A DNA stretch of 64,000 bases from Nevskiales bacterium (GCA_028698335.1 JAQVDP010000010.1:62001-126000); one strand, 5' to 3'; counted from the stretch's first letter, positions 1 to 64,000 are shown. The notes: a model not told the origin generated them from the letters alone. Made by a program: numbers and translations.

Positions 1-898
1 AGCCGTCCTCGGAGCAGCCGATGCAGCCGTGGCCGGACTGGATCGGGAACGACACGCCCTCGTTCCAGCGCACCGTCGAGCAGGCGTTGTAGGTGGTCGG
101 CCCCTTGCAGCCCATCTTGTAGAGGCAGTAGCCGCGACGTGCGCCCTCGTCATCCCATTCCTCGACGAACTGGCCGGCGTCGAAGTGCGGGCGGCGGTAG
201 CACTTGTCGTGGATACGCTGGCCGTAGAACATCTTCGGGCGGCCCTGACGATCGAGCTGCGGCAGACGGTCGAAGGTCAGCATGTAGGTGACCACGCCGG
301 TCATCACTTCAGGGATCGGCGGGCAGCCCGGCACCTTCACGATCGGCTTGTCGGTGATGACCTTGTGGATCGGGGTCGCCTGCGTCGGATTCGGTTTGGC
401 CGCCTGCACGCAACCCCAGGATGCGCAGGCGCCCCAGGCGATCACCGCCTTGGCGTCGGCGGCGACCGCCTTGAGCTTGTCGACGAAGGGCTTGCCGCCG
501 TGGATGCAGTACATGCCGTCCTCGTTCAGCGGCGGATTGCCCTCGACCGCGACGATGTAGTTGCCTTTGTACTTGGCGATGATCTCGTCGAAGATCGCAT
601 CGGCCTGGTGCCCGGCGGCGGCCATCAAGGTGTCGTCGTAGTCCAGCGACAGCATCGACAGCACCACATCCTTGGCCAGCGGATGCGCGGAACGGATGAA
701 GGATTCCGAACAGCAGGTGCATTCCAGCCCGTGCAGCCACAGCACCGGCGTCCGCGGTTTGGTTTCCAGCGCCGTGGCGATCTTGGGCACCGCGGCGGTG
801 CCGAGCCCCAGCGACGTTGCGGTCAAACTACAGAACTTGAGGAAGCTGCGCCGCGTCACCCCCTGGCGGCGCAGCACATCGTAGAAAGTCTCGGTCAT
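1..898 (-). CDS. hyaA: [NiFe]-hydrogenase small subunit, O2-tolerant group 1d type (3' end outside window)
   Basis: Electron-transfer subunit of a membrane-bound uptake hydrogenase, carrying three Fe-S clusters from the NiFe site to the membrane; the protein is Tat-exported. The 299 visible residues begin with a twin-arginine signal (RRSFLKF, residues 16-22). They contain [10 protein letters not shown] (C60, C62, C63), WGACASWGC (C158, C163), PGC (C192) and the distal/medial cluster motifs RIHDKC and GHGCIGC. Relative to mature E. coli Hyd-1 the offset is a constant 43, so the two supernumerary Cys (C19 and C120 equivalents) of the [4Fe-3S] proximal cluster are present. The start is fixed by GGAGGAG 8 bases upstream. 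The C-terminal membrane anchor and the large subunit should lie left of base 1. Very close to HyaA/HoxK; which name applies cannot be decided here. Confidence 0.96.
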
Positions 899-957
899 TT
901 CTGGTTCTCCTCCCCGAGGTCTGGCGAGCGGGCGGCAATGCGCTTGGACGTTCTATG

Positions 958-973
958 AACAAAGCGCGTGCCA
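958..973 (-). promoter_or_regulatory. Predicted sigma54 (-24/-12) promoter of the hydrogenase operon
   Basis: Read on the minus strand the bases are TGGCACGCGCTTTGTT, matching TGGCAC-N5-TTGCW except for T in place of the C of the -12 GC pair. The transcription start would fall near 947, giving a leader of about 50 bases before the small-subunit start at 898. An AT-rich tract at about 993-1010 lies upstream, where an activator or bending protein might act. Sigma54 control of hydrogenase structural genes is established in several proteobacteria. The activator gene is not in this window. Confidence 0.65.
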
Positions 974-1092
974 ATCCGACGGACAGAAAACCGTCCTTTA
1001 AATTCATATGCTTACGGAATGAAACGAGGGGAGACCAACGGACGGGCGGAAACTTGCTTACCGCTGCGCGCGACGCGCTACAAGCCCGCTTA

Positions 1093-2178
1093 TCAGCCCG
1101 CCGCGCCGTCCCCTCGCAAGGCCAGGCGATGCGGGACGCAGGGGTCCAGGGCCAGCACCCAGGCAGCGGCGTGACGCCGGAGCGCGGCCGCATCCGCGCA
1201 GTCGAGCCCCTGCAGGGCCGCGACAAGCGCGCCACGAGGATGGAAGTTCCACTCGGTCGGCGCGACGATCTGGTAGTCCGCGACGCCGTCGCCGTCGAGC
1301 GTGACGGCGTGCAGCAAGGGCCCGCGCGCGGTGGCGACCCGCGCAAGGCTCCGACGCCCGTCGAGCTGCAGCCGCTCGCACGCCGGGACCGTCGCGGCAC
1401 CCGCCGCTGGCGCCCCGCCCAGCTCGCGCAGGTCGCGCTGCAGTGCCGCGATCCGCGCCGCGATCCGGGCCGTCAGCGGCCGCTGCGACGCCGACAGCGC
1501 GGCAACCGCCGGATGCGGCGGGTCGACGGTGATCGCGCCGACTTCCGCGGGCTGGCCGTCACAGCTCGGCCGGGCCGCGAACGCCGCGTCCACCGCAGGC
1601 AGCCGCCCCACCCACTCGGCCAGTGCGCCTTCACACAGCGGCGCAACGGCCGCCGGCAGCGGACGATCCAGCGCCGCGAGCTGCTGCAGCCAGCCGTCGA
1701 ACAACAGCTCGGTCCGCCCCGCCGCCAGCGCCTCCAGCACCTCGTCGAGCCCCAAGCCGCGATTCTGTCGCCGCAACGCCGCGTCGACGGCGCGCGCCAC
1801 GGTCCGCGCGGTGTCGGCATCGGCGCAGCGCCGCAGCGCGCCGCCGACTTCGGCGAACTCGTCACGCCGGGCTGCGACCTGGAACAGCGCCGGCCAGTCC
1901 AGCCACAGGCGCCACAGGTGCTCGAGCACGCGCTCCGCACACAGGCCCAGCCGCTGGTCGGGGGAAGGCGTCAGGACGGTACCGGTCGCCAGTTGCGCGC
2001 AGAGCCCCTGCGCCCGGCCGCAGATCGAAAACAGCATCGGCACCAAGCTCACGGCCTCGGCGCAGCGCCGGCCGATCAGGAGTCGTGCCGCGTGCGGCCG
2101 CCGCGACTCGACCGCGACGTCGCCCACGCAGTGGCCGTCCCAGTCGATCTCGATGTCGATCCGTCCGGCGGCGCTCAT
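1093..2178 (-). CDS. hupK: HupK/HoxV-like [NiFe]-hydrogenase assembly scaffold
   Basis: A 361-residue degenerate relative of the hydrogenase large subunit, a family proposed to hold the Fe(CN)2CO unit during cofactor assembly. The large-subunit Cys motifs survive only partly: GRRCAEAVSLVPMLFSICG near residue 40 replaces RxCGxC. YQIVAPTEWNFHPRG near residue 300 matches the large-subunit YQxxxPTxWN segment, and DPCVPH near residue 345 replaces DPCxxCxxH, so one C-terminal Cys is gone. No endopeptidase-cleaved tail is evident. The start ATG at 2178 is chosen because the following residues (SAAGRIDIEI) match how such proteins begin. It lies upstream of the small subunit on the same strand, 194 bases away, instead of downstream as in the usual hox/hup order. 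Confidence 0.8.
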   Translation of the reverse strand: MSAAGRIDIEIDWDGHCVGDVAVESRRPHAARLLIGRRCAEAVSLVPMLFSICGRAQGLCAQLATGTVLTPSPDQRLGLCAERVLEHLWRLWLDWPALFQVAARRDEFAEVGGALRRCADADTARTVARAVDAALRRQNRGLGLDEVLEALAAGRTELLFDGWLQQLAALDRPLPAAVAPLCEGALAEWVGRLPAVDAAFAARPSCDGQPAEVGAITVDPPHPAVAALSASQRPLTARIAARIAALQRDLRELGGAPAAGAATVPACERLQLDGRRSLARVATARGPLLHAVTLDGDGVADYQIVAPTEWNFHPRGALVAALQGLDCADAAALRRHAAAWVLALDPCVPHRLALRGDGAAG

Positions 2179-2448
2179 CGTCCCGGGGCCATGCACCGAG
2201 CGGCGTCACGGACGCCCGTCACCCACATCTGGATCTGTATCGAACGCCCGGCTGCCAAGCGCAGCTTCCCTGACCTCGTTCGCATGCGAGCCATCCACAA
2301 CGGTGGAGAGGTCTGCATTATGGGGCCAGCCGGCGCCGGCCATCGACGCGCCACGGCCCGGGGCCGGACACGCCGGCAGCGGGGACACGGTGATCCGTGA
2401 CGGGATACCGGAGCGACCGAGCATCCGCCCGCCGTCCCGGGCGGGGTC
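2179..2448. other. Intergenic region upstream of hupK
   Basis: 270 bases between the dapA-like gene and hupK. A short G+C-rich stem (2428-2433 with 2440-2445) follows the dapA-like stop. A CATAAT hexamer read on the minus strand near 2317-2322 could be a -10 box but has no convincing -35 partner. No RNA gene or further coding sequence was recognised. Confidence 0.4.
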
Positions 2449-3324
2449 TCAGTCGAGCACGTGCACGGCGCGCAAGGCGCGGCGCAGATTCGAGTAGTCA
2501 CTGGCCTGGGGCAGGGTCGGCGGATGCGGCCCCTCCTCGATCCGGCCGATCTCGATCAGGGCCCATTTCACGGCGGCGACGAGGTCGCTGGCGATCAGGG
2601 CCTGATCCAGCGGCTGCAGATCGGCATCCACCGTCGCCGCCTGATCGCGGTCACCGGCGAGCGCGGCGGCGCACATCTTCCGGACCGACGCCGGCGCCAC
2701 GTTCGCCGTCACCGAGACGACACCCGCGAACCCGTCGCTCAGCAGCTTGCAGGCGTGGACATCGGCCCCCGCGTACAGCGCAAAACCTTCGGGCAGACCG
2801 ATGGCAAGGAGTTCACGCGCGGCGTCGGCGTTCACGCCCCGCTCGACGAAGCCGACGATCCCATCCATCCTGGCCAGCCGGGTCACGATCGCCGACGACA
2901 GCAGGTTCGGACGATTGACGCTGTCGCGAACGAGCAGCGGGCGCTTGCCCGCCTCGGCGATTGCCTGGAAGTGTCGCAGCAGATCCTCCGGCGACGGCGA
3001 CGCGGCCACCGGCGCCACGGCGAGGACCGCGTCGGCGCCCGCCTCATCGGCCGCCAGCGCGGCCTCGAGTGCGTCGGCCGTGGTGGCGCCGCCGATGTCC
3101 GCGACGATCGCGATCCGACCGTCCGCCTGCCAGACCGCGCGCCGGAACAGCTCGGTGCGTTCCTCGATATCCAGCTTCGCGGCGGGATCCGGACAGCCGC
3201 CGATCACCAGTGCCGCACTGCCCTCGTCCACATGCCAGTCGACCAGGGTTTCGAGCGTCTCGAAGTCCGGCGCGCCATCGGCGTGCGTAGGCGTTACGAG
3301 GTCGACGATACTGCCTTTGATCAT
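2449..3324 (-). CDS. DapA-fold (DHDPS/NAL family) protein lacking catalytic residues
   Basis: A 291-residue TIM-barrel protein that aligns end to end with E. coli dihydrodipicolinate synthase, including GSIVDLVTP at the start and GVVSVTANV in the second half. The active site is not conserved. T44-T45 are replaced by C-P in GGCPDP, Y107 by A, Y133 by R (in LLVRDSVNRP, with R138 kept), and the Schiff-base lysine of GIKEA by V160 in GFVERG. A pyruvate-lysine aldolase reaction is therefore unlikely, and it should not be annotated as dapA. ATG 3324 is preferred over GTG 3330 because AAGGA sits 8 bases upstream of it. Its role is unknown; binding of a small ligand or a regulatory role is possible. 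Confidence 0.85.
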   Translation of the reverse strand: MIKGSIVDLVTPTHADGAPDFETLETLVDWHVDEGSAALVIGGCPDPAAKLDIEERTELFRRAVWQADGRIAIVADIGGATTADALEAALAADEAGADAVLAVAPVAASPSPEDLLRHFQAIAEAGKRPLLVRDSVNRPNLLSSAIVTRLARMDGIVGFVERGVNADAARELLAIGLPEGFALYAGADVHACKLLSDGFAGVVSVTANVAPASVRKMCAAALAGDRDQAATVDADLQPLDQALIASDLVAAVKWALIEIGRIEEGPHPPTLPQASDYSNLRRALRAVHVLD

Positions 3325-3475
3325 GTGCACATTCCTTTGTGGCCGGTCGAAATCCGGCCGTCATCCGATGCCGCCCCGCGGCCGTGGAGGCGCTGGCGAC
3401 CGCAGCGGCGAAAAGCCCGCAAGCGCCACGCAAAATGCGGACCATCCACGTCCTGCCGGCCGCGCGGATCCGGCG

Positions 3476-3961
3476 CTATGCGCGCGCCGGCGGCGCGGGT
3501 TCGATGCGCACGTCGGTGGTGACCGAGTTGGCGATGTAGCAGGCATGGTGGGCGCGTTCGTGCAGCGCCTCGATCGCGTCGGCTGACGGCGCGGCGCCGT
3601 CCCATTCCACGCGCGGACGCAGCGTCACCGTGAGCATCGCGATGCGCCCCTGCGGGTTGCGCCCCATGACCCCCACGGCTTCGTCGAGGTAACGCCGGAC
3701 GGCATGGCCCTGTTTGGCCGCATAGGCGAGAAAGAACAGCATGTGACAGGAGGACAGCGCGGCGACGAAGGCCTCCTCCGGATCGACCGCCGCGGGGTCT
3801 GACAGCGGCACCGGGACGACGCCCGGCGCGGCCGAGGCCGGCACGCTCACGCCGCCGTCGAAATGCCACTGATGCCGCCGCGAATAGCGGTTGCCGACGA
3901 AGGACTCGCCCTCGCCGAGCCGCCAGTCGATGGTGGCCCGGTACGCGTGCTGCTCGCTCAT
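3476..3961 (-). CDS. OsmC/Ohr-family peroxiredoxin
   Basis: A 161-residue cytoplasmic OsmC-fold protein that reduces organic hydroperoxides through two cysteines. Both are present: C72 in ALSSCHMLFF and C141 in HHACYIANSV. The overall pattern (RYSRRHQWHFDGG, DPEEAFVAALSSCH, CYIANSVTTDV) is closer to the general OsmC/YhfA group than to Ohr. The start at 3961 is set by the homologous N-terminus and a GGGGAA element upstream. It lies between dusB and the dapA-like gene on the same strand, with 73 and 151 bases between neighbours, so co-transcription is possible but not obvious. Confidence 0.88.
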   Translation of the reverse strand: MSEQHAYRATIDWRLGEGESFVGNRYSRRHQWHFDGGVSVPASAAPGVVPVPLSDPAAVDPEEAFVAALSSCHMLFFLAYAAKQGHAVRRYLDEAVGVMGRNPQGRIAMLTVTLRPRVEWDGAAPSADAIEALHERAHHACYIANSVTTDVRIEPAPPARA

Positions 3962-4034
3962 GCTGTTCCCCGTGGAGGATGAAGGTCCGGCGACGCGCCG
4001 GGAATCAACCGCAACGTCCGCGGGCGGCATGCGT

Positions 4035-5024
4035 TCAGGCCGCCCGGCGCAGTCCGTCGGCGTCCTGTCTGTCGAAAAAGCGCTCCACCGCCGCACGCTG
4101 TTCGCCGGCATCGACCACACGGTTGACCGACTGCCAGAACCCCTCGGTATCGGGATGGCCCTGGCAATACCACTGGATGTGCTTGCGCGCGACGCGCACA
4201 CCGCGGCCCTCGCCGTAGAACGCATACAGCGCGTCGAGATGTTCGAGCAGCCACGTGCGGATCATGTCCAGCGGGGGCTCCGGCAGCGTGGTGCCGTGTT
4301 CGAGATAGTGCGCGATCTGACCGAAGATCCACGGCCGCCCCTGCGCCGCCCGGCCGATCATCAGGGCGTCGGCGCCGGTATGCCGCAGCACCTCGCGCGC
4401 CTTGCGCGGCCCGTCGATGTCACCGTTGGCGATGACCGGGATGCGGATCGCCTGCTTGATCTCGGCAATGGTGTCGTACTCGGCGGCGCCGCCGTAGAGC
4501 TGGTCGCGGGTCCGTCCGTGCACCGCCAGCGCCTGGATGCCGCTGTCCTCGGCGATGCGGGCGATGCGCAGGCCATTGCGCGCATGCGGCGCGTAGCCGG
4601 TGCGGATCTTCAGCGTCACCGGCACCTCCACCGCCGCGACCACCGCGGCGCAGATGCGCGCGACCAGGGCCTCGTCGCGCAGCAGCGCGGAACCGGCCTC
4701 GACCCGGCACACCTTCTTCGCCGGGCAGCCCATGTTGATGTCGATGATCTGCGCGCCGTGCGCCACGTTGTAGCGCGCCGCCTCGGCCAGGCGCTGCGGA
4801 TCGGCGCCGGCGATCTGCACCGCGATCGGTCCGGACTCGCCCTCGTGATCGATGCGCAGACGCGACTTGTCCGTGTGCCACAGGCTCGGATCGGCGGTGG
4901 TCATCTCCGACACCGCCAGACCGGCGCCGAGGCGCCGGCACAGCTGCCGGAACGGCCGGTCGGTGACGCCGGCCATCGGCGCCAGGATCAGCGGGGTCTC
5001 AATCAGGTGGGAACCGATGTGCAT
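4035..5024 (-). CDS. dusB: tRNA-dihydrouridine synthase B
   Basis: An FMN- and NADPH-dependent enzyme that reduces uridine to dihydrouridine in tRNA (position 17 in E. coli for DusB). The 329 residues open with the FMN-barrel signature PLILAPMAGVTDRPFR. The catalytic cysteine is C100 in INMGCPAKKV, followed by LKIRTG, VHGRTRDQLY and the phosphate-binding IANGDI and GADALMIGRAA segments, then the C-terminal helical tRNA-binding domain. ATG 5024 precedes the conserved first strand. The gene start is overlapped by 26 bases by the upstream membrane-protein gene, suggesting translational coupling. The fis gene that follows dusB in many gammaproteobacteria is absent here. Confidence 0.95.
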   Translation of the reverse strand: MHIGSHLIETPLILAPMAGVTDRPFRQLCRRLGAGLAVSEMTTADPSLWHTDKSRLRIDHEGESGPIAVQIAGADPQRLAEAARYNVAHGAQIIDINMGCPAKKVCRVEAGSALLRDEALVARICAAVVAAVEVPVTLKIRTGYAPHARNGLRIARIAEDSGIQALAVHGRTRDQLYGGAAEYDTIAEIKQAIRIPVIANGDIDGPRKAREVLRHTGADALMIGRAAQGRPWIFGQIAHYLEHGTTLPEPPLDMIRTWLLEHLDALYAFYGEGRGVRVARKHIQWYCQGHPDTEGFWQSVNRVVDAGEQRAAVERFFDRQDADGLRRAA

Positions 5025-5592
5025 GCGGCATTTTACCCTGCGCGGCGGGCGCCTCCCGGGCGCCGTCGTCATCGGATGGGTTGAACGACAGCAGGAGGTG
5101 GTCCACCGCCTCGAGCAGGCGGGTGACCAGCTCGCCGAAGACCAGCGACAGCACCAGACCGCCGACCGGCAGCGCCCAGAGCAGGCGCGGCTCCTCCGGC
5201 ATGCGGCTGCGGGTCAGGATCGCCACCGACATCCAGTAGAACAGGCCGGCGACGGCGGCGAATCCGAACAGCACCGATACCATCTGCCGGAACGCGCGGT
5301 GCAGGCGCCGGAAGCGCGGCGTTCCGGGATCGCCGACGCGATCGAGATGGAAGTAGTAGAAGTGCCCGATCCGCAGCACCACCCGCCCCAGATAGAGTCC
5401 GGCGACGACGAGCGCCGAGGCGCCGACCCAGGGCGTGAGCGCGCGGATGGTCGCCACCGGCGCGAAGATCCAGAGCGCGACGCTGACCAGCAGCAGCACC
5501 GGCAGGCCACGGGTCACGCTCCAGCCGTCGGTGGTCGCGCGGCCGAAACGGTCGATCAGCCGCCGTTCGATCTGCTGCAGGGTGTGTTGCAT
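4999..5592 (-). CDS. Uncharacterised multi-span membrane protein
   Basis: A 197-residue protein of unrecognised family. Hydrophobic stretches at about residues 29-46 (GLPVLLLVSVALWIFA), 56-70, 106-126 (VSVLFGFAAVAGLFYWM) and 140-160 suggest four membrane spans. An amphipathic His-rich segment, RIGHFYYFHLDR, lies between the second and third. The C-terminus (FNPSDDDGAREAP...) is polar and overlaps the dusB start, so the last residues are encoded together with the dusB ribosome-binding site. No function can be assigned; its only clue is the coupling to dusB. Confidence 0.75.
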   Translation of the reverse strand: MQHTLQQIERRLIDRFGRATTDGWSVTRGLPVLLLVSVALWIFAPVATIRALTPWVGASALVVAGLYLGRVVLRIGHFYYFHLDRVGDPGTPRFRRLHRAFRQMVSVLFGFAAVAGLFYWMSVAILTRSRMPEEPRLLWALPVGGLVLSLVFGELVTRLLEAVDHLLLSFNPSDDDGAREAPAAQGKMPHAHRFPPD

Positions 5593-5659
5593 CGGCTGCC
5601 GATGATCCGACGCGCACCGTTGCAGAATCGTGAACCTCCGGCGCGATCCGCCGGCCGGA

Positions 5660-6613
5660 TCAGGGCCCGCGCAACAGGGCGTCGGCCCGCGTCGCCGGCG
5701 GCAGCGTCTGCATCACGCGACGGTCGTGCGCAGGCACGACCACCAGATCCGGATCGGCCTGCTGCAGCAGATGCAGGGTCGCGAGCGCGTGGCGGACCGT
5801 CGGCGGATCCTCGTCGACGAGCAGGCGTGAGATCCAGGGCCGTTCGGCCGGGATGTCGACCCCCTCGTGCTGCCAGGCCAGGTCCCCGATCAGCGCGTAG
5901 CTTCTGCCATCGGGCGTGTGCACGAAGGCGATGATCGACCCCGGCGAATGTCCGCCCGCCGGCACCAGCACGACCGAACCGTCGCCGAACACGTCGTGGC
6001 TGGCCGGAAACCCCCAGTACGGGCCGCTCTCGAACGCGTAGACCCGGTAGTCGAGGTCGCCGAGTTCGCGCGCCAGCGCGGTCGGCGCGCCGCCGTCGCG
6101 GATGAAGTCGAGTTCGGTCTGGTTGATCCAGACCGGCACCCCGCGCAGATCGTCGAGCCCGGAAACGTGATCCCAGTGCGCGTGCGTCAGCACCACGCCG
6201 GCCAGCGTCTGCGGCGACAGGCTGGCTCCCGCAAGCTGGTCGACGACCGGCGTCTCGGGGACGATCTTGGACATCTGTCGCATCAGCCACGGCAGCGTGT
6301 GCAGGTGATCGGCGACCCGGCGCCCGAAGCCGGCGTCGAACAGCAGGGTGCCGCTGGGATGCTCGACGACGACCACATCCATGCCGAAATCGCGCGCCGC
6401 CAGATCGCCGCCGCGATAGGCGAACAGGGCCTGCGACTGCATGCGCCCCGCCAGAAACACGCCGATGCGCATGTCGGCCGGCGGCTGCGGACGCTGCAGC
6501 TGCAGATCGCCGGCGGGCGCCGTCACCGGCAGGCGCGCCGGCGCGAAACTCCAGACCAGAGCGCCGATCGCAACACCGATGGCGACGGTCACCCCCCAGC
6601 TCAACACTCGCAT
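5660..6613 (-). CDS. Exported metallo-beta-lactamase-fold hydrolase
   Basis: A 317-residue protein of the MBL fold with two-zinc ligands T-H144-A-H146-W-D148-H149, a further GHSPGS histidine near residue 220 and a late VPAHD motif near residue 295. The layout resembles the lactonase subgroup (AHL lactonase-like: FDAGF, THAHWDHVSG, GGHSPG). A single N-terminal hydrophobic segment (residues 5-24) makes it periplasmic or membrane-anchored. The substrate is unknown; lactones or lipid-like esters are plausible by family only. It shares strand with the acyl-CoA dehydrogenase upstream (33 bases apart), so the two are probably co-transcribed. Confidence 0.85.
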   Translation of the reverse strand: MRVLSWGVTVAIGVAIGALVWSFAPARLPVTAPAGDLQLQRPQPPADMRIGVFLAGRMQSQALFAYRGGDLAARDFGMDVVVVEHPSGTLLFDAGFGRRVADHLHTLPWLMRQMSKIVPETPVVDQLAGASLSPQTLAGVVLTHAHWDHVSGLDDLRGVPVWINQTELDFIRDGGAPTALARELGDLDYRVYAFESGPYWGFPASHDVFGDGSVVLVPAGGHSPGSIIAFVHTPDGRSYALIGDLAWQHEGVDIPAERPWISRLLVDEDPPTVRHALATLHLLQQADPDLVVVPAHDRRVMQTLPPATRADALLRGP

Positions 6614-6646
6614 CTTCGGTCCTCGCGGCAGGTGTCGATCCGGGGC

Positions 6647-8443
6647 TCAGAAAGCGTCCGGCGGCATCGACAGGCAGGTGTCGTCGAGCTGCGCCAGCAG
6701 CTCGGCATGCCGCGGCACGCGCGGCAACTCGTAGCGGAAGAAATACCGGCACGCTCTCAGCTTGCCGTCGTAGAACGCCCGGTCGACCGCCGCCGCGTCC
6801 TTGCGTGCCCGCGTCGCCGTCAGCGCCTGGCGCAGCCACAGCCAGGCCACCACCAGATGCCCGAACATTTCCAGATACAGCGTGGCGTTCGCGGTCGCGC
6901 GTTCGACCTCGCCGCGGGCGGCGCTCTGCCCGAGCAGCTGCGTCGTGGCCACGACGGTGTCGGCCGCAGCCCGCAGCGCCTCGGCGTACTCGGCCAGGCT
7001 GTCGTCGGACGCCGCGGCGGCGGCGTCCTCGACGATGCGGTCGAGCAGCATCCGCAGCGCCGCGCCGCCGTGCTGGCCGACCTTGCGGCCGAGCAGGTCG
7101 AGACCCTGGATGCCGTTGGTGCCTTCGTGGATCGGGTTCAGTCGGTTGTCCCGGTACAGGCGCTCGACCGGATAGTCGCGGGTATAGCCGTAGCCGCCGA
7201 GCACCTGGATCGCCAGCTTGTTGGCCTCCAGGCAGAACTCGCTCGGCCAGGCCTTGGCCACCGGGGTCAGCAGCTCCAGCAGTCCGGTCAGCGCGGGGCG
7301 CCCGTCCGCGTCCGCGAGCGCGATCTGGTCGACCAGATCGGCGCAGTACAGGCACAGCGCCAGACCGCCCTCGACGTAGGCCTTCTGCTGCAGCAGCATG
7401 CGCCGAACGTCGGCATGTTCGATGATCGGCACCGGCGGCGTGGTCGGATCCCGGTTCGTCAGCGGCCGCCCCTGTGGCCGCTCGCGGGCGTAGTCGAGCG
7501 AAGCCCGGTAGCCGGCATAGCCGAGCATCGCCGCGCCGAGTCCGACGCCGATGCGCGCCTCGTTCATCATGTGGAACATGTAGGCGAGTCCGTGATGCGG
7601 CTCGCCCACCAGCTCGCCGACGCAGGGCTCGGCATCGCCGAAGGCCAGCGCGGTATTGACCGTGCCGCGGTAGCCCATCTTGTGATTCAGGCCCATCAGG
7701 CGCACGCCGTTGCGGCGCCCGCGCGTGCCGTCGGCACCGATCTCGTACTTCGGCACGATGAACAGCGAAATACCCTTGACGCCGGGTGGCGCACCGTCGA
7801 TGCGCGCCAGGACCAGATGCACGATGTTGTCCGACAGTTCGTGGTCGCCGCCCGAGATCCACATCTTGTTGCCGCTGATGTGGTAGCGGCCGTCGTCCTG
7901 CAGCACGGCGCGCGTGCGGATGTCGCCGAGCGAGGACCCGGCCTGCGGCTCGGACAGGCACATGGTGCCGAAGGCCCGCCCCTCCAGCATCGGCTGCATG
8001 TAGCGCCGCCGCTGTTCGTCGCTGCCGTGGGCACGCAACAGGTTGGCGGCCGCGGCGGTGAGAAACACGTATCCCGCGGTCCCGACGTTGGCGGCCGTGA
8101 ACACGCCGAGGACGGCGGCCGCGACCACATACGGCAACTGCATGCCGCCGAGTTCCGCGTCGAACGAGGCGGCCAGGAACCCGCCCTCGATGTAGGCGTC
8201 CAGCGCCTGCTTGACCTCCGGGATCAGATGGACGCGCTCGCCGTCGAAGGTCGGCTCGTTGGCATCGAGCCTGGCGGCATGCGGCTGGAATTTCTCCTCG
8301 GCGAGGCGACAGGCCGCCTCGATCACCGCGTCGAACGTCGCCCGGTCGTGGTGCGCGTAGCGCGGGTGGGCCGTCAGGCGGCTGACGTCGAGCCACTCGT
8401 GCAGCAGAAAATCCAGATCGCGGCGGTTGATCGGATCGGGCAT
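6647..8443 (-). CDS. Acyl-CoA dehydrogenase, DmdC-like long form
   Basis: A FAD-dependent acyl-CoA dehydrogenase of 598 residues, longer than the classic 380-400 because of a helical N-terminal extension (PINRRDLDFLLHEWLDV) and a C-terminal extra domain, as in DmdC (methylmercaptopropionyl-CoA dehydrogenase) relatives. FAD/acyl-binding segments include MCLSEPQAGSSLGDI and ISGNKMWISGGDHE. The likely catalytic base is E440 in NPIHEGTNGIQG, the position typical of this subgroup. Start 8443 is chosen at MPDPINRRD, preceded by GGGG 13 bases upstream. The substrate cannot be told from sequence; medium- or long-chain acyl-CoA and sulfur-containing acyl-CoA are both possible. Divergent from the alpha/beta hydrolase. 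Confidence 0.93.
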   Translation of the reverse strand: MPDPINRRDLDFLLHEWLDVSRLTAHPRYAHHDRATFDAVIEAACRLAEEKFQPHAARLDANEPTFDGERVHLIPEVKQALDAYIEGGFLAASFDAELGGMQLPYVVAAAVLGVFTAANVGTAGYVFLTAAAANLLRAHGSDEQRRRYMQPMLEGRAFGTMCLSEPQAGSSLGDIRTRAVLQDDGRYHISGNKMWISGGDHELSDNIVHLVLARIDGAPPGVKGISLFIVPKYEIGADGTRGRRNGVRLMGLNHKMGYRGTVNTALAFGDAEPCVGELVGEPHHGLAYMFHMMNEARIGVGLGAAMLGYAGYRASLDYARERPQGRPLTNRDPTTPPVPIIEHADVRRMLLQQKAYVEGGLALCLYCADLVDQIALADADGRPALTGLLELLTPVAKAWPSEFCLEANKLAIQVLGGYGYTRDYPVERLYRDNRLNPIHEGTNGIQGLDLLGRKVGQHGGAALRMLLDRIVEDAAAAASDDSLAEYAEALRAAADTVVATTQLLGQSAARGEVERATANATLYLEMFGHLVVAWLWLRQALTATRARKDAAAVDRAFYDGKLRACRYFFRYELPRVPRHAELLAQLDDTCLSMPPDAF

Positions 8444-8609
8444 TTCCGGAATGTCCCCTCGTCGGCATGGTGGGCGGCGCCGGATCCACCGGCCGCCGGC
8501 CATCGGCGGGCCGTTCGGTCGGCACTCGTTCGTCGTGCGGGGGACACTAGCCGCGCGCGGCGTCGTCGCGCAAGCGATAATGCGTCTCCGCCCCGATGAC
8601 CGCTCCGCG

Positions 8610-9347
8610 ATGACCCCAACCGACGCCTCCGTCCCGAACGCCGCCGACCCGGCAGCGGCGCGTGCCCCCGATTTGCGGCTGCTGGCGCTGGAAACGCGCG
8701 TCTGGGCCGAGCTGGGCCTGCTGCCGCTGCACGTTCGCCGCCTGACGCGGGAGCTGCCCCGGGGCGACGGCCACGCGGTGATGGTGGTGCCCGGCTTCGG
8801 CGCCGGCGACACCGCCACGCTGCCGCTGCGACGCGTCCTCAAACGCCTCGGCTATGCCGCCTATGGCTGGAACCAGGGGATCAACCTGGGCCTGCGCGGC
8901 CCGATGAAGCAGGCGCTGGCCGGCCGCCTCCGCACGCTCGCCGAGCGCCACGGCGGCCCGGTCAGTCTGATCGGCTGGAGCCTCGGCGGCGTGTTCGCGC
9001 GCGAGATGGCGCGCCACCAGCCGCAGGTCGTCCGCCGGGTGATCACGCTGGGCAGTCCGATCAACGGCCACCCCAACGCCAACAACATGAACGCGCTGTT
9101 CAGGCTGATGAATCCAAAACAGGCCGCAGCACCCGACCTGGAAGGGTTCCGGCGCCGCATCGTCGCGCCGCCGGTCCCGTGCACGGCGGTCTATACGCGC
9201 ACCGACGGCATCGTCGCCTGGCACTGCTGTCTCGAAGACGACGCCGACAACACCGAGAATGTCGAAGTCCGCGGCAGCCACCTCGGCCTGCCGTACAATC
9301 CCGAGGTGCTGCGCGTCATCGCGCAGCGTCTTGCGCGGGATGCCTGA
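8610..9347 (+). CDS. Alpha/beta-hydrolase (lipase/PGAP1-like)
   Basis: A predicted serine hydrolase of 245 residues. The nucleophile elbow is GWSLGG (S124), the oxyanion region is VVPGFGAGD (residues 59-67), and the acid and base are likely the Asp of YTRTDGIVAW and the His of RGSHLGLPYNP near the end, which gives a complete triad. The pattern resembles small lipases or esterases acting on lipid substrates. The start is uncertain: ATG 8610 and ATG 8580 are in frame and neither has a strong ribosome-binding site. It is divergent from the acyl-CoA dehydrogenase, which hints at shared fatty-acid metabolism. Confidence 0.85.
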   Translation: MTPTDASVPNAADPAAARAPDLRLLALETRVWAELGLLPLHVRRLTRELPRGDGHAVMVVPGFGAGDTATLPLRRVLKRLGYAAYGWNQGINLGLRGPMKQALAGRLRTLAERHGGPVSLIGWSLGGVFAREMARHQPQVVRRVITLGSPINGHPNANNMNALFRLMNPKQAAAPDLEGFRRRIVAPPVPCTAVYTRTDGIVAWHCCLEDDADNTENVEVRGSHLGLPYNPEVLRVIAQRLARDA

Positions 9348-9385
9348 CGGCTGATCGCGCCCGCAATCCCCACAACGGGAGTCCG

Positions 9386-9988
9386 ATGATGAAGCGTATC
9401 CGACTCGCCGCGCTGAGCCTGCCACTGCTGCTGCTCAGCACGACACTGACCGCAGCGCCCGCAGCCGAGCGGTGGACGCTCGATCCGCAGGCCTCGACCC
9501 TGAGCTTCGTCTCGATCAAGAACGACAAGGTCGCCGAAGTCCATCACTTCAAGTCGCTCAGCGGCTCGGTCGCCGCCTCCGGCGCCGCCACGCTGCAGAT
9601 CGCGCTGGACTCGGTCGATACCGGCATCACCCTGCGCGACGAACGCATGCAGAAGCTGCTGTTCAAGACCGCCGAGTTCGCCAACGCCCAGGCCGGCCTC
9701 AATGTCGACCTCAAGGCCCTCGAGGCCGTCGAGCCGGGCGCTTCGGTGATCCAGGACGTCGACGTGGCGCTGAGCCTGCACGGCGTCACCGCGAAGATCC
9801 CCGCGCGGCTGCGCATCACCCACCTGACCGCGAAACGCTGGCGGGTCACGACCGCACAGCCGGTGATCGTCAATGCCGGCGACTTCGGGCTCGGCGCCGG
9901 CATCGAGGCGCTGCGCGAAGTCGCCGGGCTCGAGGCGATTGCCGCCGGCGTGCCGGTGACCCTGTCGCTGAGCTTCACCGCGCACTGA
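9386..9988 (+). CDS. YceI-family periplasmic lipocalin-like protein
   Basis: A 200-residue exported protein. The signal peptide (residues 1-26, MMKRIRLAALSLPLLLL...AAPAA) leads into the YceI beta-barrel (WTLDPQASTLSFVSIKNDK, SGSVAASG, SVDTGITLRDERMQK). YceI proteins bind polyprenyl or other hydrophobic ligands in a barrel; the ligand here is unknown. It has a clear ribosome-binding site (CGGGAG) before ATG 9386; ATG 9389 is an alternative. It is followed on the same strand by a DUF2946 gene and a copper chaperone, so it may belong to the same periplasmic stress operon. Confidence 0.9.
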   Translation: MMKRIRLAALSLPLLLLSTTLTAAPAAERWTLDPQASTLSFVSIKNDKVAEVHHFKSLSGSVAASGAATLQIALDSVDTGITLRDERMQKLLFKTAEFANAQAGLNVDLKALEAVEPGASVIQDVDVALSLHGVTAKIPARLRITHLTAKRWRVTTAQPVIVNAGDFGLGAGIEALREVAGLEAIAAGVPVTLSLSFTAH

Positions 9989-10016
9989 TCGCCGGACCCG
10001 CCGCCGGGGTTTGCCC

Positions 10017-10448
10017 ATGATCCGCCTGCGCCGCCGCGCCCGGCGTCGCCCGCGCTGGACCGCCGCCCTGCTGAGCCTGCTGCTGCTCGGTCAGCTGCTG
10101 CTGCCGGGCGTCCACGCTCAGAACTGGGCGCGGGATCGTGGCGACGCCCGCCTCTACGCGTTCTGCGGTGTGCTGACGCCGGCGCTGGCCTCACAGCTGC
10201 GGGCGGTGCTGCCGGCCGAACTCGCGACCCGCGGCAGTCCGACGACCGGCGATCACCCTGCCGGCCAGAACGGCGGTTGCTCGCTGTGCAGCGTCGTCCA
10301 CGGCGGGCACCTCGACGCTGCGCCACCGTCCGTCGCGCTGGCGCTGCCAGCTGGCGCCGCGTTCGTCGCGGTGGACGCATCGATTGCCGTTCCCAGCCTG
10401 CGCCGCCAGCACCGCCCGCAGCCACGCGCTCCGCCGCAGTTCTCCTGA
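10017..10448 (+). CDS. DUF2946-like exported Cys/His protein (copy 1)
   Basis: A 143-residue protein with an Arg-rich N-terminus and a hydrophobic signal/anchor (about residues 15-34, LLSLLLLGQLLLPGVHA). It then carries FCG near residue 50 and a CSLCSVVHGGH cluster near residues 88-98, as in DUF2946 proteins, which are often encoded near copper genes. Metal binding by CxxC plus His is an inference. It is paralogous in layout to the gene at 12187 (AFCG, a LP-containing helix, CxxC-x-H). ATG 10017 is preferred to TTG 10011. It sits 94 bases before the PCu(A)C gene. Confidence 0.75.
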   Translation: MIRLRRRARRRPRWTAALLSLLLLGQLLLPGVHAQNWARDRGDARLYAFCGVLTPALASQLRAVLPAELATRGSPTTGDHPAGQNGGCSLCSVVHGGHLDAAPPSVALALPAGAAFVAVDASIAVPSLRRQHRPQPRAPPQFS

Positions 10449-10542
10449 TCGCGTCCGTCACCCGAGACTGATCGACCGACCGCGCGTATCCGCGCGGGCC
10501 GGTCACCGAGACGCGCCGGATCCCCCGGCGCAGGAGAACACG

Positions 10543-11037
10543 ATGAAATTCCCGAGCAAGATTGCCGCCGCGGCGGCGCTGGCCGCGCTGCTGGCCGCCC
10601 ATACCGCCAGTGCCGGCAGCCCCGGAGCCACCGAAGCCCCCGAGCTCCGGACCGCCTCACCGCTGCGGATCAGCGACGCCTGGGTGCGCGCCACACCGCC
10701 CGGTGCCCAGGTGGCGGCCGGCTACATGACGATCCGCAATACCGGACCGGCGCCGCTGCGCGTGACCGGCGCCCGCAGCGATCGCGCCGGAAAGGTCCAG
10801 ATCCATTCGATGACGATGGCCGACGGCCAGATGCGGATGCGCGAGGTCCCGGACGGTCTTGCGATCGCCCCGGGCGCACAGGTCACGCTGGCGCCGGGCG
10901 GCCTGCACCTGATGCTGATGCAGCTCGACGGACCGATCGCCGACGGCGAGACGGTGGCGATCGACCTGTTGCTCGACGACGGCTCGACGCTGGCGCTGCA
11001 GCTGCCGGCGCGGCGCTCGCCGCCCGCCGCACCATGA
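10543..11037 (+). CDS. Periplasmic copper chaperone PCu(A)C
   Basis: A 164-residue DUF461 protein that binds Cu(I) in the periplasm and delivers it to cytochrome oxidase CuA or to other cuproproteins. After a signal peptide (residues 1-24) the domain reads DAWVRATPPGAQVAAGYMTI. The Cu ligand signature H-x-M ... M ... H-x-M is seen as IHSMTM (H88, M90), QMRM (M97, M99) and GLHLMLM (H122, M124). The ribosome-binding site CAGGAGA precedes ATG 10543. The stop codon overlaps the start of the next small gene in an ATGA. Its DUF2946 and MbnP/MbnH neighbours support a copper role. Confidence 0.93.
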   Translation: MKFPSKIAAAAALAALLAAHTASAGSPGATEAPELRTASPLRISDAWVRATPPGAQVAAGYMTIRNTGPAPLRVTGARSDRAGKVQIHSMTMADGQMRMREVPDGLAIAPGAQVTLAPGGLHLMLMQLDGPIADGETVAIDLLLDDGSTLALQLPARRSPPAAP

Positions 11038-11177
11038 GCCGGCGGACGCTGGCGCGCGGCCTGTACTGGGCGGGCTGGCTGAACCTGACGGCCGCCGCCG
11101 CGCTGATCGCGGCCTGCGCGGTGTTCGGCCCCGGTTGGCCGCTGGCCCTCGACGCGGCGGTGCACGGCCTCGGCTGA
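11034..11177 (+). CDS. Small membrane protein, 47 residues, coupled to the PCu(A)C gene
   Basis: Begins MSRRTLARGLYWAGWLNL and continues with a hydrophobic helix (about residues 10-32), then a short polar end (LDAAVHGLG). It starts in an ATGA overlap with the PCu(A)C stop, so translation is almost certainly coupled. No family was recognised. Two arginines before the single span predict an N-in topology. Its position suggests a helper in copper delivery, or only an anchor; this is inference. It is easily missed because of its length. Confidence 0.6.
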   Translation: MSRRTLARGLYWAGWLNLTAAAALIAACAVFGPGWPLALDAAVHGLG

Positions 11178-11189
11178 GGCCGGCGCTGT

Positions 11190-11219
11190 GGGCACCGCCG
11201 CCGGCGCGGGGCGGTGCCC
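11190..11219. terminator. Hairpin between convergent genes
   Basis: A 10-base-pair perfect stem (GGGCACCGCC 11190-11199 with 11210-11219) and a 10-base loop lie 12 bases after the stop at 11177 and 4 bases from the stop of the opposing gene at 11224. There is no U-tract, so it may block or stabilise 3' ends more than terminate alone. Confidence 0.5.
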
Positions 11220-11223
11220 GCGG

Positions 11224-12099
11224 TCAGCCGCTGACCGCGGACAGGATCTCGCCGGCGCCGGCGGCGCGCATGCGCGCCGCCTCGTCGTCGTTGCGGGCCA
11301 GCAGCGCACCGGCGAAACCCAGCGCGTTGATGCTCAGTCCGTTCCAGTCCTCGCGGCGGCGCGGCACCACCATCATCCAGTCGCGGGTCATCAGCCAGTT
11401 GTAGCCGTCACAGACCGGCGCGTCCGGCGCAATCCCCACTGCGCGCAACAGGCTGCGGTACAGATCGGCGACCGTGGGCGCATCTGGCGCGTCCGGGCAA
11501 CGGGCAACGGCCTGCGTGTATGGCAGATCGGCCCGCCGGATCTGTCCCGGAGCCCCGAGCCCGGCGCGCACGCGGGCCTCGATCGGCAGCTCCGCTTGCC
11601 CGGGCAGCAGACTGCACGGCACCCACTGCAGGTGCTTGTGCGGCTGGCTGGCGCCCGCGCTGCCGCCTCCGTTGTAGAACAGCAGTCCGTCCAGGCGCTG
11701 CAGCAGCGACAGGGCCGCGGCGAAGTCGGCGACCGACAGCGGCGCCGACTGCGGCTCGAACGCGGCGGTGACCAGCAGCAGATGCGGCTCGATCACGTTG
11801 AACTTGTTCAGCAGCAGCACGTGGGCCGGCGCGACGTGCGCGACGTACAGGTCCTGCTCGTACGGCAGGAACGGGTTGGCGGGCTTGCCGCCCGCCGGCG
11901 GTCGCGACGCGGCCGCCTGTTTGCGGCGGAGATTGTCGACCACCCGCAGCGCATACCCGATACCGCCCTCGTCGACACGCTCGAAGCGCGTCGCGATCGG
12001 CTGCAGGGCGCCGATGGCAGCGGCATGTCGGGCGACCCCCTCGACGCGTGCACGCAGCGCGTCACCGTCAGTCGGCAATTCAAATCGTGTGTCGTTCAC
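11224..12099 (-). CDS. ATP adenylyltransferase / Ap4A phosphorylase (Apa2-like)
   Basis: A 291-residue member of the HIT-superfamily Apa1/2 branch, which phosphorolyses diadenosine tetraphosphate to ADP and ATP. Diagnostic segments are NKFNVIEPHLLLVT (residues 98-111) and NGGGSAGASQPHKHLQ (143-158), with H154-K-H156-L-Q158 as the active-site triplet, and a C-terminal NWLMTRDWMMVVPR block. GTG 12099 is chosen because GGAG lies 7 bases upstream and homology begins just after it; the upstream ATG at 12177 has no support. It lies between two copper-related stretches on the opposite strand, with no obvious functional link. Confidence 0.85.
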   Translation of the reverse strand: MNDTRFELPTDGDALRARVEGVARHAAAIGALQPIATRFERVDEGGIGYALRVVDNLRRKQAAASRPPAGGKPANPFLPYEQDLYVAHVAPAHVLLLNKFNVIEPHLLLVTAAFEPQSAPLSVADFAAALSLLQRLDGLLFYNGGGSAGASQPHKHLQWVPCSLLPGQAELPIEARVRAGLGAPGQIRRADLPYTQAVARCPDAPDAPTVADLYRSLLRAVGIAPDAPVCDGYNWLMTRDWMMVVPRRREDWNGLSINALGFAGALLARNDDEAARMRAAGAGEILSAVSG

Positions 12100-12186
12100 C
12101 GTATCGCTCCGCAAAGGTAGGGGATGTTCGCGCGGAAAAACCCAACCCTTCCCCAACCACCGGGCGAGCTGCCACACTTCGCCGTC

Positions 12187-12615
12187 ATGCTAAGACGAGC
12201 CTCCTGTCGGCGGTACTCCGCACTGCTCGGCATCTTCGCGATGCTGGCGCAGTTGCTGTTGCCAGTCGCACAGGCCTCGGGCATGGCGCGCGCTATGGGC
12301 ACCCCGCTGGCGTTCGCATTCTGCGGCAACGGCAGTGGGCATGCCGCAACCCTGTACGCGCAACTGCCTGATGAGGTCCGCGGCGCCCTGCAGCGCAAAC
12401 AGGGGCCTTCGATCACGCTGGGCTGCCCCATGTGCGGCGCCGGTCACGGCGTCCATTTCGCCGGAGTTCCGGCAATCCCGGCGCTCGATCTGAGCGCGTT
12501 ATCGCATGTCGCTCCGGCCCATACCGCGCCGGCTTCAACGGTGCGGACGATCCGGCAAACGCCGCCCGCCCGCGCACCTCCGCTCCCCTTCGCCCCCATC
12601 GCAAACCCGATCTGA
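12187..12615 (+). CDS. DUF2946-like exported Cys/His protein (copy 2)
   Basis: A 142-residue protein with a signal/anchor at about residues 10-30 (YSALLGIFAMLAQLLLPVAQA), FAFCG near residue 40 and a CPMCGAGHGVHF cluster near residues 80-91. Same plan as the gene at 10017, so the two flank the Apa2-like gene as paralogs. Start ATG 12187 is favoured by the signal peptide; an in-frame ATG at 12124 would add a non-signal-like leader. It heads a run that continues with an outer-membrane protein, MbnP and MbnH. Copper binding is inferred from motif and context. Confidence 0.72.
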   Translation: MLRRASCRRYSALLGIFAMLAQLLLPVAQASGMARAMGTPLAFAFCGNGSGHAATLYAQLPDEVRGALQRKQGPSITLGCPMCGAGHGVHFAGVPAIPALDLSALSHVAPAHTAPASTVRTIRQTPPARAPPLPFAPIANPI

Positions 12616-12675
12616 ACGGCGGACCCCTGCGGTCCGCCACATTGCCATGGGCCGCAACCGCGGCCGGGGGAGTTC

Positions 12676-13581
12676 ATGAATATTCACATCAGGCCGCATG
12701 CGGCCGCGGTGGCGTGCGCGCTCGCCGCGCTCGCCGCCAGTCAACCCGTGTGGAGTTGCTCCACATGCAAGTGCGGCGACAACACGATCAATCTGTTCGG
12801 CTCCGAAAAACCCTTCGCGAGCCGGCTGCGGGTCGGCATCGACTATCTGGTCCGTTCGGAAACACAGGGCGACCCGGCGTTGAATGTCCGCCAGACCGAT
12901 GAGGAACGCCTGCTGCTGGGACTGGCCTACAGCCCGACCCGGAATCTCACTCTGGCGGTGCAGGTGCCTTTCGTCAGCAAGACCATCGAGGACAGCAACC
13001 GGGCGACGCAGGATGCGGAAGGCCTCGGTGACATCGACCTGATCGGGCGCTGGACGCTCTACCGTCAGGGCGGCATCTCGGGGCGGCATCTGGTCGGGCT
13101 GCGCTTCGGCGTGCGCCTGCCGACCACCGACGAGGTGACCGATGCCAGCGGCGACGTTCTCGATATCGATGTCCAGCCCGACGCCGGCGCCACCGCACCG
13201 AACGCGGGGGCGTGGTACGGCTACTTCCGCTTCCCGTGGTTCGCGAGCGTCAGCGCCACGTACTTCCACTACGGCGATGGCCACCAGGATTTCTCGCCCG
13301 GCGATGCCGTCACTGCGTCGGCCATCGCTCAGTACGGGCTGACACAGCGGATCGCCGTGCAAGGCGGCGTCGATGCCCGCTACTCGCAGCGCAATCAGTT
13401 CTCAGGTGTCGACGATCCGGATTCCGGCGGGGCCCTGGCGATGGCCTTCGGCGGAATCGCGGTGCGCGCCCTGCAGGAGCTGATCGTCAACGCCGGCGTC
13501 CAGGTGCCACTGCTCGACGATCTCAACGGACACCAGGACGAAGACCCTGCTTGGCGCATCGGCCTCGCCTACGACTTCTAA
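12676..13581 (+). CDS. Outer-membrane beta-barrel protein with N-terminal Cys cluster
   Basis: A 301-residue exported protein. The signal peptide (residues 1-27) is followed directly by CSTCKCGDNTINLFG, a CxxCxC cluster. The rest is alternating beta-strands typical of porin-like transporters (LRVGIDYLV, NLTLAVQVPF, HLVGLRFGVRLP) and ends in the outer-membrane signature IGLAYDF. A strong GGGGGAG ribosome-binding site precedes ATG 12676. It sits 30 bases before mbnP, so an outer-membrane step for the copper-related MbnP/MbnH module is plausible. The transported solute is unknown; the Cys cluster may bind metal. Confidence 0.75.
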   Translation: MNIHIRPHAAAVACALAALAASQPVWSCSTCKCGDNTINLFGSEKPFASRLRVGIDYLVRSETQGDPALNVRQTDEERLLLGLAYSPTRNLTLAVQVPFVSKTIEDSNRATQDAEGLGDIDLIGRWTLYRQGGISGRHLVGLRFGVRLPTTDEVTDASGDVLDIDVQPDAGATAPNAGAWYGYFRFPWFASVSATYFHYGDGHQDFSPGDAVTASAIAQYGLTQRIAVQGGVDARYSQRNQFSGVDDPDSGGALAMAFGGIAVRALQELIVNAGVQVPLLDDLNGHQDEDPAWRIGLAYDF

Positions 13582-13611
13582 ATCCCTTTACGTATTCAAC
13601 GGAGACTTTAC

Positions 13612-15228
13612 ATGTCCCATTTTTCACACTCGGCCGGCACAGTGATCGCCGCCACCACCTGCGCCGCGCTACTCGGCGCCTGTTCCGGCGGTGGCAGCCG
13701 CTCGGCCGGCTTCGAGGCCGACATCAAGGCCATCACCACCGCGGCCCAGGCTGAATCGCCCACTGCCGCCATCGATACGACCAAGACCTTCCGCCGTGCC
13801 GATGGCATGCGCATCGAACTCGAACTCGGCCTGCTCAACCTGGCTCCGGTCGAGCTCGTGCCCTGCACCACGACCGCCAGCGCCATCGGCTCGGTACTCA
13901 GAGCCCTCAATCCGATCGGTGTGGCGGTCGCGCACTCCGATCACATCGGCACCCCGCCGGCCGGCCCGGTCAACGCCGCCGAGGCCAACGGCAACGTCTT
14001 CGACCTGGGCTCGATCGTTGCCGAACCGGGGCGCTACTGTGGCCTCACGGTGGAGCTGACGCCGGAAGCCGCCACCGCTGCCAAGCATGGCGACCTCGAC
14101 ACCGACCTGTCCGGTCACGCGATCAACGTCGCGCCGTGCTACTACCCGAATACGGCCGGGCTCTCCGACGCGGACGCCGCCGCTGCCACCGAGCACCACT
14201 GCGTCCAGACCAGGGCGCTGACCAGCTTCCGCCATTTCACGCTGCCGTTCGCAGAACCGGTGGAACTGGACGACACCCATCGTCACCTGGACCTGACCGT
14301 CGTCAGCCGCTACGAGGAATGGTTCGACGGCATCGACATGGACGCGCTCGAAAGCGATGCAGTCGAACAGGGCAGGCTCATCGACAACATCGTCGCCGCC
14401 ATGCACGTGCTCACCGGCAACGAACAGAACATCGCGTTGGCGTTCGACATCGAGGTCGGTGGTGATCAGGCGATGTGCAACGCGGTCTATCAGGGGATCG
14501 GCACCGGCGCCCAGCAGGACTACGAACTCAGCGACTTCCGCTTCTACGTATCTGACCTGCGCCTGCAGGGCAACGACGGCAGCACCCCGATCTCGCTGGC
14601 CACCCGCGCCAACGGCACGGCCTATCAGGATGCAGCGCACAACGTCGCGCTGCTCGGCCTGGCCCAAGGCTGCGGCGCGCCGGAGGTGATCCGCAATCTG
14701 AGCGTCGCCGGCCGCGCCAAGCAGGGCGACTACGACACCCTCTGCTTCACGCTGGGCGTGCCGTTCGAACTCAATCACCAGGAAGTGGCAACCGCCCAGA
14801 CCCCACTGAATGTGACGGCGATGGCGTGGTCGTGGCTGTCGGGACACAAGTTCCTGCGCGTCGACGGCGTGGGTGATGCCGACGGCGTCCGCCAGAACTT
14901 CTTCCTGCACCTCGGCAGCACCGGCTGCACCAACGGCAGTGCCGCCAACGGGGCTCCGCCGGACGGCCCCTGTGGCTCGCCGAACCTCGCCGAGATCTGC
15001 GTCGACTTCAATGCGATCCGCAACGGCAGCCACATCGTCGCCGATATCGCGCCGGTGCTGGCCGATGTCGACATCGCCAGCAACACGCCGGATACCGCCG
15101 CCGGTTGCATGTCGGGCAACTCCGATCCGGAGTGCGTGCCGATCCTGCCGAAGCTCGGCCTGGACTTCCAGTACGGCGGCAACACGATCCCGCGTCAGGA
15201 CCAGCAGCTGTTCACGGTGCAGCCGTGA
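13612..15228 (+). CDS. mbnP: MbnP-family copper-binding lipoprotein with extra N-terminal domain
   Basis: A 538-residue lipoprotein (lipobox LLGAC, Cys at about residue 24). The C-terminal half, about residues 273-538, has the features of the MbnP family (metallo-mystery pair four-Cys protein): IALAFDIEVGG, YELSDFRFYVSDLRL, several Cys, and AMAWSWLSGHKFLRVDG with W406 and W408. From memory, work on a methanotroph pair found that MbnH oxidises a Trp of MbnP to make a copper site; which Trp applies here is inference. Residues 25-262 form an additional domain (LELGLLNLAPVELVPC, RYEEWFDGIDMDALE) not usual in MbnP, which is normally about half this length. Good ribosome-binding site GGAGA. The stop overlaps the next gene. 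Confidence 0.88.
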   Translation: MSHFSHSAGTVIAATTCAALLGACSGGGSRSAGFEADIKAITTAAQAESPTAAIDTTKTFRRADGMRIELELGLLNLAPVELVPCTTTASAIGSVLRALNPIGVAVAHSDHIGTPPAGPVNAAEANGNVFDLGSIVAEPGRYCGLTVELTPEAATAAKHGDLDTDLSGHAINVAPCYYPNTAGLSDADAAAATEHHCVQTRALTSFRHFTLPFAEPVELDDTHRHLDLTVVSRYEEWFDGIDMDALESDAVEQGRLIDNIVAAMHVLTGNEQNIALAFDIEVGGDQAMCNAVYQGIGTGAQQDYELSDFRFYVSDLRLQGNDGSTPISLATRANGTAYQDAAHNVALLGLAQGCGAPEVIRNLSVAGRAKQGDYDTLCFTLGVPFELNHQEVATAQTPLNVTAMAWSWLSGHKFLRVDGVGDADGVRQNFFLHLGSTGCTNGSAANGAPPDGPCGSPNLAEICVDFNAIRNGSHIVADIAPVLADVDIASNTPDTAAGCMSGNSDPECVPILPKLGLDFQYGGNTIPRQDQQLFTVQP

Positions 15229-16481
15229 CGGCCGCCGGCGCGCAGTCTCTGCGTCGCTGGCTCAGGGCGCCCATCCTTGCGATGGGCGCCTCGCTGGCGC
15301 TCGCGGCTTGCGGCGGCGACGATGGCGATTTGGCACTCCCCGCCGTCACTCCGTCCGGCTATACCTTCGACTTGCCCTCCGGCTTTCCGCTGCCGCGGAT
15401 TCCAGCCGACAACCCGATGAGCACGGCCAAGGTCGATCTGGGCCGCACGCTGTTCTACGACAAGCGCACCTCGGTCAACGAGGGGGGCAGCTGCGCCAGC
15501 TGCCACGAACAGCGACGCGCGTTCACCGACGGCCGCAGCACCGCCATCGGCCCGACCGGCGACGTTCATCCGCGGGCTGCGATGAGCCTGACCAACGTCG
15601 TCTACAACGCCCGGCAGAACTGGTTCAATCCGAACATCGAGGATCTGCGTCAGCAGGCCCTCGGCGTGATGCTCAACGAGAACACGATTGAACTGGGCTG
15701 GGCCGGGCGCGAGCAGATGATGCTCGATCGCCTGCGGGCCGATCCGGCATACGTCGACGCATTCGCCGCCGCGTTCCCGGACGAGACCGATCCGTTCACC
15801 CTCGACAACGTCGCCAAGGCCTACGCGGCGTTCGTCGCGACGCTGATCTCCGGACGATCGGCCTACGATCGCTACTATGATCCGCAGGCACCCGATCCCG
15901 GCGCGATGAACGCCGCGGCCCGGCGCGGCGAAGCACTGTTCTTCTCCGAACGCCTGGAATGCTTCCACTGCCACGGCGGCTTCAACTTCGCACAGTCGGT
16001 GAATCACGCCGGCACGCCGCTCGACGGCATCGAGTATCGAAACAATGGTCTCTACAACATCGCCGGTCCGGCGCCCGGGCTGCCCCTCACGGCCGGCAAC
16101 TATCCGGCTGACAACCAGGGGCTCTACGAATTCACCCAGGTGCCGTCGGACATGGGTCGATTCCGGGCGCCGACCCTGCGCAACATCGCCCTGACCGCGC
16201 CGTACATGCACGATGGCTCGATCCCGACGCTACGACAGGTCCTGACCGAGCACTACGCTCGCGGCGGACGCCTGATCGCCAGCGGCGCGCGCGCGGGAGA
16301 CGGCGCGCAGAATCCGCACAAGGACGCACTGATGGTCGGCTTTTCACTGAACGCACAGGAGGTTGACGACGTTCTGGCATTCCTCGACAGCCTGACTGAC
16401 TGGGCCTTCGTCTGCGACCCACGCTTCAGCGACCCGTCGGGCTCGATCCCGATGCACGAGCGGTGTGCCACGGCGCCCTGA
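15225..16481 (+). CDS. mbnH: MbnH, MauG-like di-heme cytochrome c peroxidase family
   Basis: A 418-residue di-heme protein that pairs with MbnP. Heme sites are CASCH (C90, C93, H94) and CFHCH (C246, C249, H250), followed by the MauG/CcpA-type APTLRNIALTAPYMHDGS region and a late L-x-SL segment. The GTG start at 15225 overlaps the mbnP stop (GTGA), giving MTAAGAQSLRRWLRAP and a lipobox LALAAC near residue 28, so the mature protein is probably a periplasmic lipoprotein like its partner. The frame is also open further upstream, but this start gives the signal. The family forms bis-Fe(IV) states and oxidises protein Trp residues. Confidence 0.92.
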   Translation: MTAAGAQSLRRWLRAPILAMGASLALAACGGDDGDLALPAVTPSGYTFDLPSGFPLPRIPADNPMSTAKVDLGRTLFYDKRTSVNEGGSCASCHEQRRAFTDGRSTAIGPTGDVHPRAAMSLTNVVYNARQNWFNPNIEDLRQQALGVMLNENTIELGWAGREQMMLDRLRADPAYVDAFAAAFPDETDPFTLDNVAKAYAAFVATLISGRSAYDRYYDPQAPDPGAMNAAARRGEALFFSERLECFHCHGGFNFAQSVNHAGTPLDGIEYRNNGLYNIAGPAPGLPLTAGNYPADNQGLYEFTQVPSDMGRFRAPTLRNIALTAPYMHDGSIPTLRQVLTEHYARGGRLIASGARAGDGAQNPHKDALMVGFSLNAQEVDDVLAFLDSLTDWAFVCDPRFSDPSGSIPMHERCATAP

Positions 16482-16490
16482 ACGGGCGCC
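16472..16490. terminator. Short hairpin between mbnH and rsmB-like gene
   Basis: Seven base pairs (GGCGCCC 16472-16478, GGGCGCC 16484-16490) enclose the mbnH stop codon in a 5-base loop. No U-tract on either strand. Probably the 3' boundary for the two convergent genes. Confidence 0.4.
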
Positions 16491-16499
16491 CGGCGTCAC

Positions 16500-17771
16500 T
16501 CAATCCGCGCGTTGCAGCACGGCGCCGAAGAATCCGTCGGTGCCGTGCAGATCCGGGCGCAGCTGCAGATAGGCGCCCGGCAGGTCGATGCCCTGAGCGG
16601 CCAGCACGGCGCCTGCATCGACGGGGACGAACTCGGGATGGCGCTCGACGAAGGCCTCGACGACACCGCGGTTCTCGACATCGAGCAGGCTGCAGGTCGC
16701 GTAGACCAGACGCCCGCCCGGTCGCAGCAGCGTCGCCGCCCGTTCGAGGATCGCCGCCTGCAGCGTCGTCAGCGCGTCGAAATCCAGCGGCCTTAGCCGC
16801 GCCTCGGGCTGGCGCCGCCAGGTCCCGGTGCCCGAACACGGCGCATCGACCAGCACCGCATCGGCCTCGCCCGCTCGCGGCGCGCCGATCCCCGGCGGCG
16901 GCAGGCCGTCGGCGCCGAGCCCGGCGCTGCGAATGCAGTGCACGCCGGCGCGGCGCGCGCGGGGCTCGAGCCGGCGCAGGCGCCCCGGTTCACTGTCGAA
17001 TGCCCACAGCGTGCCGCGGTCGTCCATGTCCGCCGCCAGCGCCAGGGCCTTGCCGCCGGCGCCTGCGCAGTAGTCGACCACGCAGCTTCCAGGGACCGCG
17101 CCGACCAGACGGGCCAGGAGCTGGCTGCCCTCGTCCTGCGGCTCGAACCAGCCGTCGCGATACGCCGCAAGGGTGTGCAGCGCGGCGCGGCGCGCCAGAC
17201 GCAATCCGAACGGCGCGAACGGTGTCGGCTCGGCCTCGATCCCGGCATCGCGGAGCGCCGCCTGGACCTCGCCGCGGTCGCCGCGCAGCCGGTTCACCCG
17301 CAGATCCACCGGCGCCTGCTGCTGCAGGGCACGCTCCAGTGCCGCCGCCGCTTCCGCGCCGAACTGCGCCTGAAACGCGGCATCGACCCAGTCGGGCACG
17401 TTGCCGGCGACCGCGGGGGCGAACACCTGCCCACGGGCAGCCAGCACGCGCCCGCGCAGGGCGTCCGCATCCGCGCCGGCGATGCCGTAGCGTTCCAGTT
17501 CGATCGCGTCGTCGCGCTCCAGCGCATGGACCGCGCACAACGCCGCCGGCGCATCGCTCCCGGCAACCGCCTGCAGCCTGCGCAGATCACGCAGCACGCC
17601 GTAGACCAGATCGCTGACGACACCGCGATCGCGCGCGCCCATCTGCCGGCGCTCGCGGAACGCGGCCTGCAGCCAATGGTCGGCACCCTGCCCCTCGCCC
17701 AGGACCGCGCGCAGCGCATCCTCGGCCAGACGCCATTGCATCGGATAGATTCGGTGCCGCTTGTGGTTCAT
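16500..17771 (-). CDS. RNA m5C methyltransferase of the RsmB/NSUN family
   Basis: A 423-residue SAM-dependent cytosine-C5 RNA methyltransferase. An N-terminal NusB-like region (residues 10-130) is followed by the Rossmann domain: motif I VDYCAGAGGKAL (232-243), catalytic DAPCSGTG with C312 and YATCS with C360, the two-Cys arrangement of this family. It resembles RsmB (16S C967) but a different rRNA target cannot be excluded. Start ATG 17771 has AAGG upstream and gives MNHKRHRIYP. It ends 18 bases from mbnH on the opposite strand. Confidence 0.88.
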   Translation of the reverse strand: MNHKRHRIYPMQWRLAEDALRAVLGEGQGADHWLQAAFRERRQMGARDRGVVSDLVYGVLRDLRRLQAVAGSDAPAALCAVHALERDDAIELERYGIAGADADALRGRVLAARGQVFAPAVAGNVPDWVDAAFQAQFGAEAAAALERALQQQAPVDLRVNRLRGDRGEVQAALRDAGIEAEPTPFAPFGLRLARRAALHTLAAYRDGWFEPQDEGSQLLARLVGAVPGSCVVDYCAGAGGKALALAADMDDRGTLWAFDSEPGRLRRLEPRARRAGVHCIRSAGLGADGLPPPGIGAPRAGEADAVLVDAPCSGTGTWRRQPEARLRPLDFDALTTLQAAILERAATLLRPGGRLVYATCSLLDVENRGVVEAFVERHPEFVPVDAGAVLAAQGIDLPGAYLQLRPDLHGTDGFFGAVLQRAD

Positions 17772-17843
17772 CGCCTTGCAGGGTGGGAGCGCATCACGGT
17801 CGCAAGTGTATCCGTTGCACCGGCGCCGCTCCGGCACCCGCGC

Positions 17844-17873
17844 AAAAAAGGGGCGCGAGTCGATCGCGCCCCT
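17844..17873 (-). terminator. Rho-independent terminator of the beta-propeller gene
   Basis: Read on the minus strand: a 10-base-pair stem AGGGGCGCGA / TCGCGCCCCT with a 5-base loop, followed by a run of U (TTTTTT on the minus strand, 17844-17849). It lies about 60 bases after the stop at 17932. Confidence 0.85.
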
Positions 17874-17931
17874 CCCCTCGTGACGCCGATCGCCCCCCGA
17901 CGATCGGCACCCCCTGAGCTGGGAATCCCGG

Positions 17932-20900
17932 CTAGGCGTCCGCGCGCCGGGCCCGGCGGCGCGCACCGCGCAGCGCCAGTCCCAAGGTCATGAGCAGCAG
18001 GCCGGCCAATGGCATCGCGCCGGACCCGAAGCGTCCCGCGTCATCGTCGCCGCCGTCACCGCCGCTGCTGGCCTTGGCGAAGTTGTAGAGCTGCACACCG
18101 CGCCCGAAGGTGCCGGCGAACAGCTGCGTGTCGTCACCCGGCTTCAACACCAGACTGTTGATCGGCAGCGCCGGCAGGTCGCCCAGCGGTGCCCACTGCG
18201 TGCCCTGCAGATCCGAGGAGATGAACACGCCGATGTCGGTGCCGACGACCAGCTGGTTGCCGCGCTTGAGGATCTCGGTGGTGATCACGCCGGGCAGGTT
18301 GCCGCTGATGTCGCTGAAGTGCTCGCCGGCATCGGTGGACTTGAACACGAAGCCGCTGCCGAGGTCGGGGTTGGCGTCAAGGTACTGCCCGGTCGGCAGC
18401 CAGCGTGCCGTCGAATAGCCGCCCATCACCACGTAGACGGTGTTGGGATCGGTATCGTCGATCTCGATGTCGTAGATGTAGCGGTTCGGCAGGCCGATCG
18501 CCGAGGCGCGATGCCAGCCGTCGCTGCTGCCGGCCTGCGGCGGCGCGTCGCCGCCGACGTTGGTCGCCAGCCCGCCCTGGAACTGCGCACCGCTGCTGGT
18601 CAGATTGCAGGGGCTGCAGAAGCCGACGTAGACCGCATCACCGCGCACGGTCAGCGGTCCACGCGACTGGAACGCGCCGCCGGTTTCCTCGTTGACGCCG
18701 AGGTCGAACACCGTCGTCCAGGTGGCGTCGGTCGAGGCATCCAGCGTCTCGGCGACCTTGGTACCCGCGGCCACCAGATGGTTCGCGTCCAGCGGATCCA
18801 TGCGGAACGGACTCAGGAAGTGCGCCGAGCCGACGTCGAAGTCGTCGACGTAGCTGTTGGTCTTGCCGCCATCCGTGGTGCGCACCAGCGCCAGCCCCGG
18901 CGTCTGGTAGTAGGCGATATCGGAGTTGTCCGGATCGACCGCGGCCCACATGCCGTCACCGACGTAGATCCGCAGCTGGCGCCGGGTATCCGGCTCGATC
19001 TTGCCCGAGGCGTTGTCCTGCAGGCCGTAGTAGACCGTGCCGTCCTTGGCCACGGCGATGCCGTAGTTGAACAGCGTGTAGAAGCCGTTGTTGGCGCCAT
19101 TGCCCCACTTGGTGTTGTCGAAGTCGTCGGTGATCGGGTCGGCCGAGTACTGCTTGAACACGCCGCCGTCGTTGCCGGCGAACAGCCACACGCCGCCACG
19201 CTGCTCGTCCGGCACGTAGATCGCGTCGTGCTGGTCGGGATGGGTCGTGGTGATGTTGGTCAGCAGGCCGTCACGGAACGGGCAGATCGGCGGCGTCGCG
19301 CCCAGCCCAAGATTGCCGAGCAGGAACAGGCAGGTGTTGCCGGCGAAATAGGTGCCGATGACCTTGAAATCGTTCGGCGTCTGTTCGAGCCCGGTCACCG
19401 GTCCGTTGATCCGGTTCTTCCAGACCTCCTCCATGCCGAACAGCACGCGCGTCGGCGCGCCGAGAATCGGGTCGGCCGTGGTCGGGTCGGGCTTGACCCA
19501 GAGGTCGTACCAGGCCTGCACGCCGGGGCCGATGCCCAGCGCCACGACCGCGGCCAGCGACGAGCCGGTGGTGATGCCGGCATAGGTCAGCTCGACGTCG
19601 TCGGCCATGCGGATCCAGGTGTCGCCGAAGTCCGGCGAAACGTAGACGCCGTTGATCGACGTCGGGCTGAAACCCTGCGTCACCAGCTCGCAGATGAACT
19701 GCGGGTCACCCTCCGGCAGCGTCTCGCAGTCCAGCGGCAGCGACGGCAGCTGGTCGTCGGTGGGCAGGTCGAGGATCGGGATGCCGTCGTAGAGCAGCAC
19801 CGCGTCCTGGACGATCGCGTAGACGTAGTTGTGATCCTGCTCGGGGCCGATGGCATTGCCCATCTCGATGCGGCCAATGCGGATCTGCGGCGTGAAGCCG
19901 AACGGCAGCAGGCCGCCGGTGACGTCCTGCAGGTCGCCGGTGGCGGTGCCGACGCGGGCAAAGCTGCCGGGCTTGCCGCTGTCCGAGCGGTACAGGCCGT
20001 TGCCCGGCGCATGCGGCCTGCCGTCGGCGTACTTGGCGACTTCGCCGCCGCGGTATCCGACCGCGGCCAGCACCGGACAGCCGTCGTCGCCGCAGACTTC
20101 GTCGCTCACGCCGCCGGGATGCTTGACCACGACGTCGGTGACGACATTGGCGAGCTGGCAGGCGCCAAGTCCGACGACGCCGGCGCAGTCGTCCGACACC
20201 GGCAGTGCGACGTTGACGAAGCTGGAGCCGGCGTTGTCCGAGCGGAACAGGCCCATCCCGGTCGCCGCGTAGAGGATGTTCGGATTGCTCGGATCGACGG
20301 CGACCTTGGAGGCGCCGGTATCGTCGGGCAGGCCCGAGGCCGCGTGCCAGGTCTTGCCGAGGTCGTCGGACCAGTAGCCGCCGAGCCCGACATAGGTGTT
20401 GCCACCCTGGACGTGCTCGCCGGTCAGCGCGAACACGCGTCCGCCGCCGGCCGGCGTCCAGGCGACCGCGCTGGTCACCAGCGTCGGCAGCGTATCGCCG
20501 ATCGGCTGCCACAGATCGCCGAGGGTGCCGACGTCACCGTCGACGGCCTCGGACATCCAGATCCCGCCGGTGCCGATGGCGACGAACAGTCGCTGCGCCT
20601 CCGGATCGTAGGCGAAACTGTCGGCGCGGCCCGCAACGGTCGGAATGCCGTCATTGGAACCGTCCGGATACTCAGGGTCCGAAACCTGTGGGCCGGAGCC
20701 GTACTCGGCCCACTGCCCGACAGCGTTGTCGACCTTGGCCTGCAGGGTCTTCATCGCCGCCTTCTGTTCGACCGCCTGCCGCATCGCGCCCGGCGGCAGG
20801 CCGCCGCGCATGCCCAGATACTCGGCCTTCTCCTCGATCTTCTCGGCGAAGCCTTCCGGCAGCTTGCGCCACGCGCAGATCGAGTCGCCGAACTGCTCGC

Positions 20901-21120
20901 GGATCTCCTCGGCATGCAGGCGCGCGAACCCGGGGTTCATCTTTTCCGATACCGCGACCGGGTCCATGCGCTCGTAGCCGGCGGGGCAATCGCTGGCGGC
21001 CAGCGCCGGCGCCGCGTCTCCGGGCAGGTCCGTGCGCAAGCCCCAGGCCAGCGCGGCAACCGCGGTCAGTGCCGACATCGCGATGGCGGTGCGGCGCGGA
21101 TTCATAAACGGGCGTTTCAT
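17932..21120 (-). CDS. Secreted BNR/sortilin-type beta-propeller protein with GlyGly-CTERM-like tail
   Basis: A 1062-residue exported protein. The signal peptide (about residues 7-42) is followed by a coiled segment and then repeated Asp-box-like units such as LFRSDNAGSSF, LYRSDSGKPGSF, VYVSPDFGDTW, VWLFAGNDGGVF and VFKSTDAGEHFSD. These mark sortilin/BNR propeller blades found in surface or secreted enzymes. The last 43 residues (about 1020-1062) read GGDGGDDD, then an AMPLAGLLLMTLGLAL hydrophobic stretch and an Arg-rich end, the layout of GlyGly-CTERM tails removed by rhombosortase after type II secretion. The Asp-box count and enzymatic activity were not determined. No catalytic residues are recognised. 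Confidence 0.8.
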   Translation of the reverse strand: MKRPFMNPRRTAIAMSALTAVAALAWGLRTDLPGDAAPALAASDCPAGYERMDPVAVSEKMNPGFARLHAEEIREQFGDSICAWRKLPEGFAEKIEEKAEYLGMRGGLPPGAMRQAVEQKAAMKTLQAKVDNAVGQWAEYGSGPQVSDPEYPDGSNDGIPTVAGRADSFAYDPEAQRLFVAIGTGGIWMSEAVDGDVGTLGDLWQPIGDTLPTLVTSAVAWTPAGGGRVFALTGEHVQGGNTYVGLGGYWSDDLGKTWHAASGLPDDTGASKVAVDPSNPNILYAATGMGLFRSDNAGSSFVNVALPVSDDCAGVVGLGACQLANVVTDVVVKHPGGVSDEVCGDDGCPVLAAVGYRGGEVAKYADGRPHAPGNGLYRSDSGKPGSFARVGTATGDLQDVTGGLLPFGFTPQIRIGRIEMGNAIGPEQDHNYVYAIVQDAVLLYDGIPILDLPTDDQLPSLPLDCETLPEGDPQFICELVTQGFSPTSINGVYVSPDFGDTWIRMADDVELTYAGITTGSSLAAVVALGIGPGVQAWYDLWVKPDPTTADPILGAPTRVLFGMEEVWKNRINGPVTGLEQTPNDFKVIGTYFAGNTCLFLLGNLGLGATPPICPFRDGLLTNITTTHPDQHDAIYVPDEQRGGVWLFAGNDGGVFKQYSADPITDDFDNTKWGNGANNGFYTLFNYGIAVAKDGTVYYGLQDNASGKIEPDTRRQLRIYVGDGMWAAVDPDNSDIAYYQTPGLALVRTTDGGKTNSYVDDFDVGSAHFLSPFRMDPLDANHLVAAGTKVAETLDASTDATWTTVFDLGVNEETGGAFQSRGPLTVRGDAVYVGFCSPCNLTSSGAQFQGGLATNVGGDAPPQAGSSDGWHRASAIGLPNRYIYDIEIDDTDPNTVYVVMGGYSTARWLPTGQYLDANPDLGSGFVFKSTDAGEHFSDISGNLPGVITTEILKRGNQLVVGTDIGVFISSDLQGTQWAPLGDLPALPINSLVLKPGDDTQLFAGTFGRGVQLYNFAKASSGGDGGDDDAGRFGSGAMPLAGLLLMTLGLALRGARRRARRADA

Positions 21121-21409
21121 ATGAGGCTCTATAAGACTCTGGGACGGCGGACTCGCATCGTCGCGCCCGTTGTTCCACTGCATCCGCAACGGGTCGACAC
21201 CGGGCTCACTGCTGGAGCGCACGCGCCGGATCGAATCTGTCCGACAGACCGGGCCGAATAAGGCGTACGCGTACCGCATTGTGCCACCCGCTTCCGGAAA
21301 CCGGACGAGGGAGAACCCCCAGTTTTTCGTCCAAACCCGCGACGACTGCCCGGATGCCGCCCGCAATGCTAGATTCGGCGGCAAGCAGAACAACGGAGGC
21401 AGACGACCG
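21121..21409. other. Divergent intergenic region
   Basis: 289 bases between the beta-propeller gene (minus) and the response-regulator gene (plus). A 10-base perfect palindrome GTACGCGTAC lies at 21265-21274. No convincing -35/-10 pair was found in either direction, and no small coding sequence is supported. Confidence 0.4.
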
Positions 21410-22318
21410 ATGGCCCCACGCACGGCGCTGGTGGTGGACGACTCCAGGTCCGCACGCTTCGCGATGCGCAAGTACCTGGAAGGCCTGTCGTACGAGGTCG
21501 ACACGGCGGAGAACGCCCAGGAAGCCTACCAGCGCCTCGCCGACCGGCGGCCGGATCTGATCTTTCTCGACCACGTGATGCCCGAGGAGGACGGCTTCGC
21601 GGTCCTGCGCCGGATCAAGGCGGACGCCGAGACCGCCGCCATTCCGGTGGTCATCTGCTCGTCCAACGAAGGCGAAGCATTCGTTGCGGAGGCCCGGACG
21701 CAGGGCGCCGCGGACGTCCTGCAGAAGCCGCCGACCCCGTTGCAGATTCGCCAGGTCATCGAACGACTCGCCACCCCGGCGCCACCGGCGGTCGATACCG
21801 CGGACGCGCAGCCCGCCGCGGCGGCAGAGCCCGCCCCTGCCGAGCCCGGCACCGTCGCCGAGAGCCCGCGTCCGGAAGCCCTCAGCGCCCAGCTCGAACG
21901 TGCGATGGGGCAGCTGCGGGCGCAGATCGAAACCGTCCGCAAACAGGCGACGCCCGTCGAAAACGAGGCCCCGGAACGCCTGACGGCGCTGGAGACGCGC
22001 ATGAGCGCGCTCGAGCAGCGTCTCAACACCGAACTCGCCGGCATCAGCAAGCAGCAGCAGATCCAGATCGACGATCTGCACATGCAGTATCAGGAACAGA
22101 TCGACGGCCTGCGCGCGCACCACCAGCATCAGATCGACGCGCTGCGCGATCAGCTGGCAGCCGAGGTCAAGCGGCTGCACGAGAAGTCGGATCAGGACCT
22201 GCGCGCACTGCACCACCAGCTCAGCGAAAAGATCGAGGCGGTGCGTCAGCAGGCGCGCCAGGACGCGATCGATCAGATCGGCGACGCGCTGCTCAAGGCA
22301 TTCGGCCGGGGCGGCTAG
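21410..22318 (+). CDS. Response regulator receiver domain fused to a coiled coil
   Basis: A 302-residue protein. Residues 1-121 form a CheY-like receiver with acidic pocket D10-D11, phospho-acceptor D54 (FLDHVMP), S/T switch near S84 and K106 (LQKPPTP), all present, so phosphorylation is likely. After an Ala/Pro/Glu linker (about 122-160) there is no DNA-binding or enzymatic output domain. Instead a long heptad-rich coiled coil (about 165-290) with near-repeats of the type QIDxL (QIQIDDL, QIDGL, QIDAL) follows. Output is probably through protein-protein contact or oligomerisation. GGAGG lies 10 bases before the ATG. No histidine kinase is adjacent. Confidence 0.85.
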   Translation: MAPRTALVVDDSRSARFAMRKYLEGLSYEVDTAENAQEAYQRLADRRPDLIFLDHVMPEEDGFAVLRRIKADAETAAIPVVICSSNEGEAFVAEARTQGAADVLQKPPTPLQIRQVIERLATPAPPAVDTADAQPAAAAEPAPAEPGTVAESPRPEALSAQLERAMGQLRAQIETVRKQATPVENEAPERLTALETRMSALEQRLNTELAGISKQQQIQIDDLHMQYQEQIDGLRAHHQHQIDALRDQLAAEVKRLHEKSDQDLRALHHQLSEKIEAVRQQARQDAIDQIGDALLKAFGRGG

Positions 22319-22328
22319 CCGCCCCGGC
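22305..22328. terminator. Perfect inverted repeat over a stop codon, convergent terminator
   Basis: GCCGGGGCGGC (22305-22315) and its exact complement (22318-22328) are separated by two bases, so the TAG stop of the response-regulator gene lies at the hairpin tip. No U-tract. It separates convergent genes and could protect or end transcripts from both sides. Confidence 0.5.
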
Positions 22329-22343
22329 GGTCGGATACGACGT

Positions 22344-22718
22344 TCAGGCGCGACGCAGCAGCGCGACGATCAGCAGCGCCCAGCCCACCAGGAACAGTAC
22401 GCCGCCGATCGGCGTGACCGCCCCGAATCCGCGGACGCCGCTGAGGACCAGCGTATACAGGCTGCCCGAGAACAGCAGCGTACCGGCGAAGAAGCACCAT
22501 CCGGCGGCATGCATCAGTGCGCTGCTGCCGAGCTGGCGCAGCAACATCCCCAGCGCCAGCAACGCGAACGCGTGATAGAACTGGTATTCGACGGCCGTAC
22601 GCCAAACCGCGAGCAGATCGGCACTGACACGGCTGCGCAGGGCATGGGCGCCGAAGGCCCCGAGCCCGACGCCGAGCAGGGCCAGGCCCGAGCCGAACAG
22701 CAGGAAGAGCCGGTCCAT
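22344..22718 (-). CDS. DUF423 (YgdD-like) inner-membrane protein
   Basis: A 124-residue protein with four predicted membrane spans. It carries the family signature LGAFGAHAL (about residues 20-28) and WRTAVEYQFYHAFALL (39-54), then SLYTLVLSG and TPIGGVLFLVGW. The function of DUF423 is not established. ATG 22718 lies 5 bases after the stop of the upstream saccharopine-dehydrogenase-like gene, so they form an operon. Confidence 0.9.
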   Translation of the reverse strand: MDRLFLLFGSGLALLGVGLGAFGAHALRSRVSADLLAVWRTAVEYQFYHAFALLALGMLLRQLGSSALMHAAGWCFFAGTLLFSGSLYTLVLSGVRGFGAVTPIGGVLFLVGWALLIVALLRRA

Positions 22719-22723
22719 CACGC

Positions 22724-23902
22724 TCAGCTCGACTCGGCCACGCGGAAGGCGATGCCCGCCCGCTGCAACCGCTCGATCAGCGCATCGCCCATGGCCTGCG
22801 CCGTGGTGACCACGCCAGCGACGTTGGGCAGCTTGTCGAAAGCCAGGCACAGCGCCGACTCGGCCAGCATCTTCGACGTCTCGCCGTAGCCGGGATCGCC
22901 GCCGCTGACCTCGCAGCGCACGTGCCGCCCGCCGCCGTCGCCGAGAAACGTCACCTTGAACCAACCCTTGTTGCGCTGCTGCTCGCTGGGCCCCTGCCCC
23001 GGCGCCCGCAGCGCCAGCAGGCGCTCGCGCGTCGGCCGGAACTGACTGCCCACGAACAGCGCGCCGGCGCCGGCAACCAGCTTGGCGACGCTGCTGATCT
23101 TCTTGAGCTGGACGAAATGTCCGTAGCGGAAATCCGGACCATAGCGGTCGATCGCCGCGGCGCTGCGGCGCACGATCTGCGGATCGATGGTCGGCATCGG
23201 CAGCGCCCAGGTCCCGAGCGCCCGCTCGAAGCGCAGCCCGTGATGGATCGATCCGACATTGCGGTCGACCGGATCCCCCTCCTCGTGGCGACGCTGACGG
23301 CTGATCCCCGCGTACTGCCGCAGACGCGAAAACGCCGTGACCGCCGAATGCAGCGTGCCGCCAGAGAACTGCCCGCCGGCGCGGACGAAGCCCTGGACCC
23401 GCAGCGGCACTCCTTCGGGCAGCTGCTTGACCGTGAACCAGACCCCCAGGTCGTGCGGAATGCTGTCGAACCCGCAGCAATGGACGATGCGGGCACCGGA
23501 TGCGCGGGCGCTCTCGTGATAGCGCAACCACATCTTGTCGACGAACTCCGGCTCGCCGGTCAGATCCACGTAGTCGGTGCCGTTGTCGGCGCAGGCACGC
23601 ACCAGCGGCTCGCCGTACTCGATGTAGGGCCCCACCGTGGTGACGACGACCCGCGCCGCCTGCGCAATCCGGCGCATCGACGCATCGTCGCCGATGTCGG
23701 CCTCCAGCAGCGCGAGGTCGCGGCAGCCGGCGTTGATATCGACCAGCCGTGCCCGGACCTGCTCAAGCTTGTCGAGGTTGCGTCCGGCGAGCGCCCAGCG
23801 CAGCTTGTCGCCGCCGTGACGCGCGAGGTATTCGGCGGTGAGCTGACCGGTGAATCCGGTCGCCCCGAACAGCACGATGTCGTAGGTGCGCGTCTTGCTC
23901 AT
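22724..23902 (-). CDS. Saccharopine-dehydrogenase-like / trans-acting enoyl-reductase family oxidoreductase
   Basis: A 392-residue NAD(P)-binding protein. The N-terminal Rossmann motif GATGFTGQLTAEYL is followed by YVDLTGEPEFV and CCGFDSIPHDLGVW, which typify the Sccpdh family (mammalian SCCPDH and mycobacterial trans-acting enoyl reductases). The likely role is reduction of a lipid or polyketide intermediate; the substrate is unknown. Start 23902 is at MSKTRTYDIVLFG. It precedes DUF423 by 5 bases. Confidence 0.85.
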   Translation of the reverse strand: MSKTRTYDIVLFGATGFTGQLTAEYLARHGGDKLRWALAGRNLDKLEQVRARLVDINAGCRDLALLEADIGDDASMRRIAQAARVVVTTVGPYIEYGEPLVRACADNGTDYVDLTGEPEFVDKMWLRYHESARASGARIVHCCGFDSIPHDLGVWFTVKQLPEGVPLRVQGFVRAGGQFSGGTLHSAVTAFSRLRQYAGISRQRRHEEGDPVDRNVGSIHHGLRFERALGTWALPMPTIDPQIVRRSAAAIDRYGPDFRYGHFVQLKKISSVAKLVAGAGALFVGSQFRPTRERLLALRAPGQGPSEQQRNKGWFKVTFLGDGGGRHVRCEVSGGDPGYGETSKMLAESALCLAFDKLPNVAGVVTTAQAMGDALIERLQRAGIAFRVAESS

Positions 23903-24050
23903 CGTCGTCAAATCCGTATGAAAACCTGCAGCGCCGCCGATCATACCCGCGGCCGCCGATCGCGTCGCCCGCACCCCGCGGCATCCCGCCGCGGCTTGCC
24001 CGGGGTGCCGGGCTTCGGCAGGATCAGGTCCCCTGCCGCGCAACCCGACG

Positions 24051-24782
24051 ATGAACGCGAAGACCGCCTACTACAGCCCCGCGACGTTCACTTTCCTGAA
24101 CGAGCTGGCACAGAACAACAGCCGCGAATGGTTCGCCGCCAACAAGGCGCGCTACGAAGCCGCGGTGCGGGAGCCGAGCCTGCGCCTGATCGCGGATCTG
24201 GCCGAGCCGCTGCGCACGATCAGCCCCGAACTCGTCGCCAATCCGAAGAAGGTTGGCGGCTCCCTGTTCCGGATTCACCGCGACACCCGCTTCTCCAAGG
24301 ACAAGACGCCGTACAAGACGCACATCGGCATGACCTTCTATCACGCCGCCACCAAGGCGGTGAAACGCGGCGACCAGGGCAATGCCGCGATGGGGCAGCT
24401 CGACGGCCCGGTCTACTACCTGCACGTGGCCCCGGGCGCGTGCTTCATGGGCGGCGGCATCTGGCACCCGCAGAGCGAGACGCTCAAGCGCATCCGCAAT
24501 TTCCTGATCAACAGCCCCAACAGCTGGAAGCAGGCCACGCGCGGACCGGCGTTCCAGCGGCATTTCGAGCTGGGCGGCGACAGCCTGTCGCGACCCCCAC
24601 GCGGCTACGATCCGGACCATGAACTGATCGGAGATCTGAAGCGCAAGGACTACGTCGCATCGGCGACCCTGACCGACGCGGATCTGCTCCGAACGGATCT
24701 GGTCGAACTGCTGGTCGAACGCTACCGTGAGCTGGCGCCGATGCTCGACTGGCTGTGCGGCGCGCTGGACCTGGAATTTTGA
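24051..24782 (+). CDS. DUF2461 family protein
   Basis: A 243-residue protein of the DUF2461 (TIGR02453) family: FLNELAQNNSREWFAANK at residues 15-32, FRIHRDTRFSKDKTPYKTHIG at about 73-93, and the C-terminal GYDPDHELIGDLKRKDY block. A soluble protein of unknown activity; no catalytic residue is established for the family. The stop is 41 bases before the hemerythrin start on the same strand. Confidence 0.9.
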   Translation: MNAKTAYYSPATFTFLNELAQNNSREWFAANKARYEAAVREPSLRLIADLAEPLRTISPELVANPKKVGGSLFRIHRDTRFSKDKTPYKTHIGMTFYHAATKAVKRGDQGNAAMGQLDGPVYYLHVAPGACFMGGGIWHPQSETLKRIRNFLINSPNSWKQATRGPAFQRHFELGGDSLSRPPRGYDPDHELIGDLKRKDYVASATLTDADLLRTDLVELLVERYRELAPMLDWLCGALDLEF

Positions 24783-24823
24783 ACGCAACCGGGCGCCTCC
24801 GGCCGGCACCCGACGAGAAGTAC

Positions 24824-25270
24824 ATGTCACAGAATCCGAAACCCCGAAAAGCCCTGTTCGCCTGGACCGACGCCTTCGCCATGGGCTATCCGCCGATGGA
24901 CCGCACCCATCAGGAATTCGTCGAACTCGTCGACGCGATCCTGATGTCGGCCGACGCGACGATGCTCGAACGCATCGACGCCTTCGCCGACCATGCGCGG
25001 CGGCATTTCGCCGAGGAGGCCGAATGGATGACCGGCACCGGTTTTCCGGCCGCACAGTGCCACATCGACGAACACGAGGCCGTGCTCAAGTCGGTCGTCG
25101 AGGTCCGCGGCATCATCGCCGACGGCGGCGACACCGAGGTGGCCCGTTCGCTCGCCGCCGAGTTGATGCGCTGGTTTCCGGGCCATACCGACTACATGGA
25201 CTCGGCGCTGGCGCAATGGATGGTCAAGCGCAGCCACGGCGGCGCGCCGATCGTGTTCCACCGCGACTGA
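24824..25270 (+). CDS. Bacteriohemerythrin
   Basis: A 148-residue non-heme di-iron O2-binding protein. Expected ligands in order are H29, H61 and E65 (HFAEE), H80 and H84 (CHIDEH), and H121 and D126 (HTDYMD), a complete set. The N-terminal WTDAFAMGYPPMDRTHQEF is typical. Single-domain bacteriohemerythrins carry or buffer O2 for oxygenases and respiratory enzymes. ATG 24824 follows a GAGAAG element. Confidence 0.93.
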   Translation: MSQNPKPRKALFAWTDAFAMGYPPMDRTHQEFVELVDAILMSADATMLERIDAFADHARRHFAEEAEWMTGTGFPAAQCHIDEHEAVLKSVVEVRGIIADGGDTEVARSLAAELMRWFPGHTDYMDSALAQWMVKRSHGGAPIVFHRD

Positions 25271-25279
25271 GTCCATCGG

Positions 25280-25912
25280 ATGAGCGGCGGCGCGGTCCAT
25301 TTCGGCACGGTTCTGATGGCCCTGTTCGCGATCATGAATCCGGTGGCCAACGCCCCGCTGTTCGTGGCGCTGACCGAGGGCATCGACCGCTCGATGCGCA
25401 CGCAGATCGCCTGGCGCGCCTGCGCACTGGCGTTCCTGATCATCACCGTCTTCGCGCTCGGCGGTCGCGCGATCTTCTCGACCTTCGGCATCACCCTGCC
25501 GGCGTTTCGCATCGCCGGCGGCGTGCTGGTCGCGCTGGTCGGCTACCACCTGCTGCAGGGGCAGACCTCGAGCGTGCACACGCCCAGCGCCGAGGACAAC
25601 GCCAACAGTCGGGACAGCGCGCTGGGAATCGCGATCACGCCCCTGGCGATCCCGATCCTCGCCGGACCCGGCACGCTGGCGACGACCATGAGCTTTGCCG
25701 CCAACGCCACGAGCGCCGATCTGCTGCGGGTGCTCGCGGCCGCGGCGCTGATCTGCGGCGCCTGTTTCGCCGCATTCGCCGGCGGCCCGTCGCTGGTGCG
25801 CGTCCTCGGGCAGAACGCGATCAAGGTGATCGCGCGCCTGATGGGCCTGATCCTGACCGTGATCGGCGCGCAGATGCTGATCGACGGCATCCGCGGCGCG
25901 ATCGCCGCCTGA
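25280..25912 (+). CDS. MarC/UPF0056 family inner-membrane protein
   Basis: A 210-residue, roughly six-span membrane protein. The family signature MNPVANAPLFVALTEG lies at about residues 19-34, and the second repeat has GIAITPLAIPILAGPGTLAT at about 117-136. The role is undefined; older claims of antibiotic transport for MarC were not upheld. It starts 9 bases after the hemerythrin stop, so the genes are probably co-transcribed. Confidence 0.9.
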   Translation: MSGGAVHFGTVLMALFAIMNPVANAPLFVALTEGIDRSMRTQIAWRACALAFLIITVFALGGRAIFSTFGITLPAFRIAGGVLVALVGYHLLQGQTSSVHTPSAEDNANSRDSALGIAITPLAIPILAGPGTLATTMSFAANATSADLLRVLAAAALICGACFAAFAGGPSLVRVLGQNAIKVIARLMGLILTVIGAQMLIDGIRGAIAA

Positions 25913-25927
25913 GCGCCGTGAGGCCGG

Positions 25928-26380
25928 TCAGGGCGACTGCGCCTCGAACTGCCGGCGCAGCGCCTCGACACGCTCGCGGTTGACGCCGAAGTCGGAATAC
26001 CCGAGGCGGCTTGCCGAGCGGACGTCGATGCGCCCGGGCTGCTCCGCGAAAACGAGTTCCAGATCGTCGACGAACCGCATGATCCGCGACGTCGCGGTGG
26101 CGTGGATGTAGTCGTCCTGCGCGGCGTCGACCCGCAGTCGCGGAGTCGCCTCGATCACCTCCATCAGCGCCTGCCGCGCGTGGTCGCGGCCGCCCTGATA
26201 GCGCAGCGGCTCGATCGCATAGGCCGGATCCTCGCTCAGCGAGGACACACAGCGGTCGCGATCACAGGGCGCGAGCCGGCCATCTGCGCCGCGCAGATGG
26301 GCCTGCCCGAGGCCACAGCCGGCGAGGCCGTACAGCACCACCAGACTAAGGATTGAACCCGCGACGCCCCGTTCCGACAT
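25928..26380 (-). CDS. DUF1499-family lipoprotein
   Basis: A 150-residue lipoprotein with a lipobox YGLAGC near residue 22. The DUF1499 core reads CVSSLSEDPAYAIEPL, HATATSRIMRFVDDLEL and DVRSASRLGYSDFGVNRERVE, all standard for the family, whose function is unknown. ATG 26380 is chosen because GGGAGAG sits 6 bases upstream; ATG 26395 is in frame. It overlaps the upstream DUF2845 gene by 35 bases, so the two are translationally coupled. Confidence 0.87.
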   Translation of the reverse strand: MSERGVAGSILSLVVLYGLAGCGLGQAHLRGADGRLAPCDRDRCVSSLSEDPAYAIEPLRYQGGRDHARQALMEVIEATPRLRVDAAQDDYIHATATSRIMRFVDDLELVFAEQPGRIDVRSASRLGYSDFGVNRERVEALRRQFEAQSP

Positions 26381-26963
26381 CGGACACTCTCCCATTTTCC
26401 AGAATGACGATGCGCAGCAGCTGGTTGGCCCCGAAGTTGTAGGTCCATTCCTCGCGCATCACCGGTACGACCTCCCCCCGCAGATGCGGTGCCAGCGGAT
26501 GATGGCGACCGAGTCCGTGCTGCTGCGGATAGAACAGCATGTCGGCAACCCGGGTCAGCGGCTCGCCACAACGCGCCAGCAAGCGGTACTTGCTCATCCC
26601 GGGATGGATGTCCGCAGGTCCGCAGCGCCCGGCCGCGCCCTCGGCAAACCCGTAGCCCTCCGCATCGATCGCCTCGAGGCGTCCGTTGCGGAAGCGCAGC
26701 AGCCGCAGCAGCCGGCTCGATCCGAAGTTGTAGGTCCACTCCTCGATCTCGCCGAGGAACCCGGCGTCACCGTTACGGGCGCTGACCCAGACGTCGCGGA
26801 GATCCGGCTGGCCACATGCGGCGATGACCTCGGCGGCCAGCATGTGCTCGCTGACCAGGCGCGAACCACAGCGCAGACTGGCGGCATCGGCCGTGGTTGC
26901 CACCAGCAGCGCCGCCGCCAGCAGACCGCCGTGCCGCATGGATATTGCCAGTGGTCCGGTCAT
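26346..26963 (-). CDS. Exported protein with two tandem DUF2845 domains
   Basis: A 205-residue protein with a signal peptide ending near ATTADA. Two copies of the DUF2845 unit follow: SLRCGSRLVSEHM...CGQP...WTYNFGSSRLLRLLRF and the second copy MSKYRLLARCGEP...WTYNFGANQLLRIVIL, with a conserved Cys pair in the first and one Cys in the second. Most family members have one unit. Its role is unknown; periplasmic. ATG 26939 is an alternative start that also gives a signal peptide. The upstream spacer (26964-27076) is shared with the divergent thioredoxin operon. Confidence 0.75.
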   Translation of the reverse strand: MTGPLAISMRHGGLLAAALLVATTADAASLRCGSRLVSEHMLAAEVIAACGQPDLRDVWVSARNGDAGFLGEIEEWTYNFGSSRLLRLLRFRNGRLEAIDAEGYGFAEGAAGRCGPADIHPGMSKYRLLARCGEPLTRVADMLFYPQQHGLGRHHPLAPHLRGEVVPVMREEWTYNFGANQLLRIVILENGRVSDVGTGRRGFNP

Positions 26964-27037
26964 GGAGCGTTCCAGTATGCCGCGCGGCCCCCGGCGATGC
27001 GACAGCACCCCGCGACCTCTTGACCTTTTGTTAACGC

Positions 27038-27049
27038 GTGCCTTGGCAC
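27038..27049. promoter_or_regulatory. Short inverted repeat before the thioredoxin operon
   Basis: GTGCC-TT-GGCAC, 5-base-pair arms, 28 bases before the start at 27077 and downstream of TTGACC at 27020-27025. It could be an operator, but it is short and no paired -10 box is clear. Confidence 0.25.
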
Positions 27050-27076
27050 CGTCCGCCGCACTTGCCGGAGGACCCC

Positions 27077-27550
27077 ATGCTCAAGCGATTCGCCGCTGTA
27101 TGCCTTGCCCTGATCGGACTGCCGGTCTGGGCCGCCGATCCATTCCCGCCCCCCGAGGTTCTCGCGCACTATTCCGGCAAGGTCGTCTACGTCGACTTCT
27201 GGGCCTCCTGGTGCGCCCCCTGTGCCGAGTCGTTTCCGTGGCTGAACACGCTGCAGGCGAAGTTCGGCCCCAATCTGGTCGTCGTCGGCGTCAACGTTGA
27301 CGAGGACCCGGCGGATGCCGACGCCTTCCTGCACCGGCGCCCGGCATCGTTCGACATCGTCCGCGATCCGAAGGGCGAGATCGCCGCCCGGTACAACATT
27401 CCCGGCATGCCGACCTCGCTGCTGCTCGACGCGGAGGGCCACGTGATTCACCGGCACTCCGGATTCCGGCGCAACGAGATTCCCGAATACGAGGCCGCGA
27501 TCAGCCGCGCCCTGAACACCCCCCATCCCGCACAAGGATCTCAGCCATGA
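27077..27550 (+). CDS. Periplasmic TlpA/ResA-like thioredoxin
   Basis: A 157-residue exported thiol oxidoreductase: signal peptide (residues 1-19), then YVDFWASWCAPCAESFPWL with C46 and C49, and the cis-Pro loop IPGMPTSLLLD. The TlpA/ResA layout with WCAPC suggests a reductant for heme or metal-site cysteines, or for a partner protein. Strong GGAGGA ribosome-binding site. First gene of a run with DUF4266, DUF3570, ApbE and DsbD-like genes; its TGA overlaps the next ATG as ATGA. The DsbD-family protein four genes on would supply electrons. Confidence 0.92.
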   Translation: MLKRFAAVCLALIGLPVWAADPFPPPEVLAHYSGKVVYVDFWASWCAPCAESFPWLNTLQAKFGPNLVVVGVNVDEDPADADAFLHRRPASFDIVRDPKGEIAARYNIPGMPTSLLLDAEGHVIHRHSGFRRNEIPEYEAAISRALNTPHPAQGSQP

Positions 27551-27768
27551 AGATGCGGTATCCCATCGCAGCGTTGCTGGTCGCGACGCTGCTCGGCGGC
27601 TGCAGCAGCTGGGGCGCCAAGCCCTGGCAGCGCGGCGCGCTGGCACGCCCGGACATGCAGCTCGACGCCGATCCGGTCCAGGCCGGACTCGATGACCACA
27701 TCTACTTCAGCAAGGAAGCCTCCAGCGGCGGTCGTGGCTTCGGCGGCGGAGGCTGCGGATGCAACTGA
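27547..27768 (+). CDS. DUF4266 small lipoprotein ending in GGGGCGCN
   Basis: A 73-residue lipoprotein: signal with lipobox LLGGC (Cys at about residue 19), then PWQRGALARPDM, HIYFSKEASSGG and a terminal GFGGGGCGCN. These are the hallmarks of DUF4266. The last residues hold two Cys in a Gly-rich flexible tail, which would be a natural substrate for the thioredoxin or a site for a cofactor or modification; that is inference. Coupled to thioredoxin by an ATGA overlap and to DUF3570 by a 10-base overlap. Confidence 0.88.
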   Translation: MKMRYPIAALLVATLLGGCSSWGAKPWQRGALARPDMQLDADPVQAGLDDHIYFSKEASSGGRGFGGGGCGCN

Positions 27769-29069
27769 ACGACAAACGCCGCGCCCTGAGCGCGGCCACG
27801 CTGACCCTGCTTGGCGGCGCCCCGGCCGCCGGCCACGCGTCGGTGCTCGACGGCAACGGCAACTGGGACATCGACACCGCGGTCCTCGTGTACTCGGAAA
27901 GCGACAGCCGCGTGCAGCTGGTCGAGCCGGTGATCAAGGGCACGCTCAACCTCGGTGGCGAGCGCTATCTGACCACCAAGCTGGTGCTCGACACCCTTAC
28001 CGGCGCCTCGCCCAACGGCGCGACGCCGGCGTCGCATCCGCAGACCTTCACCGGCCCGTCGGGTGGCAGCAACTACACCGTCGCCGCCTTCGAGACACCG
28101 CTGGATGACACCTTCAAGGACACCCGCGTGCAGGGCTCGGTCGACTACCTGTTCCCGACCTCGCCCAACGGCAAGCTGGGCTTCGGCCTCAACGCTTCGA
28201 GCGAATACGACTTCCTTTCGGTCGGCGCCAACGCCCGCTATGCCCACGATTTCTTCCAGCACAACACCACGCTGAGCGCGGGCGTGAGCTTCGAGTCCGA
28301 CCAGATCGATCCGGTCGGCGGCGCACCGGTTGCACTGTCGATCATGCCGCCCAACGCCGGTGACGGCGAGCAGGAGGAGGACGACCAGGAAGGCCGCGAG
28401 CGCAGCAGCTCGGAGAGCAAGACCGTCACCGACCTGATCGTCGGCTGGACCCAGGTGATCAGCCCGCGCAGCCTGATGCAGGTGAACTACTCGCTGTCGG
28501 TGGCCAGCGGCTACCAGACCGATCCGTACAAGCTGCTGTCGGTCGTCGGCAGCGACGGCGAACCCCTGCGGTACATCTACGAGGGGCGCCCGGACAGCCG
28601 CAACAAACAGGCGCTGTACGGACGCTACAAGCGGCTGATGTTCGATCGCGACGTGTTCGACATCTCCTACCGCTTCATGACCGACGACTGGGGCATCGAT
28701 TCGCACACGGTGGACCTGACCTATCGCTGGTATTTCAGCCAGAACCACTACCTGGAACCGCATCTGCGCTGGTATAACCAGACGGCGGCCGACTTCTACC
28801 ACGTCGCGCTGTACGACGGTCAGGAGACACAGGTCGACTACGCCAGCGCCGACCCACGCCTGAGCGAACTCGATGGCATGACGCTCGGCCTCAAGGTCGG
28901 CAGCGCATGGCGCAACAGCGGCAACTGGAGTGCGCGGCTTGAGCTCTACCAGCAGCAGTACCAGGACACCGGCATCCCCCCCGAAGCGGCGCAGGGATTG
29001 TCGAAGTTCGACCTGCAGCCGGATCTGACCGCAGTGATGCTGACCCTGGGTTACCGCTTCAAGTGGTGA
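27759..29069 (+). CDS. DUF3570 outer-membrane beta-barrel protein
   Basis: A 436-residue exported protein with signal ending near HASV, then strand-rich sequence, an acidic loop (EQEEDDQEGRERSSSESK, about residues 205-222) and many aromatic beta-strands (LMQVNYSLSVASGYQTDPYKLLSV, RYIYEGRPDSRNKQALYGRYKR). It closes with LTLGYRFKW, an outer-membrane C-terminal signature. This combination is DUF3570. GGAGG lies before ATG 27759. The family travels with DUF4266 and ApbE; its function is unknown, possibly an outer-membrane conduit or receptor. Confidence 0.88.
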   Translation: MQLNDKRRALSAATLTLLGGAPAAGHASVLDGNGNWDIDTAVLVYSESDSRVQLVEPVIKGTLNLGGERYLTTKLVLDTLTGASPNGATPASHPQTFTGPSGGSNYTVAAFETPLDDTFKDTRVQGSVDYLFPTSPNGKLGFGLNASSEYDFLSVGANARYAHDFFQHNTTLSAGVSFESDQIDPVGGAPVALSIMPPNAGDGEQEEDDQEGRERSSSESKTVTDLIVGWTQVISPRSLMQVNYSLSVASGYQTDPYKLLSVVGSDGEPLRYIYEGRPDSRNKQALYGRYKRLMFDRDVFDISYRFMTDDWGIDSHTVDLTYRWYFSQNHYLEPHLRWYNQTAADFYHVALYDGQETQVDYASADPRLSELDGMTLGLKVGSAWRNSGNWSARLELYQQQYQDTGIPPEAAQGLSKFDLQPDLTAVMLTLGYRFKW

Positions 29070-29956
29070 AACCGCGACCGATCAGCGTGGACGCCGCCAG
29101 CGGCGGCGTCCACGTCGGTCGGTTCGACGCCATGGCCTCGCCCTGCGAGGTCCTGATCGCGGGTGCCCCGGCCGACCGGATCGAGGCGCTGGTGACGGCC
29201 GCCGCCGATGAGGTCTGGCGGATCGAGCGGCACTGGAGCCGCTACCTCGACGACAACGTCGTCCATCGCATCAACACCGCCAACGGGCAACCGGTCGAGG
29301 TCGACGCCGAGACCGCGCGCTTCCTCGACTACGCGGCGCAGCTGCACACGCTCAGCGACGGCCTGTTCGACGTCACCAGCGGCGTGCTGCGCAGAATCTG
29401 GCGCTTCGACGGCTCCGACCGCATCCCGACGCAGGCCCAGATCGACGCCGTCCTGCCGCTGGTGGGCTGGCACCGCGTCCGCTGGCAGAACCCGGTCCTG
29501 CAGATGCCGGCGGGCATGGAAATCGACTTCGGCGGCATCGGCAAGGAATACGCCGTCGACCGTGCCCTGCAGACGGTCCGTGCCCACACCGACGCCGCGG
29601 TCCTGGTCAATTGCGGCGGTGACCTGGCTGCCAGCGGACCCCGTCCGGACGGCACGCCGTGGCGGGTCGGCGTGCAGATCGCCGGAGCCGAATCTCCGCC
29701 CGTGCTCGCGCTGGACCATGGCGGCCTGGCGTCCAGCGGCGACGCGCACCGCTACCTCCTCAAGGACGGGATACGCTACCCTCACGTCCTCGATCCGCGC
29801 AGTGGGCGCCCCGTGGTGGGCGCGCCGCGGACCGTAACCGTCCGCGCCGCCAGCTGCACCGAGGCCGGCGTACTGTCGACGCTGGCCCTGCTGCATGGCG
29901 CCGACGCCCAGGATTACCTGAAGCAAAACGACGCCGTTGCCTGGATCTGGTGGTGA
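29066..29956 (+). CDS. apbE: FAD:protein FMN transferase (ApbE)
   Basis: A 296-residue flavin transferase that attaches FMN through a phosphoester bond to Ser/Thr of target proteins outside the cytoplasm. Key elements: FDAMASPCEVLI, DVTSGVLRRIW, IDFGGIGKEYAVDRA, NCGGDLAASG and SSGDAHRYLL...HVLDPRSGRPV, the FAD/Mg site region. The start is GTG 29066 (GTG 29063 possible), overlapping the DUF3570 stop as GTGA. It has no obvious signal peptide or lipobox, so export is unproven for this copy. No D-x-x-(S/T)-x-x-(S/T) type substrate motif was recognised in its neighbours. Confidence 0.92.
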   Translation: MKPRPISVDAASGGVHVGRFDAMASPCEVLIAGAPADRIEALVTAAADEVWRIERHWSRYLDDNVVHRINTANGQPVEVDAETARFLDYAAQLHTLSDGLFDVTSGVLRRIWRFDGSDRIPTQAQIDAVLPLVGWHRVRWQNPVLQMPAGMEIDFGGIGKEYAVDRALQTVRAHTDAAVLVNCGGDLAASGPRPDGTPWRVGVQIAGAESPPVLALDHGGLASSGDAHRYLLKDGIRYPHVLDPRSGRPVVGAPRTVTVRAASCTEAGVLSTLALLHGADAQDYLKQNDAVAWIWW

Positions 29957-30006
29957 ACCCAACCGGGACACGGCGGTCTACCTTCATCATCTCCGACACC
30001 AATACG

Positions 30007-32109
30007 ATGATTCATCGCTCTCGTTTCCTGTCCGCCCTCCAGGCGGTGCTGCCGGCGGTCGCGTTGACCGTGTGCGGCCTGCTTCCCACCGCCGCCCGCG
30101 CCGAACCGGTCAGCACCCCGGAAGTCGAAGCCGAGCTGATCGCCGACAGTACCGCGCTGCACCCCGGCACCAACTGGGTCGCGCTGCGCCTGCTGCCGCA
30201 ACCGGGCTGGCACGTGTACTGGGAGAACCCCGGCGACTCCGGCATCCCGACCAAACTGGTCTGGACCCTGCCCGACGGCGTCAGCGCCGGCGACATCCGC
30301 TGGCCCTACCCGCATCGCGAATCGCTGGGCGACCTGACCAACTACGGCTACAGCCAGGAAACCCTGCACCTGGTGCCGATCCGGATCGATCAGACCGTCA
30401 CCGGCGGCCCGCTGACCCTCGCCGCCCGCGCCAGCTGGCTGGCGTGCAAGGACATCTGCGTGCCCGGCAAGGTCGACCTGCAGCTGACGCTGCCGCTCGC
30501 CGACGAAGCGACCGCCGATCCGGTCTGGGCCCCGATCTTCGACGCGACGCGCGCGCGCCTGCCGCGCTCCGGCCGCGAATGGCCGGCCCGGTTCGAGGTG
30601 GCCGACGGCTCGATTTCGCTGAGCGTCGAAAGCGCCGAACTCGACGGCGCCGACGACATCCAGTTCTTCCCCTACGCCAACGATCTGGTCCGGCATGCGG
30701 CACCGCAGCGCCTCGCGGCCGACGGCAGCCACCTGCGCCTGAGCCAGGACCTGTCGGAGTATTTCGTGCTCGCGCCCGAGCAGGTCGAGGGCGTGCTGGT
30801 CGTCACCAAGGGGCAGCAGACGCGCGCATGGGAAATCCGCGCCGAGCCCGGCACCGTCCCGCCCGTCGCCGAGCCGGCGGTCCAGGCCCCGCCCGCGCAG
30901 CTGCCGGCGTCGGCACCGGCGGCCGCGGCGCCGCCCGCGTTCGTGGCGGTCCTGCTGTTCGCGCTGCTCGGCGGGCTGATCCTGAACCTGATGCCCTGCG
31001 TGTTTCCGGTGCTGTCGCTCAAGGCGCTGTCACTGGTCAAGTCCGGCGACGGCGCCGAACGCCGGCGTCAGACCTACGCGTATTCGGCCGGCGTGATCGC
31101 ATCCTGCGTCGTCGTCGCCGCCGCCATGATCGGCCTGCGCGGCGCCGGCGAGGCCATCGGCTGGGGCTTCCAGCTGCAGTCCCCGGTGTTCGTGGGCGCG
31201 CTGGCCTACGTGATGTTCGCACTGGGCCTGTCGCTGTCCGGTGTCGCCCAGTTCGGCATGGGCCTGATGAACCTCGGCGGCGGCCTCGCCCAGAAGCCGG
31301 GGCTGACCGGGTCGTTCTTCACCGGCGTGCTCGCCGTCGTCGTCGCCAGCCCCTGCACCGCGCCGTTCATGGGCAGCGCGATGGGCTACGCGATGACCCA
31401 GCCGGCATATGTGGCATTGACCGTGTTCGCGACGCTCGGCCTGGGCCTGGCGCTGCCATTCCTGCTGATCGGCTGGTTCCCGCGCCTGGCGGCGTTGCTG
31501 CCCAGACCCGGCGCGTGGATGGAGACGTTCAAGCAGGTCATGGCGTTCCCGCTGTATCTGACCGTGGTCTGGCTGCTGTGGGTACTGCTGCGCCAGACCG
31601 ATCCGCAGATGCTGTCGCGGGTCATGGTCGGCCTGGTGCTGGTGGCCTTCGCGCTGTGGCTGTGGAACCGCAGCGGTCCATTGGCGGCGACACTGAAACT
31701 GGGCGCGCTCAGCGGTGCCGTGGCGCTGCTGTTCGTGGCGCCCGTCGCCGGGATCGGCGCGCATGCCTCGACCGCCTACACCACCGAGTCCTGGTCGACG
31801 CAACGCGTCGCCGAGCTGCGCGCCGAGGGGCGGACGATCTTCGTCGACTTCACCGCCGACTGGTGCCTGTCATGCAAGGTCAACGAGCGCATCGCGTTGC
31901 GCTCGGACCGCGTCGCTCAGGCGTTCCACGACAATGACGTTGCGGTGCTGGTCGGCGACTGGACCCGCTCCGATCCGGCGATCACCGAGGAACTGGCCCG
32001 CTTCGGCCGCAACGGCGTGCCCCTGTATCTGGTCTATCGCAACGGTCAGGACGCCGAGGTGCTGCCGCAGCTGCTGACGCCCGACATCGTGATCGACGCC
32101 CTGCAGTAG
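30007..32109 (+). CDS. DsbD-family transmembrane thiol:disulfide reductase (ScsB-like)
   Basis: A 700-residue protein carrying electrons from cytoplasmic thioredoxin to periplasmic thiol partners. The signal peptide (1-31) is followed by the alpha domain with C147-K-D-I-C151, the membrane beta domain with MPCVFPV (C331) and SPCTAPF (C450), about eight spans, and a C-terminal thioredoxin gamma domain WCLSCK (C620, C623). The acidic/Ala-rich linker ends near residue 310. The N-terminal DsbC-like domain resembles ScsB more than classic DsbD. It is the last gene of the thioredoxin-DUF4266-DUF3570-ApbE run, 50 bases after apbE. Confidence 0.93.
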   Translation: MIHRSRFLSALQAVLPAVALTVCGLLPTAARAEPVSTPEVEAELIADSTALHPGTNWVALRLLPQPGWHVYWENPGDSGIPTKLVWTLPDGVSAGDIRWPYPHRESLGDLTNYGYSQETLHLVPIRIDQTVTGGPLTLAARASWLACKDICVPGKVDLQLTLPLADEATADPVWAPIFDATRARLPRSGREWPARFEVADGSISLSVESAELDGADDIQFFPYANDLVRHAAPQRLAADGSHLRLSQDLSEYFVLAPEQVEGVLVVTKGQQTRAWEIRAEPGTVPPVAEPAVQAPPAQLPASAPAAAAPPAFVAVLLFALLGGLILNLMPCVFPVLSLKALSLVKSGDGAERRRQTYAYSAGVIASCVVVAAAMIGLRGAGEAIGWGFQLQSPVFVGALAYVMFALGLSLSGVAQFGMGLMNLGGGLAQKPGLTGSFFTGVLAVVVASPCTAPFMGSAMGYAMTQPAYVALTVFATLGLGLALPFLLIGWFPRLAALLPRPGAWMETFKQVMAFPLYLTVVWLLWVLLRQTDPQMLSRVMVGLVLVAFALWLWNRSGPLAATLKLGALSGAVALLFVAPVAGIGAHASTAYTTESWSTQRVAELRAEGRTIFVDFTADWCLSCKVNERIALRSDRVAQAFHDNDVAVLVGDWTRSDPAITEELARFGRNGVPLYLVYRNGQDAEVLPQLLTPDIVIDALQ

Positions 32110-32119
32110 GCCCGGCGCC

Positions 32120-32150
32120 GGGTTGCGGCGTGCCCCGCACGCCGCAACCC
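32120..32150. terminator. Strong hairpin between convergent genes
   Basis: A 14-base-pair perfect stem (32120-32133 with 32137-32150) and a 3-base loop sit between the dsbD-like stop at 32109 and the symporter stop at 32153. No U-tract; likely a two-sided boundary or a 3'-end stabiliser. Confidence 0.6.
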
Positions 32151-32152
32151 TC

Positions 32153-33553
32153 TCAGCTGTTCTGCACCCCGCGACCGGCCGGCGCCATCGCCCCGCCACG
32201 CCGCAGCGGCACCCCTGCGGCATAGGCCAGCGCGGCCGCCCCCAGCGAGGTGAGATACGGATGGTCGACCGCGGCGACGTGCGCCGCCCAGACGTAGACG
32301 ACGACACCCGCGATCAGCGCGGCATACGCTGCCGGCGCCGTGCCGATGCGCGGCCCCCACAGGGCAAACAGCATGATCACGAGGATGCCGGCCGAGCCGA
32401 AGCTCGACGCCTCGACCACCAGTTCGTAAACGTTGTCGCTGGCCAGCGCCAACGCATAGGCGATGACGCCAAAGGCGACCACCGCGACGCGGTTGGCGCG
32501 CAGCCGCGCGGCCTCGGACAGGCCGGGGCGCAGCGGCAGGATGACGTTGTGCGCAGCCAGCGATCCGGCAACCAGCAGCGCCGAATCGACCGTCGACAGA
32601 ATCGCCGAGACCAGCGCGCCGATGAACAGGGCATAGACCACCGGCGGCAGCTGCCCCTGGGCAACGTGCATCAGCACCTGCTCCGGCTCGTCGAGATCAC
32701 CGACATAGCCGAAGGCGATCAGACCGATCGTGACCGGCATCAGACCGACCAGCAGATACATCATCCCGGCGCCGACGGTGGCGCGCCGCGCCAGCTGCGG
32801 GCTGCGGATCGCCAGCACGCGCGCGATCAGTTCCTGCGCCACGATCGAGCCGCAGATCGGCACCGCGAACAGCTCGACGGTGTCCAGCCACGAAGCCTCC
32901 GGATCGAAGAAGCGCAACTGTTCGGTCGGCAGCTCGGCGACCCGGGCGGCGCCACCGTCGAACAGCATCAACAGCACGAATACGGCGACGATGCCGGCGA
33001 TCAGCACGATCCCCTGCACGAGGTCGGTCATCGCGTCGGCCCACATGCCGCCGCTGGCGGTGTAGATGATGACGACGACCGCCGCCAGACTGATCGCCAG
33101 CGTCACGCCCAGCTCCGACGACGCCGCGAGCACCTGTCCGAAGGCGCGAATCTGTGCGGCCGCCCACATCAGCGAGGTCGGGATCATGATGATCGCCGCA
33201 AGCCGCTCGACGCCGCCGCCGTAGCGCATCCGGAACAGATCCGCGAGGGTCACGATGCCGCGCTTCCACAAGGGCACCGCGAAGAACAGACCGACGACGA
33301 CGATCGCCAGCGCGTACCCGAACGGATCGACCTGTACCCCGGCGAGCCCCCCGGCATAGGCCTCGCCGGCGGCGCCGATGCAGGTCTCCGCGCCGAACCA
33401 GGTCGCGAATACGGTGAACGTCGCCATCCACGGACCGAGCTGTCGCCCGGCGATCAGGTAGTCGGCCTCGCTATGAACCCGCTTCGAGGCCCACCACGCG
33501 AACAGCAGCTGCAACGCGATATACGCGAAGATGAAAACAAGCGTCAGGTTCAT
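32153..33553 (-). CDS. Sodium:solute symporter (SSS family)
   Basis: A 466-residue transporter with about 13 spans and LeuT-fold features. The N-terminal SEADYLIAGRQLGPWMATFTVFATWFGAETCIGAA matches SSS proteins. The SSS signature ALFIGALVSAILSTVDSALLVAGS is at about 305-328, including the Na+ site S-T-x-D-S-A-L. The substrate cannot be told; proline, pantothenate or sugar-like solutes are all in the family. Same strand as the two CsgG genes upstream (68 bases), possibly one transcript. Confidence 0.92.
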   Translation of the reverse strand: MNLTLVFIFAYIALQLLFAWWASKRVHSEADYLIAGRQLGPWMATFTVFATWFGAETCIGAAGEAYAGGLAGVQVDPFGYALAIVVVGLFFAVPLWKRGIVTLADLFRMRYGGGVERLAAIIMIPTSLMWAAAQIRAFGQVLAASSELGVTLAISLAAVVVIIYTASGGMWADAMTDLVQGIVLIAGIVAVFVLLMLFDGGAARVAELPTEQLRFFDPEASWLDTVELFAVPICGSIVAQELIARVLAIRSPQLARRATVGAGMMYLLVGLMPVTIGLIAFGYVGDLDEPEQVLMHVAQGQLPPVVYALFIGALVSAILSTVDSALLVAGSLAAHNVILPLRPGLSEAARLRANRVAVVAFGVIAYALALASDNVYELVVEASSFGSAGILVIMLFALWGPRIGTAPAAYAALIAGVVVYVWAAHVAAVDHPYLTSLGAAALAYAAGVPLRRGGAMAPAGRGVQNS

Positions 33554-33621
33554 CGCCCCCTCGGCACGACATCGGACAGTGGATCGGAATGACGCAAGGA
33601 GCGCGCCGCCGGGTCCCGGCG

Positions 33622-34398
33622 TCAGCGCGCCGCTTCGGCGATCTTGTCGATCGCCGCGATGCTCATCTGCTGCAAGGCCTGCTCCAGCGGCTTGTTGCGG
33701 AACAGCCGGAACAGTCCGGGAACCTTCAGGATATCGTGGCCGATATCGAAATAGCCGGTGAAATCGGCGCCGAACCGCCAGTGCCGGCCCTCGACCGAGG
33801 TGGCGTTGAGCACCCGCCCGGTGCGTACATCGATCACGCGCAGGTCCATCGCCGCATATCCGCGCGCGACGCGCAGGTGGAGAATGCCGAAGCCGTGGTC
33901 GTCCCCGATCGGGACGGGGATCGGCAGCGCGGCCCCGTCGACGCCCGGATCGATCGCGGTCAACGCGGCGACCACCAGCAGATCGGCGCCCTCGAGCCCC
34001 GGTGAGGGCGGCAACTGCGCCGTTTCGCCGGTGGCCTGAGCCTCGGAGAAGATCTGCTCCGCGACGATCGCGTCCAGATCGTCGCGTTCGAGCACGATGA
34101 AGCGATCGGAGGCGAACAACTCGGTCGTCAGCATGTCGCGCACACCGCGCAGCATCTCGTCTGCCCCGACGTAGGCGTCGCCGGGCAGGCGCAGGTTGGC
34201 GGCGATCAGCGCCTGGGTCAGGGACGCATCCGCACGCGTCCGGTCGATCACCGCGGCGACGGCGACGCGCGGACGTGCGTCTGGCGCCAGCGCCCGGACC
34301 GCCTCGACGCCCGCGCCGCCGCCCCGGGTCACCTGCGGATCCGACGCGCAGGCAGCGAGCAGCGCCGCGCCCAGCACCGCGATCAGAACACGCTTCAT
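33622..34398 (-). CDS. CsgG-family lipoprotein (copy 1)
   Basis: A 258-residue lipoprotein with lipobox LLAAC (residue 17). The body follows the CsgG/LpoB-type fold: RPRVAVAAVIDR, MLTTELFASDRFIVLERDDLDAIVAEQ, LLVVAALT and RVIDVRTGRVLNATSVEGRH. The last part is longer than in its neighbour (FGADFTGYFDIGHDILKVPGLF). Curli export needs CsgA/B/E/F, none of which is here, so a curli pore is not implied. It forms a tandem with the gene at 34429, 30 bases apart. Confidence 0.85.
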   Translation of the reverse strand: MKRVLIAVLGAALLAACASDPQVTRGGGAGVEAVRALAPDARPRVAVAAVIDRTRADASLTQALIAANLRLPGDAYVGADEMLRGVRDMLTTELFASDRFIVLERDDLDAIVAEQIFSEAQATGETAQLPPSPGLEGADLLVVAALTAIDPGVDGAALPIPVPIGDDHGFGILHLRVARGYAAMDLRVIDVRTGRVLNATSVEGRHWRFGADFTGYFDIGHDILKVPGLFRLFRNKPLEQALQQMSIAAIDKIAEAAR

Positions 34399-34428
34399 CC
34401 CGACTGCCGGAGCCGCCTCATCGTGCCA

Positions 34429-35070
34429 TCAGAACTTGGTCTGGACGATATGGGTGACGGCGGTGTCGATGCAGTTGCGCAGCGCCTGCTCCATCGGCGT
34501 CTTGCTGTAGGCGCCCAGACCGATCGGCAGGTCGCTGAGGGCGTAGGTGAAGCCGACGCCCGAATTGCGCGAGCTGCCCTCGACCGTCGTCGCGTTGACG
34601 ACGCGGCCGGTCCGCACGTCGATGATGCGCAGATTGATCGCCAGGCAAGCCTTGCGCGTGGACGCGAGCAGCACCGAACCACCGCTGCAGTCCGGCTCGA
34701 ACTGCGTCACCGAGCCGCGGATCAGCAGTTCCGCGCCTTCGAGCTGCCCCACCGGCGCGGTCGTGGCGGGATCGAAACGGCCCGTCGCGGCGAGATCCTG
34801 CTCGGCGGTGACATCGTCCAGGCGCGCGCGCTCCAGGACGATGAAGCGATTCGAGTTGAACAGGGCCGCGGTCAACATGTCGGCGACACCCCGGCCGACG
34901 CCGGGCTTGCCCCGAAAATCGAAATCACTGACGGCGATGCGGGGCTTCGGCCCCTGCGCGGGTTCGGCCTGGGCCTCGCGAATGCCGGGGCCATCGCTGG
35001 ACACCACCGTCGCCGTCGAACCGGCGCATGCTCCGAGCATCATCACCATCACCAATAGAACTGCGCGCAT
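34429..35070 (-). CDS. CsgG-family lipoprotein (copy 2)
   Basis: A 213-residue lipoprotein with lipobox MLGAC (residue 15). It has PKPRIAVSDFDFRG, MLTAALFNSNRFIVLERARLDDVTAEQ, LLIRGSVTQFEPD, NLRIIDVRTGRVVNATTVEG and FTYALSDLPIG. The core is clearly paralogous to the preceding copy, with a Cys pair (C-S-G-G and K-A-C) in the middle not seen there. ATG 35070 follows a weak ribosome-binding site. The function is unknown; related proteins sit at the outer membrane and assemble into rings or activate cell-wall enzymes. Confidence 0.85.
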   Translation of the reverse strand: MRAVLLVMVMMLGACAGSTATVVSSDGPGIREAQAEPAQGPKPRIAVSDFDFRGKPGVGRGVADMLTAALFNSNRFIVLERARLDDVTAEQDLAATGRFDPATTAPVGQLEGAELLIRGSVTQFEPDCSGGSVLLASTRKACLAINLRIIDVRTGRVVNATTVEGSSRNSGVGFTYALSDLPIGLGAYSKTPMEQALRNCIDTAVTHIVQTKF

Positions 35071-35169
35071 CGTTGACTCCGGAACCTGAAGATCGGATAA
35101 GTTACCGCGAATAGGGTGTCGCCGACGCAAAACGCTTCGCACTTCCATCCGTCAGGAGTTCAAACCGAG

Positions 35170-36138
35170 ATGATCCGACTGGCCCTGCATGGCGGCGCCG
35201 GCGACCTGCGCGCCGACCAGTTCGATACCAGCGCGCATCGCGCCGCACTCCGGCGCATCGCCGACGAAGGCCGGCGCATGCTCCAGGACGGGGCCACGGC
35301 GGTGGCGACGGTCGAACAGGTCGTGGTCCTGCTCGAGGAATGCCCGCTGTTCAACGCCGGGGTCGGCGCAGTCCTCAACCGCGACGGCCAGCCCGAACTC
35401 GACGCCGCGATCATGTGCGGCGTCGATCGCAACTGCGGTGCAGTAGCCGGCGTGATGCGGGCGAAGAGCCCCATCCGCCTGGCCCGCGCGGTCATGGAGC
35501 GCTCGCCGCATGCCATGTACATGGGCAGCGGCGCCGACGCCCTGAACCGCGAACTCGGCCTCGACGAGGTCACGCCGGACTTCTTCGTCACCGAGGAGCG
35601 CTTCCACCAGCTCAAGCTCGCGCACGAACGCGGCGTGATCGTACTCGACCACGAAGCCGCATTCGACGACACCGTCGCCCACGCGCCGACGCCGCCGAGC
35701 GAGGACGGCGGGGATGCCTTCGGCACGGTCGGCGCGGTTGCCCGTGATGCGCATGGCAATCTGGCCGCGGCGACGAGCACCGGAGGGCTGACCAACAAGC
35801 ACCCCGGACGGATCGGCGACACCCCGATCATCGGCGCGGGCACCTTCGCCGACAACCGCAGCGCCGCGATCTCCTGCACCGGCACCGGCGAGAGTTTCAT
35901 CCGCAGCGGCTTCGGCTTCGAGATTCACGCGCGCATGAGTTACAGCCACTGGGCATTGCAGCGTGCCTGCGACGAGACGCTCGCCGAAGTCCAGCGCCTG
36001 GGCGGGCGCGGCGGCTGTATCGCCATCGACCACGAGGGACAGCTGTATCTGCCGTTCAACTCGCTGGCGATGTATCGCGCGTGGATGGGCGCGGACGGCA
36101 ACCTCCACGTCGGCGTCGGCCCCGACGACGTCGACTAG
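35170..36138 (+). CDS. Isoaspartyl peptidase / plant-type L-asparaginase
   Basis: A 322-residue Ntn-hydrolase that cleaves itself into two subunits. The nucleophile is T186 in DAFGTVGAVARD. The substrate pocket is recognisable in NAGVGAVLNRDGQPELDAAIM and STGGLTNKHPGRIGDTPIIGAG. It hydrolyses isoaspartyl dipeptides and asparagine, recycling damaged peptides. ATG 35170 is preferred; GTG or TTG codons further upstream lack support. Divergent from the CsgG gene by 99 bases. Confidence 0.93.
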   Translation: MIRLALHGGAGDLRADQFDTSAHRAALRRIADEGRRMLQDGATAVATVEQVVVLLEECPLFNAGVGAVLNRDGQPELDAAIMCGVDRNCGAVAGVMRAKSPIRLARAVMERSPHAMYMGSGADALNRELGLDEVTPDFFVTEERFHQLKLAHERGVIVLDHEAAFDDTVAHAPTPPSEDGGDAFGTVGAVARDAHGNLAAATSTGGLTNKHPGRIGDTPIIGAGTFADNRSAAISCTGTGESFIRSGFGFEIHARMSYSHWALQRACDETLAEVQRLGGRGGCIAIDHEGQLYLPFNSLAMYRAWMGADGNLHVGVGPDDVD

Positions 36139-36150
36139 CGGCCCTCGACC

Positions 36151-37458
36151 TCAGGCGCCCGAGCGCGGGGCCTCGGCGGCATAGTGCTGCACCGGCTGCG
36201 CGAAACCCTTGAGCGGCAGCGGCGGACGTTCGCGCAGATCGACGGTCCCGGCCAGTTCCACGGTCCGCTGATCGATCAGGATCTCCCCGTTCGCGGCGTG
36301 CTCGCACAGCCGCGAGGCCCGATTCACCGCCGAACCGACCGCCGTGTATTCGAGGCGCGCGTCGGCGCCGATGATGCCGAGCGTCACGGTGCCGCTGGCC
36401 ACCGCCAACCCGATCCCCAGCGGTTGCTCGGCGGTGCTCCAGCGCTCGGCCAGCAGCAGGCCGATGTCGCGGATCCGGCGGGCCAGTTCGATGCCCCGCC
36501 GCGCGTGGTAGGCGACCGGCAGCGGCGCGCCGACCAGAATCAGGATGCCGTCCCCGGCATAGTCCTTGATGGTCGCGCCGAACTCGGACACCACCTGCCC
36601 GACCACGTCGTAGTATTCGCGCAGCACCGCCAGCACCTGGCTGGTCGGCACCGCCGCGGCATAGGCGGTGAAGCCGCGCAGATCACAGCAGACCACGGTG
36701 ATCTCCCGTTGTGACTCGCGCATCGCCCGCTCCAGACCGCGCTCCGACACCAGCCGCGCGACCTGCGGCGACAGGAAACGCGACATGAACTGTCCGCGCT
36801 GGCCCTGCAGCACGTGGTAGTGCACCGCGCCGACGAAGAACACCACCTCGCCAACGGCCATCGACAATGCCGAGATGTCGAGCGGCAGCACGAAGCCGGC
36901 GACGAGGAACGGCGTCGCCAGCGCCATCGCCAGAATGCGGATCGCCTCCGCGCGGTCGGGCCTGCGGTTGAGCAGCAGCACGATCCCGGCGAGCCCGCCC
37001 AGCATCGACAACAGCACCGGCCCCATGAACAACCAGAACACCGGCTCCAGGAAGTGTCCGGGATCGTCCGCCGCGCGCAGGAACACCGAGGCCCGATCGT
37101 CCCACCAGATCACCGAAAACAGACCGTAGACGATCCCCGCGGCCTGTCCCGCGCGGAGCGCGTAGTCACCGGCGCGGGTGTCGACGCCGGGCGCGACCGG
37201 CAGCGTGCGCCGGACCCGGAGGATCCATTCCAGCGTGGCGGCGATCGCCAGCACTTCCGGGACGGCGAACCATCCCGACCACCACGGCGGGCGCTCAAGC
37301 GCCGTCAGCACCACCACGTTGAGGAAGATCGACGCCCCTATGCTCGCGAATGCCAGCGCCAGGGCACGCGAAGTCGGCGACGCGCGGTCGGCCGAAACGA
37401 ATGCCGCCGCCAGGCCCAGCGCCACCAGCGACACGACGACGTGCGCGCTCAGATCCAT
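36151..37458 (-). CDS. Membrane-bound class III adenylate cyclase
   Basis: A 435-residue protein with about six membrane spans (residues 1-205), then a catalytic domain (about 245-435). Metal-binding Asp are D259 in CCDLRGFTAY and D303 in DYAGDGILIL. The transition-state residues are in EYTAVGSAVNRASRL (Asn and Arg kept). The Lys before AGDG and the Thr of EYT fit ATP use. The signal sensed by the membrane half is unknown. It lies 28 bases after the antiporter gene on the same strand, so cAMP output and K+/pH homeostasis may be linked. Confidence 0.9.
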   Translation of the reverse strand: MDLSAHVVVSLVALGLAAAFVSADRASPTSRALALAFASIGASIFLNVVVLTALERPPWWSGWFAVPEVLAIAATLEWILRVRRTLPVAPGVDTRAGDYALRAGQAAGIVYGLFSVIWWDDRASVFLRAADDPGHFLEPVFWLFMGPVLLSMLGGLAGIVLLLNRRPDRAEAIRILAMALATPFLVAGFVLPLDISALSMAVGEVVFFVGAVHYHVLQGQRGQFMSRFLSPQVARLVSERGLERAMRESQREITVVCCDLRGFTAYAAAVPTSQVLAVLREYYDVVGQVVSEFGATIKDYAGDGILILVGAPLPVAYHARRGIELARRIRDIGLLLAERWSTAEQPLGIGLAVASGTVTLGIIGADARLEYTAVGSAVNRASRLCEHAANGEILIDQRTVELAGTVDLRERPPLPLKGFAQPVQHYAAEAPRSGA

Positions 37459-37486
37459 CCCGATCCCGCGCGCGGCCGCAACACCG

Positions 37487-39244
37487 TCACTGCGGCCGCT
37501 CCGGACGGTCCTGCTCGAACAGCTCCTCGAGCTCCTGCGCCGCTTCCTGCGCGGTCTGGATCATCAGATCCTCGTCGTGATGGATGGCGTGCTGCCGCAG
37601 CAGGGTGCGCTCGTCGTGCTTGCGGAAGGTCTCCACCGCATGGAGCGCTTCCTCGCTGCTGTCGCCCAACGCCATCAGGATACTGCGGCTCATGTCCAGC
37701 GATGAGTGGAAGCTGCGCCGCACCACGTTGCTGATGCCCAGATCCATCAAGCGCAGCGCATGCTGGCGGTTCAGCGCAACGGCGAAGATCGGCAGACGCG
37801 GAAAGTTGCGCCGCACGACGCCGGCGACGTGCATCGAGACGTCGACGTCGGGAATCGTCAGCACGAACAGCCGGGCCTTGTCGGCGCGCGCCGCGCGCAG
37901 CAGATCGAGCCGGCCGGCGTCTCCATAGAAGATCTTGTTGCCGAAGCGTCGCACGAAGTCGACCTGCTCGGAATTCTTGTCCAGCACCGTGAACGGAATC
38001 TGTTTGACGCGCAGGATACGCGCGACGATCTGGCCGAACGGGCCGAAACCGGCAATGATGACGGTCTGCTCCGGTGCCTCGATCTGATCGTAGGGTTTGG
38101 GCTCCTCCCGCGTCCGCCACCGCGCCTGCGCCGCATACAGCGCCGGCGTGGCGATCATCGAAACGGTGACGATGACGACCAGCTGCGCCGTCAGTTCGGC
38201 CGCGAGCAGGCCGGCGGCGGTGGCGGCACTGAACAGCACGAAGGCAAACTCACCGCCCTGCGGCAGAGCCGTCGCCAGCGCCCGTGCCGGCCCGGCCGGC
38301 AACCCGAACACGCGGCCGAGCCCGAACAGAATCGCAGCCTTGACCAGCAGCAGTCCGGCCGCCAACCCCAGCAGCGGCAACGGGTCCTCGGTCAGCAGGC
38401 CGACATCGGCGGACATTCCGACGGCGATGAAGAACAGCCCGAGCAGCATGCCCTTGAACGGCTCGATGTTCGCCTGCAACTCATGCCGGTATTCCGATTC
38501 GGACAACAGGACCCCGGCGACAAACGCCCCCAGCGACATCGACAGACCGACCGCATGCATCGCCAGCGCCGTCGCCAGCACAATCAGCAAGGCCATCGCG
38601 GTCAGCAGTTCGGGCGTGTTCGACGCGGCGATGGTTCGCATCACGGGACGCACCGCGTAGCGCCCACCGAAGATCACCAGCGCGAACACGGCCAGCGTCT
38701 TGGCCGCCTCGGTCCAGCCGAGCATGGACTCACCGCTGCCGACCGGCCCCAGCAACGGGATCAGCGCCAGCATCGGGATGACCGCAACATCCTGGAACAA
38801 CAGGATCGCGAACGCCGTACGACCGTGCCGGGTCGACAATTCACCGCGCTCTGCAAGCATCTGGATCACGAACGCGGTGGACGACATCGCCAGACCGAAG
38901 CCGATGATCGGCGCCGCAACGCGAGGCACCCCCAACCCGGCGGCGCCCACCGTCAGGACGATCCCCGTGATCAGCACCTGCAGTCCGCCGAGCCCGAACA
39001 CCAGCCGTCGTAATGTCCACAGACGGCTGGGCTGCAGCTCCAGCCCGATGATGAACAACAGCAGCACGACGCCGAATTCGCCGAAGTGCAGAACCTCCTC
39101 GACTTCCGCGATCAGGCCCAGGCCGGAGGGGCCGATCACGATACCGGCCGCCAGATACCCCAGCACAGCGCCGAGGCCGAGTCTCAGGAAGACCGGGACG
39201 AACAGCACCGCAGCGGCGAGAAAGAGGGTGATATCGACCAGCAT
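37487..39244 (-). CDS. KefB/KefC-type monovalent cation:proton antiporter (CPA2)
   Basis: A 585-residue K+ efflux or Na+(K+)/H+ antiporter with about 12 spans (MLVDITLFLAAAVLFVPVF at the start, GLAMSSTAFVIQML near residue 118). A cytoplasmic RCK/TrkA-N nucleotide-binding domain (GFGPFGQIVARIL near residue 400) follows, then a short C-terminal tail. Related to glutathione-gated KefC and to RosB-like proteins. No TrkA-C domain was recognised. Its start faces an AT-rich spacer; the downstream cyclase gene is 28 bases away. Confidence 0.92.
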   Translation of the reverse strand: MLVDITLFLAAAVLFVPVFLRLGLGAVLGYLAAGIVIGPSGLGLIAEVEEVLHFGEFGVVLLLFIIGLELQPSRLWTLRRLVFGLGGLQVLITGIVLTVGAAGLGVPRVAAPIIGFGLAMSSTAFVIQMLAERGELSTRHGRTAFAILLFQDVAVIPMLALIPLLGPVGSGESMLGWTEAAKTLAVFALVIFGGRYAVRPVMRTIAASNTPELLTAMALLIVLATALAMHAVGLSMSLGAFVAGVLLSESEYRHELQANIEPFKGMLLGLFFIAVGMSADVGLLTEDPLPLLGLAAGLLLVKAAILFGLGRVFGLPAGPARALATALPQGGEFAFVLFSAATAAGLLAAELTAQLVVIVTVSMIATPALYAAQARWRTREEPKPYDQIEAPEQTVIIAGFGPFGQIVARILRVKQIPFTVLDKNSEQVDFVRRFGNKIFYGDAGRLDLLRAARADKARLFVLTIPDVDVSMHVAGVVRRNFPRLPIFAVALNRQHALRLMDLGISNVVRRSFHSSLDMSRSILMALGDSSEEALHAVETFRKHDERTLLRQHAIHHDEDLMIQTAQEAAQELEELFEQDRPERPQ

Positions 39245-39322
39245 GGAACCTGTTCTAATGCTCGATATAATTTTAAATATTATTTAACTACAAATAGATA
39301 CAAATTACTTCTCAAGTCGATA

Positions 39323-39351
39323 TTGAAGGCCGGCGCGGGGCCGCCGATAAT
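39323..39351 (+). promoter_or_regulatory. Predicted sigma70 promoter of the AbiEi-like gene
   Basis: TTGAAG (39323-39328), a 17-base spacer and GATAAT (39346-39351). The start would fall about 50 bases before ATG 39406. The surrounding 39245-39405 interval is far more AT-rich than the rest of the window and also has to serve the divergent antiporter gene. Confidence 0.55.
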
Positions 39352-39370
39352 GGCTGCGTTCGAAAATATA

Positions 39371-39390
39371 CGCACTTATATAAACGTGCG
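39371..39390. repeat. Inverted repeat CGCAC-N10-GTGCG upstream of the AbiEi-like gene
   Basis: Five-base arms (39371-39375 and 39386-39390) flank TTATATAAAC, 15 bases before the start codon and downstream of the predicted promoter. AbiEi antitoxins commonly repress their own operon by binding inverted repeats, so it is a candidate operator. Confidence 0.4.
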
Positions 39391-39405
39391 GTCGTTATTC
39401 ACAAT

Positions 39406-40017
39406 ATGGATGAGCAGAGCAAATCCGAGCGCATCTTACAGCTCGCGCACAAGCTCGGCGTGCTGAGGCCAAAGGACCTGGTTCCGCATGGCATCCAGGC
39501 CGAGTACCTGCGCCGTCTGTGCGACCGCGGGCTGCTCAAGAAGCTGGGCCGCGGCAGCTATGTTCCGGCCGACGCCCATCCCTCCCCGTCCCTGGCCCTG
39601 GCCATCGTCGCCCGTGCGGTCCCCAACGGCGTGATCTGCCTGCAATCGGCCCTGGCCTACCACGACCTCGGCCCGAACGATCTGCGCGAGGTTCACGTCG
39701 CGATCGAGCGGCGCGCGGCCAAGCCGCGCGTGGAGTTCCCGACGATCCGCGTCGCCCGCCTCGGCGGCCCTGCCTTCACCGAAGGCGTCGAGATTCATTC
39801 GATCGAGCACGTCAAGGTACGGATCTACAGCCTGGAGAAAACCCTCGCCGACCTGTTCAAGTTCCGCAACAAGATCGGCCCGCACATCGCCGTCGACGCA
39901 TTGCGCGCGGCACTGGCCCAGCGCGAACTCAACATGCGCAAGCTCTGGCACTACGCTCGCCTGTGCCGGGTCGAGCGGGTCATGAAACCCTACGTCGACG
40001 CCCTGTTGCCTGCCTGA
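39406..40017 (+). CDS. AbiEi-type antitoxin/transcriptional regulator without a toxin partner
   Basis: A 203-residue protein with an N-terminal winged-helix-like region (about 5-50, LRPKDLVPHGIQAEYLRRLCDRG, then LKKLGRGSYVP) and a C-terminal AbiEi-type domain (SALAYHDL, VRIYSLEKTLADLFKFRNKIG, LWHYARLCRVERVM). In AbiE systems the AbiEi antitoxin precedes a nucleotidyltransferase toxin (AbiEii). The next gene, 11 bases downstream, is instead an OMPLA phospholipase, and no AbiEii is in view. No clear ribosome-binding site precedes the ATG. The gene itself has the G+C-rich codon use of its neighbours. Confidence 0.82.
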   Translation: MDEQSKSERILQLAHKLGVLRPKDLVPHGIQAEYLRRLCDRGLLKKLGRGSYVPADAHPSPSLALAIVARAVPNGVICLQSALAYHDLGPNDLREVHVAIERRAAKPRVEFPTIRVARLGGPAFTEGVEIHSIEHVKVRIYSLEKTLADLFKFRNKIGPHIAVDALRAALAQRELNMRKLWHYARLCRVERVMKPYVDALLPA

Positions 40018-40027
40018 ACTCCGACCG

Positions 40028-40990
40028 ATGCGCCTTCCCGCTCTGCTGACTTCGCTGCTGCTGGCGTCCGCCGCCCATTCCGTGTCCACCGCCTCCGTTG
40101 CTGCACAACCGGATATCAGCGGCCCGGATCTTCCCCCCGCAATGGCCGCCGGTCCCGCTGACGAAGACGCTCGCGGGTCGTCGCCAGCAACCGCTGGTGC
40201 AGGCGGCCCTGCGCCCGATGCCCCGGATCCGCTGTTCCCGAATCTGGTCCGGGACACCGACAGTTTCACCCTGGTCAACGAAAAGCACGGCCTGTCCTTC
40301 CACAAGCCGATGTTCTTCGCCCCGGCGACATGGAGCCCGCAATACGAAGGTCAGAAAACCGAGGTGATCTTCCAGATCAGCCTCAAGCAGCGTCTGCTGA
40401 ACCGCAACCTGTTCTTCGGCTATACGCAGAAGTCTTTCTGGCAGCTTTACGACGGCGGCAACTCGCGCCCGTTTCGCGAGACCAACTACAACCCGGAACT
40501 GTTCTATCGCTTCAAGCCGCAATGGAACGACGCCCCCGGCCTCGGCTTCGATCTCGGCGTCGACCACCAGTCCAACGGCAAGGACCTGCCGGAGTCGCGC
40601 AGCTGGAACCGGATCATCGGCGCCGCCTACTACGAAACCGACCGCCAGCTGGTGCATCTGCGCCTGTGGTATCGCCTGCCGGAAAACGAGGATCGTGCCG
40701 CGGACGACCCCGCGCGCGACGACAATCCGGACATCCACGCCTACATCGGCTACGGCGAACTGCGGCTGCAGCGCAAATTCTTCGGCGACGCCAAGCATGT
40801 GGGATCGCTGATGCTGCGCGGCAACCCTGCGAGTGGCCGGGGTGCGGTCGAACTGGTCTACAGTGCTCCCGCACCGTTTTCAGGGGACGCGTTCATGATG
40901 TTCTACGTCTGGAACGGCTACGGCGAGAGCCTGATCGACTACAACCGCAGCGTCACCCGGGTCGGCATCGGCCTGATGCTGGCGCGCTGA
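40028..40990 (+). CDS. pldA: Outer-membrane phospholipase A (OMPLA)
   Basis: A 320-residue beta-barrel enzyme that hydrolyses phospholipids reaching the outer leaflet. The catalytic triad is intact: H180 and S182 in GVDHQSNGKD and N194 in SRSWNR, with the same 14-residue His-Asn spacing as in E. coli. The signal peptide is followed by an unusual Pro/Ala/Gly/Asp-rich linker (about residues 27-72) before the barrel. It begins 11 bases after the AbiEi-like gene and may be co-transcribed with it. Confidence 0.93.
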   Translation: MRLPALLTSLLLASAAHSVSTASVAAQPDISGPDLPPAMAAGPADEDARGSSPATAGAGGPAPDAPDPLFPNLVRDTDSFTLVNEKHGLSFHKPMFFAPATWSPQYEGQKTEVIFQISLKQRLLNRNLFFGYTQKSFWQLYDGGNSRPFRETNYNPELFYRFKPQWNDAPGLGFDLGVDHQSNGKDLPESRSWNRIIGAAYYETDRQLVHLRLWYRLPENEDRAADDPARDDNPDIHAYIGYGELRLQRKFFGDAKHVGSLMLRGNPASGRGAVELVYSAPAPFSGDAFMMFYVWNGYGESLIDYNRSVTRVGIGLMLAR

Positions 40991-41023
40991 CGCACCCGCC
41001 GGGGATTTCCGCACCAAACGCAA

Positions 41024-41046
41024 ACGGGCGCCACAAGGGCGCCCGT
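41024..41046 (-). terminator. Terminator of the alpha ribosomal operon
   Basis: A 9-base-pair stem ACGGGCGCC / GGCGCCCGT (41024-41032, 41038-41046) with a 5-base loop, about 25 bases after the rplQ stop on the minus strand. It is followed by TTTGCGTTT. Also positioned to end pldA transcripts from the other side. Confidence 0.7.
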
Positions 41047-41071
41047 CCGGCAAATCCGATGGTCGAACCGC

Positions 41072-41464
41072 TTACGCAGCCGCCTCGGATTCACCAACCG
41101 CGCCAGCCGGCCGATCGACCAGCTCGACATAGGCCATCGGCGCATCGTCGCCGGCACGGAAGCCACAGCGCATGATGCGCAGGTAGCCACCGGGGCGGGT
41201 CTGATAGCGCGGTCCGAGCTCGTTGAAGAGCTTCTGGACGGCATCGCGGTCACGCAGACGCGAGAACGCGATGCGGCGGTTGTGCACCGAATCTTCCTTC
41301 GCGCGCGTAATCAGCGGCTCGGCGACGCGGCGCAGCTCCTTGGCCTTCGGCAGCGTGGTCTTGATCAGCTCGTGCTTGAGCAGCGCGACCGTGATGGCCT
41401 GCATCGTGGCCTTGCGGTGGGCGCTGGTACGGCCAAAGGTGCGGCCGGCAATCTTGTGACGCAT
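41072..41464 (-). CDS. rplQ: 50S ribosomal protein L17
   Basis: 130 residues ([20 protein letters not shown] at the start). Structural component of the large subunit near the exit tunnel. Last gene of the alpha operon rpsM-rpsK-rpsD-rpoA-rplQ, 25 bases after rpoA. The acidic C-terminal tail (VGESEAAA) extends beyond the core, as is common. Nothing unusual seen. Confidence 0.97.
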
Positions 41465-41489
41465 GGCGTAATTTCCTTAATGCAGGGCG

Positions 41490-42470
41490 TCAGGCCGAAA
41501 CCTTCGGCGACGACCAGTTGTCCAGCTTCATTCCGAGCTCAAGCTCCTGCGCCTTCAGCGCTTCCTTGATCTCGTTCAGCGACTTTTTGCCGAGGTTCGG
41601 CGTCTTCATCAGTTCCATCTCGGTGCGCTGCACCAGATCGCCGATGTAGTAGATGTTCTCGGCCTTCAGGCAGTTGGCCGAACGCACCGTCAGCTCGAGA
41701 TCGTCGATCGGACGGAACAGGATCGGCGACAGCTCCTTCTTGCCCGGCGCCGCCACGGCCTGTGCCGCTTCGGCTTCCAGGTCCACAAACACCGACAGCT
41801 GGTCACGCAGAATGCGGGCCGCGAGCCGGACCGCCTCGGCCGCATCGACGCTGCCGTTGGTGTCCACGTCCAGGATCAGCTTGTCCAGGTCGGTCCGCTG
41901 GGCGACACGCGCGCGCTCGACGCTGTAGCTGACACGGCGCACGGGGCTGTACGAAGCATCGAGCTTCAGCACGCCGACGCCGCGGCCGTCATCCTCGCGC
42001 GTCATGCTCACGGCGGGCACGTAGCCGCGGCCACGCGTGACCTTCAGGGTCATGTTGAGCTTGCCGCCGGTGAGGTTCGCCAGCACCAGATCCGGGTTGA
42101 CGATCTCGACGTCGTGGTCGAGCTTGATGTCACCAGCGGTGACCGCACCGTTGCCGGACTTCTCGAGTCGCAGGGTCGCCTCGTCACGCGCGTGCAGACG
42201 CACGGCGATGTTCTTGATGTTGAGCAGGATGTCGAGCACGTCCTCCTGGACGCCCTCGATCGCGCTGTACTCGTGAACAACGCCTTCGATCTGCACTTCG
42301 GTGACCGCGGCGCCCGGAATGGACGCCAACAGCAGACGGCGCAACGCATTGCCGAGCGTATGCCCGAAGCCGCGCTCCATCGGTTCGAGCGTGACCCGCG
42401 CGCGATTCGGCGTCAGGGTCTCGACGTCGATCTGGCGGGGCTTGAGCAGGTCCGCAACAACGTTCTGCAT
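41490..42470 (-). CDS. rpoA: RNA polymerase alpha subunit
   Basis: 326 residues. The N-terminal dimerisation domain shows the [20 protein letters not shown] segment used to nucleate beta/beta' assembly. The C-terminal domain (about 245-326) has the [24 protein letters not shown] region that binds UP elements and activators. Length is typical. Placed between rpsD and rplQ in the alpha operon. Confidence 0.98.
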
Positions 42471-42503
42471 GAAATAACCTCTTGAGAAACCGGGTGTTCC
42501 GGA

Positions 42504-43124
42504 TTACTTCGAGTACAACTCGACGACGAGCTGCTCGTTGATGTCCGGGACGATCTGGTCGCGGGTCGGAACCGCCTTGAAGGTGCCCTTCAGCGCCTTC
42601 TCGTCGACCTCGACCCACTCGGGCAGACCGACCTGGTTGGCGATCGACAGCGACTCGGAGATACGCGACTGATTGCGCGACGCTTCGCGCACTTCGATCA
42701 CGTCGCCGACCTTGACCTGATACGACGGAATGTTGACCGGCTTGCCATTGACCAGGATCGCCTTGTGCGAAACCAGCTGGCGAGCCTCCGCGCGGGTGCG
42801 CGAGAAGCCCATCCGGTACACCGTGTTGTCGAGGCGCGACTCGAGAAGCTGCAGCAGGATCAGGCCCGTGGAGCCCTTCTTCTGCGCCGCCTTCTTGTAG
42901 TAGTTCAGGAACTGCCGCTCCAGAACGCCGTACATCTGCTTGAGCTTCTGCTTCTCACGCAGCTGCAGGGCATAGTCCGACAGGCGGGTCCGCGCGGAGC
43001 CGTGCTGGCCCGGGCGCGATTCCATGTTGCACTTGCCGTCCAGCGGACGCGCACGCGACTTCAGCAGCAGGTCGGTGCCGGCGCGGCGGGAAAGCTTGCA
43101 CTTGGGGCCGATATAACGTGCCAT
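42504..43124 (-). CDS. rpsD: 30S ribosomal protein S4
   Basis: 206 residues: [19 protein letters not shown] start, the [19 protein letters not shown]4 RNA-binding domain near residues 105-125. Primary 16S rRNA binder and, in E. coli, the translational regulator of the alpha operon through the rpsM leader. Zinc-finger cysteines found in Gram-positive S4 are absent. Confidence 0.98.
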
Positions 43125-43142
43125 GTTTCGTCCTCTCCTGGC

Positions 43143-43541
43143 TTACACGCGGCGGCGCTTGGGCGCCCGGCAGCCGTTGTGCGGAATCGGCGTCACATCG
43201 GTGATATGCGTCACCTTGAAACCCACCGCGTTGAGCGCGCGTACCGCGGACTCGCGGCCCGGGCCGGGGCCCTTCACGCGCACTTCCAGATTCTTGACGC
43301 CGTGTTCGGCGGCAGCCTGACCGGCCTTGTCGGCGGCGACCTGCGCAGCGAACGGCGTCGACTTGCGCGATCCGCGGAAGCCGGCAGCACCTGCGGTGCT
43401 CCAGGACAGTGCGTTGCCCTGGCGGTCCGTGATCAGAATGATCGTGTTGTTGAAGGAAGCATGAATATGCGCCACCGCATCGGTGACGTTCTTCTTGACC
43501 TTTTTGCGTTTGGCCGAGCCGGCCTGCGAAGAAGTTGCCAT
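43143..43541 (-). CDS. rpsK: 30S ribosomal protein S11
   Basis: 132 residues. Start 43541 ([18 protein letters not shown]) is chosen over an in-frame upstream GTG/ATG because the family starts here. Core [34 protein letters not shown] region intact; ends RAPKRRRV. Binds the 16S platform near S7 and the mRNA exit. Confidence 0.97.
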
Positions 43542-43566
43542 AGTCAGTAGATCCAAACGTCCTTAA

Positions 43567-43938
43567 TTACGCTTTCTTCTTGCCGGCGACCGTTGCGCGA
43601 CGCGGCCCCTTGCGGGTGCGGGCATTGGTCCGGGTCCGCTGGCCGCGAACCGGCAGGCCGCGACGATGGCGCAGACCACGGTAGCAGCCCAGGTCGATCA
43701 GGCGCTTGATACCCATCGACACTTCACGCCGGAGGTCACCCTCGACGACGTACTTGCCGATCTCGGTACGCAGCTGATCGAGTTCGCCCTCGGTCAGATT
43801 GCGGATCTGCGTGGTCGGATTGATGCCGGTGGCCTCGCAGATCTTCTTGGAACGGGTCGCCCCGATGCCATAGATCGCCTGCAAAGCGATGACCGTGTGC
43901 TTGCGATCCGGGATGTTAACGCCCGCGATACGTGCCAT
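43567..43938 (-). CDS. rpsM: 30S ribosomal protein S13
   Basis: 123 residues: [20 protein letters not shown], the [20 protein letters not shown] stretch and a Lys-rich tail contacting the P-site tRNA. First gene of the alpha operon, with its own predicted promoter upstream at 43982-44010. Length is slightly above the E. coli protein. Confidence 0.97.
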
Positions 43939-43964
43939 TTTGCAACCTCGAACGAATTAAAGAC

Positions 43965-43981
43965 GCGCGGAAAAGCCGCGC
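43965..43981 (-). terminator. Hairpin in the rpmJ-rpsM spacer
   Basis: GCGCGG / CCGCGC 6-base-pair stem with a 5-base loop (CTTTT on the minus strand), followed by GTCTTTAATT. It overlaps the region where the rpsM promoter would start transcription, so it mainly affects transcripts arriving from the spc operon: partial terminator or processing site. Confidence 0.4.
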
Positions 43982-44010
43982 ATTGTATGAGTTCAGCACC
44001 CGCTTGACAA
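43982..44010 (-). promoter_or_regulatory. Predicted sigma70 promoter before rpsM (alpha operon)
   Basis: On the minus strand TTGTCA (44005-44010), 17-base spacer, TACAAT (43982-43987); each hexamer is one base off consensus. Start near 43975, leader about 35-40 bases. Confidence 0.65.
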
Positions 44011-44022
44011 GTGCCGGAAAAA

Positions 44023-44136
44023 TCAGCCCTGGCGCTGCTTGTGACGCGGATCCGAGCAGATCACGCGAACCACGCCTGCGCGGCGGATCACCTTGCAGTT
44101 CCGGCACATCTTCTTGACTGAAGCACGGACTTTCAT
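44023..44136 (-). CDS. rpmJ: 50S ribosomal protein L36, zinc-ribbon type
   Basis: 37 residues: [21 protein letters not shown], then [13 protein letters not shown]. Cys11, Cys14, Cys27 and His32 make the zinc site (C+ form), so this is the zinc-replete copy. It follows secY by 39 bases in the spc operon. Too short for most open-frame thresholds. Confidence 0.96.
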
Positions 44137-44175
44137 TGCATCAACCTCTTGAGGTCATCGGAAACGGGCCCGGGA

Positions 44176-45519
44176 TCAACGCCCCGGCGCACCGCCCAGC
44201 GTTTTCAAATTGGCCTTCTTCAGCAGGCCTTCGTACTGATGGGACATCAGATGCGCCTGAAGCTGCGCCATGAAGTCCATCACTACCACCACGGTGATCA
44301 GCAGCGAAGTGCCGCCGAAGTAGAACGGGATGCTGGTCACGAAGGAGCGCAGGAGCTCCGGCACCAGGCACACCGCCAGAATGTAGATCGAGCCGATCAC
44401 GGTCAGGCGCGTCAGCACCTGATCGATATAACGTGCGGTCATCATGCCCGGGCGAACCCCCGGCACGAACGCACCCGACTTCTTCAGGTTGTCCGCTGTT
44501 TCGCGTGAATCGAACACCAGCGCCGTATAGAAGAAGCAGAAAAACACGATCAGCAGGCCGTACAGCATCGTGTACAGCGGCTGCCCGGGAGAAAGCGCGT
44601 TGGCAATCCGCTGCACCACGCCGCCGTTGCCGGCGTCGCCGAAGAACTGCACCATCGAAGCCGGGAACAGAATGATCGACGACGCGAAGATCGGCGGAAT
44701 CACACCCGACATGTTGATCTTCAGCGGCAGATGCTGGGTCTGCGCCGCAAAAACCTTTCGCCCCTGCTGCCGACGCGCGTGATGGACCGGAATCCGCCGC
44801 TGCGCGCGCTCCATGAACACCACTCCCCAGGTCACCACGCCGACCAGCGCCAGCACGATGAGCACGGTGAAAGCACTGATCGAACCCTCGCTGACCAGCT
44901 GCGCGGTCGCGGCCAATGCCCGCGGGAAGCCCGCGACGATGCCGGCGAAAATGATCATCGAAATACCGTTACCGATGCCTCGCTCGGTGATCTGCTCACC
45001 CAGCCACATCAGGAACATCGTGCCGGTCACCAGGCTCACTGTCGCGGTGAACAGGAACGCGAATCCCGGGTTGATCGCCACGCCGGACTTCTGCAGCGCC
45101 AGCGCCGCACCGACCGACTGGAAAATCGCCAGTGCCAGCGTACCGTAGCGGGTGTACTTGGTGATCACCCGCCGACCCGACTCGCCTTCCTTCTTCAGCT
45201 CCTTGAGCTGCGGGACGACCGCGGTGAGCAGCTGCACGATGATGCTCGCCGAGATGTACGGCATCACGCCCAGGGCGAAGATCGACAACCGGTGCAGCGC
45301 GCCGCCCGAGAACATGTTGAACATGTCCAGGATCGTGCCGCGGCTCTGGTTGAACAGGGCCGCGAGCTGCGCCGGATCGATACCCGGAACCGGAATGTAG
45401 CTGCCAATGCGGAAGACGACGATCGCACCCAGCAAGAACAGCAGGCGATCCTTGACTTCGCCCATCTTGCTGAGGTCCGGCATCATCGAACCCGCTGGCA
45501 TGCCCGGTGTTTTGGCCAT
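44176..45519 (-). CDS. secY: Preprotein translocase subunit SecY
   Basis: 447 residues, ten predicted spans. The start region ([19 protein letters not shown]), [14 protein letters not shown] in the plug region and FFTALVF near span 8 are typical. Channel of the Sec translocon together with SecE and SecG. Located between rplO and rpmJ as in other gammaproteobacteria. Confidence 0.98.
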
Positions 45520-45555
45520 CGTAAACGCTCGCTCCCGCGTATTCGCGTTGCCTGA

Positions 45556-45990
45556 TTACTCGGCGATGCTGCCGCCGGCGGCGGTCACGGCTTCGCGGGC
45601 GCCCTTGGTCACCAGCACACCCTTGAGCTGCACCTTGCGGCTCAACGAACCGGACTTGATGATCTTCGCGGTCTGGGTCTGGTGCGGCACGACGCCTTCG
45701 GCCTTGAGCACCGACAGGTCGATCTCGTCAGCCTTCATCTTCTCGAGGTCGGACAGACGCACTTCCGCGGTCAGGCCCTTCAGCGGCGAGCTGAAGCCGC
45801 GCTTCGGCAGCCGACGCTGGATCGGCATCTGGCCGCCTTCGAAGCCGACCTTGTGATATCCGCCCGAACGCGCGTGCTGACCCTTGTGACCGCGACCAGC
45901 GGTCTTGCCGAGGCCGGAGCCAATGCCGCGACCGACGCGGGTCTTGCTCGGCTTGGAGCCCTTCGCCGGCTTGATCGTGTTGAGTTTCAT
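45556..45990 (-). CDS. rplO: 50S ribosomal protein L15
   Basis: 144 residues: [37 protein letters not shown] near 30-46. Standard length. Precedes secY by 36 bases and follows rpmD by 46 bases. Confidence 0.97.
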
Positions 45991-46036
45991 CGTATCGATT
46001 CCGATTATGGAGACTCGAAAACGGCCGCAGCCGCTC

Positions 46037-46225
46037 TCAGACTTCCTCGACCTTGAGCAGGTACGAAACCTTGCGAACCATGCCCATGTTCTCGGGCGTC
46101 GCCTCGATCACCGCACTCTGGTTGATCTTGCGCAGGCCCAGGCCGTTGGCGCAGGCCTTGTGGTTCGGAAGGCGCTTGGCGAGGCTGCGTACCAGCGTCA
46201 CCTTGATCTTCTTGCTGTCCGTCAT
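46037..46225 (-). CDS. rpmD: 50S ribosomal protein L30
   Basis: 62 residues ([28 protein letters not shown]). Typical bacterial L30 length, spc operon order rpsE-rpmD-rplO. Spaced 17 bases from rpsE. Confidence 0.96.
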
Positions 46226-46242
46226 GACTCGTCTTTCCGCGC

Positions 46243-46758
46243 TTAGCCGAGAATTTCTTCGAGCGTCTTGCCGCGCTTGGCGGCGACTTCCGAAGGCATG
46301 TTCAGACCGACCAGAGCGTCCATCGTCGCGCGGACCAGATTGATCGGGTTGCGCGAGCCGAACGACTTGGCCAGCACGTTCTGCACGCCGGCAACCTCGA
46401 ACACGGCGCGCATCGCACCGCCGGCGATCACACCGGTACCTTCCGAGGCCGGACGCAGGAAGACCTTCGACGCGCCGTGGCGGCCCCAGATCTCGTGCTG
46501 AACGGTCAGGCCCTTGAGCGAAACGGTCCGCATGTTCTTGCGCGCCTGCTCCATCGCCTTGGCGATCGCAGCCGGTACTTCACGCGCCTTGCCATAGCCG
46601 AAACCGACACGGCCCGCACCGTCACCGACGACCGTCAGTGCCGTGAACGCAAACTGCTTGCCGCCCTTGACCGTCTTCGAGACGCGATTGACGGTAATCA
46701 GCTTCTCTTTGAGCTCGTTACCGGAATTCGCTTCGTCGTACTTCATCTGCTGTGCCAT
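46243..46758 (-). CDS. rpsE: 30S ribosomal protein S5
   Basis: 171 residues. Double-stranded RNA-binding N-terminal domain ([20 protein letters not shown]) and C-terminal domain with [19 protein letters not shown]. Involved in decoding accuracy. Start is at [13 protein letters not shown]; only 3 bases separate it from the rplR stop. Confidence 0.97.
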
Positions 46759-46761
46759 CGC

Positions 46762-47118
46762 TTAGAACTCCAGACCGGCTTCGCGCGCCGCATCGGCCAG
46801 CGCCTTGACGCGTCCGTGATACTTGAACCCGGAGCGATCGAAAGCGACCTCCGAGATGCCCTTGGCCTTGGCGCGCTCGGCGAGCGCTGCACCGACCTTG
46901 CGGGCTGCCTCGACGTTGCCGGTGCTGCTGAGGCCGGCCGCAAGCTCCTTCTCGACGGTCGATGCGCACACCAGGGTCTGCTCGGCGTTCGGCGAGATGA
47001 TCTGGGCGTAGATGTGCCGCGGCGTACGGTGCACCGTCAGGCGGTGGGCACCCAGCTCGCGAATGTGAGCGCGCGTACGGCGGGCACGGCGCAAACGGGC
47101 TTGATTTCTGTCTTTCAT
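46762..47118 (-). CDS. rplR: 50S ribosomal protein L18
   Basis: 118 residues, 5S rRNA binder ([20 protein letters not shown] start region; [20 protein letters not shown] end). Its ribosome-binding site sits inside a small hairpin (47123-47137) and 101 bases separate it from rplF, an unusually long gap for this operon. Confidence 0.97.
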
Positions 47119-47122
47119 ACGT

Positions 47123-47137
47123 CCAACTCTCAGTTGG
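47123..47137 (-). promoter_or_regulatory. Hairpin overlapping the rplR ribosome-binding site
   Basis: CCAACT / AGTTGG 6-base-pair stem with 3-base loop just before the rplR ATG (47118). The purine-rich GAGAG is partly inside the stem. It lies in a 101-base spacer (47119-47219) that has no recognised gene. Confidence 0.4.
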
Positions 47138-47219
47138 TCACTTCAATGTACGTACGCTGCTGTACGAATCCGTCGGGTCTGCACGATTCCGACCAGCGGA
47201 AACGCGCAGCGTTCAAGCA

Positions 47220-47750
47220 CTACTTCTTCTTGCCTTCCTTCAACACGACGCGCTCGGTTGCATACCGAACGCCCTTGCCCTTGTAAGGCTCCGGCGGACG
47301 GAAGCGGCGGATGTCCGAGGCGACCTGTCCGACCATCTTCTTGTCGGCGCCCTTGACGACGACTTCGGTCTGGTTCGGGGTTTCGACCGTGACGCCCGCG
47401 GGGACCGGATACTCGATCGGATGCGAGAAGCCCAGGCTGAGGTTCACCTTGTTGCCCTGGGCCGCGGCACGGTAGCCGACGCCGACCAGGTTGAGCTTGA
47501 TCTCGTATCCCGTCGACACACCGACAACGGCGTTGTTCACGACCGCACGGGCGGTTCCGGCCGCCATCGCGTTGGCCTTGATAGAGGCCTCGCTGACCTT
47601 GGCCTCGCCCGGTGCAACGTCAAACGTCACCGCCGGCGGAATCCGGACGGTCAACGTCGCCTTGGCACCCTTGACGGTCACTTCACCATCCGTCGCCTCG
47701 ATCTGAACTCCGGCGGGGAGCGGGATCGGCATTTTCGCTACGCGCGACAT
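47220..47750 (-). CDS. rplF: 50S ribosomal protein L6
   Basis: 176 residues, two repeated alpha/beta domains (MSRVAKMPIPLPAGVQIE; NLVGVGYRAAAQGNKVNLSLG; RRFRPPEPYKGKGVRY). Binds 23S rRNA helix 97 near the elongation-factor site. Ends KEGKKK. Confidence 0.97.
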   Translation of the reverse strand: MSRVAKMPIPLPAGVQIEATDGEVTVKGAKATLTVRIPPAVTFDVAPGEAKVSEASIKANAMAAGTARAVVNNAVVGVSTGYEIKLNLVGVGYRAAAQGNKVNLSLGFSHPIEYPVPAGVTVETPNQTEVVVKGADKKMVGQVASDIRRFRPPEPYKGKGVRYATERVVLKEGKKK

Positions 47751-47762
47751 CTCAGTATCTCC

Positions 47763-48158
47763 TTAAGCGACGATGCACAGGACTTCGCCGCCCTGGCCGG
47801 CAGCGCGCGCCTTGCGGTCGCTGACCACGCCGCTCGGCGTGGAAATAATCGCAACTCCCAAACCGCCGAGAATCTTCGGCAGGTTGTCCTTGCCCTTGTA
47901 GACGCGAAGCGCGGGACGCGAGACACGCTCGATCCGGTCGATCACCGGACGTCCCTCGAAATACTTCAGCGCGACCGTGATGGTCTTCTTGGCGCCTTCG
48001 GCGCTGACCGAGTAATCGCTCACGTAGCCTTCTTCCTTGAGAACGGCTGCGATCGCTTCCTTGATCTTCGACGACGGGGCAGTAATCACCTTCTTGCGCG
48101 CGCGCTGTCCGTTACGGATGCGGGTCAGGAAGTCGGCAATCGGATCTGTCATGCTCAT
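47763..48158 (-). CDS. rpsH: 30S ribosomal protein S8
   Basis: 131 residues: [20 protein letters not shown]. The second ATG (48152) is an equally good start and matches most family starts. [20 protein letters not shown] near the end. In E. coli S8 represses the spc operon at rplE; the corresponding leader was not examined in detail here. Confidence 0.97.
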
Positions 48159-48173
48159 AATTCTGCGAACCCC

Positions 48174-48479
48174 TTACCAGCTCGCCTTCTTGAGGCCGGG
48201 AATCTCACCGCGCATCGCCGCTTCACGCAGCTTGTTGCGCCCAAGGCGGAACTTGCGATAGACGCCACGCGGACGACCGCTGAGTTCGCAACGGTTGCGC
48301 TGGCGGGTCTTGCTCGAATCGCGCGGCAGCTTCTGCAACGCAATGACCGCGGCATCCTTCTCTTCCATCGAGGCGCTCTCGCTGACGATGGTCTTCTTCA
48401 GAGCGGCGCGCTTGGCGGCGTACTTCTTGGTGAGTGCGACGCGCTTCTTCTCGCGCTCGATCATGTTGGACTTGGCCAT
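48174..48479 (-). CDS. rpsN: 30S ribosomal protein S14, zinc-free form
   Basis: 101 residues with [20 protein letters not shown] but without the CxxC...CxxC zinc motif, i.e. the C- long form. Lies 15 bases upstream of rpsH on the transcript. Confidence 0.97.
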
Positions 48480-48490
48480 GGGCTAGAGCC

Positions 48491-49030
48491 TCACTTGCGG
48501 AACGGGAAGTGGAACGCCTCGAGCAGAGCCTGCCCCTGGGCGTCGTCCTTCGCGGTCGTTGTGATCGTGATGTTCATACCCCGAACCGCGTCGACCTTGT
48601 CGTACTCGATCTCGGGGAAGATGATCTGCTCGGTGATACCGAAGTTGTAGTTGCCCCGGCCATCGAAGCCCTTCGTCGGCAAACCGCGGAAATCGCGGAT
48701 ACGCGGCAGGGCAACCGAGATCAGGCGCTCGAGGAACTCGTACATGCGCTCACGGCGCAGCGTCACCTTGAGGCCGACCGGATAGTTCTCGCGGATCTTG
48801 AAGCCTGCGACGGCGATACGCGACTTGGTGACGATCGGCTTCTGGCCCGCGATCGCGGTCATGTCCGCGACGGCGTGCTCGATGACCTTGCGGTCAGTCG
48901 TCGCCTCACCGATGCCCATGTTGAGCGTGATCTTCGTGACGCGCGGGATCTCCATCGCACCAACGCCGAGCTTTTCACGCAGGGCCGGGGCGATCGTCTC
49001 GCTATACTGTGTTTGCAGATTGGCTGCCAT
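48491..49030 (-). CDS. rplE: 50S ribosomal protein L5
   Basis: 179 residues. Start 49030 ([20 protein letters not shown]) is taken from family alignment; the longer reading frame upstream is not used. [20 protein letters not shown]-type segment in the middle, [15 protein letters not shown] at the end. Binds 5S rRNA. Confidence 0.97.
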
Positions 49031-49043
49031 GGCTTGACTTACC

Positions 49044-49370
49044 TTAGCCGTCCACCAGTTCCTGGTTGGACTTGAAGTAACGGACCTTGCGGCGCTTCTC
49101 ACCCTGATCCTCGAACCGGATACCAACGCGGTCGCCCTTGTTGGCTTTCGGGTTCCACAGCATCACGTTCGAAACGTCGATCGGCATTTCCTTTTCGACG
49201 ATTCCGCCGGGAATGCCTGCATTCGGGTTCGGGCGCTGATGCTTCTTGGCGACATTGACGCCTTCGATCACCAGCTTGCCGTTGGCCAGCACCTGGGAAA
49301 CGGTGCCGCGGCGGCCCTTGTCCTTGCCTGTCGTGACGACGACTTCGTCACCTTTGCGGATCTTGTTCAT
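49044..49370 (-). CDS. rplX: 50S ribosomal protein L24
   Basis: 108 residues with the KOW motif near the start ([20 protein letters not shown]). Assembly initiator of the large subunit. 12 bases after rplN, 13 before rplE. Confidence 0.97.
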
Positions 49371-49382
49371 CGGCCTGCGTCC

Positions 49383-49748
49383 TTAAAGAACTTCCGGAGC
49401 CAGCGACACGATCTTCATGAACCGATCGCGCAATTCGCGCGTCACCGGTCCGAAGATACGGGTGCCCAGGGGCTCCAGCTTGGTCGACAGCAGCACCGCG
49501 GCGTTGCTGTCGAAGCGGATCACCGAACCATCGGCGCGCTTGATCGGGAACTTGGTGCGGACCACGACGGCGTCGTGCACTTCGCCCTTCTTGACCTTGC
49601 CGCGCGGGATCGCGTCCTTGACGGTGACCTTGATCAGGTCGCCGACACCGGCGTAACGACGGTGAGTCGAGCCCTTGACCTGGATGACCTGGACCACTTT
49701 CGCGCCGCTGTTGTCAGCGGCGAGCAGATAGGATTCCTGCTGGATCAT
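49383..49748 (-). CDS. rplN: 50S ribosomal protein L14
   Basis: 121 residues: [40 protein letters not shown], ending SLAPEVL. Intersubunit bridge protein. First gene of the spc operon; only 3 bases separate it from rpsQ, so no independent promoter is evident. Confidence 0.97.
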
Positions 49749-49751
49749 GGA

Positions 49752-50042
49752 TCAGCCTCCCATCTCGGCCTGCTGGACCGCGCTGGCGCGCTCCAGGATC
49801 TCGACCAGGCGGAAGCACTTGGTCGCCGACAACGGCCGGGTCGCGACGATTGCCACCCGATCGCCCTCGTGGCACTCGTTGTTCTCGTCGTGCGCATGCA
49901 GGCGGGTCGAACGACGCATGATCTTGCCGTAGAGCGGATGCCGCTCGGTACGCTCGACCAGCACCGTGATCGTCTTGTTCGGCTTGGCGCTGACGACGCG
50001 GCCGACAACGCGCTTCTGGGTCTTCTGGGTCTCTTCGCTCAT
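49752..50042 (-). CDS. rpsQ: 30S ribosomal protein S17
   Basis: 96 residues, OB fold ([36 protein letters not shown]). C-terminus longer than in E. coli by about a dozen residues ([10 protein letters not shown]). Overlaps rpmC by 4 bases. Confidence 0.96.
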
Positions 50043-50245
50043 GACGCATTCACCTGCTGAGCCATCACCGTCTTCAGGCGCGCAATCTTCTTGCGCACAT
50101 CGCGGACGAGGTGCGGTTTGCCACCCTGGCCGGTCGCTTCCTGCATCCGCAGGTTGAACTGCTCCTTGCGGAGCGCGGCCAGCTCATCTCTCAATGCCTT
50201 CGCGTCCATGGACCGAAGGGACTTCACGTATTCCTGGGCTTTCAT
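50039..50245 (-). CDS. rpmC: 50S ribosomal protein L29
   Basis: 68 residues starting [14 protein letters not shown]. Start ATG 50245 shares one base with the rplP stop codon (TGATG), indicating coupling. Helical protein at the tunnel exit, docking site for SRP and trigger factor. Confidence 0.96.
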
Positions 50246-50658
50246 CACATGATCGTCCGGTTGACGAACACCGTCTTCACCGGCAGCTTCGCAGCCGCCA
50301 GCCGGAAGGCTTCACGTGCGGTGATCTCGTCCACGCCTTCCATCTCATACAGAACCTTGCCCGGCTGGACCTTCGCCACCCAGTATTCGACGTTGCCCTT
50401 ACCGGAGCCCATTCGGACTTCGAGAGGCTTCTTCGTCACCGGGGTGTCCGGAAAAATCCGGATCCAGACCTTGCCACCGCGCTTGATGTAGCGCGTGATC
50501 ACTCGACGCGCGGCTTCGATCTGGCGGGCCGTGATGCGACCCGGCTCAGTCGTCTTGAGGCCCCACTCACCGAAGCTGACCTTGTTGCCGGTCAGCGCCA
50601 TTCCGGTGTTGGTACCTTTGCGCTGTTTGCGGAATTTCGTACGCTTGGGCTGCAGCAT
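50245..50658 (-). CDS. rplP: 50S ribosomal protein L16
   Basis: 137 residues: [39 protein letters not shown]-like core, [20 protein letters not shown]. Standard length; contacts the A-site tRNA elbow region. Confidence 0.97.
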
Positions 50659-50685
50659 TGCAGACTTCTCCCGTCAGTATCGGTG

Positions 50686-51375
50686 TCAGGCCGCAGCGGC
50701 CTCGCTGGTTTCGTCCTTGCGATCATGGCGACGATCGGTATCGAACACTTCGCCAGTGAACACCCACACCTTCACGCCGATGATGCCGTACGTGGTCCGC
50801 GCTTCGCCGACCGCGTAGTCAACATGCGCACGCAGCGTATGCAGCGGCACGCGACCTTCGCGATACCACTCGGTCCGCGCGATTTCCGCGCCGTTGAGAC
50901 GGCCAGAAACCTGGATCTTGATGCCGCCGGCACCCAGGCGCATCGCATTCTGCACGGCACGCTTCATCGCGCGACGGAACATGATGCGGCGCTCGAGCTG
51001 CTGAGCGACGGAGTCGGCGATCAGCTTCGCGTCGAGTTCCGGCTTGCGGATTTCCTCGACCGACAGGTGCACCGAGTCCGCGCTCAGGCCGATGATCTTC
51101 GCGACCTCGTGCTTGAGCTTCTCGATGTCCTCGCCCTTCTTGCCGATGACGATGCCCGGACGCGCGGTATGGATGATGATCCGCGCCGACTTGGCCGGGC
51201 GGTCGATCTGGATCCGCGAGACCGACGCCTGCGCAAGGCGCTTGGCGAGGAATGCGCGAACTTCCATGTCCTTCTGCAGGGTGTCGCCGTAAGCGCCCCG
51301 CTCGGCGTACCAGTTCGACGTCCAGTGGGTGCTGATGCCGAGGCGGAACCCGTTCGGATTAACTTTGTGACCCAT
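50686..51375 (-). CDS. rpsC: 30S ribosomal protein S3
   Basis: 229 residues with KH domain ([20 protein letters not shown]) and C-terminal domain ([20 protein letters not shown]). Forms part of the mRNA entry tunnel and its helicase activity. Confidence 0.97.
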
Positions 51376-51407
51376 AGCTTCTCTCTTCTCGTCGACGCGC
51401 GAACGGC

Positions 51408-51743
51408 TTAAACGCCGTCCGACACCCGGACCGTGATGTGACTGGTGGGCTTCAGGATGCGGTCCGCACGCCCCTTGGCGCGCGGCATGATGCGCTTCAG
51501 CACCGGCCCCTGGTCGATGAAGATCTCGTTGACCTTCAGCTCGTCGACATCCGCGCCATGGTTGTTCTCGGCGTTGGCAATCGCTGACTCCAACACCTTC
51601 TGAATCACCTTGGCCGGCTTGCGGGTGGAAAACTTCAGAATGTTCAGCGCCTCGTCGACCTTCTTGCCACGCACCTGGTCAGCCAGGACGCGCGCCTTCT
51701 TGGGCGACAGACGAACGAATTTCAGTACGGCTTGCGTCTGCAT
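51408..51743 (-). CDS. rplV: 50S ribosomal protein L22
   Basis: 111 residues; start at [20 protein letters not shown] (51743), consistent with family length. The beta-hairpin that lines the exit tunnel is at [20 protein letters not shown]. Confidence 0.97.
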
Positions 51744-51753
51744 GGCGACGGCC

Positions 51754-52023
51754 TCACTTGCTGCTGCGGTCGGCGTGGCCCTTGAACGTGCGCGTCGGCG
51801 CAAACTCGCCCAATTTGTGGCCCACCATGTTGTCGGTGATGAACACCGGCATATGCTGCCGGCCGTTGTGCACCTGAATCGTCAGCCCGACAAACTCCGG
51901 GGTGATCATCGAGCGACGCGACCAAGTCTTGATCGGACGCTTGACGCGCTGATCAACCATCGACTCGACCTTCTTCATCAGATGGTGGTCGACGAACGGA
52001 CCTTTCTTAACGGAACGCGGCAT
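51754..52023 (-). CDS. rpsS: 30S ribosomal protein S19
   Basis: 89 residues: [40 protein letters not shown]. Head protein near the A site. 10 bases before rplV and 12 after rplB. Confidence 0.97.
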
Positions 52024-52035
52024 GGCTACACCTGC

Positions 52036-52866
52036 TTACTTCTGTTTGCGTTTGCGCACGATGAACTGCTGCGTGCGCTTGTTCTTGCGGGTCTTCAGAC
52101 CCTTGGTCTGCTGGCCCCACGGCGTGACCGGGTGCGGATTACCCTGACCCGAGCGACCCTCACCACCACCGTGCGGATGGTCGACCGGGTTCATCACGAC
52201 ACCGCGCACGGTCGGGCGGATGCCCTTCCAGCGCTTGGCGCCGGCCTTGCCGTACTGACGCAGGTTGTGCTCGCTGTTGCTGGCCTCGCCGATCGTCGCG
52301 CGGCACTCGACGTGCACCTTGCGCATCTCACCGGAACGCAGACGCAGGGTCGCGTAGCTGCCCTCGCGCGCCACCAGCTGCACGGCGGCGCCGGCGCTGC
52401 GTGCAATCTGCGCGCCCTTGCCGGGACGCAGCTCGACGCAGTGGATCGTCGAACCCAGCGGAATGTTGCGCAGTGCCAGCGTGTTGCCCAGCGCGATCGG
52501 AGCGCTGTCGCCGGACTGAACCGTCGCACCCGCCACCACGCCCTTCGGCGCGATGATGTAGCGGCGCTCACCGTCGGCGTAGCACAGCAGGGCGATATGC
52601 GCAGAACGGTTCGGATCGTATTCGATCCGCTCGACCGTCGCGCTGATGCCGTCCTTGTTGCGCTTGAAGTCGATCACGCGATAGTGACGCTTGTGCCCAC
52701 CGCCGCGATGCCGCGTGGTGATGTGGCCATTGTTGTTGCGGCCACCGGTCGAGCTGATCTTCTCCAGCAGCGGAGCGTGCGGCGAGCCCTTCCACAGGTC
52801 CTTGTTCACCACCTTGACCTGGTGGCGACGACCGGGCGACGTCGGCTTAGTAGTAACCAATGCCAT
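52036..52866 (-). CDS. rplB: 50S ribosomal protein L2
   Basis: 276 residues, start 52866 ([20 protein letters not shown]). Universally conserved [19 protein letters not shown] segment near 225-243 (variant of GGGEGR). Needed for peptidyl-transferase centre formation. Confidence 0.98.
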
Positions 52867-52877
52867 GGTCTGTCCCC

Positions 52878-53195
52878 TTAACTTGCGCCGCCGACCAGGA
52901 AGTCGATTTCCTGACCTTCTGCGAGCGTGACGTAGGCCTTCTTCCAATCCGAGCGGCGGCCTTCGCTGCGGCCGAAGCGCTTGGTCTTGCCCTGGACGTT
53001 GACGGTGCGGACACCCTCAACCTTTACGCTGAACAGCGTCTCGACAGCCCGCTTGATCTCGTTCTTCTCAGCATCACGCGCGACCTTGAAGACCGCCTGA
53101 TTCGCCTTTTCGGCGACCCGGGTGCTCTTCTCGGAAATGACCGGCGCGATGATGATCTGATGCATGCGGTCTGCAACGGTCTTGAACTTGCTCAT
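52878..53195 (-). CDS. rplW: 50S ribosomal protein L23
   Basis: 105 residues. ATG 53195 overlaps the rplD stop as ATGA. Contains [20 protein letters not shown] extended loop. Chaperone and SRP docking site at the exit tunnel. Confidence 0.96.
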
Positions 53196-53797
53196 TGCAG
53201 CCAAGCCTCCAGCTTCTTGACCGCGTCAGCCGTCATCAGAACCTTCTCGTGACGCAGCAGCGCGACCGGGTTGAGAGCCTCGACGTCGCAAACCTCGACG
53301 TGCGGGATATTGCGCGCCGACAGGAACAGGTTCTGATCGACCTCACCGGTCACGATCAGCACGTCGTTGGCGGAAATCGCATTGAGCTTGTCGAGCAGGC
53401 TCTTGGTCTTCGGAGCCTCGACCGCGAAGGCATCGGCCACGATCAGATGACCCTGACGCGCCAGCTCGGCGACGATCGAGCGCATCGCGCCGCGATACAT
53501 CTTGCGATTGACTTTCTGGGAGAAATCACGCGGAACCGCGGCAAAGGTCTTGCCACCCCCACGCCACAGCGGCGAGCGGATGGAGCCGGCGCGCGCGCGG
53601 CCGGTGCCCTTCTGGCGCCACGGCTTCTTGCCGCCGCCAGAGACCATGCCCTTGCTCTTCTGCGCCTTGGTGCCGGCGCGACCGCCCGCCAGGTACGCAG
53701 TGACGACCTGGTGGATCAGCGGTTCGTTGTACTGAACACCGAAAACGGTGTCCGATACGTTGAGCGTGTCGTTCGTATTGTGCAGTTGAATATCCAT
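53192..53797 (-). CDS. rplD: 50S ribosomal protein L4
   Basis: 201 residues. Long exit-tunnel loop [20 protein letters not shown] (about 45-64). In E. coli L4 represses its own S10 operon at the rpsJ leader. Confidence 0.97.
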
Positions 53798-53819
53798 TGC
53801 CGTTTTTCCCCAGTGAGCC

Positions 53820-54458
53820 TTATGCCTTCACCGTGGGGCGCACGATGACATCGCCATTCGCAGCGCCCGGCACCGCGCCCTTCACCAGCAGAAGGTTGCG
53901 TTCCGTGTCAATCCGGACCAGATCGAGGTTCAGAGCGGTCACCCGCTTCGCCCCCATGTGGCCGGCCATCTTCTTACCCTTGAACACCCGACCCGGGCTC
54001 TGGTTCTGACCGATCGAGCCCGGTGCGCGATGGGACAGCGAGTTACCGTGCGACGCACGGCCACCGCCGAAATTCCACCGCTTGATCGTACCGGCGAAAC
54101 CCTTACCCTGGGAGACACCGGTCACGTCGACAGCCTTGACGCCGTCAAACGCTTCCACCTTGATCTCAGCGCCGGTTTCCAGGTTCTCGCCCTCGCCATC
54201 GTCGAGGCGGATCTCCCAGAGACCGCGGCCCGGCGCAACGCCGGACTTCTTGTAGTGACCGGCCTCTGCCTTCGTCAGGCGGCTGGTCTTCTTGTCACCG
54301 ACGGCAACCTGCACCGCGCGGTAACCATCGTTATCGACGGTCTTGACCTGAGTGACGCGGTTAGGCGTGCACTCGATCACCGTCACCGGAATGGCAGCCC
54401 CGTCTTCAGTGAAGACCCGGGTCATGCCGGCCTTTCGGCCTACGATTGCGATCGTCAT
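53820..54458 (-). CDS. rplC: 50S ribosomal protein L3
   Basis: 212 residues: [40 protein letters not shown] and [20 protein letters not shown], the peptidyl-transferase-centre finger. A Gln in GQNQSP is the conserved methylation position of PrmB substrates. Confidence 0.98.
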
Positions 54459-54475
54459 GTCAGTCTCTCCCGATC

Positions 54476-54793
54476 TCAGTTCAACGAGATCTGAACTTCG
54501 ACGCCCGCAGGCAGGTCGAGCTTGGAGAGCGCGTCCACGGTCTTCTCCGTGGGATCGACGATCTGCATGAGCCGCTTGTGCGTGCGGATTTCGTACTGGT
54601 CGCGCGCGTCCTTATCGACGTGCGGCGAAACGAGAACGGTAAACCGTTCCTTGCGAGTCGGCAGCGGGATCGGCCCGCGCACGACGGCACCGGTGCGCTT
54701 CGCGGTCTCAACGATCTCCCGAGCCGACTTGTCGATCAGTCGGTGGTCGAAAGCCTTGAGCCGGATGCGAATAGATTGGCTTGTCGCGGCCAT
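54476..54793 (-). CDS. rpsJ: 30S ribosomal protein S10 (NusE)
   Basis: 105 residues: [40 protein letters not shown]. Head protein, also NusE in antitermination and NusG coupling. First gene of the S10 operon with a predicted promoter at 54838-54866. Confidence 0.98.
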
Positions 54794-54830
54794 GCTGTGT
54801 CTTCCGGTTTAAAGAGCGTGGAACAAAAGG

Positions 54831-54851
54831 GGCGCGAATTTTATTCGCGCC
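54831..54851 (-). terminator. tuf terminator, shared with the S10 promoter
   Basis: 8-base-pair stem (GGCGCGAA / TTCGCGCC, 54831-54838 with 54844-54851) and a 5-base TAAAA loop on the minus strand, followed by CCCCTTTTGTT. It lies 40 bases after the tuf stop. Confidence 0.8.
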
Positions 54852-54866
54852 TCCGAAAAAAGTAAA
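54838..54866 (-). promoter_or_regulatory. Predicted sigma70 promoter of the S10 operon
   Basis: TTTACT (54861-54866), 17-base spacer, TAAAAT (54838-54843) on the minus strand. The -10 box occupies the loop of the tuf terminator; the -35 is in the spacer after tuf. Confidence 0.55.
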
Positions 54867-54890
54867 GGGCTAAATTTCAGATCGGCGAAA

Positions 54891-56084
54891 TTATTCGACG
54901 ATCTTGGTGACGACGCCGGCACCGACGGTGCGGCCGCCTTCGCGGATGGCGAAGCGTACGCCCTCTTCCATCGCGATCGGCGAGATCAGCTCAACGCTCA
55001 TCTGAACGTTGTCGCCCGGCATCACCATCTCCTGCTCGAATTCAATCGAGCCGGTCACGTCGGTCGTGCGGAAGTAGAACTGCGGACGATAGCCCTTGAA
55101 GAACGGCGTGTGACGACCGCCCTCTTCCTTCGTCAGCACGTACACCTCGCCCTCGAACTTCGCGTGCGGCTTGATCGTGCCCGGCTTGCACACCACCTGA
55201 CCGCGCTCGACGTCTTCCTTCTTGGTGCCGCGCAGCAGCAGACCCACGTTGTCGCCCGCCTGCCCCTCGTCCAGCAGCTTGCGGAACATCTCAACGCCGG
55301 TCACCGTCGTCTTCTGGGTGTCGCGGATGCCGACAATCTCGACTTCCTCGCCCACCTTCACGATGCCGCGCTCAATACGTCCCGTCACCACCGTGCCGCG
55401 GCCCGAGATCGAGAACACGTCTTCGATCGGCAGCAGGAACGGCTTGTCGGTCTCGCGCTCCGGCTCCGGAATCCAGGTGTCCAGCGCGTTGTACAGCTCT
55501 TCAAGCTTCGCAATCCAGGTCGGATCGCCTTCAATCGCCTTCATCGCCGAGCCACGAACCACCGGCGTGTTGTCGCCGTCGAAGCCGTACTTGCTCAGCA
55601 GATCGCGAACTTCCATCTCGACCAGGTCCAGAAGCTCTTCGTCTTCAACCAGATCGCACTTGTTCAGCCACACCACAATCTTCGGAACGTTGACCTGCTT
55701 GGCCAGCAGAACGTGCTCACGCGTCTGCGGCATCGGGCCGTCAACCGCCGACACCACCAGAATCGCGCCGTCCATCTGCGCCGCACCGGTGATCATGTTC
55801 TTCACGTAGTCCGCGTGTCCCGGGCAGTCAACGTGCGCGTAGTGACGCGTCTCGGTCTCGTACTCAACGTGCGAGGTCGCAATCGTCAGAATCTTCGTCG
55901 CGTCACGACGGCCCTGCGACTCCGATGCCTTCGCAACCTGGTCGTACGGAACGTACTCGCCGCCAAACTTGTCCGCCGACACCTTCGTCAGCGCAGCCGT
56001 CGTCGTCGTCTTGCCATGATCCACGTGACCGATCGTTCCCACGTTCACGTGCGGCTTGTTACGCTCAAACTTTTCCTTCGCCAT
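54891..56084 (-). CDS. tuf: Elongation factor Tu
   Basis: 397 residues, GTPase with P-loop [14 protein letters not shown] (19-32), [19 protein letters not shown], then domains 2 and 3. Length is slightly above E. coli. It follows fusA in the str operon; a 12-base palindrome CTGACCGGTCAG (56111-56122) lies in its leader. Only one tuf copy is in this window. Confidence 0.98.
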
Positions 56085-56154
56085 CTTCGCTTCCTCTACA
56101 GATTCTCAAGCTGACCGGTCAGATGTCAGTGGTAAACAGATATGGATTGCTAAA

Positions 56155-58251
56155 TCAGGACTTCTTCACGAGGTCGGCGGTGACATTCGCCGGCGCTTCC
56201 TGGTACTTCTTGAATTCCATCGAGTACGTCGCTCGGCCCTGCGACATCGAGCGCAGGCTCGTCGAGTAACCGAACATTTCGGACAGCGGCACCTCGGCCC
56301 GGACCAACTTGGCGCCGTAGTTGTCATCCATGCCGAGGATGACACCGCGCCGGCGGTTCAGGTCGCCCATGACGTCGCCCATGTAGTCTTCCGGCGTCTC
56401 GACTTCGACCGCCATGATCGGCTCGAGCAGAACCGGACTGGCCTTCGCAGCGCCCTCCTTGAAGCCCATCGAGCCCGCGATCTTGAACGCCATTTCGTTC
56501 GAGTCGACGTCGTGGTACGAACCGTCGTAGCAGGTGACCTTGATGTCCACCATCGGATAACCGGCGACAACACCGGTCTTCATGGCTTCCTGAATGCCCT
56601 TGTCGACCGCCGGGACGTACTCCCTGGGGATCACGCCGCCCACGATGGCATTGACGAACTCGTAACCGGCACCGGCTTCCTGCGGCTCCAGACGCAGCCA
56701 GCAATGACCGTACTGGCCACGGCCGCCCGACTGGCGCACGAACTTGCCTTCGGCCTCGACCGAACCGCGGATGGTTTCGCGGTAGGCCACCTGCGGAGCG
56801 CCGATATTGGCCTCCACCTTGAATTCGCGCTTCATGCGGTCAATCAGCACCTCAAGGTGCAGCTCGCCCATGCCGGAGATGATGGTCTGCCCCGACTCCT
56901 CGTCGGTCTTGACCCGGAACGAAGGGTCTTCCTGCGCCAGCTTGTTGAGCGCGATACCCATCTTTTCCTGATCGGACTTGGTCTTCGGCTCGACCGCCTG
57001 GCTGATGACCGGCTCCGGAAACTCCATGCGCTCCAGAATGACCGGCGCATCCTGCGCCGCGAGCGTGGAGCCCGTGTAGACCTCCTTCAGACCGACGCAG
57101 GCCGCGATGTCACCGGCGCGGACTTCCTTGATCTCCTCGCGGTTGTTCGCGTGCATCTGCAGCAGACGGCCGATACGCTCGGCCTTGCCGTTGCGCGAGT
57201 TGTACACACTGTCACCGGAGTTGAGGACACCGGAGTACACACGAATGAAGGTCAGCTGGCCGACGAAGGGATCGGTCATGATCTTGAACGCCAGCGCGGC
57301 AAACGGCTCCTCGTCGGAGGCGTGGCGCTCGATGGCCTTTTCCTCGTCCTTGGCGTCGACGCCCTTGATCGCCGGCACTTCGGTCGGCGACGGCAGGTAC
57401 TCGATCACGGCATCGAGCATTGCCTGAACGCCCTTGTTCTTGAATGCCGAGCCGCACAGCATCGGCACGACCTCGAGGCCGATCGTGCGCTGGCGCAGCG
57501 CCGCCTTGATCTCGTCCTCGGAGAGGTCGCCCTCTTCGAGATACTTGTTCATCAGCTCTTCGGAGGCTTCGGCAGCGGCCTCGACCAGATTCTCGCGCCA
57601 CTTCTGGGCGGAATCGGCCAGCTCGGCCGGAATGTCGCCATACTCGAACTTGGTGCCCTGGCTGGCCTCGTCCCAGATGATCGCCTTCATCTTGATCAGA
57701 TCGACCACGCCCTGGAACTTGTCCTCGGCGCCGATCGGAATGACGACCGGAACCGGGTTGGCGCGCAGCTTGGCGCGCATCTGCTCGTAGACCTTGAAGA
57801 AGTCCGCACCGGTGCGGTCCATCTTGTTGACGAACGCGAGCCGCGGCACCTTGTACTTGGTCGCCTGGCGCCACACGGTCTCGGACTGCGGCTGCACACC
57901 GCCGACCGCGCAGTACAGCATGCACGCACCGTCGAGCACACGCATCGAACGTTCGACCTCGATCGTGAAGTCGACGTGTCCCGGCGTGTCGATGATGTTG
58001 ATCCGGTGCTGCTCGAACTGCCCGCCCATGCCGGTCCAGAACGTGGTGGTCGCAGCGGAGGTGATCGTGATGCCACGCTCCTGCTCCTGCTCCATCCAGT
58101 CCATGGTCGCGGCGCCGTCATGCACCTCGCCGATCTTGTGGTTGATGCCGGTATAGAACAGAACGCGCTCGGTCGTCGTGGTCTTGCCGGCGTCGATGTG
58201 CGCGGAGATACCGATATTGCGGTAGCGCTCGATAGGCGTCGTGCGGGGCAT
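56155..58251 (-). CDS. fusA: Elongation factor G
   Basis: 698 residues. GTPase domain [19 protein letters not shown], then [20 protein letters not shown] and [10 protein letters not shown]; domains II-V follow, including [14 protein letters not shown]. Standard str-operon position. Translocation factor. Confidence 0.98.
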
Positions 58252-58314
58252 GTCGAAACTCGGTGTGGCGGGGAGCCGGAGCCCCCGTTATAAAAGAAAA
58301 AGAAGACCCTGGGA

Positions 58315-58809
<495 letters not shown>

Positions 58810-58855
58810 TCAGGCGCGGCGGACGCCACGCCTTACTCGGGCGAAGGGCCCGTTC

Positions 58856-59248
58856 TTACTTCTTGGCGGCTGCGCCGTCCTTGGGACGCTTCGCACCGTA
58901 CTTGGAGCGGCCCTGACGGCGCTTGTCGATGCCCGCGCAATCGAGCGAGCCGCGCACCGTGTGGTAGCGCACACCGGGAAGATCCTTGACACGACCGCCG
59001 CGGATCAGCACGACGGAGTGCTCCTGAAGGTTGTGCCCCTCACCACCGATGTACGAGATGACCTCGAAACCGTTGGTCAGGCGCACCTTGCACACCTTGC
59101 GCAGTGCCGAGTTCGGCTTCTTCGGCGTGGTGGTATAGACGCGCGTGCAGACGCCACGCTTCTGCGGCGATCCCGCCAGGGCCGGCACCTTGTTCTTGGC
59201 TTCAAGGGTGCTGCGGCCTTTGCGCACTAACTGGTTGACTGTTGGCAC
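58856..59248 (-). CDS. rpsL: 30S ribosomal protein S12, GTG start
   Basis: 130 residues. GTG 59248 is used because the following [13 protein letters not shown] matches the family N-terminus (MPTVNQL); a longer frame to 59272 gives no family residues. The streptomycin-site segment [13 protein letters not shown] is unmutated and the [17 protein letters not shown] loop is intact. The predicted str promoter lies upstream at 59318-59346. Confidence 0.96.
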
Positions 59249-59317
59249 GTTTTGGACTTCCCGGCTTGACAAAGAAAAGACGCACCCTCCTTTGAGGGCC
59301 GTCGGGAAAGGGCGCGC

Positions 59318-59346
59318 ATGATAATGGTCGGCGCAAGCGCCGTCAA
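59318..59346 (-). promoter_or_regulatory. Predicted sigma70 promoter of the str operon
   Basis: On the minus strand TTGACG (59341-59346), exactly 17 bases, TATCAT (59318-59323). Each hexamer is one base off consensus. Start near 59311; leader about 60 bases before rpsL. Confidence 0.75.
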
Positions 59347-59360
59347 CGGCCTTGCGTCAA

Positions 59361-59383
59361 TTTGTCGCTGCGCAAGCGACAAA
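59361..59383. repeat. 9-base-pair inverted repeat upstream of the str promoter
   Basis: TTTGTCGCT / AGCGACAAA arms with a 5-base loop GCGCA, 14 bases upstream of the -35 hexamer. It could be an operator or, in transcripts arriving from rpoC, a second hairpin. Confidence 0.5.
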
Positions 59384-59431
59384 TCCCATTCCGGCAACCG
59401 CACCACCCGCTGGCACGGCGCCTGCCCCGCC

Positions 59432-59459
59432 CCTTCCCCGGCGCGGACGCCGGGGAAGG
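59432..59459 (-). terminator. Hairpin after rpoC
   Basis: An 11-base-pair perfect stem (CCTTCCCCGGC with its complement) and 6-base loop, 14 bases after the rpoC stop. No U-tract on the minus strand, so its termination strength is uncertain. Confidence 0.55.
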
Positions 59460-59473
59460 ACGGGATCGACTTC

Positions 59474-63748
<4,275 letters not shown>

Positions 63749-63778
63749 CGGTGACTCCTGAATTCGATCGCCCGTGCC

Positions 63779-64000
<222 letters not shown>

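Follow-up and report, generated by a model that had tools for sequence, protein, structure and literature searches.

The closest described relatives of the operon analysed here are the DsbD clusters catalogued by Meheust et al. (2021; PMC8238504), which combine ApbE with DUF3570 (227), a thioredoxin-like protein (183) and DUF4266 (221, with a C-terminal CXC), and whose function was stated to be uncertain. DsbD is optional there too, since 316 clusters lack it, and VIT1 occurs in 25 clusters (PMC8238504). In Chlorobium luteolum, DUF3570 is flavinylated by its cognate ApbE, and the flavin is lost upon Ser-to-Ala change in two [ST]GA[ST] motifs; this is the one species in which covalent FMN on DUF3570 has been demonstrated (PMC8238504). 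Within the literature searched, DUF3570 or DUF4266 is mentioned in PMC8238504 alone, and the accessible part of a 2024 mSystems structural survey covers FMN-bind, NqrB/RnfD, DUF2271, Flavodoxin_4 and FMN_red, and not DUF3570.

The window, a stretch of 64,000 nucleotides from a Nevskiales bacterium, holds five plus-strand genes at 27077-32109, the first four overlapping by 4, 10 and 4 bases and the fifth following after a gap of 50 bases; a promoter scan found nothing. The host appears to be Solimonas-like, as loci from named Solimonas species match genomes assigned to its own genus. The first gene (27077-27550, +) encodes a secreted thioredoxin-like protein of the TlpA/ResA/Redoxin type (Pfam Redoxin/AhpC-TSA, 1.7e-17), whose best NCBIfam matches are ResA, TlpA and DsbE, all under their cut-offs, and whose redox pair Cys46-Cys49 lies in a WCAPC motif (27212-27223, +). 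It is followed by a small DUF4266 lipoprotein (27547-27768, +; Pfam 2.1e-23) with the lipobox LLGGC and a C-terminus ending in GGGGCGCN, which contains a CGC dithiol (27754-27762, +); by DUF3570 (27759-29069, +; Pfam 1.1e-126); by an ApbE flavin transferase (29066-29956, +; Pfam 4.7e-65), read from a GTG at 29066, with 29063 also possible; and by a DsbD-family transmembrane thiol electron transporter (30007-32109, +; DsbD_N 1.9e-18, DsbD_TM 4e-17, Thioredoxin_7 1.7e-16), whose C-terminal thioredoxin domain carries WCLSC. The sequence-only reading had given this same layout and had stated, correctly, that ApbE-DUF3570-DUF4266 linkage is noted in survey work without a defined function, as in PMC8238504. 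Pfam backs every one of its gene assignments. Its picture of an envelope redox operon built from barrel, lipoprotein, thioredoxin and DsbD is supported, as is the thiol route that it proposed out of the cytoplasm, through the DsbD-like protein and the thioredoxin. Overall, its interpretation is partly supported.

By gene content, the operon is an ordinary member of the catalogued system. It has ApbE next to DUF3570, a thioredoxin, a DUF4266 protein ending in CGCN, a DsbD and an [ST]GA[ST] motif, and the electron flow proposed for the catalogued clusters, from DsbD to a thioredoxin/flavin hybrid, is the same (Meheust et al., 2021; PMC8238504). It differs in that its thioredoxin is Redoxin/TlpA-like, whereas PF13899 is cited there for the thioredoxin-like gene, and in that its DUF3570 is a one-site variant, whereas two sites are reported there. 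Four traits considered below, the predicted extracellular site, the cysteine-free barrel, a thioredoxin-DUF4266 fusion and a clade of signal-less ApbEs, are not described in the main text of PMC8238504.

How general is this arrangement? In an unbiased sample of 229 gammaproteobacterial genomes, drawn evenly from the class, DUF3570 is carried by 60, about a quarter, and is present in 55/55 genomes with DUF4266 as against 5/174 others (Fisher p about 1e-47). Of the 77 DUF4266 genes, 75 have a DUF3570 gene on their own strand at a distance of no more than 3 kb, so that the linkage that the sequence-only reading proposed to count is far beyond chance. A further sample of 104 loci with enough upstream DNA was drawn by DUF3570 query, is therefore biased and includes three loci that are duplicates of the same genomes; here the thioredoxin is found in 96 (WCxxC in 95) and DUF4266 in 103 (CGC in 102). 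A dedicated ApbE adjoins DUF3570 in 72 of the 75 loci with enough downstream DNA. DsbD, by comparison, is linked in 13 of the 52 loci that have flanks of about 8 kb to either side (18/80 over all loci) and is thus a frequent but optional partner of a conserved unit composed of thioredoxin, DUF4266, DUF3570 and ApbE.

DUF3570 proteins fall into subtypes. Type A, to which the window protein belongs, has one canonical motif; type B is shorter and has two (SGASPW...SGAS), of which the second (SGAS) aligns with a conserved LDDT of type A. The host genome has a second cassette, of type B, with thioredoxin, DUF4266 and DUF3570 and no adjacent ApbE, and on another contig lies a lone, signal-less ApbE that is type-B-like and groups with the type B ApbEs. 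A divergent type C occurs in larger clusters, which also encode two further barrel proteins and one with an HZS_alpha domain, and its ApbE is secreted in all six of the six loci where one was identified.

The sequence-only reading found no obvious flavinylation target and considered a new substrate possible. This does not stand: DUF3570 is already the known ApbE substrate (PMC8238504), which rules out the need for a new one, and the window protein has the site. The motif D78-TLTGAS-PNGA88 (27990-28022, +) contains LTGAS as residues 80-84, within DTLTGAS, with Ser84 (28008-28010, +) as the predicted acceptor. Across 78 aligned DUF3570s the acceptor column is Ser in 72 and Thr in 6, hence occupied by a hydroxyl residue in 78/78, and Gly82 is invariant (78/78). 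The DUF4266 protein was rejected as a flavin target, having no [ST]GA[ST] and, as conserved features, YFSKEA and CGC instead. Given that flavinylation has been shown for the family elsewhere, the motif indicates that the window DUF3570 almost certainly carries FMN on Ser84, attached by ApbE.

Where would this flavin be located? An AlphaFold model of the window DUF3570 (78-sequence input; pLDDT 90.1, pTM 0.86) has 16 long strands (36-47, 52-66, 69-85 ... 423-435); when both termini are placed in the periplasm, the alternate turns all comprise 2-4 residues and every long loop points outward, as expected for a 16-strand antiparallel porin-like barrel of the outer membrane. By Foldseek and VIA-align the model superposes along its entire length on porins and related proteins of the outer membrane (Z 16.8 for OmpG, 17.8 for CymA and 16.0 for PorB), and a sequence search of the PDB found no DUF3570 relative. 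In this model, whose orientation is set by outer-membrane protein conventions, Ser84 is placed where strand 3 reaches the outside. Among the 45 most conserved positions, 37 belong to extracellular loops or to the outer halves of strands, whereas the periplasmic side and the leader have 4 each; the density is thus 37/263 outside versus 4/138 in the periplasmic part (Fisher p 2e-4). The type B model agrees in topology, and its two acceptor serines lie on either side of loop 2, at the same end as the type A site. It is thus quite likely that, in the folded barrel, Ser84 occupies a conserved vestibule where strand 3 meets the cell exterior, the proximity of the conserved residues to the flavin being what the predicted topology would imply.

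A flavin at the outer face raises the question of where it is attached. The operon had been called periplasmic, a term that conceals that its ApbE has neither signal peptide nor lipobox and is thus not evidently a periplasmic protein. An error in its start codon was discarded as an explanation: upstream in the open frame there is no ATG, GTG or TTG and no hydrophobic stretch. The same holds beyond the window, as no convincing signal peptide or lipobox was found in the cassette ApbEs (n=95); higher hydrophobicity scores among a few of them fall within the beginning of the catalytic domain or within unlikely upstream starts, by a crude measure that scores DUF4266 leaders strongly and DUF3570 leaders moderately and misses many thioredoxin leaders. 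In an ApbE tree rooted at its midpoint, the ApbEs of types A and B and the stand-alone ApbEs like the lone one of the host form one group (support 100/99), separate from lipoprotein, DUF2271-type and type C ApbEs. The notion that signal-less ApbEs are unique to DUF3570 cassettes was rejected, because the ApbE of a DUF2271-type cluster in a relative, together with those that group alongside, lacks a signal too.

Because the cassette ApbE has no export signal, we consider it probable that the still unfolded DUF3570 precursor receives its flavin in the cytosol and is then exported by Sec and assembled into the barrel. If the topology is right, ApbE could not reach a loop that ends up outside the cell once the barrel has been inserted, and modification would have to precede assembly. 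Consistently, E. coli yielded flavinylated C. luteolum DUF3570 from a construct truncated of the signal peptide, though the protein was mostly in the pellet (PMC8238504), which implies that a folded, membrane-inserted barrel is unnecessary. Translocation has been reported for proOmpA with a cross-linked loop (PMC6028853); by analogy, export of a flavin-bearing chain is plausible. Export by Tat was rejected as a route for flavin-loaded DUF3570, since the leaders have no conserved twin arginine and the KRR of the window protein is not general. Nor is cytosolic flavinylation a general need of DUF3570, because type C keeps a secreted ApbE.

Alternatively, ApbE might be exported non-classically, or DUF3570 might be flavinylated in the periplasm by another, exported ApbE. 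We regard this alternative as unlikely. In its favour, the periplasm is the usual site of ApbE systems (review PMC12052999), the ApbEs of type C cassettes are exported, and the host itself encodes an additional, exported ApbE. The adjacency of a dedicated ApbE in nearly all loci, the lack of a convincing signal peptide and the strongly supported single clade of cassette ApbEs argue against it, however, as does the precedent of cytosolic ApbEs acting on cytosolic targets, one of which is a fumarate reductase (review PMC12052999). Periplasmic loading would in any case oppose only the compartment of attachment proposed above and is compatible with the electron relay considered next.

How might electrons reach the flavin? 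We envision that they pass from cytosolic thioredoxin to the DsbD/ScsB-like protein, or to a general DsbD encoded elsewhere, and on to the periplasmic thioredoxin, which would reduce the CGC tail of DUF4266; a glycine-rich arm would then carry the dithiol to the FMN. This path, from cytosolic thioredoxin through the DUF4266 CGC to the flavin, is in our view slightly more likely than not. The DUF4266 tail is rich in glycine, with a conserved GGGCGCN, and ends in CGCN, its CGC representing a conserved dithiol. The mature DUF3570 barrel, on the other hand, is cysteine-free in 105/109 proteins, and thiols can therefore not pass electrons to a barrel disulfide. In two genomes, thioredoxin and DUF4266 are fused in one open frame; the ApbEs of these two loci group in the tree, and the fusion thus probably arose once. 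Taken together, the cysteine-free barrel, the CGC tail and the fusion suggest a relay from thioredoxin to CGC to FMN. The same order, from a Trx CxxC through a flexible CxC-type shuttle to flavin, is used by Erv/QSOX sulfhydryl oxidases (PMC3509050, PMC12561257), a functional analogy and not a homology: Pfam hits of the five operon proteins include no Erv/ALR domain, and the cassette, unlike those enzymes, has no Erv fold, would hold its FMN covalently on an outer-membrane barrel, is split over three separate proteins and is probably reductive.

The DsbD-family protein shares its DsbD_N, DsbD_TM and thioredoxin domains with the ScsB/DsbD transmembrane thiol reductases. It scores 105.9 bits against NCBIfam NF001419, under the cut-off of 330 for canonical DsbD, and its N-terminal domain is nearest to PDB 6c29, a 'putative metal resistance protein' (phmmer to 6c29_A, 6.4e-11) which we take to be ScsB; it is not a canonical DsbD, and its N-terminus is ScsB-like. 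No second DsbD_TM match occurs in the host genome, so that this protein may also serve other clients.

Where the electrons go is the weakest part of the scheme, and we infer both their direction and their acceptor. The reduced flavin might reduce an acceptor at the cell surface, the likeliest being Fe(III), and thereby feed Fe(II) uptake. FTR1-like permease and/or cupredoxin genes occur in 9/52 fully flanked loci, mainly in Alteromonadales and Cellvibrionaceae, and a regulator/sensor-kinase pair lies beside the cassette in 15/52. One of the ORF clusterings is based on longest-ORF calling and may include spurious members, and the two-component counts are restricted to regulator-plus-kinase pairs, since response regulators cluster generically. 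No iron gene adjoins the window operon, and the likeness to FtrABCD/EfeU-type ferrous iron uptake is accordingly one of some relatives. The related FtrABCD transporter is reported to use Fe2+ only (PMC11966278). The FTR1/cupredoxin neighbours, this preference and the VIT1-containing clusters make surface reduction of Fe(III) our best guess, and iron a tentative choice of acceptor.

Conceivably, the conserved GGGCGCN tail binds Fe, Cu or Zn instead, with thioredoxin and DsbD keeping it reduced, the barrel passing or reducing metals, and the flavin acting as a metal reductase group rather than as part of a long relay. The iron genes near the cassette in relatives and the resemblance of the DsbD N-terminus to 6c29 would fit such metal handling, but two cysteines make a weak metal site, the listed tails have no conserved His or third Cys, and the thioredoxin-DUF4266 fusion points to thiol exchange; we therefore regard this possibility as unlikely. 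Electron flow in the opposite sense, with the flavin taking electrons from DUF4266 and thioredoxin and giving them to O2 as a QSOX/Erv-like oxidase or peroxide source, has in its favour the shared order of groups (Trx CxxC, shuttle CxC, flavin), the absence of DsbD from most loci and the lifestyle of many hosts, which, judging by their genus names, appear to be aerobic marine bacteria. We regard it as unlikely: the commonest thiol partner where one is linked is DsbD, a reductive pump, the thioredoxin is of the reductive TlpA/ResA type, and the FTR1/cupredoxin neighbours fit reduction.

We thus return to a thiol-fed, haem-free flavin barrel in the outer membrane, which is the best explanation overall and, taken by itself, about evenly poised between being right and being wrong. 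Mtr-type porin-cytochrome conduits likewise combine a barrel with redox partners so that electrons can cross the outer membrane; the cassette, to which we liken them in function, would achieve this with flavin and thiols and no haem. In its most specific form, in which a cytosolic ApbE loads the precursor and a swinging CGC arm brings thioredoxin electrons through the barrel to Fe(III) or another acceptor, the proposal is doubtful as a whole. If it were true, this would be the first thiol-driven conduit for electrons in an outer membrane and, as far as the literature search reached, the first exported protein to be flavinylated before its export. The anatomy described here makes the location of the flavin, the compartment of its attachment and the role of the CGC tail as a link between thiols and flavin testable. 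If right, the cassette would represent a bacterial route for electrons to the cell surface that requires no cytochromes and that possibly serves to win iron.

The stop codon of the DUF4266 gene and the start codon of the DUF3570 gene overlap in ATGCAACTGA (window 27759-27768), and an ATGCAAYT overlap is retained in about 70 of the 92 loci with type A DUF3570, the window's type, when DUF4266 tails are read with any stop codon allowed. Thus, the CGCN terminus of the small lipoprotein and the MQL start of the outer-membrane barrel are locked together. The DUF3570 leader (window 27759-27840) displays, across the window and its relatives, a conservation unusual for a signal peptide: L10, A13 and L17 of the stretch ..LsAATxxLLG.. 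are conserved, a cysteine is often present, and the shorter type B DUF3570 carries a similar stretch, LTAAALALPG. The leader might act as an ApbE docking sequence or as a targeting signal. At the downstream end, an inverted repeat that looks perfect by eye, GGTTGCGGCGTGC-CCC-GCACGCCGCAACC (32121-32149), lies between the operon and a convergent sodium/solute symporter gene, and is likely a transcription stop shared by both.

The window's genome harbors a type B cassette as well (L114, G000:C35:134000-142500), composed of thioredoxin, DUF4266 and a DUF3570 with two sites. ApbE is not adjacent to it; a matching, signal-less ApbE stands alone on a separate contig (L001, G000:C31). A signal peptide is also absent from the ApbE of a DUF2271/DUF4198/ApbE/flavodoxin-like cluster in a relative (L136), although DUF2271 family members are extracytosolic.

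A secreted family of about 235 residues with the motif VVDKVYHPYVLxxERELEWRxxSRQ, for which Pfam gave no match, recurs close to the cassette (L034, L050, L054, L056, L065, L067, L069, L073, L074, L080 and L083) and co-occurs with FTR1, cupredoxin and two-component genes.

Divergent, type C DUF3570 proteins lie within larger gene clusters (L153, L154, L156, L157 and L160) that also encode thioredoxin, DUF4266, a secreted ApbE and two small outer-membrane barrels, one of which bears an SH3 domain. An 880-990-residue protein of these clusters, for example in L156, combines the middle domain of hydrazine synthase alpha (HZS_alpha) with CxxCH motifs. Type C clusters may represent a haem-linked version of the DUF3570 system.
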